Assembly (NCBI GenBank): GCA_020736575.1
Contig: JAGPYM010000003.1
Coordinates: 1,922,001-1,986,000 of the forward strand
Direction: 5' to 3'
From: Thelonectria olida
Lineage: Eukaryota > Ascomycota > Sordariomycetes > Hypocreales > Nectriaceae
DNA length: 64,000 nt
Shown here: positions 1-64,000 of the stretch, piece after piece
Layout: each line of letters starts with the position of its first letter
Position numbering within the stretch: the stretch's first letter is position 1
Translations under genes and position numbers: made by a program
Notes under the pieces: generated by a model
Seen by the model: only the letters and a program-made list of their open reading frames with translations
Database searches by the model: none
Told to the model about the DNA's origin: nothing

Positions 1-922
1 TGGCACCGTCGATTGTTGGGATGTACATGAGAAGAGATGAGGGGACGTGTGTATGATGTACGTGTAACGATATGGGCATGAGTTTGGGACATCTGGTTAG
101 GAACTGTTTGTCTTCGACATGTATATATTTTGGAGTTTATTCATGGATATATTGAGTTCGCTGCACTCTTGAAGACTCCTGACTTTTACTCTTGTCTTGG
201 CAGTCGCGCTCAAGCTCGCACTTGAATGCTTACACAATGTCGACCCGCGGCACCCAGGTTTCCAGACATGTTAGAACCGTTGCTAAGTGCGCAGCGTTGC
301 AGGTGGCGATGACTACCACTTCGTTAGACTTATCGTAGAGCATGTCGGTTCCTCTGGAAACACCAATGATTGTGCCAAGCATAGGAATGAGCAGTCTGCT
401 ATAGAGACATGACTTTGCTATCAAGAGATGTAGCACAATCCATAGTCCACATCAGGTTATATACCATTAACATCACTCATGGTGCGATTCAGTCACAGCG
501 TCAGGAACAATCAATCACCAAGTCTGGGTGTGATTACAAAATTCGTATTGTGTTCATGTCTTTCGTAGTCGAATCTAGGATCCGATCCAATCTTCAAGAT
601 GCTAGCGAGGGGGTATGATGAACGGAATGCTCTCAAATCAACAAAAACAATTGACGGGGACGAATGCCCTGTCTCATCCACCATTCTCCTGTACTCCTGT
701 CTTGCTATGCAATTCCCTCCGCATTCCAACGAGCTTTCTCCACAAATGCTTCGCTCAAGTGTTTTTGTCCTGGTGGCCAACCTCCAGAGTCCATAAATGA
801 CGACGCCTCCTCTCTCCTTGGTCATGATCAGGCCCTCCCCGTGTGCTGGTGATGCCGTCTGACCAGAAAAAATAAATCCTATGTACCGAAGCGAATGGTC
901 CCCCGCAGAGGGACCTCTGAGT
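1..922. other. Left-edge stretch without a recognised gene
   Basis: No convincing gene is seen. Short open frames occur on both strands but none has protein-like composition or a recognisable domain. The part next to 922 is the 3' flank of the minus-strand gene at 923-3415. Confidence 0.5.
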
Positions 923-3415
923 CTATGACCAGCCCACCATCTCAAGCGTTCCGCGCGCATCCGACGCCGACATGCCGCTGACTGCGAGCTGGCGGACTTG
1001 GCTTCCCTTTCGAAGGCGTTGCAGTCCGGCAGCCACCTTCCAACTCTCCGCCTCGTCAATGACAAAGACGTACCTCTTGCCTTCTTGGTCACGTATCGTG
1101 GCGCGAAGTACGTGTAGGCCCTTGGTTTTCCACTCGCCCGTCTGTCCAGATGGTAGTTTCATGTTAGTCTCTTTCAATTTCCGTTCGCATAAACCATTTC
1201 GACATATTTCATTGCAAGCAAGCAGCATCTCCGTCAGGTACACATCGGCTTCGACTCCGGTAAGGGGCTTCGTGCTGCCACCTCGGTCACGCGCTCGAGA
1301 TGCGGCCGTCTTGAAGTTCGGGTTGGAAGGGGAGGGGGAAGACGGCGAATTCAAACAGTGCGGGGGACACCATACCTCAACTTGTTTCAGGGTCCAAGCC
1401 TTGACATCCCATTCTCGCTGGGGTACGCTGCGGACATCGTCATCGATGAAGAGACCCTCGGTGGTGATGCGGAGGATCAGACCATCAGTGACAGCGCCAA
1501 CTCCAGATATGAGTTGGCTGGCCGGCGTTTTTGCGTACTGATTCATGAACAGATAGACAGCGGAGATGACAATCTTGTCAGGGTCCTTGGTAGTGTAAGG
1601 ACAACTGCGCACAGAGGGTGGCGGCGAAGTACGCGCCGTGCTTTGTGACGCAGCCCATGACGACTCAGACCCCAAGGAAGAAGCCGACTTCCTGTGCTGG
1701 GGCTTCTTGGCCTTGTCGTACGGCCGGTAGGAGCTTTCAGTACTGACACCACTAACGCCAGATCTCGCAGTCGAAGGAGCAGGCTTCGGAGCAGGCTTCT
1801 TCGGCGTTGAGGACGAGGCGGTGGTGCTTGCAGTGGGCTTCTTCGGGGATGAAGAGGGTGGTGGTGCAGCAGTGCTAGGAGGAGGAGGAGGCATTGAGGT
1901 TGAGGTTGAGGTTGTTGAAGGAGCAGGAGCCGGTGGGCGGCCGTTGGGCCACATACTCATCCTTTCACCCACTCCAGAAAAGGCGTAGGTGCCCGTACGG
2001 GGGGATTGAGGTGTCTTGTCCTTCTCTGCCTGCTCCTTTTCGGCTCTCTCCCTCTCGGCCTTCTCCCTTTCGGCCTTCTCTCTCTCAGCCTTTTCCTGCT
2101 CTGCCTTCTCCTTCTCTAACCTTTCCTTTTCTAGCTTCTCCTTCAGAGCCTTTTCCCTTTCCGCTTTTTCCTTCTCAGCCTTCTCCTTCTCGGCCTTCTG
2201 TTTGCGCAACTCCTCTCGAGCGCGGGCTTCCTCGGCTTCCTTCTTTCTCATTGCTTCTCGATCAGCAACGAGCTTCTTTCTTCTCTCCTCTCGTTCTTGA
2301 GCTTCTTTCTTCTTACGTTCCTCCACCTCCTTGGCCTCTCTCTCTCTCTGAGCTTCCCGTTCTCGGATCTCTTTGGCCTCCTTCTCAAGTCTTTCACGTT
2401 CTTTTCGTTCTTGTTGCAACTTCTCGGCCAGATCCTTAGCTCGTTGTTCAGCCTCTAAGCGTTCCTTGCGCTCTCTGGCCTCTCGTTCTCGTCGCTCTTT
2501 TTCCTTTTCGCGCTCCTGGCGTTCCTTGGCATCCTTGGCTCTCAGCTCGGCCAATCTTTTTGCAGCCTCTTCGCGTCGTTTTTGCTCTGCTTCCTTGGTT
2601 TTGCGCTCCTCTTCCCTCCTCCTCATCTCATCTCTAGCCTTCTCCCAGGAGCCTCCGCGTCTGGGGGTTCCGGTTTTGGACGGTGGCGGAGATGGTTGTC
2701 GTTGTTGAGGTTTAGGTGGCGGCGTTTGAGGAGGGGTCTGAGGAGGAGGTGGGCGAGATTGAGGAGGCGGCTGAGGTGGTGGCTGAGGCTCAGGCTCGGG
2801 TTCCGGTTCGGGCTTCGGAGGTGGAGATGGTGGCGGTGGTTGAGACTGAGGCTGGGGTTTGGGAGGAGGACCCTGTTGCCATGACGTCTTGGGACCGTCT
2901 TGTTGTGGTGGTGGTTGAGGCGGAGGTTGAGGAGGGGGATCATTGTGTGGGGGTGGTGTTCCATTGTTGCCGTGACGCGGAGGAGGCGGCGGTGGCATAT
3001 TCGAATTGGGCGCTGACCTGGAGGAGTTGGATCCTCCAAAGCCTCCTTCACTACCATGGCCGCCGGAGGCGTTACGACCATTACGAGGGTCCCGCTGCTG
3101 TTGAATTCTTCCCAGACTCCAAGCACCGAATCCCACCCCTATTATGAGCATGGATATGGCCATGTTTCCGAGACCTTGAAAATTATCCCACCAGGTCCTA
3201 AAGGCGGGAGCCAAGCTCTGAAACATGACGACGAGTATGAGGGCCGAGGCGAAGCCGGCGGCGAAGCTGTTGACATTGGGTTGCAAGGACGGCAGGTAGA
3301 GGAAGCCACCGCCGGACGAGTGTTCGGGGATGACGAAGATGTCATATTTTCCAGGTGGTAGCCCAGATCCCCTTGGCACTCCGCCATGAGGCGGAGGCGG
3401 AGGAGGACCGCTCAT
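923..3415 (-). CDS. Membrane-anchored Pro-rich coiled-coil protein of unknown function
   Basis: Single open frame of 830 residues starting at ATG 3415. I do not recognise the family. Visible parts in order are: a short Pro-rich start; two hydrophobic segments at about residues 50-72 and 83-101, suggesting a hairpin or double-span membrane anchor; a long Pro/Gln-rich low-complexity region (about 110-250); a very highly charged Glu/Lys/Arg coiled coil with EKEKAE/REKAEREKA repeats (about 255-480); a second Ser/Pro/Thr-rich linker; and a folded-looking C-terminal region (about 610-830) with alternating hydrophobic segments. In the C-terminal part the segment around RYVFVIDEAESWKVAAGLQ resembles the strand-plus-helix end of a PH-like fold, but that is only an impression. 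No intron is needed. Inference: a membrane-tethered rod that places the C-terminal domain at a distance. The gene call is strong; the function is unknown. Confidence 0.85.
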   Translation of the reverse strand: MSGPPPPPPHGGVPRGSGLPPGKYDIFVIPEHSSGGGFLYLPSLQPNVNSFAAGFASALILVVMFQSLAPAFRTWWDNFQGLGNMAISMLIIGVGFGAWSLGRIQQQRDPRNGRNASGGHGSEGGFGGSNSSRSAPNSNMPPPPPPRHGNNGTPPPHNDPPPQPPPQPPPQQDGPKTSWQQGPPPKPQPQSQPPPPSPPPKPEPEPEPEPQPPPQPPPQSRPPPPQTPPQTPPPKPQQRQPSPPPSKTGTPRRGGSWEKARDEMRRREEERKTKEAEQKRREEAAKRLAELRAKDAKERQEREKEKERREREARERKERLEAEQRAKDLAEKLQQERKERERLEKEAKEIREREAQREREAKEVEERKKKEAQEREERRKKLVADREAMRKKEAEEARAREELRKQKAEKEKAEKEKAEREKALKEKLEKERLEKEKAEQEKAEREKAEREKAERERAEKEQAEKDKTPQSPRTGTYAFSGVGERMSMWPNGRPPAPAPSTTSTSTSMPPPPPSTAAPPPSSSPKKPTASTTASSSTPKKPAPKPAPSTARSGVSGVSTESSYRPYDKAKKPQHRKSASSLGSESSWAASQSTARTSPPPSVRSCPYTTKDPDKIVISAVYLFMNQYAKTPASQLISGVGAVTDGLILRITTEGLFIDDDVRSVPQREWDVKAWTLKQVEVWCPPHCLNSPSSPSPSNPNFKTAASRARDRGGSTKPLTGVEADVYLTEMLLACNEICRNGLCERKLKETNMKLPSGQTGEWKTKGLHVLRATIRDQEGKRYVFVIDEAESWKVAAGLQRLRKGSQVRQLAVSGMSASDARGTLEMVGWS

Positions 3416-6400
3416 CGTTCTCAGTCAGTTCTCGGGCGCCTTTGAACAGTCGAGTCGAGCCGGTGGTAATATGAAGCGTTTGCGATGGCGAATGACTATG
3501 GGGTTCGTGGGGGAGCCATCAGGCTATGAGGAACGTGAATCCTGGGGGTGGTCAGTCAAGATATCTGTCCTGTGGACAATAGATGACGAGATTCTTGAGG
3601 CCTCGAAACAGGTCGACAACAAGACAGAGTACATATGCTTGGTTTCGATTGCTTGTTTGCCTGCTTGTATGGACCGGTGGAGTGGAATCGAGTTGGACAA
3701 GGACTTACGGGAAGAAAACCGGGGACAAGCTGGAATCCAGGGCGGCCAAAATGCCAATGCACAAGCCAAAATATGAAGCGCTGGATAAAGGTTTGTGAAG
3801 CAAAAGAGAGTCAGTCAAAAAGGTGGTTGTTTGTTCAGTCGCTGAGAAACGTGGTTGAGTTAGTAAGGGGTCCCGGGCATGAAGTAACAAGGATGCTCAG
3901 GAGACGGAGGGAAGGAGAGAGAATAAGGAAGAAAAAAAGGACGCGGCGGCTGTGGTTAGATTTCGTCGGCCTGGTGGAGGCAGGCGTGGAGGAGGCGGAG
4001 ACCGGGAGACGGAGACGGAGACTGAGGGCAAGTCGGTAGGAGATGAGGCAGGCAAGCAGGCCAAAGCCAGAGCAACCACGACCAAGTGCCAGAAAGCGGC
4101 AGGGCAGGAGTGACCTGGTTGTTTAGTTGTTTACTTTCGGGCGGTTTGGGGAAAGGCCGCGGCAGGCGGGACGGGGAGCGGGTTGACGGGGCTAAAGTAG
4201 CAGGGGTGGGCCCGCAAGTACCTTGCAGGTACCATTTGGCAGCGGAGTGACCTGACTGAGCACCTTGGTTTCCCAGCCCTCCGCCCACAACAACAACAAA
4301 GCCAGACAGACAGACACCTCAAGCAAGAGTGCTGGCAGCAAATGGTTTGTCGACAACACAAGGTGCTGTGGCCGCAGTTGAAGACCACAATACGACAGCA
4401 ACCGCAAACATGCGATGGCACTGAGCCCCGAAACCGAATTCGAAAATTAACAACCAAGCAGAGTTTGCACCATGCAACCTGAGAGGAAACGGAAGGGGAA
4501 CCAGCACTCAGGTCGCCATCTGCGTCTTCCACGACCCCTAAACTCTGTTGGGACCCTCGACCCAGCTCTGTCTCCGCCCTCCAGCCTCCAAGGACCAGCC
4601 AGGCCAGCCGGTTCCACCCCTACGCGCTAGACATTTCTTGTCTTGAAGCCATTCATCAGTCTCGAGCTTGAATGATCTCGTAGACTCTGGGCGGCCAATT
4701 GGAAGCGCGAATCCCTGTTCCGTGGGCTCTGTCACTCACTTGCTTGATCTCTCTGTGCCTATCAATCCGCATCTGCAGCGAGTTAGACGCAGCTCTGCTC
4801 CCGGATCCAATACCGGAAGCGAAAAGAGGCTCATCTTGACGCGGATAAAACAGGACGACGAGAACGTTGCTTCCCGCCGTGGTTACGAGCTTCGCATGGT
4901 GCTTCGTTTTGTGAAGCTGCAAAATGATACGATGGTCCTGGACACTCGAAAACCCCCGTGGACGCGGCCTCGTGACTGGACTGGACTGGTTTTTTTCATG
5001 GCTGACGCTGGCTACAACCCACCTAGCGCTGGTTGAGACTACGAGGCCAGTTTATTTCTGACATGCAGCCAACTCGAATTGTTTTTAACGGTCTTCTCCG
5101 CTCTCCAAGGGGAATCGGCCACGGATGGAGTAATAACTTGTTGATCAGGCTCAGAAGCAATATCACAGCTGTCGCAGTCTAAAGACATGGATGGTGACCC
5201 GCCAGTTCAGTCAACAGTCATCAACCAGCTGCCAGCCAATCATCAGCCCATTCGCATCTCTAAATCCTGTCCTCTCATTTCTCATGGCCTTCCCACTCAC
5301 CGTCCGGCCGCCACGTTTTCTCTCGTCCCTAACCGTCGCCTGCGAGGCCGTTGGACAATGAAACCTCGGCCTAAGCACGCAAAAACAAATCAATTAACCA
5401 CTTCGCGGAGAGAGAACTCGAGAAAATTGAGCAGAAACTGGGTTTCCCCTGCTTCTCGCTCGACCGTCGTACACTTCATTACGCTTGGGTTCCCAGTCCA
5501 ACCTAATAGTTCTGCCTGCCTGTACCCGTCTTCCCCGTCCTCGACTCCTCCTCGACCCCCTCTCTCTTACGCACGCGCTGTTGATGCACTGACAGGACCC
5601 TGAAAAAAGCAAAATGCACAACAAGAGAAAAAGAAACGACTTGCTTGGCTTGTTCGTAAGAGCTCGTCCCAACTCGCGAACCCTCCTCGGCCTCCTCCGC
5701 TGTGTTGTCGCGGATAATCCACAGGTCCCAAAGAATTCCTCTTCCTGAATCCTGCGTCTTTCCCCACCCGTCGATCCCGTTGCCGTTGTCAAAGCATCCA
5801 TGGCTTGGTTTTCCTGAGTCGTGAACCACTTTGCGTCGTCCCCGTGCGTTCCCGGCGTTGTTGGTTGTTGTTGCATCGTGTCATGCATTTGTCTGTCACT
5901 CTAGGAGGAGTCATTGCGCAGTGGCGCAGGCCAACCCCAGCAAACGAGATTCAATGAATCCTCGGCAAGCAGGAAATTGGTGTACTTGGCCCGTGTATCA
6001 GCTTATTCCCAATGTAATTGCTTCGTATTGCAAATGGGGTTGATTGAACCTGGCAACATAGCATTTGACCTTGTCTTGATTGGCATCCCAGGAACCGCGG
6101 TTTCGGCTCTGTGGCGTGTCGCGGGGTTTCGGGCTTGGGATGGTGCTGCAAGGTTCGGTGACAGATCGATGTCAAGCATAATAACTTAGATACCTACCTA
6201 TGTACCTAGGTAAGGTAGTCACTGATATGATATGTAACAAAAAGAGAAGGCTTTAATACCAATATAATTGCATATGACTCCCGGAGTTCGTGCCTAATGC
6301 CTTATTCTTACCTACCTCATCTAATTACGTAGTTGCACCTGTGGTCTTTGCTTTGTCATGGTTTCTATGTGAGGCCAGTGTATTGGCAAGAGCCTAAATT

Positions 6401-8547
6401 ATACCGTCGTACCTTCCTCTTATGAGAACCGAAACCATTACCACGTAAGAAGGCTTTCGGCAAGAGGCCTCTGAGTGGTTGGCTCAAACGGCAGGCACGG
6501 CTTCTAGACTTCGATCTTCCATCCATTCATAGGGCAATGCCAACTCAATTGCATCCATCAAGGTCACGTCTTTGATTCTGGGCATTGGTTGCTCGTTACC
6601 ACGCCCATTCCATCAACTTGGAACGGATGACAGCGGATGCCACCCAAGATTAGTTACCTTGCGCCGATCCCCTCCGATGTCACCGTCAGATTCCTCCACT
6701 TCAGCTTGAGCCCAATTGTCCAACACACACGTACGAATACACACGCACACGCGGTGTCCAAGGGCAACAACCCTCACAGTTTCGAATCGATGCATGTGTG
6801 ATGCGGTATCATCACCATCGCCACAACCACCACGACATATTCCACGTCTTCGAGGCGGTGAGATGGTCCCGACGGCCACCATCGGCGGCCACCGGACGGG
6901 TCCACTACTTCGTACTTTGTACGTGACAAGTTGAAAGGCAACTAGCCAGCGGAAACGACGGGAATTGTCGACAGCGCGTCCAGTGCCCAACCTCACCCGG
7001 CGACCGGTCCCGGGGGTTCACAAGGCGCATGGGGTGGTTGACAATGGACACGATTACTTTCCGTATTGTCCGGCGAAACGGCCATCCAATCCTTCGCCAA
7101 CTAACCCAACCAAGCCCCTCCACCTCCGTTTTCTGCTGTTTTTCTGCGAGCGTGGCAACATGATCTCCAATGGGTTCACCAGGACGCCTGAACACAGCCG
7201 ATGAGGATCGTCTTTCCCCTCCTGTTTCCAAGCAAGATGCAGAACCAAAACATGACGCGGAGACTCTGCTCTCGTCAGTCCATCGTTCACGCGGCTGAGG
7301 AGGGGCTCAGCTCAAGTTCAGGGTCTGATTGGAAATTGAGAGGTCACTTGGTATTGCGTTGCCTGGCAACCAGTGGATGTGTATGATCGACCCTGCACCA
7401 AGCGAAAAGACCATCCACCCTGAAAAGACGCAGCCTAGTTCCACGCGACGAGGGGCGAGACGTCGGCTAGTGACGTAGCTTTGGCTGTTCCAGCTGCGAG
7501 AGACTTGTCCTGACTGAGCCACGCGTCTCTAGCGTGCGGCAAGCGACTGGAGAGAGCTGGGTCTGGACGAAAATCCAAAAGCAAAAAAGGCAATGGCAAC
7601 AAGGAACCTGCTTTTCGGTAGTGACAAAGAAATGGCTTCTCAGAGCCTGCGTTCGAAGCACAGGATAACGGACTCTCCCAAACCACAGGAAGCGAGATCG
7701 ATCGCATGTCGGCAGACATTACACTTGTCCCTCCCATGTCCGACTTGTGCAACGACAAGCGCAATTAACTGGCAGCACGATCCCGCCATACCGGAATTTC
7801 TGGTTGCAGCAGAGAGGCTGAGAACAGGACCCAAGTGACAAAAACGTTGGGCCTGGAACAGGTAATACAGCAGAAGTATTTCGACACCCTTGTCTGTACC
7901 TGGTTGGTACTCCTGCAACAAGAGTCGAGTCCAAGTGCCACCACATGCAGCCCCAGTCAGGCAGCGTCTTCACACAGACACACCATCGCATTCCTCCCTT
8001 CGTCTTGCCTTGCTCCAGACACGTGGGACGGTCCGTCGCGAGCCCCGCCTCGAAAGGATGGCGGCAGTGCCATGTTTGCGTCTCTTCATCACGATACCGA
8101 CTTGCTGGTTGCCCAGCATTGACAGGCTGTGCATAACCAGAGCCCCAGTGATGTGTTCAATGCGACTAAGTTGACGGAGAGATTATGCGAGGAGTCAGTT
8201 GGTTTGATCTTTAAAGACGGTCTTCATATCGTTGTTGATGTCCAAGTAAACACAACACAATAACAAATGAATGCACGGAAAATCAACTCAATCCAATTGA
8301 GCAACAGTAAACCCATAGCTATGCGTCTCCCTTCATACAATTGAAGCTCGGAGAGATCCTCAGCTTTCACAAGCAGAGGTATCATACACAGCTTGTGCAT
8401 AGGAAAAAGGTCCAACTTAACCCCAGCCATCCCCATCTTAAGCAAAAGCCAGCTATGTGAATCCGAAAACGCGCGTGCAGGTAAGATATCATTCTCCAGT
8501 CAAGCCCAGAAAGTTTGCAAAGCCAATCCCAGATACCAGACGCCCGT
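3416..8547. other. 5.1-kb stretch without a convincing gene
   Basis: Upstream of the minus-strand gene at 923-3415 and downstream of vam7. Many short open frames overlap on both strands (up to about 160 codons), but none shows a recognisable domain or a preferred frame. The part near 3416-5600 is rich in C/T tracts on the minus strand and plausibly holds the promoter and leader of the 830-residue protein. 6180-6330 is AT-rich and contains a palindromic TACCTA/TAGGTA cluster. No tRNA, 5S rRNA or transposase was recognised. Confidence 0.4.
6188..6218. repeat. Palindromic ACCTACCT/ACCTAGGT cluster
   Basis: A run of TACCTACC, TACCTAGG and GGTAAGGTAG units forms overlapping palindromes in an AT-rich intergenic stretch. 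Similar ACCT runs recur at about 38391-38405 and 59126-59170. Such clusters are common in intergenic DNA of some filamentous ascomycetes; the role is not known. Confidence 0.4.
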
Positions 8548-8748
8548 TTAGTAAGAGTTTCCCGGACCTCCTCCTGGGCCTGGTCCTCCTCTGCCTCCTC
8601 CTCCTCCCGGTCCCGGTTGCACAAAGTACGTAACCAGGTCAGCCATCCATGAAAAGCCAATGAGTATGGTTTTCATCATCCACATCCAGAAGAATACGAC
8701 TTGGACTACTAGGAGTAGAATGTCGACAATCAAGTTCAACAGCCCTAG
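8548..8748 (-). other. Possible C-terminal extension of Vam7 (in-frame open frame after TGA, with membrane anchor)
   Basis: This is the direct in-frame continuation of vam7 after its TGA stop: 66 sense codons, ending with TAA at 8548-8550. The first residues are LGLLNLIVDILLLVVQVVFF, continuing into WMWMMK, a typical transmembrane helix. A second amphipathic or hydrophobic stretch (TILIGFSWMADLVTYFV) follows, then a Gly/Pro-rich tail ending GNSY. The hydrophobic helix begins two codons after the stop and eight residues after the end of the SNARE heptads, where anchored SNAREs carry their membrane span. It could be translated by readthrough of TGA-CTA-G to give a 428-residue protein (361 + 1 + 66). 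It has no in-frame ATG ahead of the hydrophobic segment, so independent translation is unlikely. A chance open frame in 3' UTR is the main alternative. Confidence 0.55.
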
Positions 8749-8751
8749 TCA
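8745..8751 (-). promoter_or_regulatory. TGA CTA G stop-codon readthrough context
   Basis: On the minus strand the vam7 stop reads CTG TGA CTA GGG. UGA followed by CUA is the established high-readthrough context in fungi and animals, where it appends peroxisomal targeting signals to some metabolic enzymes. The match here is exact and is followed by a long in-frame extension. I checked it base by base on the plus strand (8745-8751 reads CTAGTCA). Confidence 0.6.
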
Positions 8752-9834
8752 CAGTCTCTTCAGACGGTTATTGGCGACTTTCATCTTGGCTTGCAGGCGG
8801 GTCTCGTCTTCGTCCATTCTATCCAACATTTCCGTCTGCCGCTCTACCTCCTCGTTGATCTGCAGGCCCATCTCCCTTTGTCGACGTATGATGGCTGCGA
8901 GCTGGTCGATTTGGGTGTCCTGCATCTGCATCTCCTGCTTCTGCAAAAGCAGCACTCCGTTGTTGTCCAGCTCCCGCGTCTTGTCCGTCTCGGGTAATGG
9001 AGCTCCCAGGACTCGGCCGCCCGGCCTCGCACCCTTGAGGAGTGCAGCCTTGTCGGAAGTAGAGGCCTGTCCCTGGCTGGCACCTCCCCGTCCCGATGCG
9101 GCTGTCGAGCTGGGCATGCTGGTGGAGAGTTTGTCCAGACCCTCGCGTTCAATGCGGGCTTGGGAAAGCAGGTCTCGGCGCCGCCTCAGCTCACCCTCGC
9201 CTAATCGGCTTGATTCCTGTATCTTCCGTAGTCCATCTGCCAGGGTCGCAATCAACGTTCCTGCCTTCACCAGGACCCTCTTTGCTGCTGCCCCCGCTTC
9301 CGCAGCTGACGTTGAGTTGCCGCTATCCACAGCTGCATCTCGCCGGGACAGATATTGTCTTGCCTCGTGTATTTGTTGCTTGAGATCCCTGTGGATATCC
9401 AACCATGTACCGGGATCTGCCGCTCCCGAAGCCGTGTTCTTTGCTCTACCAACTGCCGAGATGGACGAGTTCGTCGTGCTGGAGCTGGGCAGGTTCAGGA
9501 AGGCGCGCCAGGCGGACGTGTCACGCCATCGGCGATCGGGAGACTCCGCGATTCCACGTAGATACTTTTCTAAACCCGCTTGACGGTCTCTCGTGAGCTC
9601 AAGAGAGTTAACTGTGGACTTCAGCCAATGCTTGCCAGGGAGCGGTTCTGGCGGGGCGGCGCCGACTTGCTCGACGAGGGTCTTGTTGAGGGCGGCGAAG
9701 TCGGAGTATCGCTTCTGGACCACAAAGGAACGGAGGGGCAGGCGAAGGGTAATGTTGTAGAGGGTATAAGGTTTCGACGAGCCTTCGTCGGAGACGCTCG
9801 TGGACGGGATCGCGATCTCGGGTGGCGGCGCCAT
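8749..9834 (-). CDS. vam7: Vam7-type vacuolar SNARE (PX domain + Qc-SNARE)
   Basis: Open frame of 361 residues without introns. The start is ATG 9834; upstream in-frame codons back to 9858 lack an ATG. Residues about 5-117 form a PX domain with the phosphoinositide-binding RYSDF motif (Arg42), the Pro-rich loop (PPEPLPGK) and the basic RDRQAGLEKYL segment. A Ser/Ala/Gly-rich linker follows. Residues about 295-361 form a Qc-SNARE coiled coil with QTEMLDRMDED; Gln333 is the likely zero-layer residue. Vam7 binds PI3P on vacuole and endosome membranes through PX, works with HOPS and the other vacuolar Q-SNAREs, and drives homotypic vacuole fusion. Family members have no transmembrane anchor, and the TGA stop falls where this is expected. 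The unusual TGA-CTA-G context and the hydrophobic in-frame extension are described separately. Confidence 0.92.
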   Translation of the reverse strand: MAPPPEIAIPSTSVSDEGSSKPYTLYNITLRLPLRSFVVQKRYSDFAALNKTLVEQVGAAPPEPLPGKHWLKSTVNSLELTRDRQAGLEKYLRGIAESPDRRWRDTSAWRAFLNLPSSSTTNSSISAVGRAKNTASGAADPGTWLDIHRDLKQQIHEARQYLSRRDAAVDSGNSTSAAEAGAAAKRVLVKAGTLIATLADGLRKIQESSRLGEGELRRRRDLLSQARIEREGLDKLSTSMPSSTAASGRGGASQGQASTSDKAALLKGARPGGRVLGAPLPETDKTRELDNNGVLLLQKQEMQMQDTQIDQLAAIIRRQREMGLQINEEVERQTEMLDRMDEDETRLQAKMKVANNRLKRL

Positions 9835-11382
9835 AATGGGAGTCTCCTTTGTTTCCAACGAATTCGGGCCGTTCGCGTCGAGTGTCCCGCCTGTTGGTGG
9901 TTTCCAATGGTAGGAGAAATAATCAAAGAGTATACTTCTGTGCAGAAGAGCGGGCGTCGCTTGAGAGTTGGTCGAGTCAAAGGGAGGAAAAAGTCATGGG
10001 CATGAAGAATGATGAGTGCGTCATGAGCAGGAAGGAGGCTTGGTCCCGAGTGCCTGACGTATTGGGGTTGGGGTTCCAGTGGGTTTAGCGTGTCCTGCAG
10101 CCTAGTAAGGAAGTGGAGGAAGGGAACAGGGAACGTCCAGTGGCTGCTCAACGCTGAGATGGCGCTACGAATACCGGACTCCACTCAGAAAGGAACCTCA
10201 AGTACCTAAACTGGAATTGGGGTCTGGGATAGGCGCTTCTGCTGCGGAGGGACATGCGACCCTTTTGTTCAGCTGGGCGAGGTCGTGTGGCCGTTTCTAT
10301 TCGTGTCCATCCGTTCCTGTTCCTGACGGGTGCTGGCTTGGATCCTAAACTTGACTAGGATGCTCCGTGCTTGGATAGCTACGAAAGTGTTGAATACAAT
10401 CTTTAAATACGCTTCACGAATCCACCCACATTTGCAGGCACCTACAACGAGGTTATCTGAGATGCTTCACAATACAAACCACACGCAGTTGCCTAGATGC
10501 TATCAATGAACTTAAAAATGACATAGAATAAAATAAATTTGATTGGCGTTCTGGGCCGAGGCTGGTTCCATCTACCATGATCTCACTCTCTTGTCGTGTA
10601 GCTACTTACCCTATATTTCATGGCAACACTGGGATGTCAGCTCCAATCTGGCAGGAAGCCAAGACAAGACAGGGGACAAGTAAGCAATCGTAAAATTGGC
10701 TGTACGTCCCAGTTTGCTGGCACATTGCAGTTCTTTCGCTGTCACGAAGTCAGAAACCAAAGAAGAGCGTTGCTGACTATTGCATAGACACAAACAGCTG
10801 TTCGTCGTCTTCCAGAGTCGTATCCGCTCTTGCCAAGTTCAACGACTATTTTCGTACCTCATTTATCGTTATTTATCGATCACTTTTGATATGGTCATAG
10901 CTTTCCCTTTGCTGATATTGGACGAATGAGTGCTGACTGACAACATATCTGCCTTATGAACATTCAACTATTTAGCGATGACAGGAGACAAAGATATTGA
11001 GGTGTGATGCGGTATTGATCTAGTCAATCCATGTCTCTATTATCGTCATGTCTCCGTCATTGACGATTGGCCTTTCTCCATTCTCAGCAGAGTTCAGGAT
11101 CGGGCCGCCCCGGATCCTGGACCCTGACGGTCACAGCATCGTGCATCTTTCGTACAGTGTCCAACCATATCAATTTTGTCCCGTCTCAGAGACGTCTAGG
11201 TATCTCCGTGACAAGAAAAAGGTCACTTCCAGTGCCGGTCATTGCCATATCTTCGTGCAACGCAGCTTCGTGTGATGAGCCGCAACTCCAGTCCATGCCG
11301 TTTTGCATCCTGACAAAACCACACCTCCCCTCCAACAAACTCATGGTCACGTCATTACATTTGTAAAGGTAAAGCATCATGC
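9835..11382. other. Intergenic stretch between vam7 and the EB1 gene
   Basis: Holds the vam7 promoter and leader (9835 to about 10400) and, further right, AT-rich sequence (10380-11050) running into the 3' flank of the EB1 gene. No gene-like frame or RNA gene was recognised. Confidence 0.45.
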
Positions 11383-12342
11383 TTAGAAGGTCTCCTGATC
11401 ATCCACCTCACCCTCGGCAGGAATCTCGAATCCCTCCTCCGTTGAGTACAGGATGGCCTGGATCTGCTTCACCAACCCGTCCTCTTGCTTCTCCAACTCA
11501 GCGTCCTCTTCGACAGCTTGCTGGATAAGAAGCTCTATATCCCGAAGCTTGCTGAAGTAGAAGTCTCGCTCCCTTTCGAGGCCAATAACCGTTTCCTTGA
11601 GGGTGGCATTTTCTTGCTGCAGAGCGGCAGTTCCGGGGCCAGCAGCCTTCGCGACGCGAGGTCCGCCGCTAGGAGTGCCGCGACGAGCAGCGGAGGCACC
11701 AGAGGCAACCGGTCGGGAGGCACCGCCAGAGGCGGGTAGAGGGGCACCTTTTCGTCGAGCAACCGCATCATATTCATGGTCAGGGAAGTTGAGATCCCAA
11801 AACCTCTTGGTCCATTGCAGGAACTCGAGGTTGTCCTGCATCTTGCATTTGATCAAGGCTTGCACGGGAATAGGCTTATCGACCTGATGCTTCATGAAGC
11901 AGTCTGAAGTCGTGTTAGTGCAACGTTCATCCACGTGTAGTGGTTGTAGTGGGAACTTACTTTGGAGCACCTTGAAATTCGCCACATATGCATACTCGGC
12001 GTTGACATTGAACTTGACCTTGGACATAGGCACATCCATGTAGATGCTGTCAAAGACCTGACAGAGAGCGGCGCTGGGATCGTGTTAGACTCTGTTGTAG
12101 CTGGACGACGTGTGCGGATCGAGGCGTAATCGCGATGGTGGTGCGAGGAGGGGGCGGGGCAAAGGCAAAAGTCGTTGACTCACCCGGTACCGCATTGCTC
12201 GACCTTTGTGATGTTGAGCTGGAGAAGGCTGTTGAGCCACTGAATAAGCTCCTGTCTGTTGGACAAGAGTCCGGTCAGCCGCTGATATGATGGGAGTGAC
12301 TTGACGTGGCAGGGGGGAGGAAGCGGACCTTGACTCGCCCAT
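11383..12342 (-). CDS. EB1/Bim1/Mal3-family microtubule plus-end tracking protein
   Basis: Four exons on the minus strand: 12342..12329, 12255..12184, 12073..11961 and 11903..11383, giving 239 residues. The donors (GTCCGC, GTGAGT, GTAAGT) and AG acceptors keep phase throughout. The calponin-homology domain (about residues 3-105) binds microtubules and contains QELIQWLN, KVEQCGTGAALCQVFD and NLEFLQWTKRFWDLN. A basic Ala/Pro/Gly/Arg linker follows. The EB1 C-terminal dimerisation domain is around 165-205 (ERERDFYFSKLRDIELLIQ), followed by an acidic tail ending QETF. EB1 proteins autonomously track growing plus ends and recruit CAP-Gly and SxIP partners. The first exon is only 14 nt (MGESR junction), so single-frame gene finders would start too late at MDVPMSKV. 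The gene is divergent from the helicase gene at 13034. Confidence 0.95.
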
Positions 12343-13033
12343 TTTGAAGGATTGTATGCAGACGTAAACAGCAAGGGAAGTTTCGAAGTAGCAACGGGGC
12401 CTTGGACAGCGAGACGTGAGAGCGGTAAGAAACGATGTTTCGCCGAGTGAAGAAGAGGGAGGAATGGGAGAAATGGGTATCGAAATACGCGAACCGGAAA
12501 GGGACGCAGGAGTAAGATTGCGCGAGGCAGCAAAACAGTTGGGATGGGAAGAAATTAAACCAGGCTTGTGTCTTCGCGGTGCTTCCAGAAGTAAATGTAT
12601 GGCTGCCAGCCCAAGCCAGGTCGCCCAATCAACCGATGGTGGGGGTTACCTGGCGGAACCAGCGCCAGAGCGCTGATTTTGCTGTGTTTGGGTGTATCCC
12701 CGTGTACCGCCAATTAACACCATCCCCTCCTTCCCCCTGAAGTTGCTTTTGAGCAGTTGTCCAGTGGGATCACGTGCGATTTCTCCCGCAACCTTTCTCT
12801 CCAAGAGCCTAGAAGTCCGTGCACGGGGACTGAATGGAGGATGCCATCAGGATAGATACGTACCCATGATATGGAGCCCCTCTCTCACCGCCAAAAAATT
12901 GGAAGCGGCAGAAAAAAGGTCCCGAGTATGAGCTTTGAATTTTCGTTGATGAATAGCAAATAGCCCCACCGGTTTCGACGAGAACTTCTTTCGACCCCAA
13001 AAGAAGAGGAATCGCCTTCAAGCTTGGGTCAAG
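12343..13033. promoter_or_regulatory. Divergent promoter region between EB1 and DRS1 genes
   Basis: 691 bp between two head-to-head start codons. It must contain both promoters. No clear TATA box or named binding site was picked out; short frames inside are not convincing genes. Confidence 0.5.
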
Positions 13034-15442
13034 ATGGCGCGTTCACAAAAACGAAAGCCAATTGAGGATGACTTCATTCACACCATCTCCGATAACGAAG
13101 ATGCTCCTCTAGAAGAGGAGCAGCCCGCCGAGCAACCTCCTAAAAAGAAGGTCAAGACGAACAAGACCTCTAAGAAGGCAAAGCAGGACACAGATGTCGA
13201 CGCAGAGGCGGAAGAGGTCCATGAGGGTATTTGGGGCTTCAATGAAGACGATGACGGCGCCATGGACTCAGAATTCGAGTTTGGCGCTGAAGATGAAGGA
13301 AACGTCGCTCCTGAGGAATTTGAAGGATGGGGTTTCGACGGCGCCAAGAAGGGAATGAACGCTGACAAGAAGGGCGTTGACCTCGACGAAATCATTCGCC
13401 GACGTCGCGAAAAGAAATCTGGCAAGCCCTCCGAACCCGATGCCGAAGAGCTCGAAGAAGTGGACAATGCTATGGATGTCGACCTTGACGATGACGACGA
13501 CGAGCTTCTGGCTGACGATGCGTTTGGTATGAATATCGCCTCCGATGCCGAAGACTCTGAAGGAGAAAAGAACGAGGCCGAGGATGACGGAGAAGGAGAG
13601 AACGAGGCTGGTAGTGATGAAGAGGACGACGCAGCTTCGGATAACGACTCCGTGGCCACCCCCGTGAGCCATCCCGACGACGACGAGTCAGACGCTAGCG
13701 ACGACGACGAGGATGCCGAGGAAGAAGCCAAGCGGAAGGCCTTCTTCGCACCCGAAGAAACAGCCAAGGATGGAAAGAAGACGGATGTGTCATCCTTCCA
13801 AGCAATGTCCTTGTCTCGACCGATTTTGAGAGGTCTTGCGGCTGTTGGCTTCTCAAAGCCCACGCCGATTCAGTCCAAGGCTATTCCCGTCTCACTGATG
13901 GGCAAGGATCTTGTTGGCGGTGCTGTCACTGGTTCTGGAAAGACTGGTGCATTCATTGTACCAATCTTGGAACGATTGTTATATCGACCAAAGAAGATCC
14001 CAACCACTCGCGTTGTTGTCCTCACCCCTACTCGTGAATTGGCCATTCAATGTCATGCTGTCGCGACTAAGCTCGCCGCCTATACTGACATCAAGTTCAC
14101 TCTCGCTGTTGGCGGTCTAAGCCTCAAGATGCAGGAGGCTGAATTGCGATTACGACCAGATGTCATCATTGCAACCCCGGGTCGATTCATTGATCATATG
14201 CGAAACTCTGCCAGTTTTGATACCAACACTGTGGAGATTCTGGTTCTAGACGAAGCCGATCGTATGCTTGAAGACGGTTTCGCGGACGAATTGAACGAGA
14301 TTCTTACAACTCTTCCCAAGTCACGACAGACGATGCTCTTCTCCGCCACCATGACATCTTCTGTTGACCGTCTCATTCGTGTGGGTATGGACAAGCCAGC
14401 TCGAGTGATGGTTGATTCGCAAAAGAAGACCGTCACTACTCTCGTACAAGAGTTTGTTCGTCTACGACCGGGCCGGGAAGAAAAGCGCATGGGCTACCTA
14501 GCACACATCTGCAAGAATCTTTATACGGAACGAGTAATCATCTTCTTCCGTCAAAAGAAGGAGGCACACCGAGCCCGCATCATCTTTGGGCTTCTCGGCA
14601 TGTCCTCGGCCGAGCTGCACGGTAGCATGAACCAAACACAGGTACGTCTCTACGAATGAGGCATATGAGGAAGAAAACTGACATGGATGCAGCGAATTGC
14701 GAGTGTTGAAGACTTTAGAGATGGCAAGGTGCCTTACTTGCTGGCTACTGACCTGGCGTCTCGTGGTTTGGATATCAAAGGTGTTGACACTGTCATCAAC
14801 TACGAAGCGCCTCAATCTCTGGAGATCTACGTGCACAGGGTTGGTCGTACGGCTCGTGCCGGACGAAGGGGTACCGCCATCACTCTAGCTTCGGAGAAGG
14901 ACCGCAAGGTAGTCAAGGCCGCGGTCAAAGCAGGGAAGGCTCAGAAAGCCAAGATTGTCAGTCGACAGATCGAAGCTGCAGAGGTCGACGAGTTGCAGGA
15001 TCAGATTGACGAGATGGACGACGAGATTGAAGAAATCCTGAAGGAGGAGAAGGAGGAGAAGCAACTCGCGCAAATCGAGATGGAAGTCACGAAGGGCGAA
15101 AACTTGATTGAGCACAAGAGTGAAATCAAGTCTCGCCCCAGGAGAACGTGGTTTGAGACAGAGCACGATAAGAAGAAAGCCAAGCAAGCGGGCAGGGAGG
15201 AGTTGAACAAGGAGGCGAAGAAGAAGCCAACGGGCAAGCTGAGCAACAAGGACAAGAAGCGGCTCGATGTCAAGGCTCTGCGCAAAGAGGGCGGTGAATG
15301 GAGGAAGACGAAGACATCCGAGGCTGAGATGAAGGCGAGACACAAGGCAGAAAAGTCCAAGGCCAAGAAGAGCAAGAGCAAGCCAAAGAAGGTACCAAAT
15401 AAGGGCAAGCCGAAAGCCAAGATGGGAGGAAAGCGGAGGTGA
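13034..15442 (+). CDS. drs1: Drs1/DDX27-like DEAD-box ATP-dependent RNA helicase
   Basis: Two exons, 13034..14641 and 14693..15442, giving 785 residues; the 51-nt intron has donor GTACGT and acceptor GCAG. The N-terminal third is strongly acidic (Asp/Glu runs) with basic nuclear-localisation-like patches ([16 protein letters not shown]). The Q motif lies around [13 protein letters not shown], Walker A GSGKT near residue 300, the DEAD box (VLDEADRML) near 405, and SAT as FSATM. The C-terminal helicase lobe has [13 protein letters not shown] and [15 protein letters not shown]. The C-terminus is a Lys-rich coiled coil. This matches Drs1, the nucleolar helicase for 60S subunit assembly (27S pre-rRNA processing). 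Family assignment is firm, because the acidic N-terminus and Lys-rich tail separate it from other DEAD-box proteins. Confidence 0.93.
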
Positions 15443-16015
15443 AAGGAGAGAGGGAGTGATATGTAAAGACCGGCTTAAAAATATCCCATGTGTGATGTGT
15501 TAATAGAGGCGTTGTATGGTACCTTGAAAGAGGCTTGAAAGCACGTTGTAAACCTTGTGAGATTTGCACGTAAATATATATTTGGAGTCACCAGCGACTG
15601 GTTGAAAGAGCTTGGGCCACGATCTTCATCGTCTGGAGCGTGTCTCTTCGGCTTCCCCCACCATTCAAATTGATGACGTAAGGCACGAGGTCAACCAACA
15701 CTTGACTTGGGGTGCCTTGATCACGAGCTTACCTTGCTTCCCCCGCCAACTGGTTTTGATCTGACATCTGAACATTGTCGGCTACCCATACTAAACGTGC
15801 CGACCAGCCTCGAATCATGTGCCGCCATCACCTTCGTTGAGCGTCTCATCCGCCCCGTCAGAAGACGCTGCCGCCTGAGGGCTCCTAAAACGCCTCCACT
15901 CCTCCGTCTCCCTCAGCCGCCAACATCACGGCCTCCGCCTTGCGTCGCTGAGCGAGTCGGCCTTGTTACGATTGCCCACCTATATAATTGAGCCCTGTCC
16001 GACCGTCTTTAGCCC
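15443..16015. other. Intergenic region between DRS1 and APP1 genes
   Basis: Contains the 3' flank of the helicase gene and the promoter of the next gene. Apart from a TATA-like box at 15981, nothing specific is recognised. Confidence 0.5.
15981..15987 (+). promoter_or_regulatory. TATA-like box upstream of APP1 gene
   Basis: TATATAA lies 35 bp before ATG 16016. If it directs initiation about 30 nt downstream, the first ATG would sit at the transcript's very 5' end, which would favour a later start codon (16325). Position and motif are seen; function is inferred. Confidence 0.35.
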
Positions 16016-18832
16016 ATGTTCCGTCCTGGCCGCTCTCACCCGCGCCACAAACAGAGCCTCGTTCGCTACCTTTTCCCACGTGCCGTCCGAGACCGCTATC
16101 GCGAACGGCTCCTCAATTTCCGCCTCGATACCCTCCCGTACCTCAAGCATAATTTCCAGTCGCGAGTCTATCGCTACATTCTCGAGCGACAGCGCCGGCG
16201 TACCACCAAATCCCGCATTGTAGACATCGTCGCAAGGCAGGGAAGACGTCTCTGGCTGGGATACCAAGCGAATTCGCCCACCAAGCATGTCAAGACCCGG
16301 ACAAGGGGCATAGCGGCACGCAGAATGCCTACGGGAGCCGGGATGACGGGCTACGGCCCGGAACGTCCCTCAAGCCCCGGCGACCGGGAGAGGGGCTATC
16401 GAAGAAAGAAGCTGGCGGCCATGGCAGGCACCTTATATCGAAGCGGACAAGCAGCAGTAACAGAGATCAGAGAGTCATATGCTCAGACCAGGACGCGAGG
16501 GTTAGAGGGAACCTTGGAAAACAATGGCCGAATACATATCCCTGGTGCCTTTCCGGATGTGGAAATCATGGTCAAAGGCAACGACCAGATGGTCTTGTTT
16601 CCCTCGTATGCGAAACAACATAGCAAGAGAGAATGGGGCGAAGTAGGTCAACACCAGTCGCAGGCGGCCCATGGGACTATACGAGATGAGGACTACTGGC
16701 GCCAGGAATGGGAGAGAAATGAGGACGAGAGAGCAATTGTCGATGTCGACGTCCGAGGCTGGATATATAGCCCTCATACTGGACCGATGACGAGGAGAAA
16801 CCGAATGCTGGTCGGACTAGCACGACAACTTAGTGGGATACCGCCTCCTCGGGCAGATCAAGGTTCCAGCCCCAACAACGGACCACCGCTTCAAACAAAC
16901 CACCAGATGCACGAAGAGCAGGAGAAGATTGCCCACGAGGCAGCACGGATCGAACGTCTGGGCCAAGCCGAGAAGCGTGTGGCCTACAGGGGAGGCTACA
17001 GTGAGCGACCCCAGGAGGGCTCGGACGACACGTCGAGCATTTATCCTCCGAGAACTCGAAGCGGAAACCAGTCCCCAGATTCAGCCCCAACCAGCCCGAC
17101 CATGTCAGCAAGGACATTTTCCGCCAATGCGAACGAACTCTCGGAAGCGGAGCTGGTTGTTGCCAACGCCAACCTCATGGCCCGAATAGCGCCGTTCATG
17201 ACGAACCCCATGGTTGCTCTTCCGATCACTTTATTCTTCTACAATGACACCAAATCACAGTCAAAGACAGTCATCACCAACGATGCTGGCCATTTTCACA
17301 TGCGGGCGGCTCTGGAATTCATCCCTACGCATGTTAGAGTGCTGGCCAGCGAGGATCTCTCGGCGACCCAAGAGGTCAAGGTTATCGAGCCCTACGGCGT
17401 CAGCATCATCAGTGACATCGATGACACCGTCAAGAGGTCCAACATCTCTGGAGGCGCAAAGGAGATCTTCCGCAACACTTTTGTGCGAGAGCTGGGTGAT
17501 CTCCATATCGAAGGAGTGAAAGAGTGGTTCAATAGGATGCACGAGCTCGGCGTCTCCTTTCACTACTGCTCGAACAGTCCTTGGCAACTCTTCCCAGTTC
17601 TAGCGAGCTACTTCAAACTTGCCAGTCTTCCTCCCGGATCACTTCACTTGAAGCAATACAGTGGGATGCTTCAGGGCATTTTCGAACCTGTCGCGGAGCG
17701 GAAGAAGACGACACTCAACAAGCTACTGAGAGATTTCCCTGAACGAAAGTTCCTTCTGGTAGGCGACAGCGGTGAAGCAGACTTGGAAGTGTATACCGAG
17801 CTGGCGTTGGCGAATCCGGGTCGTATCTTGGCCGTCTTCATTCGGGATGTGACGACACCAGAGGAGACTGGCTTCTTTGATTCTGGCTTTGATCTTTCCA
17901 GGAAGAAGAGCATGAATTTTGACCAAAACTCAGCCGCCACTATCAAGCCTCTTTCCAAGAAGAAGAGCCTGACTTTTGATCAAAACATGAACAGAACGAG
18001 CCATCCAAGTCTGCAAAGAAGACCTTCAGATGGGCCGACAATGGGAACGCTCATCGACTTTTCCGGGGAACCGCAGGAGGCCAAATTTGATAGATCTGCT
18101 GCCCTGGCTCAGCTTCGCAATTCGGGGGGAACTAGAAGTGTGAGCACCCCCGACGTAGGTGCGCGGAAGGCTGCGCCACCTCGACCTGCCAAGCCTGTAG
18201 CATTGAGGAGCGCAAAATCCATCACAGAACTCAACAAGGGGGTCAGCGGACTGGGGATATCGAGAGAGGGCTCTCCAGGTGATGACGATAAGCCGCCGCC
18301 AATGCCTCCGAGGAAACCCATTCCTCAGATCAAGGAAACGCCGCCAGCTCACCCTCTGTCGCAGACGCAGAACTGTTCTCAACTCGGGAATAGGAGGGAT
18401 GTATCGCGATCTGGCACACAGATTGTCCCGCCTCCGCCGCCGCCTCCTAGGAGGAGAGGAACTCCAAGCCAGAATTCGGATGCGGCGCCGGTACTTCCGC
18501 CGCGGCCATCTCAACTGTCGTCCAATCTAGACGTTGACTACGAGCCTCTCCCTCCACCAAGAGCACCATCCTCGTTCGTGTCTTCAAGATCTGGGGACAG
18601 ACCAGGGACGAGATCAGATGGCAATACGCCGTCTGGATCTCCGAGCCTGGGTCCGCAGGGGGTGAATAAGAAGGTGGAGCTTTGGAGACGACGGCTTGCA
18701 AGGGCGCACGAACAGCTAGATGACTTGGGCGTGGCCCTGTATACTTGGAGGAGAGGTAGCGATGTCATGGTGGAGGCGGAGGCGATAGTGAAGCGTGCGC
18801 TGAGTGACATGGATGGAAAGAGGAGGACATAG
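16016..18832 (+). CDS. app1: App1-like phosphatidate phosphatase
   Basis: Open frame of 938 residues, no intron needed. The catalytic domain (about residues 400-640) contains the haloacid-dehalogenase-type DxDxT motif in SDIDDTVKRSN near residue 468, followed by FHYCSNSPWQLFPVL and FLLVGDSGEADLEVY, the characteristic App1 blocks. App1 dephosphorylates phosphatidate to diacylglycerol and in yeast sits at cortical actin patches in endocytosis. The C-terminal third is disordered and Pro-rich with SH3-type ligands (PPPPPPRRR, PPPMPPRKPIP), fitting binding to actin-patch SH3 proteins. The start is uncertain: 16016 is the first ATG, but a TATA-like box lies only 35 bp upstream. M104 (16325), just before the PTGAGMTGYGPE and GYRRKKLA segment, is a good alternative. 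Confidence 0.88.
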   Translation: MFRPGRSHPRHKQSLVRYLFPRAVRDRYRERLLNFRLDTLPYLKHNFQSRVYRYILERQRRRTTKSRIVDIVARQGRRLWLGYQANSPTKHVKTRTRGIAARRMPTGAGMTGYGPERPSSPGDRERGYRRKKLAAMAGTLYRSGQAAVTEIRESYAQTRTRGLEGTLENNGRIHIPGAFPDVEIMVKGNDQMVLFPSYAKQHSKREWGEVGQHQSQAAHGTIRDEDYWRQEWERNEDERAIVDVDVRGWIYSPHTGPMTRRNRMLVGLARQLSGIPPPRADQGSSPNNGPPLQTNHQMHEEQEKIAHEAARIERLGQAEKRVAYRGGYSERPQEGSDDTSSIYPPRTRSGNQSPDSAPTSPTMSARTFSANANELSEAELVVANANLMARIAPFMTNPMVALPITLFFYNDTKSQSKTVITNDAGHFHMRAALEFIPTHVRVLASEDLSATQEVKVIEPYGVSIISDIDDTVKRSNISGGAKEIFRNTFVRELGDLHIEGVKEWFNRMHELGVSFHYCSNSPWQLFPVLASYFKLASLPPGSLHLKQYSGMLQGIFEPVAERKKTTLNKLLRDFPERKFLLVGDSGEADLEVYTELALANPGRILAVFIRDVTTPEETGFFDSGFDLSRKKSMNFDQNSAATIKPLSKKKSLTFDQNMNRTSHPSLQRRPSDGPTMGTLIDFSGEPQEAKFDRSAALAQLRNSGGTRSVSTPDVGARKAAPPRPAKPVALRSAKSITELNKGVSGLGISREGSPGDDDKPPPMPPRKPIPQIKETPPAHPLSQTQNCSQLGNRRDVSRSGTQIVPPPPPPPRRRGTPSQNSDAAPVLPPRPSQLSSNLDVDYEPLPPPRAPSSFVSSRSGDRPGTRSDGNTPSGSPSLGPQGVNKKVELWRRRLARAHEQLDDLGVALYTWRRGSDVMVEAEAIVKRALSDMDGKRRT

Positions 18833-19620
18833 AGACGAGAAGAGGGATCTCTGCATCGGATGGTTAGACTGGGCGAGGGAGATGTACGATCAGCCTGGAG
18901 AGGGTCAATTGGAGTATAACACGGAAGCGAAGGAAAGAAGACGACTCCATTCTTGGTTACGAACATACGATGCTCGTCCGTCGTGACCGAAGTCCTGTTG
19001 CCAAGTTGTAGACGAGAGGTTTGGCCCCCAACCTGCACAACTAAACTATGTATAAACTAGTCTAATTAGTCTCCGCGTCTTAGCGGCGATGCAGGAGTCC
19101 TAATTAGGCAAAATGCTCGGCAATTGGAGGAGGACGAGGCTCAAGTGTAGAAGGAGAGTCACTCACACGATGAAGAGAAGGACCTCTTTCCGTCTTGGTC
19201 TTTCTTTGTTCGCAATCACGCTTTCTTAGTTTATTGTCGTCGTCGGCGTGTCATGCCCGCTTTAAAATCTCACTCGGCTCGCTTCTCTCGTCCCGCAAGA
19301 ACTATCGTTTCAAGCGACACTAGAATCTCACATCATTCACGAAGTAATTAAACCAGCCCTACGCCTTTGGTAAACTGATCCTTGCTGTTTACAGGGCATG
19401 TCGTAATTAACAATCGATCCTTCTTCGACCGGGGTTGCGGTTGGGGGAAGAACGCAGCCACCCCGTCGATCGTCGCTTTCTTTCCTTGATGATGGATGAG
19501 CTGTGCCTCTTGAACCGATGCTCCCTATACACTCCGCTCCCTCGCTCTCATCGTCCGGCTCATCCCTCCTCAATCCCCTCAGTCAAGATAATCACTGGGT
19601 AAAACAATAAATAGAAAAAA
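18833..19620. other. Intergenic region
   Basis: 3' flank of the App1 gene and promoter of the lectin-like gene, including an AT-rich, A-tract leader just before ATG 19621. No additional gene recognised. Confidence 0.5.
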
Positions 19621-20676
19621 ATGTCCTCTCTCGACCCCGTGTCCCTCGACTCAAACGTGTGGTACCACGTCACCGAGTACCGCGTCGACATCTACGCAAA
19701 GGAAAACTTCACCTCGTCCCTCCAGGTCGAAGACGACAACGGCGTCGCCGTCTGGGGCGCCGTCGACCAGTACTGGCAGTTCCAGCCCGTCCCCGACGCC
19801 CCCGACGGCCGCTACGCCCTGCGATGCAGCAAGACGGGCGTCTTCAAGCAGCTGTCGGCCTGCTACGTGGGCGACGAGATCGACGACTCCAAGACGCAGC
19901 CGTGCATGCGCGCCTCGGACGGCACAAAGGCCCAGATGTGGGATGTTGCTGATTGGGGGAACGGCACGTATCGATTCGTCAACGCGAAGAACGGCTCCGA
20001 CTATGTCATGGATGTGCACCCGGGCAACCCGCCCTTTATGGCGTCCGACTTGAGGACGGATATTCCGCAGCCGGGACGCCACTGGTTGATGACGAGCGTC
20101 AAGGACGTCGACGATGGCGCCTATTCTACCACTTTCACAAAGGTGACTTTGTCTTGTCTGCCGCTCATGAGATGCCATCATGCTAACAGCAGCTGCCAGG
20201 TCCCAACCTCAACAGCTGCAGATGCCACCACAACAGACTCATCCGAGGCCTCCCAAACTGCCGACTCTGCCGTCGATTCCAACTCATCGCCATCCTCCCC
20301 ATCCTCCTCAAAAGGTCTCTCCCCCGGCGCCGCAGCAGGCATTGGCATCGGCGTCGCTCTCGCCGTCCTCGGCCTCGGCATAGCCCTCTTCACCCTCTGG
20401 TGGCGCCGTCGTCACCGCACCGAAGCCACCGAGATGCCAGCCACCCACGACGAGAGGAAGCCTCCCGTGTCGGCCTACCACGGGCCCTATCCCCAGTACC
20501 CTCTCCCGCCGCAGGAGATGTCCGTTGGAGAGTATCTGCACCCCGAGTTGGATTCGAAGCCCGTATGGGGAAGCACAGCCAGCACCGCGTCACCGCAGAC
20601 TCACAATTCTCCCGAGTCGCACAACTCTAGACTGACTGCAAGTCCGGGGAGACCAGCGCCGCCACCGGTGCGGTGA
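19621..20676 (+). CDS. Ricin-B-like beta-trefoil domain protein with one transmembrane segment
   Basis: Proposed exons are 19621..20142 and 20200..20676, giving 332 residues. The 57-nt intron has donor GTGACT, branch TGCTAAC and acceptor GCCAG. It is a multiple of three and has no stop, so retention would give a 351-residue form. Residues about 10-170 have repeated Trp/Gln units (YWQFQPV, AQMWDVADWGNGTYRFVNAKNG) typical of ricin-B-lectin/beta-trefoil folds. A Thr/Ser-rich stalk follows, then a transmembrane helix at about 218-240 (GIGIGVALAVLGLGIALFTL), a WWRRRHR stop-transfer cluster and a Pro/Ser-rich tail with tyrosines. No N-terminal signal peptide is visible, so topology and location are open. 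The fold is inferred from pattern, not from a search. Confidence 0.8.
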   Translation: MSSLDPVSLDSNVWYHVTEYRVDIYAKENFTSSLQVEDDNGVAVWGAVDQYWQFQPVPDAPDGRYALRCSKTGVFKQLSACYVGDEIDDSKTQPCMRASDGTKAQMWDVADWGNGTYRFVNAKNGSDYVMDVHPGNPPFMASDLRTDIPQPGRHWLMTSVKDVDDGAYSTTFTKVTLSCLPLMRCHHANSSCQVPTSTAADATTTDSSEASQTADSAVDSNSSPSSPSSSKGLSPGAAAGIGIGVALAVLGLGIALFTLWWRRRHRTEATEMPATHDERKPPVSAYHGPYPQYPLPPQEMSVGEYLHPELDSKPVWGSTASTASPQTHNSPESHNSRLTASPGRPAPPPVR

Positions 20677-21115
20677 GTCCGACCTTGTTGGGGGGAGGGG
20701 GGGGGAGACTAAATAAGGACATGACGAGCGAGGAGGGTAATAAAAGGATGATAAAAGGATAATAAAAGGAACACTTTCTCACGAGACACTTACATGTCAT
20801 GATTCCACACCGAAACTTATACCATAAGCGATTTTTACTTGTTTGTCGAGTAGGCAGGTCGGTCCTTAATCAGAGCTACATATATATACCTCGGTAGCTT
20901 GGAGTTTGGAGGACAAAAAAAAAACGCGGGGGCTTCGTTTCAAAATCAATTCCTTGTCATAATCGTGAATTCAACCCTTGATGCTATGGAAACTAACAAT
21001 AGTGGACAAAGGCCTTGGGCAAAAGAACCCAAGTCTGCTCTAAAACGTATCCCAACAACTCCTTGTATCCTCCTCGTCCTACCCAGATACCAACGCTTTT
21101 CCAAGACGGTTACAT
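20677..21115. other. Convergent 3' flanks
   Basis: Tail-to-tail spacer between the lectin-like gene (+) and the Cps1/DIP2 gene (-). It contains a G run, imperfect AT-rich repeats around 20740-20770 (AATAAAAGGAT units) and an A tract near 20920. No gene recognised. Confidence 0.5.
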
Positions 21116-24100
21116 TCATCGGGGGCTGCTCATATGGCCCGCAAGGTTCATGTGCATAATGGCCTCGGTCGTCCACGCCTCTTCATCATCTCCGCCTCCT
21201 CTCTTAAAGTCCTCGCGTCCATCCACCCCCGGCAGTCGGATCTGAGGCGGTGCTGCTTGAGGCTGAACTGGAACCTGTCCAGGAAGCGGCTTACGCTTAG
21301 GCCCTTCCTGGCCACCTTCTCCGTACCGAGCAAGGTCTGGAATATCAAACACTTGGCCCATTGTATGTGAAAGCGTGAGTTGTCCCGGAGGTGCAGAGAC
21401 TGCCGACTGGGGAACAGCCTCGGGGACCGCATGGTCATAGTCGCCCGTCGCTATTGATGGATCCACCATGTCCATTGTATTGGTTCTTGGCGGAGGCATA
21501 TAGGAGAAGCGGTTGTCCACCGGATACTCGTGTTCCTCTTGCTCCAGGATCTGCGGAGGAGCTTGCTCGACGTTCCTCAAGCTGGAAGCACCGGCGCCAG
21601 CACCGCCGCTTTGTACACTAACCATGGATGCTCTGGCGTCCATAGCTGCTCCTCCTGGGCTGTTCGCTTCACCCATGGCAGCCGCGTCCACATCGCGAAT
21701 GGCGAATTGAGCGACTGTACGAAGCTTGCGAGTGACCCAATTGGCCAAAATCTTGCCACGCTGCTTCTCTCCAAGACGTGACCGTGGAAAGTCTCCCTTG
21801 GCAACAAAGGCAACAATGTCAACAACAATTTGATGCTCATTGAGGATCGCGTTGACGATGACGGGCACGATGGATGCAAGATATTGCTTGCGGCTGACCT
21901 CGACGAGGACTACAACAAGACCTCCAGCTTGGAAGACAGCACTGCGTATTTGTTAGCCACGAATCTCTGTTGAACAAATGTCGAACTCACCAGCCGTTGC
22001 TAACAATGTTTCGATGGCATCGCTCAACCGAATTCTCAATGTCCATTGGGAAGTGGCTCAGCCCGTTGATCTCAAACGTCTCGCCAATATTTCCCAGAAC
22101 AAACAGCACTTGCATTTCGACTTGAGCACCGTTGGGCCCAATAGGCCGGCTAACGTTGTGCAAGAAGCCAAGGTCGCCAGTGCGGATGTACGCCACACTC
22201 GGGTCTCCATCCACTGCCCGTCCGTCGAAGCGCTCCGCATCAAACGCATCCTTTGATCCGTAGAATGACTTGACACAGGCCTCAGAATCGACCCAGATCT
22301 CTCCGTATTCTCCGTCGAGGCAGTGGACTCTGCTCTCTGGGTTTACAATGGCAATCTGGGTCGAGACAGGGACCATGCCAGAATCTTGCACCAGCAAGGC
22401 TTGCGGATCCGTCTCAGGGTCAACAGGGATGATCAGTCCACGTCGAAGAGCTTGCGTATCCAACCACAACTCAATGGGCTCAATGCACATGTAAGACCTC
22501 GAGGCGATCATTGGGTTTAGAACATGAGAGTAAACTGTGTTGATGCCCGTCCGGTCCAGACCTGCTGCGGCGAAATGGAGACGTACTTTCTGGAACACGT
22601 CTACTCTAGGTCGAGCATCCGCCGTGATCATCATGTTCTTCATCTCATGTAGCGTGAATCCCTTGGCTTGCATAGATGCCATGGCATGGTCGAGCATCTG
22701 AGGCGTCGCGTACGTGTCCTTGATCTTGTATCTGGACAGCGTCACGAAAAGTGACATGGGGTTGGCTGCAAATTCCACAGGAGAGAGGAGATATGTGGGT
22801 GTGCCAACGTAGATTCCCATCAGACAAGTATGGATGAATCCGAGGCCCGTGGTACTTCTCACGCAGCCAAGAACGGGGCGCGTGCTGGACATTTGGCACG
22901 TTTCCTTTTGCACCTTGCACATACCCAGAATTGTGTCGTGGCCAAGTTGCACAGCGATTCTTCGCTGGTCGGGGGTCCAATATGTCCAAACAACAACGGG
23001 GTATCCGGGCTTAATCCAGGCAGGGTCGATTGTGAGCCGGAGATCTCTTAGGCCGCTGTTCTGTTTCGGTGGCTTTGTGGTATTGTAGACGCTGGGGGGT
23101 GAGATCTTGAGAATCTGAGCAGATTGCTTGATATGGCTTCCCACAACCTTCAGCTTGATCAAGTGGTCCACCTCTTGGTTCACAAGAACGGCCTTGACCT
23201 TGTAGTCTGCCACAATGTGTAGGAACGCAGGTACATCCTCGTTCAGTCGGTTCTGGTCAAGCGGCGCGATGGGGATGACGATTGCGCCTAGGCAGATGCA
23301 GGCCTGGACAGCGTAAACAAATTCCTCCGAGTGGGTGTACATGAGAATCATGTGGTCACCGGGTCTGACCTTGACCTTGTTCTTGAGATACATAGCCACA
23401 GCGGCAACCTTTGTGTCGAACTTCTTCCAAGTGACTCCCTTGCCTTCTCTTCCTCGACCATCAATTGTGCAATATGCCAGTTCTTCAGGTTGACGAGCGA
23501 CACGCCACTGAATGAGGTCCGAGATGCTCACAAAGTTGTTAAGAGGCGTCGAGGTCCTGTCATCCATGACAACTTCTCGCCTGTCAACGCCAGAGTATTG
23601 CTTGTCAGCGGGCAGCAAGAAGTCGGCGCGCGAATCAGACGAGAGCTGAGACCAAATTCCACCCATAGGATCAACTCCGATAGGGAGGTTCAAAACAGCG
23701 TGCTCCACGCCAAACTTGACATGGACACAGGGAAGGTTGCCGAGATCAAACTCTCGGCGACAGAGCATGTTCCCAATCTCACGACGCCCGTTCTTGATCA
23801 CCCTAGGAAGAGAGTTCGGTGCAGTGATCATAACGCAGTACACCCGAAGATGGTGTTCCTGCATAAGAACCTCGGTACATCGCTCAGCGAGGGATTCAAG
23901 GAGAGCGGTATCGGGCTGTCTAGGCGGGCCTCCGTTGGTGAGTGGTGCCGTAGATGCGGCCACAGTTTCTACCACGACAACAGGAAGATGCTCCTCGTTG
24001 ACGAAGACGTCGAAAGCAGAGCAATCGTATATCTTGGGCACGTTTTTGACAATGCTGACAACAATGTGCTGGACAAAGAAGTATCGATACTCGGCCAGCT

Positions 24101-26942
24101 CGTGGCCATGCTCAACCCACTCGACTCTCTGACGAATCCGATCTTCGTAGAGTCCCAGAATGAAGACCTTGCCCTCAATGACAGTCCCTAGCAATCCGGT
24201 CCGGAGGAACTCAGGCTCCACTGGGTTTGGAGTCGGGTCACCTGGGTCAAACTTGTACGGTCGCGCGTGGAAGATCAGCTCCGTGTTTTTGGGCTGTGCC
24301 CAGAAACCACCTGAAAGCGAAGGCGAGTCAACCCAGATTTCGCCCACTGAATGAGGCGACGCGAGAAGACCCGTCTCTGGATCAACAACAGCAAGAGTGG
24401 CATCCGGAATGGGATACCCAAAAGCTCCCACGCGGACTAGCGAAGGGTCATCGGCTCGTTTTCGCACCTCATTACCCATAGCAACCACCTTGACTTCGTT
24501 GGTCTTCAGGGCCTCGCGCTCCAACAGGGCCTCACCGAGCTCGTTCTTTGCTTGCTCTTCGGTTCTTGTGGTTCCGCCGCCGCCGAGGAGACTGCCAAAT
24601 CCATTAGATGGGGCGGCTTTTTCTTCTTCCTTCTCCTCCAAGTCTGAGTCACTCTCCTCCTCCATATCCAGCTTCAAAGGTACACCCATACGCTCTTCGC
24701 CTCCCAGCCAATCGCGGATACTGATTACCATGCCGCCATGCTCAGGGAGACACAGCATGGGTGCCACAACCTCACGAGCACGTGGATTCCGTAATGGCCT
24801 CAGCCATCGGTCTGCTAGCACTTCGTGGAACCCGCTATCCACGGTCAAGGTATCGATCAAGCAGAGTTTGACCATCTGGAAATTTGGTTCCATCCCCTTC
24901 TTGAAATTCCGGGTTGTCATGGGATCTGATTGGTAATTATATGCTGCTCGCTTCAGTCCTGGATAGTCCGCCACCATCACAGTAGATTTGTACTTGGTGA
25001 TTAGGTGTGCATACAAGCCGGGAACATCAACGGCCTTGTTGTCAAACCAAACGGTTGTGTGTCCGCCATACACTGTTAATAGAATACTTAAAATCAGACC
25101 AATGCCCTGGCGAGGATCGAGGTAAGACAAGAAGATCTCGCTGCTAGCACCTCCCCCAATCAATCGGCCATTCTTGTCCCGCAGGGATGGGTTGAAGGTG
25201 TCTCCGGGCCCGTTACTAGGAATGGTGGAGATAATGGCACTCAAACAAGCCATTTGATGCATAATGGTTCGGTGACTTAGCACAACACCTCTCAGGTCTC
25301 CAGTCGGCGCTCGTGAAAATTCGATATATGCCAAGTCGGGAACAGACAAGGGAGGAATGTCGTCCTTCTTTTTAGGATGGTAGCTTCCGAACTCATTCGT
25401 CTTCCACCATTCAACACCCTTGGGCCAGGTCAATTTTTGAGTCGTGATATCTCGTTGAAAGGTCTTGAGGTTGTAATCGGTCGTCAGGGCAAGATGTGCC
25501 TGAGTAGATGTCAAAACTTGATTGAGGCGTTGATAGTCTTGCAGGTCATTGATGGGGACGGCAACAACTCCGGCAATGAAACATCCAAGCATTGCAATGG
25601 CGAAATCAATGACTTCGGCCTCGCGGTATACCAATGCCACCCGATCGCCTCGATAGAGCGAACTCTTGTCCCTAATGACTTGGGCAACCTTTTCAGCCCT
25701 TGAAGCAAGCTTCTCCCAAGTGATAGAGGCTATTTCCTTGCCTTTACCGTCTAGGACCCAGAATGCTGGTCTCTTGGCAGTCGTTCGACCTCTGTGCCTG
25801 AGAACAGCAGCGATATTATCGAACTTGGACATTGGGATTGAATCATCGTGAGGGTCTTGAATGGCAAATGGCACCTCGCGAGGTTCGAGGGGCAGCTGAT
25901 ATTCAAGGACTTCAGGAGGTGGCAGGTCACTAGCGGTCAACATCGGCGGCGCCATGGCGGCAGTTGGAGAAAACGCGTCACTTGAGGAATACCGTTGTTG
26001 AGGGCCGGCATATTCCACGGTCTGGCCTTGTTCATAATGCTGCTGCCCCGCGAAGTCGGAAAAGTAACCTTGGGAGTCAAGGAGGGTAGTGGTTCTGCCA
26101 TCATAAGGTTGCTGTGGTTGCTGCTGTGATTGCTGTGGATATTGTTGCTGCTGTTGCGGCTGCTGTTGATCAACATAATGGCCTTGCTGCTGCTCGGGTT
26201 TGAAGGCATAGTCGCCAGACCTCATGGTGGTATTTCGATCCTGAGGGGTTTCGGAGTGGCTCGGAGAGAGGAAGAGCGAGTCACGGTTAGAAGCCACCCC
26301 ATGGTCTGAAAGGGCAACCCCAGGCATCAGAAGAGACGCGGGATGTATCTCTTCGGGCGACTGCACCGTATTCCCGTATGTTGAGGTAGGTTGGTAGACG
26401 GGTGAGTTGGGACTGTCGGGGATTGGGCCGCTGGCGGAGCCCAGAGCCGCAAAGGCGGCTGCGCGGTGGCCATCGCTCGAGGGATGGTTTGAATCGTCGG
26501 GGGAGTGTATGCGCAGGCCAGTTTGAGGCTCTGCAGCTTGAGTAGAAACCTGAGATGAGGCTAGAGATGCAGCCTGGGCCGGGGGTGAGCCATAGAACTG
26601 GGAAAACAACTGTGTTCGGCGTTTCTGGTAGCTATTCGAGGCGGTTAGTCAAGTGTCGTTTCGAGAGGATTTGCTGGCGTCGCGGGTAAAGCGCTCACCC
26701 TTTCTGCGTTATGTCTCCCTCCTATAGTGATTATACGTTAGTTGATTCAATTCCAGCAGGGAGAAGAGTCACAGTAGTGGTCGAGGACAGCTTGATGGCG
26801 TGAGGAAGTCTCATGGCAAGGTAGTCGGGGTTGTGGCGTGGGGCATCGAGGTGGAAGCGGGAAGAATGGGAAAACGCACATCTAGCTCGCGATCGAGCTC
26901 TTCGAGCCTGTCACGAAGCTCGGGATTGATTTCGGCCTCCAT
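21116..26942 (-). CDS. cps1: Cps1/DIP2-family protein with DMAP1-binding domain and two adenylation domains
   Basis: Four exons on the minus strand: 26942..26880, 26721..26699, 26631..21991 and 21941..21116, giving 1850 residues. All junctions are in phase, and the acceptors follow CTAAC branch sites. The N-terminus (EINPELRDRLEELDRELD, then EGDITQKGYQKRRTQLFSQF) is a DMAP1-binding domain split over three exons. A disordered region with Gln runs spans about 40-230. Two AMP-binding-type domains follow, about 270-900 and 1090-1700. Their phosphate-binding loops are degenerate (SRAPTGDLRG in the first, TYWTPDQRRI in the second). The family includes fungal CPS1, described as a virulence factor in Cochliobolus, and animal DIP2, linked to diacylglycerol control through fatty-acyl-AMP-ligase-like domains. 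Identity is firm; the substrate is not known from sequence. Confidence 0.93.
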
Positions 26943-28906
26943 GTTGGAAGAGATCTGGTCGATCTGGTAGGATTCGGCCGTTGCGGAGGAGAGGAGGATT
27001 GCGGTGGAAGTGAAATAATTCGGAGACAACTTGGAGTCTCGTGACGTAGGTCGAGCCTTTTTGGGCAATCGTCTCAGGTCGCTTCAGGGCCGCTCCCGTC
27101 TCGTTCAGGGCAGCTTCCTGCTGTAAGGTACCTTCGGGTCGACGTTGTGCAGGGCACCTTCCAAGGCTTTCCAGGCCTAGCTGATGACGGGAGGCAGGTG
27201 GACTTTGGGCGGCAGGAGCGCGCGGCGAAGGGGGGCCGTTGGGAAAGGGCGGGGGTTCCATGGCGGGGACCCGACATCAAGTCCACCTCACCTGTGGAAC
27301 CCCTGGCTTACAAGCTGTCCCCTTTCCCCCTTGCCCCCTGGACGGACACTCTTGGTTGGGTTGGGTTGGGTGACTTGATGTGGATGGTTGCACCTTTGTG
27401 GGACACTGACCGCTTGAGCACCTCTTCCAAGGTCGTCCTACCACGAATTATGCGCGTATGGAAGGCCGGCTTCGAGTGGCTGGCCAAGACATGCCCTTTA
27501 AAGGTCACTACCCGGAATCCCTGATTAGTGCCCTTTCTTTGTCTCTGAGGGTCTCGAATAATGCCCTATGCACTCGCCGAGACACGATGGTTCATAATTC
27601 TGCAACATGGAGGATAAAGGTTTGTATCACCCGATTTCCCAGCTGCAGCCTGCAAGCTCTCCCCCGTCTATTTTGGGAATACTTCAACGTTACCTCTTTG
27701 CCACTGACAAGCATACAGGATTCGGATAGGTTGGAGTTTGGATCAACATAGACTTAGCCCCAATTCATAGTCTCAATCGGATACGACATCTGGAAACTGG
27801 TTTACGAGGCACCTGAAGCACCACGCAACCATTTTTGGCCGAGTAGACATAATTAGCCCAGGCCAATCCGACGTGCGTCGTTTGACGAAGAAACACGCAA
27901 TCCAGACACGATCTACCAAAACCTTGAAAGAAGGCTGGGCTCAATTATTGGGTGGACAAAGGTGAATGCGGGGTTTGGTTAGTACGTTTCCTTATGTAAT
28001 CTAGAAACTCGGAGACAACTCATCCGGATTCCGGTCCCACATTTTCTTGCTTCACTTCAACCGCTTATTTTCATCAACTTTCTTCGCTGCTCCTCAGTCA
28101 AATCGTCGCATTCTCGACTTTGGCCCAGCAGCCTGTTCAGTCGCAATGCTACACAGTTCGACTGAACACACCCGACCCGAATATGCGGCGTCTGGGGTCG
28201 CATGTTCGGTATCAATCAGCGCTCAGCCTCGCTAAGTAGGTATCGAAATGAGGACTACAATCCAGATGCGATGAACCTCTCCATCGACCCCGGCCGCACA
28301 TGATCCTCCTGGACTACAATAGTAAGTTAGGATTCTACCTGCACTCTACTTCACCCTTCTCTACATGATGAGAGACACATAACACAGACCTGTTCTGAAC
28401 ATTATTGTTGAAAAACATGTTTGCTCTCCTGATTCCTCAACCTCTTCCAACCATCTTCTCTTGACACTGTCTCGTCTTGTTGATCTCACTAACAAGTTGA
28501 AGACAGGCCGTCCCTGATTGTGTCTGCAGCTCATCGGGTCACCCTTGACGGTTCTTGGAAGCGAATCGTTTGTTCCGTGTTTAACGGCACAAAGCGCGAA
28601 CCCCCCTCAGTTTTCTTTGTGACAAACTTGGTGTTCTTATAATGTCCAGTGACCAAGACGTCCTTGCTCCTCCCGCTGCTTTCACTAGTATTTGTGAAAG
28701 CGTTCGGAGAACAAAGCCGGAACGTTGAACAATAATGTCCTCGTAGACTCGCTTCTTCCGAGATGTATATATTATGCTGTGATTGATGTTTATCTTTTGT
28801 TTGATCCAGAACACACACGACAACTCGCACTACACCTCGACTCCTGGCAACTGCCCTCATCCTCATACCTCAGCGTCACATCCCATCCCGATCTTGTAGT
28901 CTCGTC
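26943..28906. promoter_or_regulatory. Divergent promoter region, about 2 kb
   Basis: Lies between the head-to-head starts of the Cps1/DIP2 gene (-) and the Gln/Pro-rich gene (+). No coding frame is convincing. The segment 28050-28900 looks like a C/T-rich leader for the plus-strand gene; potential leader introns cannot be excluded. Confidence 0.45.
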
Positions 28907-31900
28907 ATGGCTTCAGGCGGGGATCAGTTCTGGGGTCCAAACACGATGAATGCTGAAAACCAGATGTTGCTCGGCAATTACGATGCCGGCTTTGCTCAGG
29001 CCTTCAATAACTCCCAAGTGGACTATGGCGCTCCGGCCGGCCAGCAGAATTCGTTTCTAGATCAGCATCAGGCGTACGGCGTGCAACACCAACACCAACG
29101 ACTCCCATCCATACAGGAGTCAGTTGGTTTCCAGATGCCAGTCGACAATGCCGCAAACGTGAGTAACTCCCATGTCATGTCCTCGATTGAGGAAAGTCCT
29201 TCGCCTTTCCACACCTCTCAACTGGGCGCTCCTCCCTACCTGCAACAACCTCCTAACGCCTATGGTGTGCCACAGGGCCTAGTTTCTTCTCACAACAACA
29301 ACTATCCATCTCTCTCGGGTTCCGGTACTCCTAATATTCCATATGGAGCCAACTATTTGCAAAACCAACCCAACCATTATTCGGTGGCCCCAAGCCCCCA
29401 AGCCCAAGGCCTACAGTTCCCCGACCCCAGACTGGCTGCTCCGTCACAATTTTCGTTGCCTGCACCCGCTTTGCCAATTTCTCAGCCTCAGCCAGCAGCG
29501 CCTCCTCCTGCTTTGCCGGCTTCTCAGTCTCAACTGACATTGCCCATTCCCGCTTTGGCTGCCCAGTCTCGACCTGCATTGCCTAACCCAGCCTTAGCTT
29601 CTCAGTCTCAACAACCAGCATTGCCCAATCCCCCTTTGACTTCCCATCTGAGATTGCCTAATCCCGCTTTGGCTTCTCCGCCTCGACCAGCACTGCCCGA
29701 TCCCGCCGCCCCAGCAATCCCAGATGGCAGGATCAAAGGTCCTTCTCCCAACAATAGCGACACCTCTGACGGCTGGTGGCGTCCATCGGATGATTCCGCA
29801 GCAAGCATACCCGTTGTCAGCAGTTCCCGCAAGGACAAAAGGGCAAGAAACGCGAAAGCCGATCCAAGCCACGTCTACAAGCAACGATTGGCGACACCTG
29901 CTCCATGGGGTCAAGCGATGGGCCGTGATGGCCAGCCTCAAGGAAACTACATCTTCGTCTACACAAACGATGGTGAGTGGCAGCAGAACCTGTGCTTCAC
30001 GACCGAAGAGCTGTGGCTGTACATGAGCGAGTGTCCCCGACCTGTCAAGGTCTTGGTACAGCATGCCCCAGCTCAGGTCAACCACCGAATCTCGGTAGCA
30101 GGCCGTCAATGTCGCTGGGCGCACTGTCCGAACCCTGGGAGGACTATTGGAGCTGGTTGGATCCGAGTCAGCTTTGACGAGTACCAAACTGAGACAACGA
30201 GTGGGAAGCGAGACCCTTTCAAGGTTGCAGGCTCCATGCATCTCTTTTGCTTCGAGCAGTGCTTCGATCCCTGTGTCCTCTTCTGGCAAAAGAAGCTCAT
30301 GCCTGAAGAACGCGATTTTCCCAGAGAGCAAAAGAACCCCATGGCCTTGACCCGGGACTCGGACAAGGAAATAATCAAGCGCGCTTTCGCGCCCTGGATG
30401 AGAAAGCACGCGAACGAGGCGCCGATCAAGTGGCCTCGCCCTCACAGGGAGAGTCTATCATTCGCCCTTGTCTCCTTTCATTTGGATCACCAGACAGGCG
30501 CTCGACAGGCCACCCGGCTGAAACGCAATGCGACTCGGCCGGATCATCACCGCAAGACCTTGGACGTGCATAAGGGAGACTTGGTCGAGTTCGTCAAGCG
30601 GTCGAACCGGGAGAAGGCAACCAAGAGGAAGCAGAAGAGGGCTGCGAGAGGAGAGGACAGGAGTTCGGGGACACCACTCTCCGATCCTGAGATCACAGGT
30701 GTACCCGATAGGCCCTATAGCGCTGTGGCTGCTGTGGTTTCTGCTGCGCCAGCTGCACCTGTAGCTCCTGCTCCTGCTCCTGTTCAGTCGGCCCTAGGTT
30801 ATCCCAACCCGTCAACCTATCTACAGCCACCTCCCAACCAGTATGCGGCGTCTGCTCAGCAACCCTTGGCTTATCCCAACGCCCCGGGTTATCCCAACCA
30901 GAACTTTATGCAGCCACCTCCCAGCCAGAATGCAACTTCGCTGTACGGTTACTCTGATAGCCAGAACCCCCAGCAGCAGCAACCTACTTACCAAGGTCAA
31001 GTCCTAGACTTTCTCAACCCGCAAGGAGCGCCTCATATGTCTCAACCCCAAGGATATGGGAACCAGCCCTATCTTCAGGCAAACCAGACTGCTATGCTCT
31101 CAGCCTACGGTGGACAGGTCGGCAACCAGAGTCAACAGCTCATGAACACTGGTGCAATGGCTCAACCTCAACCCTCTTCCTCACACCAGGGTCAGTCTCT
31201 TCAAATAGCCCAGAACACTCCCCTGAATCAGTTTGTCGATCCCATAGGAATGGCTCAGCCGAAGGTCGCTCCCAGCCAACCTCCAGCTTTAGACCCAAAT
31301 ACCATTGACCCCTCACTCCTTGGCAAGGGGCCAGCTGATGCCATTGTGATTTCGAGCTCAAATCCGAGCTCTGGCTCGCATACCCCGCTATCTACGACGA
31401 CGGCTGGTGTTCCCAACAGTACTATGCCTACCACCGGGGTAGCGTCTCCCGTCCATCAAGCGCAAACCCGCGTCGAAGACAATGCTCGTGGGCAGTCAGG
31501 ATCCTCATCGAACCAGAAGCGGGCGCGAAGCGACGCTGAGGACGAGGAGCAGGATTCGCGACCAGAGAAGCGCAAGCGGAGTGACGTCGATGCATCTGTG
31601 GAGCGTCAGTTGAGGGCCGCCTTGGAACGTTCGACGAAGACCCCGCCAGAGCAAGTCCCCGTCGAGGGGAATGCCACTGCAGCTCAAGAGTTATCTCCGA
31701 GCAAGAAGCGGGCGCGAAGCAACAGTGCAGGCAGTGCAGGCAGCCAACCCAGTGACTGGGGTGAGCTATTTGGCAAGGACGCCGAAGTGGCTGAAGATCG
31801 GGGCGAGGGAAGCGGCCAGCGCCAATTCTCTCGAAGTGTAAGCAGCGAATTCGACTATGAGAAGTATATTGACGAGCTCGACGAGGAAGTGATTGAAGAA

Positions 31901-32074
31901 CAGAGAAAGGGAAGCAGCCAGCGCCGCTCTCCCCGAAAGTCAATCAGTCAACGTAGCTCTCCTCAAAGGTCAGGCAGTCAACGTGGCTCTCCTCCAAAGA
32001 CAGAGAGTCGACGCAACCCCCCGCGCAACGCCAGGAAGAGTTCTCAGGGCTCTGAATCCAGCGCTACATGGTAA
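28907..32074 (+). CDS. Gln/Pro-rich protein with central Cys/His cluster, unknown function
   Basis: Single open frame of 1055 residues from ATG 28907. I do not recognise the family. The N-terminal 280 residues are low complexity, with Pro/Ala/Leu/Ser repeats of the type LPNPALASQSQ. A folded core spans about residues 320-560. It contains C402, H406 and C407 (CRWAHC), then H445, C448, C452 and C456 (HLFCFEQCFDPC), a spacing that could bind zinc, plus a conserved-looking WIRVSFDEY segment and a basic KRSNREKATKRKQKRAARG patch. The C-terminal half is again Gln/Pro/Ser-rich and ends in KKRARS nuclear-localisation-like motifs and Ser/Arg repeats (SQRRSPRKS, SGSQRGSP). Inference: a nuclear, possibly DNA- or RNA-associated regulator. 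Confidence 0.85.
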   Translation: MASGGDQFWGPNTMNAENQMLLGNYDAGFAQAFNNSQVDYGAPAGQQNSFLDQHQAYGVQHQHQRLPSIQESVGFQMPVDNAANVSNSHVMSSIEESPSPFHTSQLGAPPYLQQPPNAYGVPQGLVSSHNNNYPSLSGSGTPNIPYGANYLQNQPNHYSVAPSPQAQGLQFPDPRLAAPSQFSLPAPALPISQPQPAAPPPALPASQSQLTLPIPALAAQSRPALPNPALASQSQQPALPNPPLTSHLRLPNPALASPPRPALPDPAAPAIPDGRIKGPSPNNSDTSDGWWRPSDDSAASIPVVSSSRKDKRARNAKADPSHVYKQRLATPAPWGQAMGRDGQPQGNYIFVYTNDGEWQQNLCFTTEELWLYMSECPRPVKVLVQHAPAQVNHRISVAGRQCRWAHCPNPGRTIGAGWIRVSFDEYQTETTSGKRDPFKVAGSMHLFCFEQCFDPCVLFWQKKLMPEERDFPREQKNPMALTRDSDKEIIKRAFAPWMRKHANEAPIKWPRPHRESLSFALVSFHLDHQTGARQATRLKRNATRPDHHRKTLDVHKGDLVEFVKRSNREKATKRKQKRAARGEDRSSGTPLSDPEITGVPDRPYSAVAAVVSAAPAAPVAPAPAPVQSALGYPNPSTYLQPPPNQYAASAQQPLAYPNAPGYPNQNFMQPPPSQNATSLYGYSDSQNPQQQQPTYQGQVLDFLNPQGAPHMSQPQGYGNQPYLQANQTAMLSAYGGQVGNQSQQLMNTGAMAQPQPSSSHQGQSLQIAQNTPLNQFVDPIGMAQPKVAPSQPPALDPNTIDPSLLGKGPADAIVISSSNPSSGSHTPLSTTTAGVPNSTMPTTGVASPVHQAQTRVEDNARGQSGSSSNQKRARSDAEDEEQDSRPEKRKRSDVDASVERQLRAALERSTKTPPEQVPVEGNATAAQELSPSKKRARSNSAGSAGSQPSDWGELFGKDAEVAEDRGEGSGQRQFSRSVSSEFDYEKYIDELDEEVIEEQRKGSSQRRSPRKSISQRSSPQRSGSQRGSPPKTESRRNPPRNARKSSQGSESSATW

Positions 32075-33207
32075 TGGGGCTCTCTCTTTGGGCCGGCTGC
32101 TGCATCGGCGCATCCGTCAAGTGGCGGGACTGGGAGTGACTAGGTTGGACAAGGCAGGTAAGCAGATCTGCTGCAGGGGGGGGTGCCGGCGCAAGAAGTC
32201 TATGCTCTGAGGAGTTTACTCGTTGTGAAGGGAGTCATCGCAAGTACGATGATTGTTTTTCTTTTGGTCTGTTCTCTCTTTTTGGTTTGACACGGCCATG
32301 TTGCAAGCGCAACAGGGCTGAGCTAGCATCGTCTATGGGCGTTTCTAGCAGTTTCTACATATGTATTCGGATCTGGGCAAGACTTGTGCGTTGATTGGGC
32401 ATTATGAGTGAGTATTGGATTGGAGCAGGCGTTTGATAGGATAATGGGGGAAAGAAATGATGCCTACCTACCTGCATCGGGTTTGCATACACATACACAC
32501 AAGGTACACATACGCATGCGAGACATACACATACACACGCACATGTTCGCAGTTAGACAAAGACGAAGAAAATAAAAAGACAACATGTGAAAGAAACCAG
32601 CTTGTGCCAAGACGTTATCCCTGCATCTGCAACTCGCCCGCCTTTGTGGTCTTTGTAAAGGGAACAATGGGACTAGAGCGTCACTTGCACGACGCCTCAA
32701 CCCTACGGACAGATGAGCGCCGTCATCAGCCCTACCCAAGCTCACAAAGAGGATGACTAGTCATCAGCATCCCACGTAAATCGGGCAACGTCCAAAGGGG
32801 AAAAAAGGGAAGCGTCCGCCATTGTGCGCCGAGGCGGAAAAAAAGCTTGATATCCACTGCGGGAGAGGAGGAAGACGGTGAAGTAAGTCGACCTGATTAG
32901 ATCGATGGCCACAGCAGGCGGCGACCGGGTCAGCAGACCGACTGCCGAGGAGGAGGAAGCAGAGCAAGAGGATTGGAGGATCAAGACGGCATTGTCCAGC
33001 CAAAAGCTGTCTTTGGGTTGTTGTTCGTTCCCCCGGGCAGGGGTCCGGGTGGTGGCTCACGGGAACGCCGATGCGCCATGGGGGGACCATGGAGACGCAC
33101 AAGGCCGCTAGAGAGCCAAGAGACGTGCGCTAGGACGATTCTGCGGCCTGGGAGCTGAGGGCTCGGATCGAATGGGGAGAGAGTAAGTGTACGGGAGGGG
33201 TGAGAAC

Positions 33208-33226
33208 TGCTGCTGCTGCTGCTGCT
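33208..33226. repeat. (CTG)n microsatellite
   Basis: About six TGC/CTG units in non-coding DNA upstream of the phosphodiesterase gene. Confidence 0.8.
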
Positions 33227-33975
33227 CGTCTGCCTTGCATCGGCCAGATGCGAGTTGAGGGGAGAGAGCTGGACGAACAGAGAGTGAGAGACAGCAAAGC
33301 ATGCATACAGTAGTTTGACAATAAGCTACAAAAAGGACGCGGCACTCCCGAAGAATCGGGAATTTCCCAAGTCTCAGACGTGCATATTGAGAAGCTACTC
33401 GTCGGGAACAATCATCACCATCCATCAGTGCAGCAGTAGGTCCAAAGTGCCTTGTACTGTGACCACCAACCAACTCCGAACAAAGGAATTATACCCTTTT
33501 CAATCATCTCCCCCCAACAAGGAACAAACCTATTTCTTTGGGACCCTGCACATATGTCAAACAGAAATATTCGTCCAATTCCCCTCCGACGTCTTCGCTT
33601 CGTTTAGACGTGTTATTACATGCACACCCACACGCACCACAAACAAATCCACGCCTCCCTCCACTCCCCGATCGACCGGTCGACCAACGCCGACGGGACC
33701 AGGACGGCAGCACGGGCTGTTCTCTGTCTCGACTTCGTCCGTCTGGGTTCTCTTGTCTTTTGAGCGTAGGGAGAGAAAGAGAGAGACATACCGAGTGCAA
33801 CTCGTATATTCAGCACTCTCACTCTCAAGTCAGCGCCGTCATCGGCATCATCATCAACCACAACAACAACAACAACAAGAACCCAGCCACGCCGCCCGTT
33901 GACAGAGATCACCAACAAGGTTTAAATTACCCAGCAAGGTCAAGGTAGTTGCCAAAACCCTCAGCATCCATAACA

Positions 33976-34128
33976 TCTCTCTCTCTCTCTCTCCGCCTCT
34001 AATTATCTTTTCTTCTCTCTTCTCTTTTTCCATCCATCCATCCATCCATCCATCGCAACTTCCCTCGCACACACTCCCGTCACGTGCCACCATCCATCAT
34101 CATCATCAACATCATCATCATCATCCAT
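33976..34128. repeat. Pyrimidine microsatellite cluster: (CT)n, (CATC)n, (CAT)n
   Basis: Three adjacent simple repeats (CT at 33976-33993, CATC at 34031-34054, CAT/CATC at 34090-34128) just upstream of ATG 34408. They give a C/T-rich plus strand such as is often seen near fungal transcription starts. Confidence 0.75.
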
Positions 34129-34407
34129 TGTCCATCTCCAGGTTCGAACCACGCCTCGACCAAAACTCAATTTCGCGGTAGCACTGCGACCACAAACCAC
34201 GCCTTTTTCCCCAACGAGGTGCACAGTCTCTCTGGCAAACCCCGGGAAAAGGCACATTGCAACGTCGCGTCATTACCCACCGTGCGCTGCGTGTCCCGAG
34301 AGACACAGACACAATCTACTTATACACAGTGTGGCGGCATTCCGAGGCCAAGCCACAGTCACCAATTCACCACCTTCGCCATCCGGCGTTAAGCTAAGGT
34401 TGTCACC

Positions 34408-36022
34408 ATGATTGAGGAAGCCGTCGAGCCTGTCATGCAGGTCATTGTTTTGGTGAGTACCTCAATACTTTCACTTACAACATAGCCGCAACCACCTGCT
34501 CCCCCAATGCATCTTCACTGACATCTCATCATCGCAGGGCTCTGGCGGAGGTCCTGTAGAATCAAACGTCACCTCCCTTCTCGTCCGTTCTGTTGCCAAA
34601 GGCTGGTCCAAAGGCTCCATCATCGCCGTCGATGCTGGCGTCCACCAGGCCGCAATCGCAGACTGCATAGTAGACGCCTGGTCAACAAGGACACTCGCAA
34701 CCCAAGACTCACCGTCCATTCTTACCAAAGGCCCCTTTGCTGGTCTCGATCTGCCCTACGACAAGCCCTCCACAAACGCCGCCCATGTGACGCGTGATCT
34801 TGTCGACACCTATCTCATCACCCATCCTCATCTCGATCACATCTCTGGCTTTGTCATCAACACTGCCGGCTTCGCTGGGACACGACTGAAGAAAGTCGCT
34901 GCCTTGCCCAGCACCATCAAGGGTCTGAGAACCCACATCTTCAACAACGTCATCTGGCCAAACTTGAGCGATGAAAATGGAGGCGCTGGTTTATTTACAT
35001 TTTTGAGGTTGACCGAAGGGGGGAACCCTGCCTTGGGCGACGGAGACGGCAGGGGATATTCGGAAATCTGCGATGGTCAACTTGTCAAGGTTCTCTGTGT
35101 GAGCCATGGACACTGCATCGAGAGGCACTGCCACCGAGGCTCGGTTTCGAGTGTCTCAACTCGCTTTGGCAGCCAGGATGGTTCCAGCCAAACACCCCGA
35201 CGAGACATGCCCGGCTTTACGAGCCAGCCTATGCGAACAGCAAGTTTGCTCAGCCATACCTCTTTTAACCGAGTCTCATTCAGTCATTCTTTCAGCCCTG
35301 CGTCTCCCCAGGCTGAACAAGAGAAAATGTGCGTCAACGATTCGAGTGCTTTCTTTATCCAGGACAAGGCTACTCGGCGCGAGTTGCTCATCTTCGGTGA
35401 CGTCGAGGCCGACTCCATCTCGCTAAGTCCGAGGAACTTCCCCGTCTGGGCAGAAGCTGCCCCGAAAATCATTTCCGGAAATCTCAAGGCCATCTTCATC
35501 GAGTGCAGTTACGACGATTCGCAGAGCGACGAGTTTCTTTTTGGTCATCTGAAACCCGTCTACCTCATTGAAGAGCTAACCAATCTTGCCCAAGCGGTCG
35601 AGAATGCTCGTGCGATGCCTGTCAGCGAAAATAAGAAGCGCAAGCGCATAGGAAGCCACACAGAGGATCTCCCACGCCGCGTTCCGTCGAACCCAGGCCT
35701 AGAATCGCCCGTCTCTCCAAAGACGAGAAAGGCCAGTATCCCGGATGACGCGTTCCTGGCTGGTCCTGACACGCCACATTTGTCCACGCCGACCGCCGAG
35801 CTGACACTGGGGGATCCCAACGTGACCTCTTATCCTTCTGCCGCATCTCGAAAGCCACTCGAGGGCCTCAAGGTGGTCATCATCCATGTCAAGGATCCGA
35901 TGAATGATCAAGATCCTCCTATTGGAGACATCATTCTTCAGCAATTAAAAGAGCACGAGAAAGCTGCGCAACTAGGCTGCGAGATCATCGTTTCACACCA
36001 AGGACAGGACATTTACATATAA
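34408..36022 (+). CDS. Class II (low-affinity) cyclic nucleotide phosphodiesterase
   Basis: Two exons, 34408..34452 and 34538..36022, giving 509 residues. The 85-nt intron has donor GTGAGT and acceptor CGCAG and falls between codons. Exon 1 encodes 15 residues and runs into GSGGGPVESNVTS, the first conserved block of the family. The metal-binding motif THPHLDHISG (H111, H113, D115, H116) is the class II phosphodiesterase signature. Later blocks include LLIFGDVEAD and FIECSYDDSQSDEFLFGHL. The enzyme hydrolyses cAMP (and cGMP) to 5'-AMP and is the low-affinity arm of cAMP turnover in fungi, affecting protein kinase A signalling, growth and development. A charged, Ser/Pro-rich insert (about 385-450) precedes the C-terminal block. 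Confidence 0.93.
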
Positions 36023-36137
36023 GCCACTGTACTTGATCAGTGCTTCTTGCTCGTCTCTTGAACACAACAAGCGCTATTCCTCTCAACGATGATACGATCA
36101 AGGGTCGTCTATTTTATGACGACCAATATAAATATTC

Positions 36138-36386
36138 ATGTCCAACAATTTCGAAAAAGGATCTTACGACAACCTCCAATTTAACATACCTATCTACGCC
36201 AAGTTCTCAGCGCTGATATTATCTCGCACAAACTTAACCCACACAAATCACATGCCGAATATCCACGATACCCAGTTTAGCGAGCAGAGCCAATCTAACG
36301 AGGAGAACCAAGTCAGCGAGGAGACCTGGTCTAGCGAGGAGACGCTGGCGTTTTGCTGGCGAGGGACCTTTGTTGATTATAAGTGA
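36138..36386 (+). CDS. Weak candidate small gene with hexapeptide repeat
   Basis: 82-codon open frame with ATG and TGA, located between two convergent genes. It contains four in-frame copies of an 18-bp unit (36273-36344) encoding QFSEQS, QSNEEN, QVSEET and WSSEET. The repeat is in phase with the frame, which is mild support. No domain is recognised, base composition is AT-rich, and it may simply be 3' flank of the phosphodiesterase gene. Confidence 0.2.
   Translation: MSNNFEKGSYDNLQFNIPIYAKFSALILSRTNLTHTNHMPNIHDTQFSEQSQSNEENQVSEETWSSEETLAFCWRGTFVDYK
36273..36344 (+). repeat. 18-bp tandem repeat, four imperfect copies
   Basis: Four consecutive units sharing the core AGCGAGGAGA. Divergence between copies is a few bases per unit. 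Confidence 0.75.
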
Positions 36387-36783
36387 TGGGTTATAGACAC
36401 AGCACCCAGTGATAACGGTCACGTTTTTGTTTACTTCTTCGATGACATTGTTCAATGATACGAATACAACCTGCTTACATTTTCGATGCAATAATGAAAT
36501 CCCTTATCGCGCTGACTATTTGTTCACTGTGCTATTGCTTCGGTCTTGACCTACCCATATGCCGGCGACAGGTTCTCATAACAGCTTGAAACAATTCTGT
36601 CTAATGACTTCGACGAAACTTGGTAGCGGCTCAACAGAAACCCCGACCCAACAGGATAGTTATAGTATAGGTAGATTTATTTGTCTTCTATTCTTTCCGG
36701 TACTAGAATTTGGTCTAAAAATGTATTGTATGCGTCTTCTTATCTCATCAAATCTTCTCCTCATCAGTCCCAAACCCACCTAT

Positions 36784-37746
36784 CTAGTTGCCGTTTTTAA
36801 TATTCTCGTAGCCCTCCAGACCACCAACGTCTTCATCAAAATCGGTTCGGGGAAGCTCAGCAAGATCCGTCGTTCTTCCGTACGTAATACCCCCTAGACG
36901 ACTGATGGGCCGCAGCACATCTGGGTCGACGAGGCTCTTGTCTTCGTTGGTGGCATCCTCCCGCACCCAGAACCGCGTGCCCTCGAGAATCAGCAACGTG
37001 CACGACTTCTGCCCCGGCTGCGCCTTGCTGTCAAGCTCCTGCACGCTATGCAGCTTCGCCTCGACGCTCACAATGGCCTCGCGCACCCGCGCGCACGCCA
37101 CCGTCTCGCAGTCGTAGGCAGGCGTCAGCCCCGACACGTCCCATTCGGACACGCCGTAGGGCGCGTTGACGCACGTCGCGTTGGCCGCCTCGATGAAGGG
37201 CTCCGAGATGATGTTGATGACGCACTCGCGCGAGTCGACCAGGTTGCGCAGCGTGTCCTTTGCGCGGTCCAGCGGGCTCGCGACACTCACGATAAACATG
37301 GGCGGGTCGTAATTGATCATGTTGAACCAGGAAAAGGGCGCGAGGTTGACGGCCGAGCCGTCGGCGGCGCGGGAGCTGACAAAGGCGATGGGCCGCGGGA
37401 CGATGGACGAGATGAGGAACTTGTAGTTGGAGAGGAGCGACCGACCGGGCGCGTGGGGGTCGATGGCGATGTGGGCTTTTGACGGGCCGGTCTCGCCGAG
37501 CTTGTTTGCGCCGGAGCCGAGCTTCCAGTCGGGGTCGGGCGTCTTTGTGAAGCGCACGCCGGCCTTGGAGTCCCAGTCTGGGCGGGCGGCCTCTGTGGCT
37601 TTGAAGTCCGGATGGGGGTTGCGTTTTGCGCTGTCGGCCATTGTGCGAGTGGTGGTGTTGATGAGGCGTTTAGTGACGTTGAAGGGGGAGGATGAGAGGC
37701 GGACGAGGTAGATTGGAAGACGAGGGGAATGGAGATTACGAAACAT
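36784..37746 (-). CDS. Flavin-reductase-like FMN-binding split-barrel protein
   Basis: Single open frame of 320 residues from ATG 37746. Residues about 95-270 match the flavin reductase-like (FMN-binding split barrel) family: SSIVPRPIAFVSS, NLAPFSWFNMINYDPPMF, and the LVDSRECVINI and APYGVSEWD blocks. Such proteins bind FMN and act as NAD(P)H-dependent flavin reductases or related oxidoreductases; the substrate cannot be told. The N-terminal 35 residues (MFRNLHSPRLPIYLVRLSSS...) are rich in Arg/Ser/Thr and lack acids, like a mitochondrial presequence. M36 (MADSAKRN) could start a cytosolic form. A MITE-like element lies about 210 bp upstream. Confidence 0.9.
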   Translation of the reverse strand: MFRNLHSPRLPIYLVRLSSSPFNVTKRLINTTTRTMADSAKRNPHPDFKATEAARPDWDSKAGVRFTKTPDPDWKLGSGANKLGETGPSKAHIAIDPHAPGRSLLSNYKFLISSIVPRPIAFVSSRAADGSAVNLAPFSWFNMINYDPPMFIVSVASPLDRAKDTLRNLVDSRECVINIISEPFIEAANATCVNAPYGVSEWDVSGLTPAYDCETVACARVREAIVSVEAKLHSVQELDSKAQPGQKSCTLLILEGTRFWVREDATNEDKSLVDPDVLRPISRLGGITYGRTTDLAELPRTDFDEDVGGLEGYENIKNGN

Positions 37747-38949
37747 ATACAGAGTGAAGAGGTGGAAGCTGAAGAGGATCGATGGAGGCTTTATAGATGG
37801 TGGTGTACAAGCAGTCGTGGTGGAGATGTTCCGAGCTGTGAATCTTGTTAATGGATGATTAATTCGACTCCGAGATGTACGATTGGAGCGTTGAAGGTTC
37901 CGGGTGGAGGTTCGGAAGGGTGTTGAATTGATACGAAATGTTGTGCATATTTAGATGCAAGCGGGGGACAGTTTAAATGGCACACCAAAGGGCGTAAACT
38001 GCTGTATGCGGACAGAATACAGCTATCATGTATTGAGACATATTTCATATTAAGCCTCCGGTTATTTATGTCACCCCTCTTTTGGTGTGCCATTTAAACT
38101 GTCCCCCGCTTGGATGGTTTTGTTCTCCTTTTTCTTGCTTTCTTTTTTTTATCTTTAAGCTTACAAAGCATTCGACATGATCTCAGCCCCTCTCTCCACA
38201 TAATTGATCTCTCATCCCTTCCCGCTTCCTCATCATTGGCATCCGAAAGTCTCCGAGACTGCATGCATCATCGGAATCGGATCGCCTAGTTTCGGAGTCG
38301 TGGGGTTTTCGGATGCGGGGCAAGATAAGATAAGGGAGGAGGGGATCGGCCTGTCTGAGTATCGCATAATTAAGTTATCTATTCAAGTACCTACCTACCT
38401 ACCTATGCAGTCAGACTTTTATTCAACTCGCTACTAGTTTCCCATTGCCTACATTGTATACCTGTCTACCTTTGATGTTGTTGGTCTGATTCTTGCCTTT
38501 CCACTCGGAGTCATTCTGTTAAGTCGGGTGGCTATCATCCCTTGCCGCACAACCGGACATATCTACACCACCCTCTGCGACACAACGGAGCACGTGAATC
38601 GCCTGAGACCCAAGCACTCCGAACGAGTCCTCAAGACAGGTAGGTACTAACCGACCATTCATAGATACACCAAGACAGTGCCTTGCATGACTCACGAAGA
38701 ATGCCAAATTCAACCCTCCTCAGCCCCAGCTCCAGGGTAGTATTTAGGTAAGCCAGATGACGTAGCCGTCATTGGCCGCATTGCCCACGCCAAGACGCGG
38801 CGCTAGCGCTGGAGAGTCACTCGCCGCAAGTGCAACACCAAAGGGCCAAAAAAAAAAAAAAGGTCTACCTCGACCGTGGGGTACGACGACCAACCATCTG
38901 AAGAGAAGTGCTTGTCTTCTCGTCAATGTAAGCCGGCTTCTTCTTGGAC
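37747..38949. promoter_or_regulatory. Divergent promoter region holding a MITE-like element
   Basis: Head-to-head spacer between the flavin-reductase-like gene (-) and tRNase Z (+). It includes the inverted-repeat element at 37958-38112, an ACCTACCT run at 38391-38405 and an A tract at about 38849-38861 shortly before the tRNase Z start. Confidence 0.5.
37958..38112. mobile_element. MITE-like 155-bp element with 32-bp perfect terminal inverted repeats
   Basis: Left repeat 37958-37989 begins CAAGCGGGGGACAG; right repeat 38081-38112 is its exact reverse complement. The element is flanked on both sides by GATG (37954-37957 and 38113-38116), consistent with a 4-bp target-site duplication. The 91-bp interior has no coding capacity. 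Size, perfect terminal repeats and direct flanks fit a miniature inverted-repeat transposable element; the superfamily is not recognised. A stable hairpin with a regulatory role is the alternative. Confidence 0.6.
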
Positions 38950-41733
38950 ATGGAACGATGGGTCCGTCACCATCGCAATTATTTATTTTCTTCCCCTAGC
39001 CACTCTTCCCCTCGACTCGTCCCCTCTCTGTCTTCGTCAATCGCGAAACCCTTGATCGCATCGTTTCCTCGACTTCGAGCTCGACCGCGAAACCTTCAAT
39101 TAAGCTGCGTCTTCGATCGAAAATTCAGCGTATACTGTCCTCTTCACGCACGACGGACCATAATTAGGGAGAGCAAAAGGACGGACCTCGAATATATCAC
39201 TCGATACAAAAGCATCAGGTTGTCGAAAACCATGACGGCCTTCGTCAAGCTCGCTTCAGCCCCCACCGCCGACACTCCTGGCACAGCTATCTATCTACAC
39301 GCCGGCAAAAGCGCATACGTATTCGGCCACATTACTGAGGGCACACAACGTGCCTTCAATAACAACCGCATCAGCATCGGAAACACCCAGAACATCTTTC
39401 TCAGTGGCAGTTTGAGATGGAAGGCCATTGGAGGCTTGTTTGGCTATGTTCTCACCGTTGCCAACTCGGTTGATGCAGCCAAGGAACAGACGCGCCAAGT
39501 CAACCTGGAGAGGAAAGCAAAAGGAAACAAGCTTATCCCCTTCAACGTCAACGAGTCATTGGGCATCCACGGCGGTGATAACTTGTGCCACAGCTTGGCT
39601 GCATGCCGTCCCGTCATCCTACGACAGGCTGTCCATGTGACTGCCCATGAACAAAGGGAGGATCCGCGAGCCAAAGATGGGACCAATATCGATGCCGACT
39701 GGGAAGACGACACGATTCAAGTATGGAAAGTGCCTGTTCGCAGATCACGCTCGAGCAGCCCGCAGAAACGTCGTTTTGGGAGCCCTAGCGACGGCGACAC
39801 AGCGACGGCAGACATTTTCAAGCCACTCGACGGTCCTTCCGACCCAGCATTGGCGCGGCTGGTGGTTGAAACAGCCATGTTCAGCGGACAAGTTAAAGGA
39901 CAAGACCCCTTCTTGATTCGTAGGAAAATCTGCGACGTCAAGTCCTCCGACCTGGCTTTTCTTCACAAAAACAATAACTTCAGCCGATACGATGGCCCGT
40001 TTGCGGATCTTGGCGCTGAGCTTCCCAACCCCGACGAGACTGTCTGGGTTTATCCAGGCAAGGATGTTGTTGCCCACGCCTCAGATAAGTCATATCTAAA
40101 GAGCGTCCCGCTCCCTCGCACCACATATAGCGAGTTATCCATGTCTTATATCGTCAAGTGTCACTCGCGCCGTGGAAAGTTTAACCCTGCCGTCGCAAAG
40201 AGCTTTGGTGTGAAGCCAACAGATTTCAAACTGTTGACCTCTGGCCAATCCGTTCAGGGCGAGAATGGTGTCACAGTGACGCCGGAAATGGTCCTGGCTG
40301 ATCCTCAGCCCGGTCACGGTTTTGTCGTTGCGGATATTGAATCGCGCGACTTTCTCGACTCCTTTATAGAGAGACCCGAGTGGTCCAATACTAAGTTGAT
40401 GGAGCACATCGTCGCCGTCTATTGGATCCTAGGCCCCGGCATGGCCAACGACGTTCGGATCAAAAAGTTTGTTCAGGACCACCCGAAGCTCAAGCACATC
40501 TTCTCCGCAAGCGACACCTGTCCCAATATGATCTCGCTCTCCGGCCCCGCAGAACTTCAGACTCAACTCCGATGTGTCGACTCGGATAGATTCTCCCTTC
40601 TAAAATATGACAACGCCATCCGAGGGCCTGCCCTGGAAGGAAACCAGGTTGAGCATGCACGGGCAGGAAGTTCCATCAGACTGATGCCTCGCCTGGATCT
40701 GAATAGCACAGAGCCCATGTCCTTCCCCGATTTGCTCGAGGCAGCGTCGTCAGTGAATGAAGAGATTCTGGCCGCTGCTCAAAAGACCCAGGGGGAAACC
40801 TCCGACCCCGAATTCCTGCGGCGAATCGAAGAAGACGAGGCGGATATTCCTAGTCGCGACGCTGAAATCATTCCCCTGGGTACAGGATCCTCCATACCTA
40901 GCAAATACCGAAACGTCTCAGCTACTCTGATTCGCGTCCCCGGTTATGGAAACTATCTCCTCGACTGTGGCGAAGGTACGCTTGGCCAGATTCGACGTCT
41001 CTTTGGCGACGAGGAGACTGCTGCTATCCTCCGTGACATGAGGTGTATCGCCATCAGTCACTTGCACGCCGACCACCACCTCGGCACTCCCAGCCTCATC
41101 AAAGCGTGGTATGAAGCTACTCTGGAAAATAACGAAGCCAAGTTGGCAATCTCTTGTATCTGGAAGTACCGCACCTTGCTTGAGGAGGTTTCGCAAGTCG
41201 AAGACATAGGCTTCCACCGTCTCCGATTCGTTAACTGCTCCCCCGAAGGAGATTTGAGCTACGTGACAGCCAAAGACATGGGCGACGAGTTTGGGCTCGC
41301 CTCGGTCAAGCGCATCCCAGTCACCCACTGCTGGCGCTCGGATGCCCTGCAGCTCGAAATTGCATCGGGTCTTCGTATCGCCTACTCTGGCGACTGTCGA
41401 CCCTCGGACAACTTTGCGCGCGAATGCAGAGGCGCCCACCTGCTCGTCCACGAATGCACTTTCGACGATGACATGCAGTCTCACGCCAAGAAGAAGCAGC
41501 ACTCGACCATGTCGGAGGCGCTGGGAGTGGCACGCAAGATGGGGGCCCGGCGGACGCTGCTGACGCACTTTTCGCAGCGGTACGTCAAGTCGGATTCATT
41601 GAACCGCGAGGGTCTCGATTCGGGAGAGGTGTTGATGGCGTTTGATCACATGCAGGTGAGGCTGGGAGATTTCAAAAAGGCTGCGGCGTTCCAGCCGATG
41701 ATTGCGAAGCTGTTGGAGGAGAATGAGAAATGA
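38950..41733 (+). CDS. tRNase Z, long form (3' tRNA processing endonuclease)
   Basis: Open frame without introns, 927 residues from ATG 38950 or 833 from ATG 39232. The N-terminal half is the substrate-binding, degenerate metallo-beta-lactamase domain of long tRNase Z (TPGTAIYLHAGKSAYVFGHITEGTQRA). The catalytic half has GTGSSIPSKYRNVSA (the PxKxRN loop), the metal site SHLHADHHLG, YSGDCRPS, LLVHECTFDD and LLTHFSQRY. The enzyme cleaves the 3' trailer of tRNA precursors in nucleus and mitochondria. The conserved domain starts at MTAFVKL (39232). The upstream 94 residues are rich in Arg/Ser/His with almost no acids in their first 60, like a mitochondrial targeting sequence. Both starts have purine at -3, so two isoforms are plausible. 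Confidence 0.94.
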   Translation: MERWVRHHRNYLFSSPSHSSPRLVPSLSSSIAKPLIASFPRLRARPRNLQLSCVFDRKFSVYCPLHARRTIIRESKRTDLEYITRYKSIRLSKTMTAFVKLASAPTADTPGTAIYLHAGKSAYVFGHITEGTQRAFNNNRISIGNTQNIFLSGSLRWKAIGGLFGYVLTVANSVDAAKEQTRQVNLERKAKGNKLIPFNVNESLGIHGGDNLCHSLAACRPVILRQAVHVTAHEQREDPRAKDGTNIDADWEDDTIQVWKVPVRRSRSSSPQKRRFGSPSDGDTATADIFKPLDGPSDPALARLVVETAMFSGQVKGQDPFLIRRKICDVKSSDLAFLHKNNNFSRYDGPFADLGAELPNPDETVWVYPGKDVVAHASDKSYLKSVPLPRTTYSELSMSYIVKCHSRRGKFNPAVAKSFGVKPTDFKLLTSGQSVQGENGVTVTPEMVLADPQPGHGFVVADIESRDFLDSFIERPEWSNTKLMEHIVAVYWILGPGMANDVRIKKFVQDHPKLKHIFSASDTCPNMISLSGPAELQTQLRCVDSDRFSLLKYDNAIRGPALEGNQVEHARAGSSIRLMPRLDLNSTEPMSFPDLLEAASSVNEEILAAAQKTQGETSDPEFLRRIEEDEADIPSRDAEIIPLGTGSSIPSKYRNVSATLIRVPGYGNYLLDCGEGTLGQIRRLFGDEETAAILRDMRCIAISHLHADHHLGTPSLIKAWYEATLENNEAKLAISCIWKYRTLLEEVSQVEDIGFHRLRFVNCSPEGDLSYVTAKDMGDEFGLASVKRIPVTHCWRSDALQLEIASGLRIAYSGDCRPSDNFARECRGAHLLVHECTFDDDMQSHAKKKQHSTMSEALGVARKMGARRTLLTHFSQRYVKSDSLNREGLDSGEVLMAFDHMQVRLGDFKKAAAFQPMIAKLLEENEK

Positions 41734-41984
41734 GCGGGAGCGGTTGGGGATGAATGGACAGATGGGCTCGGTAGGCCGTGTATGCTAACACCCTGGGATA
41801 GACGGTAGACTGGGTAATGCCTACTTGCTGACTTTATGTGCTTGTCTAACGAATGGGTATGGGGGTGTATAAGATGAAATCGTGCGATGTATTGGGTATT
41901 TGTTGGTGTCTAAGGTACAAGCTTTGTTGTTCAATGCTCGTCTTATGCTTCTCGAATCAAGCCGAGCAGCTCACTCTACTTGTC

Positions 41985-42449
41985 CTAGTTGGCTGCTGTG
42001 GGCAACGAGGCTGGTGTGGTGTCGCCAGCGCCGTCAGCCGTCTGCGGCGGGTTGGTGGCACCCTGATCCTCGGCAGGTTCAGTTTCAGGAGCACCTTCAA
42101 CATTGCCCGGCTGAGTAGGCGCAGTCTCAGGCTCGCCAGGCGGCAAATCCGGGATGATCTTACGGCGGTTGCGAAACCAGCTCCCCAGCGTGGTGAAGGG
42201 GATGTTGAAGAACTGGCCGGCCTCGCGGAACGTTGGTTTCCGAATGCCGCCCTTGGAGTTTGGGCTGAAGGGGTCGTAGACCTTGTGGTTTAGCAACCAC
42301 ATGATGACTTCTTCCTTTCTGCGCTTGGAGTAGCTGCGCTCGACACGCACGATGGGCTTCGAGGGTTTGAACTTGCGCTCAGAAAGCGGTTTGGGCTTTG
42401 GGCCGCGTTTCTTGGGAACCTTGAGGGTGTGGGCGGCTTGCGTTGGCAT
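41985..42449 (-). CDS. Small basic protein with AT-hook-like and helix-turn-helix-like segments
   Basis: 154 residues from ATG 42449, single exon. The N-terminus contains KKRGPKPKP, an AT-hook-like basic motif. The central part (about residues 45-95) reads KEEVIMWLLNHKV ... FREAGQFFNIPFTTLGSWFRN, a pattern typical of a helix-turn-helix in which the second helix (TTLGSWFRNR) would contact DNA. The C-terminus is acidic, Pro/Thr/Gln-rich and probably disordered. Inference: a DNA-binding protein, perhaps a domesticated transposase-type helix-turn-helix. It is convergent with tRNase Z (251 bp apart). I do not recognise a named family. Confidence 0.75.
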   Translation of the reverse strand: MPTQAAHTLKVPKKRGPKPKPLSERKFKPSKPIVRVERSYSKRRKEEVIMWLLNHKVYDPFSPNSKGGIRKPTFREAGQFFNIPFTTLGSWFRNRRKIIPDLPPGEPETAPTQPGNVEGAPETEPAEDQGATNPPQTADGAGDTTPASLPTAAN

Positions 42450-45400
42450 GTTTTATGTGGGATATTGATGGATGCCAAGAGAGAAGTGATAAGCACCGTC
42501 TGAGGTGATACTGCTATGTGTCAAGGAGGAGAAGAACCGACGATGAAGTCAAATTGGTAGAAATAGAAGCCATCATGTTGAGGGAAGTGCAGCGTGCTGG
42601 AATTGGGTTAGTGCGGAGGGGAGATGTCAGAAGAGGAATACCTACCTAGACAGAAAGAGAGGCACGACTTGTACGAACAAAATCTTTGCAGATTGGGACA
42701 GCGATTGGCCCAATCAGAACGAGGGGAGGCTTGAAAGGACCGTTGCCCACCTTCCCCTTCTCGTAACTGGACCCTCCTGCCTCTGTCCCGATTTGCCAAG
42801 TTTTTTACGGTACGGATACAAGGTACACTGAGTGCATCATCATTCTTGTGTCGATTGCTGAGATTTTACGACCAAGATTAGACTCTCTGCTTGAAAAACT
42901 TATCTTTCTGGGTAAAGCACCTACTACTTACGTACATGCATCTCAACAGAAGATGACGTCTGTGCCCAAATGGGTCCTCATGGTAACTTACTCATACCAT
43001 GAGTCTTGGTCTTTAGGAAGCAGACTTCGAAACCCACATTGCCTGCGACAATGTTCTATATATGAGGTAGTGGATACAGGTGAAGGGGCCATAGGTACCT
43101 AAGGGCTGTAGCAACTGAGCCTGCCGCGGTCTTCACACATGGGTTTTCTGCCACGTCTCCGAGATTACTCGGTTCACAGCTTAGAAGGCCAAGGCAGGTC
43201 CCAAGATGTAAGATGATGAATGATGATTTTGTCTGCCTATGTGTCGGATCTAACTATGTAGTCAAGGGTGTTATCTGTCTCGCGTCTTCTTTCTGCCTTT
43301 GTCGATCCTGGGCTGCGGAACTTCCTCGTCGTGATGTATCCGGAGCACGCCTTGGGGTTCGAAACGCCTCCTGAGAAGCCACGGTTCCTCTGTGGGCGCT
43401 GGCCCAGAGCATCTGGGAGAATCCGTTGCGATCCCTGTTCCTGATAAACGGAGATCTGCATAAGACGGCGTTGTCGAGAGATGCGGTCAAGTGTTCCAGT
43501 TGTTAATAATTTGGCAACAGACGAGAGACGGTTGGCAATGATAGGATCCTTCCGGTCTCCGATCTATCAAAGCACAACCCGTTCACAAGGTCGTCTATTT
43601 TGATCTTGATATCGGTCTCATTGCACCGAATTTTCGCCAAACTCGTGGTTTCCTTCCCTTCAGTCTTGATGTGACACGCTTGCGGGTTTCCTCGTGTTCA
43701 TGAAAGAGCGAATAACGTGGTAATTCGTCAGTGCAAACTTGGCTCATTATGCTTTCCCGCGTTTGGACTTCCACGTAGTAACCTAGAGTCCCGCACATAG
43801 CGCATCTTTCTGTTCTCCTGGCCGCTTGGAGATAGCAAGAGGCACCCAAACTGTCGACTGGGCTGACCTGGGCGACTGGTAATCACCTTTGATGAACAGG
43901 TTCGTATCGTTACCCCTTCGCCTCAATGTGTTCCGGTCTCCAATTGGGTAGCTGGGGTGCAGGGGCGCGTGGCGGTCCTGGGTTGCATATACTGGCCATG
44001 TTTATATAACTTCCTGATGGGTTTCAGATGAGCTGATGGGACATCGATACGCCTGGCAGACCACACATTCGTGTGCCATCTCCTGGTTCTTCGCCTGAGA
44101 TATCAGTTGCACAGCCGTACAAGAAATCGGGCTGAACAGGGAACTTACGACTCCATCATCTTCCTGAGGTTATTCACACGCTGGCGGTAAGGGGTTGGGG
44201 AGTCGGATATACTGATGAATTTGCAGAGCTACCGCAGTGTCATTGATTTGCAACATCGTTTTGCGTTCAGATGCCAGCAAGCAAAGAGACTTATTTGGCA
44301 TTATGTATTTATCTGCGCTCCCATTGGAATGGTACCCACACGCTGGAGAAGTGCCTCTCGAGCGTCCCGCTGTCTGGGGGATCTATCTGATCTCTGGAGT
44401 TACCGCGAAGCCCTCGCGGAGCGTTTGATTGCACTCTGGGCTGTACCGAACACAGTGTTAGTCGGAGGAAACTGAGTGAAGTACAAAGCAACACAACATA
44501 CTGGTGCATAGAACCTCCACAGCGACTGAAGTGGGTGAGGAGTAGAAACCCAGCCAGATGATGACTCAGTCGTGAGCCACTTCCTGGGTAGTGGAGGGCG
44601 AACAGATCTCACACAGAGGGTAGAAGATTCGCTCGGGGCTGGCAGTTCTCGTCGTATTCCTACAGGCTTCTTCTCGAAGGTAACGAGCTTTAATGCAGAA
44701 GGACAGTACTCGGAAAGTGTGTATAGTATATAGTGAGGTATGATTGGAAGACAAGCTCCAAATTAGAATTGAGTTGACGTGGACGTATTTAAGTAGTTGT
44801 TCCCTGAACAAGAGAGAACTAATGGTGGCTGATGCAACTAGACAGATATCATATGAACGACGTGCGTTTTCTCTCATGAGACATTGTAATACGTGCGCCT
44901 GTATCACAAACATCGGTCGCTTCTCATGCAGACCAGTTACATTTGGAGATTGAGTGTGACTGCCAATGCATGATTGGAAGGGAAAGCGACCCCCTGCAGT
45001 CGGAGGCTGTCCCGTATCTACCTCATAGAGCCGACGGCTGTCACCAGGCTCAATCATCAAACAGGCAAAGGCCAATGTCATGCCTGCCCTTGTGAAAGCC
45101 CAAGAGAATACATTTGTCATCGTGGGAAACAAATACCGAACCGGACTAGCCACACTAGCACCCATACTTAAGTGGCTTTTGCTTCTGAGCATATGCCGAC
45201 CTTCCACAACGTTCTGAGGCTACAACGGGAGGTTTGTGAGCATGTCCTATCCATTTTCTCCCATGATTGCTTATCAATGAGAGAAACACCCGTTCGTTGG
45301 CTTGGGTGTGATGCATCTTGGCATCTGTCTCCTCTACACGACATTCTTCTGCATATCCTCCCTCGATCCCACATCTCTTTGTCCCCTCTGGCCCAACACA

Positions 45401-45521
45401 GGCTAGACCAATACCTACCGACACGGCTCCCCAAGGTTGGACGACGCCGAGTGAGTTCTCCCAACTCCTGTCCTGCATTGCGTTGGGGTGGTATACTGAT
45501 GTACTCGCTTCAATCCCCAAC
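42450..45521. other. 3-kb stretch without a convincing gene
   Basis: Lies upstream of the small HTH gene and of tRNA-Arg. Frames of up to 213 codons occur (44566-45207, minus) but have no recognisable domain, and several overlapping frames are equally open. No transposon or RNA gene seen. Confidence 0.4.
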
Positions 45522-45611
45522 GGCCGCGTGGCCTAATGGCTAAGGCGTCAGATTTCGGTACACCGGAACCAAATACTCTGAAGACTCCAGGTTCGACTCC
45601 TGGCGTGGTCG
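45522..45611 (+). tRNA. tRNA-Arg(UCG) with 17-nt intron
   Basis: The cloverleaf folds by hand. The acceptor stem GGCCGCG pairs with CGTGGTC (two G-U pairs) with discriminator G45611. The D stem is GCC/GGC. The anticodon stem TCAGA/TCTGA encloses anticodon TCG (45555-45557). The T stem is CCAGG/CCTGG with loop TTCGACT. The intron is 45559-45575, one base 3' of the anticodon, the standard site for nuclear tRNA introns. It reads CGA (and other CGN by wobble) arginine codons. The B box GGTTCGACTCC is intact. Confidence 0.92.
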
Positions 45612-45614
45612 AAA

Positions 45615-45639
45615 CTCGCGAAAGCGAGACTTCCTTTTT
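45615..45639 (+). terminator. tRNA 3' trailer hairpin and Pol III T-tract
   Basis: CTCGC-GAAA-GCGAG forms a perfect 5-bp stem with a GNRA-type tetraloop, followed by TTTTT at 45635-45639, a typical RNA polymerase III terminator. Confidence 0.7.
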
Positions 45640-46321
45640 GATTGAATTTTGTTCTGATGTTTGATATCTTGATCCCATGTTGATGAGGTTGGTTTTGGTG
45701 ATGGACGGACGAACCTTGGTTCCTTCCATTTTCTGTGTTCTACGTTGAACACCACGTGGAAAATCCGGGTATCCACCTTTATTTTTCTCTGTCTTGGAAA
45801 GAGTGTCCGTCCGTCTTCATGCCAGGAGGAAACCGCAGACTCTCAACTTCAACCTCATCTCCTCCATTGAAGGCATCTTTCCTTTCATCATCGGCTTCTT
45901 ACCCGGCCATGTTGGTTCTCATCGCACCAACCCCGCGATCACGCCCGCATCGGGTGTCGTGCCGTTGCCGTTCCACTCACAACAAGAAGAGCCGACATGC
46001 GCTAGCTCCCTACCGTCCGAATTGCAGCGCGCCCTATGCTAACTCCAGTGTCCAACTTGTCCAGTACGCCCTCCACGCCCGATAAAGCCACTGCAGGGCC
46101 CCCTCCCGCGTCTCTTTGTGACCCCCCAACCGCCAGCGCCGAAAGCGGGACGCGCTTATCGTCGCCTCATATTTTTCCTCTCCTCGGTTGATATCCGTCC
46201 GTTGACCGCACAAAAAGCCCTGCTGTGACTCCCCCCCTCTTGGCCGGAGGCCTTTCTCAACTGCTCGACTCGACCCTGCCTATATCCGCGATTCTAATTG
46301 ACCTGTTGGATTCGAAATACC
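45640..46321. other. Intergenic region upstream of sideroflexin
   Basis: Promoter and leader of the sideroflexin gene. No other gene recognised. Confidence 0.5.
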
Positions 46322-47489
46322 ATGTCGACCTCGCTGCCGGGCACGCGAGAGCTGCCTCCCTCCCAGTATGACTTGGGCACCTATATGGGCCGCGTGCGCC
46401 ATACCATGAGCATCACCGATCCGACGTGAGCTTGCCCCCAAAGATTGCATACAGACGCTGTAACTGACCGACCGCCTAGGACCCTTCTTGCTGGCACGTC
46501 GGGCCTCGACAAGGCCAAGGAGCTTGTCACGAAATACAAGGCGGGCAAAATTGAGCATATGACTCCTGAGCTCTGGTCAGCCAAGAAGATTGTCGACTCG
46601 ACCTTGCACCCTGGTATGCGCCTCGACACACCCTTAAATCGAAATGGTAGCTGACTGTATTCTAGATACTGGCGAACCGGTCTTTCTCCCCTTCCGAATG
46701 TCCTGCTATGTCTTCTCCAACCTCATCGTTACGGCTGGTATGCTCCAGCCCGGCCTCCAAACCGTTGGCATCGTCGGCTGGCAGGTCGCCAACCAGTCCC
46801 TCAATGTCGCATTCAACAGCGCCAACGCGAACAAGTCGTCCCCGATGACCACCGCTTCCATGGTTAAGTCATACTTTTCCGCCGTTGGTGCCTCCGTTTC
46901 TGTGGCTCTGGGCCTGAACGCCATTGTCCCACGTCTGAACGTCGCCCCTGGCACTCGCGCCATTCTCAGTCGACTGATTCCCTTCGCGGCCGTGGCCTCG
47001 GCGAGCGGCCTGAACACATACCTGATGCGCCGGGACGAGATCGTCAAGGGCATTGACGTCCGACCTGTCCTGACAGCAGAGGAAAAGGAGCAGCTCAAGG
47101 CAGAGGGCAAGTCTGAGAAGGACGTTCCCTCGCTGGGCAAGAGCCATACCGCCGCTAAGATTGCCGTTTACGAGACTGCCGCAAGCCGAGTGCTGACTGG
47201 TAGTCCCATCATGGTCATCCCGCCCATGGTGCTGTACCACATCGAGCAGAAGCAGGCATGGTTCAAGAATCTGATGGAAAGGGAGTTTGTGCGCGCACGA
47301 CCTACCCTTGCGAAGAGTATCCCCATCACCATTAACTTGGGACTAATTGCCGCCACCTCGTTTGCCGTCCTCCCCTTTGCCCTTGCTGTCTTCCCCCAGC
47401 AGCAGGAGATCACCGCCGAGATGCTCGAGCCCGAGTTCCACGGCAAGGGAGGTAAGAACGGTAAGGTCATTTTCAACCGTGGTTTGTAA
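46322..47489 (+). CDS. Sideroflexin-family mitochondrial carrier
   Basis: Three exons, 46322..46425, 46480..46613 and 46666..47489, giving 353 residues, with donors GTGAGC and GTATGC and acceptors CTAG. The family signature HPDTGE (residues 78-83) spans the second intron and supports the model. Other family blocks are YDLGTYMGRVRHTMSITDPT, FLPFRMSCYVFSN, WQVANQSLNVAFNSANANK and NLGLIAATSFAVLPFALAVFPQQ. Four to five hydrophobic segments fit an inner mitochondrial membrane protein. Sideroflexins transport small amino acids such as serine into mitochondria for one-carbon metabolism; yeast Fsf1 is the homologue. Confidence 0.94.
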
Positions 47490-50400
47490 ATGCCAATAGT
47501 CGAGTCTCATGTGACCATATGACCTCACTGAGAGTTTTGGGAACGGAAGATTGACTGCGTCCCGAGTGAGCTCTCTCGCAGGGCATGTCGACCTTGAGAG
47601 AACTCAGCGATTCGGAGGAGAAGTGGATAATTAAGATACCACGAGAGGAGAGAATAGTTCTGGACTGGAGCATGGATAGAGAGCTCCGGTTACTGATTCA
47701 TCTCGATGCAGGTTTCATGCATTCTGAGAGGCGTTCATGGGAGCAAACACAGATCTTTAGTTGCATTCTAGATCTGTGCTAAGCTAGAAGGAAGGGAAGA
47801 ACGGAAGCCCATTGTTAAAGACATGGCTATGAGATAGAGAGAGGTAGAGACCCCTAGAAGTCTAGACTCGGCATAGAAGGTATAGAACACCCTCGTCCGC
47901 CATCCATCTTATTGTCGGTTATACTTCGTATGAAGGAGTTGGGTCTCATCTACACTATTGGTGCGTATGCACGTTGGTTACATCGAGTGCCTGAGTGGAG
48001 TCTATGGCCGCAGTGTACGTCCGTGATACCGGAAAAGGAAGGCCGGCAGGTCGGGTGAATCTGACCTCTGGGAGAGCGAATGTTGTTGTTCTGGGCAGAG
48101 GAAGTGTTGCTGGGAAAATCGTGAAGTTGCCTTGTCTAGGGACGGATCTCGCGTCAAATGCTAGATGGATAGATACACTGAATGCAGTCTATGTTCACCC
48201 GTATTGATACTATTGCTTGTCTGCTCTTAACAAGAGGTATTAAGGTTGATTGAGCCTTATTGTGATATCCTTCAACCGTGCAAAAGAAGACGACTGGCCT
48301 GTACAAACCCCAATCCTTTGGACGAAACAGTGGCTGACACATCCTCAAACAGGCAGTTAACGAGCGAGGGAAATGGGCAGATTTACCCAACGGCGAGAAT
48401 AATTTCACGCGAGCCGATACACTTTGGGCCAAGGAGAAGCTCGGATGGGGGCCGGACAAAGCAATGCAGCAGTAATCACCAGTCACAGTCGAGAAGTATG
48501 AGCTCATGGGAGGCATTCTGGGGCTCGGGGCGAGAGGGTGGAGGCCCTTGGAGGGCAGGGGGAGGGAGCAAATCGACACTTGGATCAGCGGAGAGCGTCA
48601 GTCGAGCAACTGGCAAGCCGTCGCCACCCAGATCGGCAGGCTAAGCAGCACTATCGCACGCCGGGTAGTGGGACGCTCATTGAGGGAAACGATGGCCAAG
48701 GGCATTGGCTGCGAGAAAGGCGGAGCGGCAAGACATGGCCAACAGGTGACTCGACAAGCCGTTGGGAAACGGGGGAGCAAGTCACGCTGTGCGAGTTGGG
48801 CGCGGGTATTTCAAGCGTGAACGCCTCGATAATTCGTCGAGCGATGGAGAAAGAGATGGGTGTTTCTTGGGGGCTTCGAGAACTGCCCCGTGAGTTCCGA
48901 AACCACTTCTTCGATTCGAACCGGTTTTGAATGGTGCCATTTCTTTGCGGGCGGGGCAGATTGGTAAACACTTAATGTGCACGATATCGAGAGAGTCGGT
49001 TGTCACGGGGAGCCGTCGAAACATGGTGCCACGAGACAGGGAGGGGCAGCGGCTTCTTCGAAAAAAAAAAAAACCGAGACGCACGGTTCGAGAGAGAGGG
49101 GAGAAAGGCGAGGAATGAGTCCACGACGTAACGACGACAGGTGCTCATTAGAGAGCGAAAGAAGTCATCAAGCAGCGCAGTTGCGCAGCTAGAGGAAAGC
49201 AAGCAAGCAAGGAACGTATCAGAGCTCGTGGCAGTGGGGGAACGGATTGGGGTGGGACTCAAGCGTCGAAGGGACAAGCAAGGACAGGGAAGCCAGATAC
49301 CAGGGCAGAGTTGGAGTTGAAGTCGGGACAAAGAGATAGGGACCAGGTGGGCGGCAAATTGTGACGGTCTCCAGAAACCAGACAAGACGAGAGATATCCT
49401 TCTCCCTCGAATGTCGGTGAATTCTCCCGCCTCGGATAATATAAATAATGCCAGGAGTCAGAAACAGGGCCATGAACACTGGATCCAACTCGCATCTGAG
49501 ACCGCAGGGCGGACCGGCGCGAGAGTGGAGAGCATAACCAAAGAGGGCGATGAGGAGGGAGCAGCAATGAGTGAGACGGAGGGATCTTTGTGTTGACATG
49601 ACCCCAGACGTCCTTGTGCTGTATTGAGTGTTTAACAGCCTTCGTCATCAACTGTCTCAAAGCGGAATCTTCCTCTTCCGAAGCATGAAGGGACGAAATG
49701 AACGAGGACCCGTGACATGGAGATGGCTGAGTCAATAATTTTGTGTCCTCCAGGCTTCGAGGAAAGCAACTTGCAATAGAAACTGGGGTCAACCAGGCCG
49801 ATAAATGCAGGGGCCTTATTATTGGTGTCACTGTCGCGGTTTGCGGCTTGGGGGACAGAAAGCGAGATGGATTTCCGTTGGCCACCAAAAGCGGCCTCTG
49901 GCATGCCCTGCCTGGCTTGGAGGCACGCCGTCTGCCTCTGGTTGGAGTGTTGGACACTTGTGGGACGATGCAGACAGGCGTGGGCGAAAGTCCGTGGACG
50001 TCTGTTGCAGTTGCAGCAAAGGACCGTGAATTTCCTGGATGGATGGATGGATCGATTACGATTACGCCGAGACACCGCGAGGCTCAATTGCATCGACTGG
50101 ACAATGAAGGAACTACGTGTGGTTCTGCTGACAGTCGCGTTGTTGCGACAGAAACCGCCACATTCCGAGCGTCATGGGCACAGTCCTCGCCGGCGCACTG
50201 AGCACAGTCCCCCATATTGACGTGGACTTCGGACGGCGACTGACGGATGCTATGCGCGTGGTTTTGCCTGCCAAAACTAGGGGATTAGGATTAGCGACAA
50301 TTTGAACGACCATTGTGGCCTATGCTGAAGGTCTGCTGCACAAAGCATTCTGTAGTTTCTTGCTGGCATTCATTGAGCTTCAGACCCTTGGCCCAAGCCA

Positions 50401-53400
50401 AGTGTGCTGATACAGGGGCATCGTGAAGAGACAAACCAAGTCATTCGGCAGAGACGCACTGAGATGTAACCCACGGCGTCGCCTGTTACAGACCCTGCCA
50501 CTCCCGTCACCAAACCCAGTCAGTCCAGCCGAGCCTAGCATTGGGCGAACATTGTGTCTTAGATTCAGGCTTGCTCTTCTTTCCGTCTGCTGCTTTCAGC
50601 CCACCGACCAGCTGGAGGTCAGTCAGACAGGGGGAAATTCGCCTGAGTCGCAATTGGATTTGCACTGGCAGAGCCCGGCTAACGAACAGCAAAAGCCACT
50701 GGCAGGAACAGACACCAACCAGGCTCGGACGCGGAGACAGAAGCGGAGCTGCCTTGAGGTGCGCAGAGGCGGAGCTGCGTCGTTCTGAAGGCACTGTTCG
50801 TACTCCATTGCCTGAAAGTAACTACTTCGAAGGCACAGGCACGGGGTTGAGCGAGGGTCGAGGGTTGGTCCAAAGTGGGCCGCGGGTGCAGTCCGCTGCC
50901 ACAGCCAAGTGCCGCCCGCGCCCAGAGTTTTACTGGGCGCCTTTGGACTATCAGGCTCACATAACAACGGCAAACTTTCTTTTGTTGTTTCGTGGACCTT
51001 TCTTGGTGGTGTCGTGTTGTGGTGTGTTGGACTGAGGCATGAATGGTTGAGAAACACGGAGAGACATGGAAAGCCCCTCGCCACTGGCCCGTTAGCCTCC
51101 CCAGTGCGGCTTTCTGAAGAAGGGATCGTTCTTGCCTGCGGGTTTGGAGGACGACCTTGATACCTCACACAATGGGTTGTTGGACCCGAAAGGAGCCATC
51201 GAGCCAGATGTATCCACACTTAACATTGACCTTCTTTAGCGGTCGAGGTGCGTTCAGATCCGGACATGCATGCGAAGTACCTAAGGTATCCACGAGAATT
51301 GTGAGCTGCCTGGTGTGAAAGGACGAGTTTTCCGTTGACTGGGGACGGACTGGGGGCGGAGCGGAGCCTACGAATTGGACCCTTGACTTGATGAGAGAAG
51401 TGGCGCCCTCTTTGTGGTGAGGGGGAGGAGGAGGAGGAGGAGGAGGAGGAGGAGGAGTTCTGTCGTTGGGATGGAGGAGAATTCATCATGATAGCGACAG
51501 TGAAGTACCTCCCCAAAGCCCCCCCTCCACTACCTCACCCGTCTCAGTGTGTGATGTACACTGACGTAACGCGGGCTGTATTCTTCAACGCTCTTATGTG
51601 TGATGCCATCGAGGCTGCAAAAGGGATTCACCAAACGATGAGCTTGGACATGCTAGACTATCAAATGATGGGCAACTTACGAAGCAGATAGGAAATCCTT
51701 CGCTATTCACAGAAATGGAGTCGGCAGAATTTTTCTCATGTTCTGAGCGCAGAGACAGACGATTGCGAAGGAACAATCCAAAGTCTGCACAGTGCAGTGA
51801 ACGGTCAACGCTCTTCTCGCCGGTACCTGAATGACCGAGGCATCCTGCACACACGAATGAGGTACCTCTGACTGACACTTTGTTTGACGCGCCAAGTCGC
51901 ATTGGGGGCTACCTTAACCGTCTTCCTCCTCCCTCCTCCACTCTCCGCCCTCAGCCCGCTGTCGCTGTGGGCAAGCGCAGGCCCTCAAATCTCGTCAATG
52001 TCTGGACTGAGCCCCTGATGAGCGTGTCTGCTTCATCCACGGAGGTGATTTTCCCACTCGTCTCTCGCCTCTGTTGTAAAGCATCTTCCCGCGTCGTCTC
52101 CAACAAATTATCTTGACGTGGCTGGGTGCATAGCATCGTCAACGTCGTGGCCGTTCCTAGTGCGGCGGCGGGACTCACCAAAGAAAGGCACCTAGCTTCA
52201 GGGCTCCCCGCAGGCCACAGGGCAACCTGACATGGAGTGCAGGTCACAAAACGGGACATGGAAGGCGCAGAACGACGGGAGGAACCATCCACGGCATGCA
52301 TTCGCAAACCAACCCGACCTGTGAGAACGAACAATACCTAGAAATGGGCTGGAAACCTGTGATAAGGTCGTAAAACTTGGACATGATTCACAGCTTGACC
52401 TAGACTTTCTTTACCTACCTATACACAACTCATCTTCTTTCTTTCCGGCTTCAGGTGGATTTGATTCTCAGTCTCATTCTCATTCTAGACCAAACCTCCA
52501 ACATCTAGCCTTGGAACTGGGACCGCTTGCAATCCGCTCCAAGGAGACCACGCCCGGATCACAGCGCCACCTCAGCCTCTGCCCTCTGGGCCCAGGCCAG
52601 AGAGGAAAAATATCGCTGGGGCCCTGGTTTCTTTCTGATGAAAGCGACCTTGGAGGTACCTCTGATTTGCTAGGCGGCTGGACCCCTTCACAGGTATCCA
52701 GCCTCGGGACCGCCATCGTCATCCATCGACATCGATCTCTTTTTGGACCGTTCGGCCTAGTCTTCCCGACCTCCCTCAACAGGGCTTCCACTCCCAAGAC
52801 GCACTGGGACACGAAACGGATTGGACTGGAACCTTAGCAACCTGCGAGCCACCAAGGACCGACCGGCGTCTCTCCGCAACTAAGGTACGGACAGACACTG
52901 CTTGCCTTCAAAGGGCTGGAACTTGCAACCACTTCCATCCATCGATACCACGACAACAACCGCACTAAACTCCAGGGCCTCCATCACAGTGGCACCCAAC
53001 GAGACCGCCGGCAGTCACCCTCCCCAGCACTGTAGCGCGCTGTCTCCCCACTGTGGTAAGCCCTGAATCACCCCCCGTTTCTGCTTGGGACGCATTTGCG
53101 CGCGAACCAGCACACCATTACCAAGCCCTTTGGGAATGCCCGGGTCCCTTTCCCCGTCCTATCCAATCCCAGTCGGTCCCCCATCCCAACCCGTCGGCGT
53201 CCGTCGTCTCCTCCTCGCCTCTTAGTCTTGCCCAGTCCAGCGGCCTCGCTCGTCTCGTCTGCTTCTGGCCTTGTTTCTCTCTTTCTCCTCCCACGACTCT
53301 TCACCTCGATCCCTCGTCAACGACACGATACGACAACGGCTGGGCTCGGAATTATTTGGCCCTCGCCCCGTTTGAAACGGCAACGCCAGTTCCCTCTTAC

Positions 53401-53465
53401 CTGCTGCACTGCACAGCTCACACCCTCACATTTGCAACCAAACGGGGCCTCTGGACATTCACATC
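47490..53465. other. 6-kb gene-poor stretch upstream of LAMMER kinase
   Basis: No convincing gene was found. Numerous frames of 100-230 codons overlap on both strands with no dominant frame. Simple repeats include an A tract at 49063-49073, GGAT units at 50038-50053 and a GGA tract at 51421-51456. The right third (about 52400-53465) is C/T-rich and looks like promoter and leader of the kinase gene. Non-coding transcripts cannot be judged from sequence. Confidence 0.4.
51421..51456. repeat. (GGA)n microsatellite
   Basis: About eleven GGA units after a short G run; non-coding context. Confidence 0.85.
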
Positions 53466-55860
53466 ATGTCGACACCCACAACGGCCACGGCCACTCTCCC
53501 CCATTACCATCCTCACCATTACCCTCCTGCGTACTCCCACTCGCATACGCACCATCCGGCCTATCAGCCCAATCCCAACGCGAACTACCGCTCTGCTGCT
53601 GGGGCGACTTCGCTCTTGCCTCCCGTTGTCTCCTCCGTTGCATCGCCCTCGACAACGGCCGTCGCTCGACTTCCGCCGGCATACCCGCCATCCAGCGTCG
53701 CCTACTCGTCTCCGGCTTCGAATGGCGTAGCTGTTTCTCAGGCTTCGGTTTCACGTCCTCTTCCGCCTCCCCACAACCTCTCTCCAAGACACGACGCGAA
53801 TTACTCGGCTGCTACCATGCCCGAACCCGCTTCTGCTGAGCCTTCGAGGAAGCGTCGACGTTCCCGTGAGCCGGACTGGAACACCTTCTACAAAAATGGA
53901 CTGCCTAAGGAGATCATCGTTATCGACGACACCCCGGAGCCGGAGGCCAACACCGGCCGCAAAATTACAAACGGTGTCGCCCCTGGTCCTAGCGATAGTA
54001 CCTCAACCCGCCAGGCCGCCAAGAAGAGGAGACGTGACGACGACAATGGGACTGTTCAGGCCTCTGGCTACCACATCAAATATCTTGGCTCCCAGAACAA
54101 TACTCCGCTACATACCTCAACCCCAACCGGCTCTACCATTTCCAGCAGCGACCGTACCAATTCCGCCCTCAACACCACAGCTCCTACGTCCCTCTCATCC
54201 AACAGTCAGTACGACGAAGTCCAAGTCCCCGTCAAACGGAAAAGGACCCGACAGCAGGTTGCGAACGAGGCCAAGCGAAGGGACATCGACGGTCTTGGTG
54301 ACCCATTCTACACCTATAAGCCTCCGCCCTACCCTCCAAAGAAGTCTGGGGAAGTCAACGTTCGAGTTGTCCATGACGTGAGTTGTCTCTCCACATTCCG
54401 GTCAGCGTGATAGGGACTAATGATTCGTGATAGCACCATTATAACAAGAACGTCAAGGTTGATGATGACGATGGCCATTACATCGTCGTGCCTGACGCGG
54501 AACTGACGGATAAGTGTAAGGAGAACCATCCCTTATTCGACGTTATCAAAGGCCTCGCGCTGACCAAACGATTAGACCAGATTTCTCGGCTTCTTGGGCA
54601 GGGCACCTTTGGCAAGGTTGTCAAGGCACGCGACAGAAAACGTAACAAGTTTGTCGCCGTCAAGATCATCAGATCGGTGCAAAAGTACCGAGATGCCTCG
54701 AGGATTGAGCTCCGAGTGTTAGCCACACTCAAGGCCAACGACGAGGATAATCGGAACCGTTGCATCCATCTCCGTGATTGCTTCGACTACCGGGGTCATA
54801 TTTGCATTGTCATGGACCTTCTCGACCAGAGTGTCTTCGACTTCTTGAAGAGTAATGGCTTTGTTCCTTTTCCTAACAGCCAGATCCAAAGTTTCGCTCG
54901 TCAGCTGTTCACCAGTGTTGCCTGTCAGTATCTGTCTGCACTATCCCATTGATCTGGTTGCTGACTATCTTAGTTCTTCATGATTTGAACCTGATTCATA
55001 CCGACTTGAAACCCGAGAACATCTTGCTCTGCAACAGCACATACCAAACCTTCACCTACAACCGAAAGATCCCTTCTTCCTCGACTACCATCAATCGACA
55101 GGCAACTCAACGCCGAGTCCTGTTGGATACCGAAATCCGGTTAATCGACTTTGGGTCAGCTACTTTCCAGGACGAGTACCACTCGTCCGTGGTGTCAACA
55201 CGACATTACCGGGCTCCAGAAATCATTCTCGGACTTGGATGGTCATATCCCTGCGATATCTGGAGCATAGGCTGCATCCTCGTTGAGTTCTTCACAGGCG
55301 ATGCCCTCTTCCAAACTCACGATAACTTGGAGCACCTCGCCATGATGGAAGCTGTAGTGGGCAGCCGTATCGACAGCCATCTTGTCCAGGCGGTCAACAA
55401 GATGTCAAACCGGAGTGCCGGAAACGCCGCTTCAAAGTGAGTCGTTTGCTATATGCGTAGCCGATGTGTTATTAATAATGTCTAGGTACTTCAAGCGTCT
55501 CAAATTGGATTATCCCACACCCGACACTACTCGGGGATCCCGACGATTCGTCAAGGCCATGAAACACTTGACAGTACGTGAGCCCATTCCAGCCACTGTT
55601 TGCCCAACTAACCAGATTAGGATATCATTCCTGCCAGCAACACGTTTCTCAAGAACTTCCTGGACCTACTTAAGAAGATCTTCATCTATGACCCTGCTCA
55701 ACGTATCACGGCTAAACAAGCTCTCAACCACCCTTGGTTTAAGGAGATGGCCCAACCAGACGACGGAACTGAAGCGGCTAAGATCCGAGTGGAGAGGATG
55801 CGACTGGAGGCGGCAGCTCGGCAGGAGAGTGAAGCTTCGAAATTAGCTCGATATGCGTGA
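53466..55860 (+). CDS. LAMMER (CLK-type) dual-specificity protein kinase
   Basis: Five exons, 53466..54377, 54434..54923, 54974..55436, 55486..55573 and 55621..55860, giving 730 residues; all junctions are in phase. The N-terminal 300 residues are disordered, rich in Pro/Ser/His/Thr, with basic clusters ([21 protein letters not shown]) that look like nuclear signals. The kinase domain has [14 protein letters not shown] (about 357), [19 protein letters not shown] (about 480), LIDFGSATF and the name-giving [11 protein letters not shown] (about 587), then [25 protein letters not shown] kinases phosphorylate SR-type splicing factors; in fungi they influence cell cycle, septation, development and nutrient response. 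Identity is certain; the exact substrate is not. Confidence 0.96.
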
Positions 55861-56825
55861 AAAGCGATGACAGGAACTTATACCATATTTACGACACAAC
55901 TAGCATGATCATGGAGTTTTGGGGCATTATATGGCTTGTACGATGAAGGCATGATACTCTGGAAGGAGATCGGGTAATGCCACCCTCTGCGTCTTTGTAC
56001 TTTAGCGCATTATCCTCTGCATCCTCCTCCACATTACCTCTCCTTACCTATTCACTTATTTCCCGGAGATCATTTTTGATGACGAGATGGAACGTTCTTA
56101 ACAAAGGCTACGACGGCGAGCGTAGGAAGTATATGGATGGATCGGGGGCGTCAAGGACGCTAGGTTTAGCCTGCAGCGGCATTTCGGAGTACCAGGACGT
56201 GTCAATCTTTCTTCCCCCTGTCAGGTTTAATAAACACGACAGCTGTTTCTTCATCTTGAGGGACCTCTACTTTGCTTCCTGGGGGACATACGAGCGCGTT
56301 GATCGCCTGGACCAAGAGAGGATTCCGCCTCTTCCGCGTCTACTACGCAGTATGTTTCTTCGAACGACCAGCTTAGGCTTTGGTTTAGGACTCAATGTAT
56401 CCGAGCATCTCCCACGATATACATGGAGAGATTATCCAACAGTCCGCACCTTGTTCTCAAGGCATACAAGGGGTGGTCAAAGTGTTGTTCTGGCATCTGA
56501 ACAATTATGACATTGTTCCATCGCAATCACTGTGTTTGTGCTTGGAGAACAAAGAACCCCAATCTACCCCGCCTGAACATGCAGTATTGTCCATGTGAAA
56601 GCAGCAATCACTTCACTAGACACAGCTGCTTGTCTGACGCAAAGGATTTTCGTCGTGAGTATATATCTGCGGTATACCCACTCGCACGCATAGCGGTGGA
56701 CAGAGAAGCAAACAAGAACCTAAGCAACGATCAAGTTTCCAAGTTACCTTGGTCAGGAACTGGCCAGAACGACTCTACTTTGGCTTTCTGCGCAACACCA
56801 AATTATAGCGCACCACACATCCAAT
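55861..56825. other. Intergenic region
   Basis: 3' flank of the kinase gene and 5' region of the next gene. A 177-codon frame at 55977-56510 lacks recognisable features and is not called. Confidence 0.45.
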
Positions 56826-58646
56826 ATGTCCACTGCAGGGAAGACATCGATATCTGGGTACTTATCGGCCGCCTCTGACACGAGCGTAGATGGTAGCAAA
56901 CGTGGCCTGCTTGCCATACCACGGGAAAGCCTGGACCAACTCACCAATGTCCTGTGGATGAATCCCTCTATCAACATTGCCAACCCCGATCAGGATTGGC
57001 TCGACAAGCAGAAGGCTGGAGCCGATGGGTTAGACGAGTCCCTCCGGTGTTCGAAGAACTTGCTCAAGAAGATCGCGGATTGCGTCGACAACCATTGTCA
57101 TCCCGCGAGAGCAGCCCATCTTTGCCATTCGCATCGGTTACTCAACCCTCGCATTATCCGTCGAATTATGCTCCTTGTTGCTTCTGAGCTGACCAAGCGT
57201 ACAGATCGCTTTCGTTCTTGGCGCAACCGCATCCCATTCTCGGACTGCATGGGTGCATGGGTCGACCGTGTCGACGCCGCGACAGCTCTTTGGATTGGTC
57301 GGGATGCTTTCTTCGCTATATTCGGCTATGACCAGCCCATTACGACAGTCCAAACCGTTGAGGGTGGATGTGAGGCGTGCATTCTCGCCATTGTCGGAGG
57401 CAGACCGCAGCTCCTGAGTGACGTCAGGGCCAGCATGGTTGCCCGACTGCATCAATATCCGAACCATGGCCGCACGGAGCCTCGACTGTGGCGTGCGGTA
57501 GAGTCATGGATCGAGCACTTTGACGATGATGTCTGCGAAGGTATCCTAACGGCGTGTGATGTTCTCGCAGAGCAGATCACGAAGCTGAACCAGGCGATTG
57601 AGGAAGAGAAGGACAAGAGAATGAAAGACCCTCGCTACTTGTCCAGATACCACCCAAGTTTTACCAAAAAGAGCAAGACGAACAAGCTGCCTGAACCGCG
57701 TCGCCAGAAAAAGCGAAAGACACGTTCCAGCTCGTCCATGGACATGTCCAAGCCCGCGGAATCTCTCAAGCCTGTCGTACCCAAGCCCGAGACCACCTAC
57801 TCCGACAATCGCTTTGAAGCCTCTCAAGTGGAGAGCTTCTCGGTTGTGGACTCTCCTCCCGCAAATGCCATGCCGGATGCCGGGGAAGATGACATCGACC
57901 AGACGGACAACGAAACCTGGGCTTGGCTCGAGAGACGAATGCAGTCGCGCGGCCTGACCCCAAAACAGAGCTTTGCGATGCTGAACGATTTGCACCCGGC
58001 CTTTAGCGAGTATGCGAACCGCAGCGCAGTGCCGACGCCTCTGAATATGGGCCAAGCTCCGACACGAGCGAGCAGCATGAGAAGCGCTGGCACGAGAGGC
58101 AGCGTCAAGAGCACCGACCGAAGCAGTTGGGCGACGATGTACGTAAACTCGGACGAGGAGGACGATGACAACTTGACGTTTGAGATGGAGTCGACGAGGC
58201 CTGGGTACATGTCGCAGATTCCAGAGCTGGAGCCTTGCTCTGGTGGACTTGAGCAACGGGAGACCCGGGACGGTGATCAATCCTCGTACGTCCCTGTGCG
58301 TCGATCTTGGAAAGTCGCTGACTCTTCTTCATCAACATCGACCGTATGCCCTTCGACCCCCAAGTCCCAGGACACCAAGGTCTCGGGTGCTGAGAATGTC
58401 CAGCGTAATCCTGCTGCATCCCCCCGTCGAGCTTCGTCAGGCTCGCGAATTCCTCGCGCTAGGCCCCGTCGACCTTCGAATTCGAAACCTTCGATTTCGC
58501 GACCGCCGCTTGCTTATCGTCCCACGCGCCCGCCTTCACCAGGATCGTCGAGCGTATATTCGTCGCATCCTGGGTTTCGACGATCGGCCGATGAGCGGAG
58601 CGTCGCTCCACCGATGCCTCCGATTCCTGCAGGGGGTTGGATCTAG
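56826..58646 (+). CDS. Conserved-looking protein of unknown function, 606 residues
   Basis: Single open frame from ATG 56826. I do not recognise the family. Residues about 60-270 look folded and mostly helical, with several Cys/His (NHCHPARAAHLCHSHRLL) and Trp-rich segments (FRSWRNRIPF, AATALWIGRDAFFAIFGYDQP, RLWRAVESWIEHFDDDVCEGI). A short coiled coil with KEEKDKRMKDP-type charge follows. A basic bipartite-like PRRQKKRKTRSS signal at about 295-305 suggests the nucleus. The second half is disordered, with acidic (NSDEEDDDNLTFE) and Ser/Pro/Arg-rich parts. The long frame in typical codon usage supports a real gene; the function is open. Confidence 0.8.
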   Translation: MSTAGKTSISGYLSAASDTSVDGSKRGLLAIPRESLDQLTNVLWMNPSINIANPDQDWLDKQKAGADGLDESLRCSKNLLKKIADCVDNHCHPARAAHLCHSHRLLNPRIIRRIMLLVASELTKRTDRFRSWRNRIPFSDCMGAWVDRVDAATALWIGRDAFFAIFGYDQPITTVQTVEGGCEACILAIVGGRPQLLSDVRASMVARLHQYPNHGRTEPRLWRAVESWIEHFDDDVCEGILTACDVLAEQITKLNQAIEEEKDKRMKDPRYLSRYHPSFTKKSKTNKLPEPRRQKKRKTRSSSSMDMSKPAESLKPVVPKPETTYSDNRFEASQVESFSVVDSPPANAMPDAGEDDIDQTDNETWAWLERRMQSRGLTPKQSFAMLNDLHPAFSEYANRSAVPTPLNMGQAPTRASSMRSAGTRGSVKSTDRSSWATMYVNSDEEDDDNLTFEMESTRPGYMSQIPELEPCSGGLEQRETRDGDQSSYVPVRRSWKVADSSSSTSTVCPSTPKSQDTKVSGAENVQRNPAASPRRASSGSRIPRARPRRPSNSKPSISRPPLAYRPTRPPSPGSSSVYSSHPGFRRSADERSVAPPMPPIPAGGWI

Positions 58647-59503
58647 AGGTATTGCGGACGTGTGCCTGAGGAGGAGTAAGAGGAGGGGAAGCCGACTTTG
58701 GGTTGAGTTGAGAAGATGTGCTAGAAAGAAGTGAGCGTCAATTTCTGTCCGGAATGTTGATGCCCTTCACAGTGCACAGAATTGAACGTATGAACCACAT
58801 CCTTGTAGAAGTTATGATCTAGGTAGATATCGATTTTCTTTGTTGAATATATAAACAAAAGCTGCTAATGCAACATTGCACTCTTTTCAGCTTGCATCTC
58901 CATTATTGCCGACCTACCTACCGACTCGTGCAGATGGCCTAGGTGACTAAGAGCTCTCTTCAGCTCTATTGGATATCTCCCTGTCTCCCTTTGTTGGGGG
59001 TTTCCTCCAATCGGGCTGTTTGCACTTTGTATCTTGTTGTTCACAACCACTCACAACCACTCAATCTGAGAACACTTTCCGGTGGGCAACCGTAACCACC
59101 TCCTCGCCTAACGCACCTTCCTTCGGCCACCTTCCTTAGGTGTCTATCCGTACTTAGGTAACCTACCTTCCCGAAAACAAGCCGGTCAGGTGATTCCTAT
59201 CTCGAAAACGCCAGGTTGCTCGGAAACTGTTTTCGTAGCAAACTCCCCCCCATCTCTTGGCAGACGCGTTGCACTGCTCTCTTCGACACGGCAACTCCCA
59301 CGGCGCCAAGAATTTATTTTATTTTTCGTTCTCGAGGTTTCCTAGTCACCCTCACCTTTGCTCTTTTGTTCCTCTGTGTGGTTTCCTTCCCTCACACCGA
59401 TCATTCTCGAACCACCTCCATCAACGTTGGGTACTTAGTTTTAGGTTCGAACGTTCCCCCCGAGCCTTCTGTTTGAATATACTGACAACAGCAGGCCCCA
59501 ATA
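58647..59503. other. Intergenic region
   Basis: Promoter of the acetyltransferase gene. It includes TTAGGT/ACCTACC-type motifs around 59126-59170 and a short direct repeat CACAACCACT at about 59042-59061. No gene recognised. Confidence 0.45.
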
Positions 59504-61228
59504 ATGTCCAGTCTATGGGGCTCTCCCAGTGGGACAGAGCACAGTCGGGTTCCAGACTCTGTTCGGTACAGGCCGTTGAAGGAGTTCCTTGCGACGCAAG
59601 GCAAGCTATCGGAGCCAGTATCTCCGGCACAGCCTCCCCCTACTCCTCCCAAAAATGGAACAGAAGCAACACCGCAGCTTCTTCCCACTGAGGCGCTCAA
59701 GTCTCGACTGGCTGATCCTTTGAGCATGCCAACGTCCGTCGACGCTGCCTAGTTGGCAAACCGACGTGACATTGGCAGTGACACGAAAACGGATCAACGA
59801 ACTGTTGGAGCACTGGCCCTTCCCACTTCTGATGAGTCAGGTCACGACAAACATGCGCCGCTCCCGACACCTCTGCAGGTTATCGAAGCGCACGTTCCCG
59901 GTGGTACAGAGTTACCGTCCAAGGCAAACCTGAGCACCCCATCCTGGAGTGTGAGTGACCTGGGTTCCAGAACTAGCAGTAGCCCTGTTGCTGTTCAAAG
60001 TGATGCGAGCTCGGCCGGACCTTGGGAGACAATTGCCAAAGAGCGTGGCCGTGATCGTTCTGCTACAACTTCACAGAGGCCGCTGGACATTGCAACAGGC
60101 GAGTGGGCAGCCCGGCAACACAACCCACCCATTGCTGAGTTCCTTCATGACGGTACCCGTGGTCCCAACTCGAATCAATGCGATATTAACACGGATGATG
60201 GGACTCTTTTGGCTCCAGTGATGCAGCCCCAAACCCATAAAACCCACACCTCTGGGCCATGCCACGATATCCGAGATATCGGCTGGCGCCAGGAAAACAT
60301 GTCCTCGGCGAACTGGATCGCGAGGGAGCGGAAGAGACGGATCGACCTGGCAGACAAAATCCGAACTCAGGTCAGCCAGGCCAAGCTCGACCAGAACAAT
60401 CAGCTCCATCAAAAGCCAAAATGTGAGGCTCCCCCTGAAGAGGAGTCTTGGCCAACTGCCGAGTGCCTTCTCAGGCCTGCTACTCCGCTTGATATTAGCG
60501 GCATTGTGGAAGTAGTCAACGCAGAAATGGCACAAGAATATCCACAGATTCTTAGAACTGTTCCAGTTCGTTCCAAAGGGATTGTTGACATCTACCAAGA
60601 CTGCCAGAGAAGCTTACGACCATTCATTGTTGCCGTGGCTTCTGAGAACGATTTTCTGGATCGATCCAAATGGCCCAAGGGGGCTGACAAGGTTTATGCG
60701 GAATATGTCCAATTCAAGAACAGTCAAGAGTCTTCTGGCACTGGTACGATCCTTGGTTTCGCGTTCGTCTCTGATGCTAGAATGGGACTCTTTGGGGAGC
60801 CGTGTCACGGATCAAGGTTTGCGGGACGCATCACGGTTCTTGTTCATCCCGATAACCGTGGGAAGTTGTATGGGTCGGCTCTTCTTGACAGAATTCTCCT
60901 TTCGGTCGCCGTTTATCATCGCAGTGTTGTTGACTACAAGTGGGAGTGCCCCAGTCCAGCTTTGGTGTATGAGCACCCTGTTACCAAAAACCAGAGAAAG
61001 TATGCTCGATTGCACATTGAGGGTCTGTTCGCCAGAAAAGATGGCGACAAGGAGGCTTGGGTCGATAAGATGCTCGAAAAGTTTGAGTTCAAGAAGATCG
61101 GGCGGTTTGGGGAAGCAGTCCGAACAGAAACTGGAGCTTGGTTGGACTCGGTGATGTGGGAACTTGAGTCACGCCCTGTCACGGAAATCACGGGCGATGA
61201 GACTCAACGACGAATTGGGATGGATTGA
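59504..61228 (+). CDS. GNAT-type N-acetyltransferase domain protein
   Basis: Proposed exons 59504..59617 and 59753..61228, giving 529 residues. The frame from ATG 59504 is interrupted by an in-frame TAG at 59750-59752. A 135-nt intron 59618..59752 (GTATCT donor, CTGAT branch-like site, CCTAG acceptor) removes it and keeps phase 0. The first part is disordered. A basic helix (NWIARERKRRIDLADKIRTQ, about residues 221-240) precedes the catalytic domain (about 280-510). The domain has RPATPLDISGIVEVVNAE, the beta-strand FAGRITVLVHPDNRGKLYGSALLDRI (the acetyl-CoA-binding region, variant of Q/RxxGxG/A), and FEFKKIGRFGEAVRTETGAWLDSVMWE. GNAT enzymes transfer acetyl from acetyl-CoA; the acceptor is unknown. 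If the intron is wrong, translation may begin at an internal ATG such as 60299. Confidence 0.75.
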
Positions 61229-61699
61229 GTCGAGAGGAGGGTTCGGAGAGGATGTGGAGAGGCTGTTGATTAATATGGATTCCAGAATTGTGTCAGTTAC
61301 AAGGTTAGAATACGCCAACTGGTTGAAGGGAGTGGCTGGCAGGCCGGATATGGAAAAGCGAAAGGGAGGGCACGTAAAATGGGTGGGTTGTCACGATGGA
61401 ATAGTGCTCAAGAAGTTTTGTATGAAAGACGTTAGGAGATCTCGAGTGTGGATGATGGATTACACCTGGGCGGGCGACAGGCAAGGAAGCGTCCGCATCA
61501 CGTGGAGCGAGCGAGCGTGTGCTGTTTCTCAGTGCAGGCGCCCGAATTCAACATCATCCACAACAGAGACAAGCAAGAACGTCTTCCTTGCTCTTGAGGC
61601 ACCAACAGTCTAAAGAATTAATCAGAGTCGTTGATTTTGTACTCGTCAATTCTCTCTTGATCATTTCGCCCCTCAAGGTTCATTCGCTACTGTTCTAAC
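61229..61699. other. Intergenic region
   Basis: Short spacer between the acetyltransferase and Arl2 genes; promoter of the latter. No separate gene seen. Confidence 0.5.
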
Positions 61700-62550
61700 A
61701 TGCTATCGATTCTCCGAAAAGCGCGTCTTAAGGATAAGGAAATGCGCATCCTCATGCTGTGCGTATTGTGGACTCTGAAAAGTATATGAGCAAAGGCTGA
61801 AAGTCACAGAGGCTTGGACAATGCCGGAAAGACGACCATTGTGAAAAAGATCATGGGAGAGGATGTGAATACAGTGAGCCCGACGTTGGGTTTCATCATC
61901 AAGACAATCGACTATGATGGGTGAGCCGTCTGTGTGATTACTGGCCAGGGAAAGGACAAAGCTAATGGCAAGAGTCGCAGATACAAGCTGAATATTTGTA
62001 AGTTATGTCGGTCTTGGAGGAATCACCAAAGCTGACCTTCGTAGGGGATGTGGGTGGTCAGAAAACGTTGCGGTCATACTGGCGGAACTATTTCGAGAAG
62101 ACGGACGCGCTGATCTGGGTTGTTGACGCAACCGACCGACTACGAATCGAGGACTGCAGAGACGAACTACAAGGACTACTGCAGGAGGAGGTATGTGACA
62201 CGATCCAGGAACACCAGTGATGGATCTCGTGCTAGCAACGCATGGCTGACGGTCATGTGACGCAGCGTCTTGCAGGAGCCAGTCTCTTGGTGTTTGCGAA
62301 CAAGACGGATGTGGAAGGATGCATGACGGAGCAGGAGATCCTCTCGGTAAGACGTTATGTTATGCTAGTCTCGGAGCGACCAATGCATGCCAGAAGCTGA
62401 CTATGAGGGTGGATCTAGGCATTGCAACTTGAGTCGATCCGAACGCATCGCTGGCACATCTTGCCGTGCAGTGCCATCACAGGCAGTAACCTCAAAGAAG
62501 GATTGGCGTGGGTGGTGGAGGACGCAAAGAGACGACTGTTTCTCTACTGA
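61700..62550 (+). CDS. Arl2-like small GTPase
   Basis: Six exons, 61700..61758, 61810..61920, 61981..61997, 62045..62190, 62266..62346 and 62419..62550, giving 181 residues, close to the usual 184. The third exon is only 17 nt. Nucleotide-binding motifs are intact: P-loop GLDNAGKT, switch I around SPTLGF, DVGGQ (G3), ANKTD (G4) and CSA (G5). The segment [20 protein letters not shown] is characteristic of Arl2. Arl2 works with tubulin-folding cofactors in alpha/beta-tubulin biogenesis (S. pombe Alp41, yeast Cin4). The N-terminus MLSILRK lacks the Gly2 found in most Arf-family members, so N-myristoylation is not expected if this start is right. Confidence 0.93.
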
Positions 62551-63787
62551 GGGACGATGCAACACACACAGACAAGGTGTGCCCAACTATGAGCACTGAT
62601 TGGCGTCGTCACAGCTTAGACGCTGCAATAGTCAATCCGTTGACGGATGCATAGTTAACCGGAGCCAAACCTCGTCCAGATGACGTGACTTTGTTGGGCA
62701 GCCGTAACGCCGGGCAACGGAGACACAAGCAGTTGAAGACGGCCCGGGGAAGCAGGGATAGTCGTCGTCTTCAGCGCCGCCCGTTTCCAGCCGCAGTGTC
62801 GTATTCCGAGCCGGTTCTGGTAAGAAAGCCAAAAAGAAGTGAAGAATGGCTTTGAAATCGATCGGGTTAATCGAGAAAAAAAGCGGGAACGCGATAACGC
62901 GGAGAAGGAATAGTTAGGATGTGCCTTGTCAGGAAGAAAAGTTTGAGTTTTTTTTTTTCTCATTGTTTTGTTTTGAATCTGTTGATAGAGCCCAATGTCA
63001 ACAAACGCCCCAACCTGATGAGACGAATGACGTTGGCCTCATAGTCTCTCTCTCGGTCGCAACATGTGAAGTTTTGCATAAGGGACCAGGGTAAGACTTC
63101 ATTTCAGTGACGGGCTCGAGCGGTGAAATGGCTCGGGTTGGTGGAATATGACATGGACGGAGTATCCGTATATGCGATGGTTGATATGATGTTGGGTCTA
63201 TGCGTTGCAAGGTATTCAGGCGTTGGATCTAGAATTAGCATGAGTACGAAATAATTACGCGGTTGAATATGTCGACTTCGATGCTGAGACAGACATGGAC
63301 GATCGATGTCTCTTGCTCATATCAACACGCCCCCCTTCGATGATCAATTCAACGACGGCATCGTTTAGAGACAGTCAGTCCTTCAGTGGACTTTAGCGAT
63401 GAAAAAGATGCCGCCCCCTAGCAAGACGCTACAGGCATGGGACACACACTGGCATGCAGGGGTAATAAAGGCGGTCCCGCTTGAGCCTTGCAGCATGCAT
63501 CCCGTCCGTCTCTTCTCTGGATTGCTCTCCCCCATCTCACCTGGATCGAATATCATCCCATCCCAGTCACTTACTCCATCGCCAATATCGAAGTTCTCAG
63601 AAGAGGCCCCTCCCCGTCTCCTCCTCCTCCTCCTCCCTCACACACTCGCACGCCCACACGAGCTAGACCCGACCTCTCGGCGCAAACCAGAGGCGTAGAC
63701 CATCCGGTTTTCCTCCCCTTCCTTCCCCTCCAATCCAATCCATTTCGGCCACCCCCCGTGTCATGTCCCTCAGGTCCCAGAGCAGCC
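62551..63787. other. Intergenic region
   Basis: Between Arl2 and the partial gene at the right edge. It contains a T tract near 62949-62959 and a C/T-rich leader (63500-63787) before ATG 63788. No RNA gene or other coding frame recognised. Confidence 0.45.
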
Positions 63788-64000
63788 ATGTCCGACGAAG
63801 TCTCCCAGTTCCTCGAGCAGGTCGAGCGCCTGCGAGGTCAACAGATCGAAGAAGACGGAGCTCGAGCTAAGGAGCTCGAAGCCCACCTCGCCGCCAAGCG
63901 GGAGAGACAAGCAAGACGAGAAGGTGAGTTTGGACAGCTTTCAACTTAGTAGCCAACTTTGTACCACGGCCCGGCGGGAGCGTTTGCTGCCGCATGGAAT
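63788..64000 (+). CDS. First exon of a further gene, cut by window edge
   Basis: ATG 63788 opens a frame of 45 codons plus one base (MSDEVSQFLEQVERLRGQQ..., a charged, helical Glu/Arg/Ala-rich start), then a GTGAGT donor at 63924. The intron continues and the rest lies outside the window. The preceding C/T-rich leader and good start context support a real gene. The family cannot be identified from this fragment. Confidence 0.55.

Follow-up and report, generated by a model that had tools for sequence, protein, structure and literature searches.

In a stretch of 64,000 nucleotides of the genome of Thelonectria olida (the window), the vam7 gene ends with the seven bases UGA CUA G, and the same frame then stays open for 66 codons and begins with a predicted hydrophobic helix, while the short C-terminus before the stop is conserved among homologues. 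The reading that we prefer, with a probability of about one in two, is that of a leaky UGA-CUA-G stop followed, largely by chance, by an open and hydrophobic frame; readthrough, if it occurs, would then be idle. A selected, membrane-anchored isoform of Vam7 is somewhat less likely than such a coincidence. Low-level readthrough at this stop is itself probable, going by values published for the motif in other organisms. The features concerned are collected in Table 1.

Table 1. Features of the vam7 locus, in window coordinates
Feature	Position	Strand	Basis or remark
vam7 coding sequence	8752..9834	-	361 codons, PX and Qc-SNARE-type protein; translation
PX domain, residues 36-113	9496..9729	-	Pfam PF00787, E 3.6e-11; matches yeast Vam7 PX structure 1kmd
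SNARE motif, about residues 301-361	8752..8934	-	Q333 as putative central glutamine; L361 as canonical end
Stop TGA followed by CTA G, 7-nt high-readthrough motif	8745..8751	-	sequence; PMC4207609, PMC12233894
66-codon in-frame extension	8551..8748	-	sequence
Hydrophobic helix LGLLNLIVDILLLVVQVVFFWMWMM, candidate membrane anchor	8674..8748	-	KD19 2.55; predicted helix
Second, weaker hydrophobic stretch	8617..8673	-	KD19 about 1.1
Gly/Pro-rich tail	8551..8616	-	sequence; pLDDT < 50 for residues 406-425
TAA stop ending the extension	8548..8550	-	sequence
Weak frame-keeping intron-like stretch, 162 nt (GTGACT...CTGAC...GGCAG)	8591..8752	-	best donor of 93; unlikely

The vam7 gene and its product

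The gene runs on the minus strand from an ATG at 9834 to the C-terminus NNRLKRL at 8752. With its product as query, 7,995 candidate homologues were scored, 1,154 of them had E <= 0.001, and the best 120 of these 1,154 were compared. The nearest protein among the matches listed is 90% identical and comes from Mariannaea sp. PMI_226, and other close named matches belong to Fusarium decemcellulare, Neonectria and Stylonectria; the names "v-SNARE" and "Vacuolar morphogenesis protein 7" are present among the homologues listed. In a phmmer search, residues 301-351 match the Syntaxin 8 chain 1gl2_D (E 1.4e-4), and the Pfam SNARE family PF05739 gives no match on the product. We take Q333 to be layer 0 of the SNARE motif; by the usual spacing of SNARE layers, L361 (Q333+28) would then be layer +8, which puts the stop where the motif ends.

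The main product is without a membrane span, and its canonical end is widely shared: the C-terminal residue is the same in 117 of the 120 best-listed homologues. Among the remaining three, one is longer by one residue and one by two (P0070, P0121), and one is shorter with a divergent C-terminus. Kienle and colleagues report finding Vam7 in every complete fungal genome and describe it as having no transmembrane region (PMC2639358), which bears out an earlier statement that Vam7 is normally soluble. The fungal Vam7 proteins Yup1 of U. maydis, FgVam7 and FolVam7, the last given as a 362-residue PX and SNARE protein (PMC6850041), have the same PX domain, SNARE motif and C-terminal end; according to PMC2639358 they are without a membrane span, unlike the candidate readthrough form.

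Searching the 52.5-Mb assembly, we obtained a single strong match to vam7 and a single full copy of the tail. Beyond these, the genome gave a SNARE-type gene on C24 with 23% identity and one stretch without significance (E 0.28). Antisense to most of vam7 lies an open frame of 342 codons (window 8555-9583, plus strand), which is probably a by-product of codon structure and an example of how cheap open frames are here.

The stop codon and the in-frame extension

The TGA at 8751-8749 is followed by CTA GGG, and all seven bases of UGA CUA G are matched. A preliminary description, made from the letters of the window, had given the end of the frame as KRL-TGA-CTA-GGG with 66 open codons behind it; its translation was correct. 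It had also called UGA-CUA a strong readthrough context, and three papers support this. In U. maydis, CUA following UGA is enough for readthrough, UGA CUA (G) being described as a weak termination context (PMC4207609); UGA CUA G is termed a high-readthrough motif (PMC12233894); and HeLa reporters gave 0.61-2.29% readthrough for three human UGA CUA contexts, with 1.6% for LDHB (PMC4359377). Many cases of readthrough in yeast are suspected to be non-functional (PMC4999894). Our literature search, conducted mostly without subscription papers, returned nothing on Vam7 with readthrough, on fungal stop codon readthrough with a SNARE, or on translational readthrough with Neurospora, Fusarium and the stop codon together, while other queries listed papers on readthrough and on stop-loss. 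No stimulatory RNA structure was detected 3' of the vam7 stop (z -0.44), and Rfam gave no match.

The helix of the tail contains the residues N5, D9 and Q16. AlphaFold2, run with 34 other sequences of which none has the tail, predicted a single helix over residues 291-404 that runs through the junction, with block pLDDT values of 88, 90, 88 and 77 across residues 361-400; as the pTM is 0.30, only the local helix is meaningful in this model. This helix prediction, the motif match and the ends of the homologues all agree with the earlier observation that the SNARE motif is followed directly by a hydrophobic helix. A structure search with the long form returned PX-domain structures among the best 50 matches. 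In the region of the tail, the other two sense frames contain 7 and 1 stops, and the three antisense frames 4, 1 and 2.

In the protein database, we found no protein carrying the tail at E <= 10 and no small open reading frame having three words in common with its hydrophobic part. Both are weak tests, because annotated proteins end at the stop codon. With the protein and the alignment as queries, the Vam7 locus was not found in the scanned viral and genome collections. The tail was also considered as a separate gene, which was rejected: its first ATG does not come before the 22nd codon, and the genome holds a single full copy.

Frequency of comparable tails by chance

The background consisted of the window and a further 200 kb from its contig (264 kb in all), these 200 kb being a contig end and maybe atypical. 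Hydrophobicity was expressed as the Kyte-Doolittle mean over 19 residues (KD19) within 45 residues after the stop, with cut-offs that were picked after the case had been seen. Open frames of the length observed are ordinary: among 60 non-overlapping open reading frames with 250 or more codons, vam7 being one of them, 6 are followed in frame by at least 66 open codons, and so are 1,317 of the 12,414 stops that lie outside these long frames. The figure of about 4% that had been put forward for chance is thus too low for this genome, where about 10% of stops precede such a frame.

The hydrophobicity and the stop context are rarer. A KD19 of at least 1.6 was found after 4 of the 60 long open reading frames (vam7 included), and 2.55 after vam7 only. 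Across all frames, KD19 values of at least 1.6, 2.0, 2.3 and 2.55 occur after 275, 79, 36 and 15 of 17,021 stops, respectively (vam7 included), and some of the high-KD19 stretches after stops resemble exons of coding genes or coiled coils read in antisense. Of 20,000 dinucleotide shuffles of the 135 nt next to the vam7 stop, 4.2% reach a KD19 of 1.6, 1.0% reach 2.0 and 0.045% reach 2.55. TGACTA makes up 61 and TGACTAG 20 of the 12,414 stops, the vam7 stop being probably among these 20 owing to minus-strand masking. If 15,000 genes are assumed, the number of TGACTAG stops with a hydrophobic tail that chance should produce is 0.39 at a KD19 of at least 1.6, 0.11 at 2.0 or more and 0.02 at 2.55 or more; calculated from the few in-frame cases (3 of the 59 open reading frames besides vam7), the number at 1.6 becomes 1.2. 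With 0.02-1.2 cases expected per genome depending on the cut-off, chance cases somewhere in the genome are possible. The coincidence had been called striking at the outset: this holds for the hydrophobicity (15 of 17,021 stops; 0.045% of shuffles) and fails for the open frame.

Codon use of the extension

The tail has a synonymous-codon score of -2.7 bits, which places it at the 41st percentile of 1,193 random open stretches of 66 codons (mean -1.6, sd 5.5) and at the 9th percentile of 405 coding stretches (mean 5.2, sd 5.7). Its GC3 is 0.52 versus 0.67 for vam7. The codon use of the tail therefore resembles that of non-coding stretches, which a Gaussian approximation favours at about 2.7 to 1. 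Some parts of vam7 itself score below the tail and the test is weak in this genome of low codon bias; for a tail translated at 1%, codon tuning is hardly to be expected.

Comparison with SNARE anchors and candidate readthrough genes of the same genome

A search for the SNARE family gave six genome loci, of which four could be read to their ends (L038, L039, L041 and L042) and two are cut by introns (L040 and L043). The four readable anchors have KD19 values of 3.22, 3.53, 3.35 and 3.04, versus 2.55 for the vam7 tail. Flat insertion sums on the Hessa scale are -5.1, -7.2, -5.2 and -4.2 kcal/mol for these anchors and +0.66 kcal/mol for the tail. Compared with the real anchors of this genome, the vam7 tail would be a poor SNARE anchor. 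In the nearest paralogue, on C24 (L002/L042), the span begins about 10 residues beyond the SNARE motif (manual count), while the hydrophobic stretch of the vam7 tail begins directly at the end of the motif, without a linker. The preliminary description had placed the anchor in the exact structural position; the tail does lie right after the SNARE motif, but it lacks the linker of about 10 residues seen in the nearest anchored SNARE. As the tail is weaker than the four anchors and has no linker, our estimate for a selected anchor, already below even odds, was lowered by a small step. The C24 protein (G000:C24:1105624-1106193, minus strand) is an anchored, Syntaxin 8-like SNARE with 23% identity to Vam7, and by eye it has a histidine at the position of Vam7's central glutamine.

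PGK and GAPDH are peroxisomal through readthrough or splicing in some fungi. In this genome the genes for PGK, GAPDH and ribulose-phosphate epimerase end with TAA and one TPI-family gene with TGA-CAT, so that UGA CUA is present in none of the four clearly read control genes; the control is weak. A second TPI gene and a pyrophosphatase were left out, as introns obscure their true ends. Tpi1 and Rpe1 are described as readthrough genes in PMC4207609. At the TPI-family locus L028 (G000:C100), the frame stays open for 47 codons past TGA-CAT and includes a hydrophobic stretch; this tail has apparently arisen by chance.

Competing explanations

Under the coincidence that we favour, ribosomes would read through the vam7 UGA-CUA-G at a low level and yield traces of Vam7 with a greasy tail, which presumably has no selected role. 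The working protein would be the conserved 361-residue soluble form, recruited through PX-PI3P binding and SNARE pairing. Several results point this way: codon use that resembles random open stretches and not coding ones, a tail weaker than every readable SNARE anchor and joined without a linker, open frames of equal length after about one stop in ten, the 0.02-1.2 chance cases expected per 15,000 genes, and a short end kept in nearly all of the homologues listed. The tail also has no relative in the protein searches, which are weak tests, and no RNA structure; in addition, the case was selected out of many by a reader. Against coincidence stands the joint rarity of the full seven-base match and of a KD19 of 2.55 in the helix, both placed directly behind the SNARE motif of Vam7, a SNARE without an anchor. 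Moreover, the signal is confined to one frame while the other five carry stops, the helix is predicted with confidence and unbroken across the junction, and the codon test, in which parts of vam7 fall below the tail, has little power.

The preliminary description had favoured a selected readthrough anchor. On this reading, decoding of UGA at about 1% or a few percent would place a membrane helix right behind the SNARE motif, so that a small share of this Qc-SNARE is anchored for good and the rest stays soluble and bound through PX. The exact UGA CUA G, the sufficiency of CUA after UGA in U. maydis (PMC4207609), the 0.61-2.29% obtained for human UGA CUA contexts in HeLa cells (PMC4359377), the rare hydrophobicity and the predicted helix from the end of the SNARE motif onward are all consistent with it. 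We nevertheless consider it doubtful, given a span weaker than the four real anchors and without their kind of linker, the N, D and Q within the helix, the non-coding-like codon use, the lack of a stimulatory RNA structure and the absence of UGA CUA from the four controls. The wider form of this proposal, a programmed readthrough conserved in a lineage of filamentous fungi that would turn soluble Vam7 into a minor anchored form and draw two fusion-competent pools from one mRNA, is to be taken as tentative to the same degree. Hydrophobic C-terminal tails can act as degradation signals. Readthrough Vam7 might be degraded as a failed membrane protein, the leaky stop tuning the amount of Vam7 as a quality-control or dosage signal, and the weak insertion score of the tail would suit this; we find it improbable, as the effect on dosage would be tiny at about 1% readthrough and nothing points to it specifically.

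A different C-terminus might also arise if the transcript were alternatively spliced around the stop. Frame-keeping GT/GC-AG pairs that span the stop over 40-400 nt were collected and sorted by donor score, which gave 93 pairs. The best donor matches 5 of 6 consensus bases, and the other 92 match at most 4 of 6 (best 14 of 93 viewed). This best pair, the 162-nt stretch, uses the GT at the CTG-TGA junction as its donor (GTGACT, 8752), with a branch-like CTGAC and the acceptor GGCAG (8591); its removal loses the stop and the helix and joins part of the Gly/Pro tail to the SNARE motif, so that the product ends in GGPGPGGGPGNSY. Splicing as the source of an anchored form was rejected, as the only pair with a 5/6 donor removes the helix, and splicing to some other C-terminus is very unlikely, the homologues listed ending at the canonical stop. 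The preliminary description had counted a single in-frame GT, where there are 93 frame-keeping pairs, and had placed a GTAGAG donor near 8854 that starts at 8847; its conclusion that no plausible splicing leads into the anchor frame stands, since the only 5/6-donor pair deletes the helix. Least probable of all, with next to no weight, is stop-loss A-to-I mRNA editing of UGA to UGG in sexual development, as in Fusarium and Neurospora. The nearest proteins among the matches listed come from Mariannaea and Fusarium, a group with such editing, but U is preferred and G depleted before the edited A (PMC11156358), and the 323 stop-loss genes of F. graminearum are changed from UAG to UGG (PMC4817773). 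Editing was rejected on this sequence preference: known fungal stop editing acts on UAG, and vam7 has UGA. Peptides from stop-loss editing are reported for 15 transcripts, and Vam7 is not mentioned in the main text of that study (PMC6794485).

Relation to known systems

The enzymes with UGA-CUA readthrough (Tpi1, Rpe1 and Art1 of U. maydis; human LDHB and MDH1) share with vam7 the type of leaky stop and the idea that a minor isoform goes to a different place in the cell. They differ in that their tail carries a peroxisomal signal and their readthrough has been measured (PMC4207609), whereas the vam7 tail would be a membrane helix. The anchored SNARE on C24 has, like the vam7 tail, a hydrophobic stretch after the SNARE motif, but its anchor lies in the main frame, is more hydrophobic and follows its linker. 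Stop-loss editing in the related fungi Fusarium and Neurospora likewise extends proteins at the C-terminus beyond their stop; it differs in acting on UAG, in being stage-specific and in being editing, not decoding.

If the selected anchor were true, the leakiness of decoding would set the share of irreversibly membrane-bound Vam7, UGA-CUA readthrough would be extended from peroxisomal targeting to membrane anchoring, and the question of why vacuole fusion uses a soluble Qc-SNARE would become testable. If it were false, vam7 would be a calibrated example of how often a helix-like tail happens to follow a stop in the best context. Novelty is tied to the readthrough reading, and nothing is new under coincidence.

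Neighbouring genes

The other genes were viewed with Pfam between window positions 926 and 20673. An open reading frame of 830 amino acids (926-3415, minus strand) has no Pfam match. On the other side of vam7 lie an EB1-like gene (11386-12039, minus strand), a DEAD-box helicase (13034-15439, plus strand) that is in two frames and probably contains an intron, an APP1 phosphatase (16016-18829, plus strand) and an open reading frame with a ricin-B-type lectin domain (19621-20673, plus strand).
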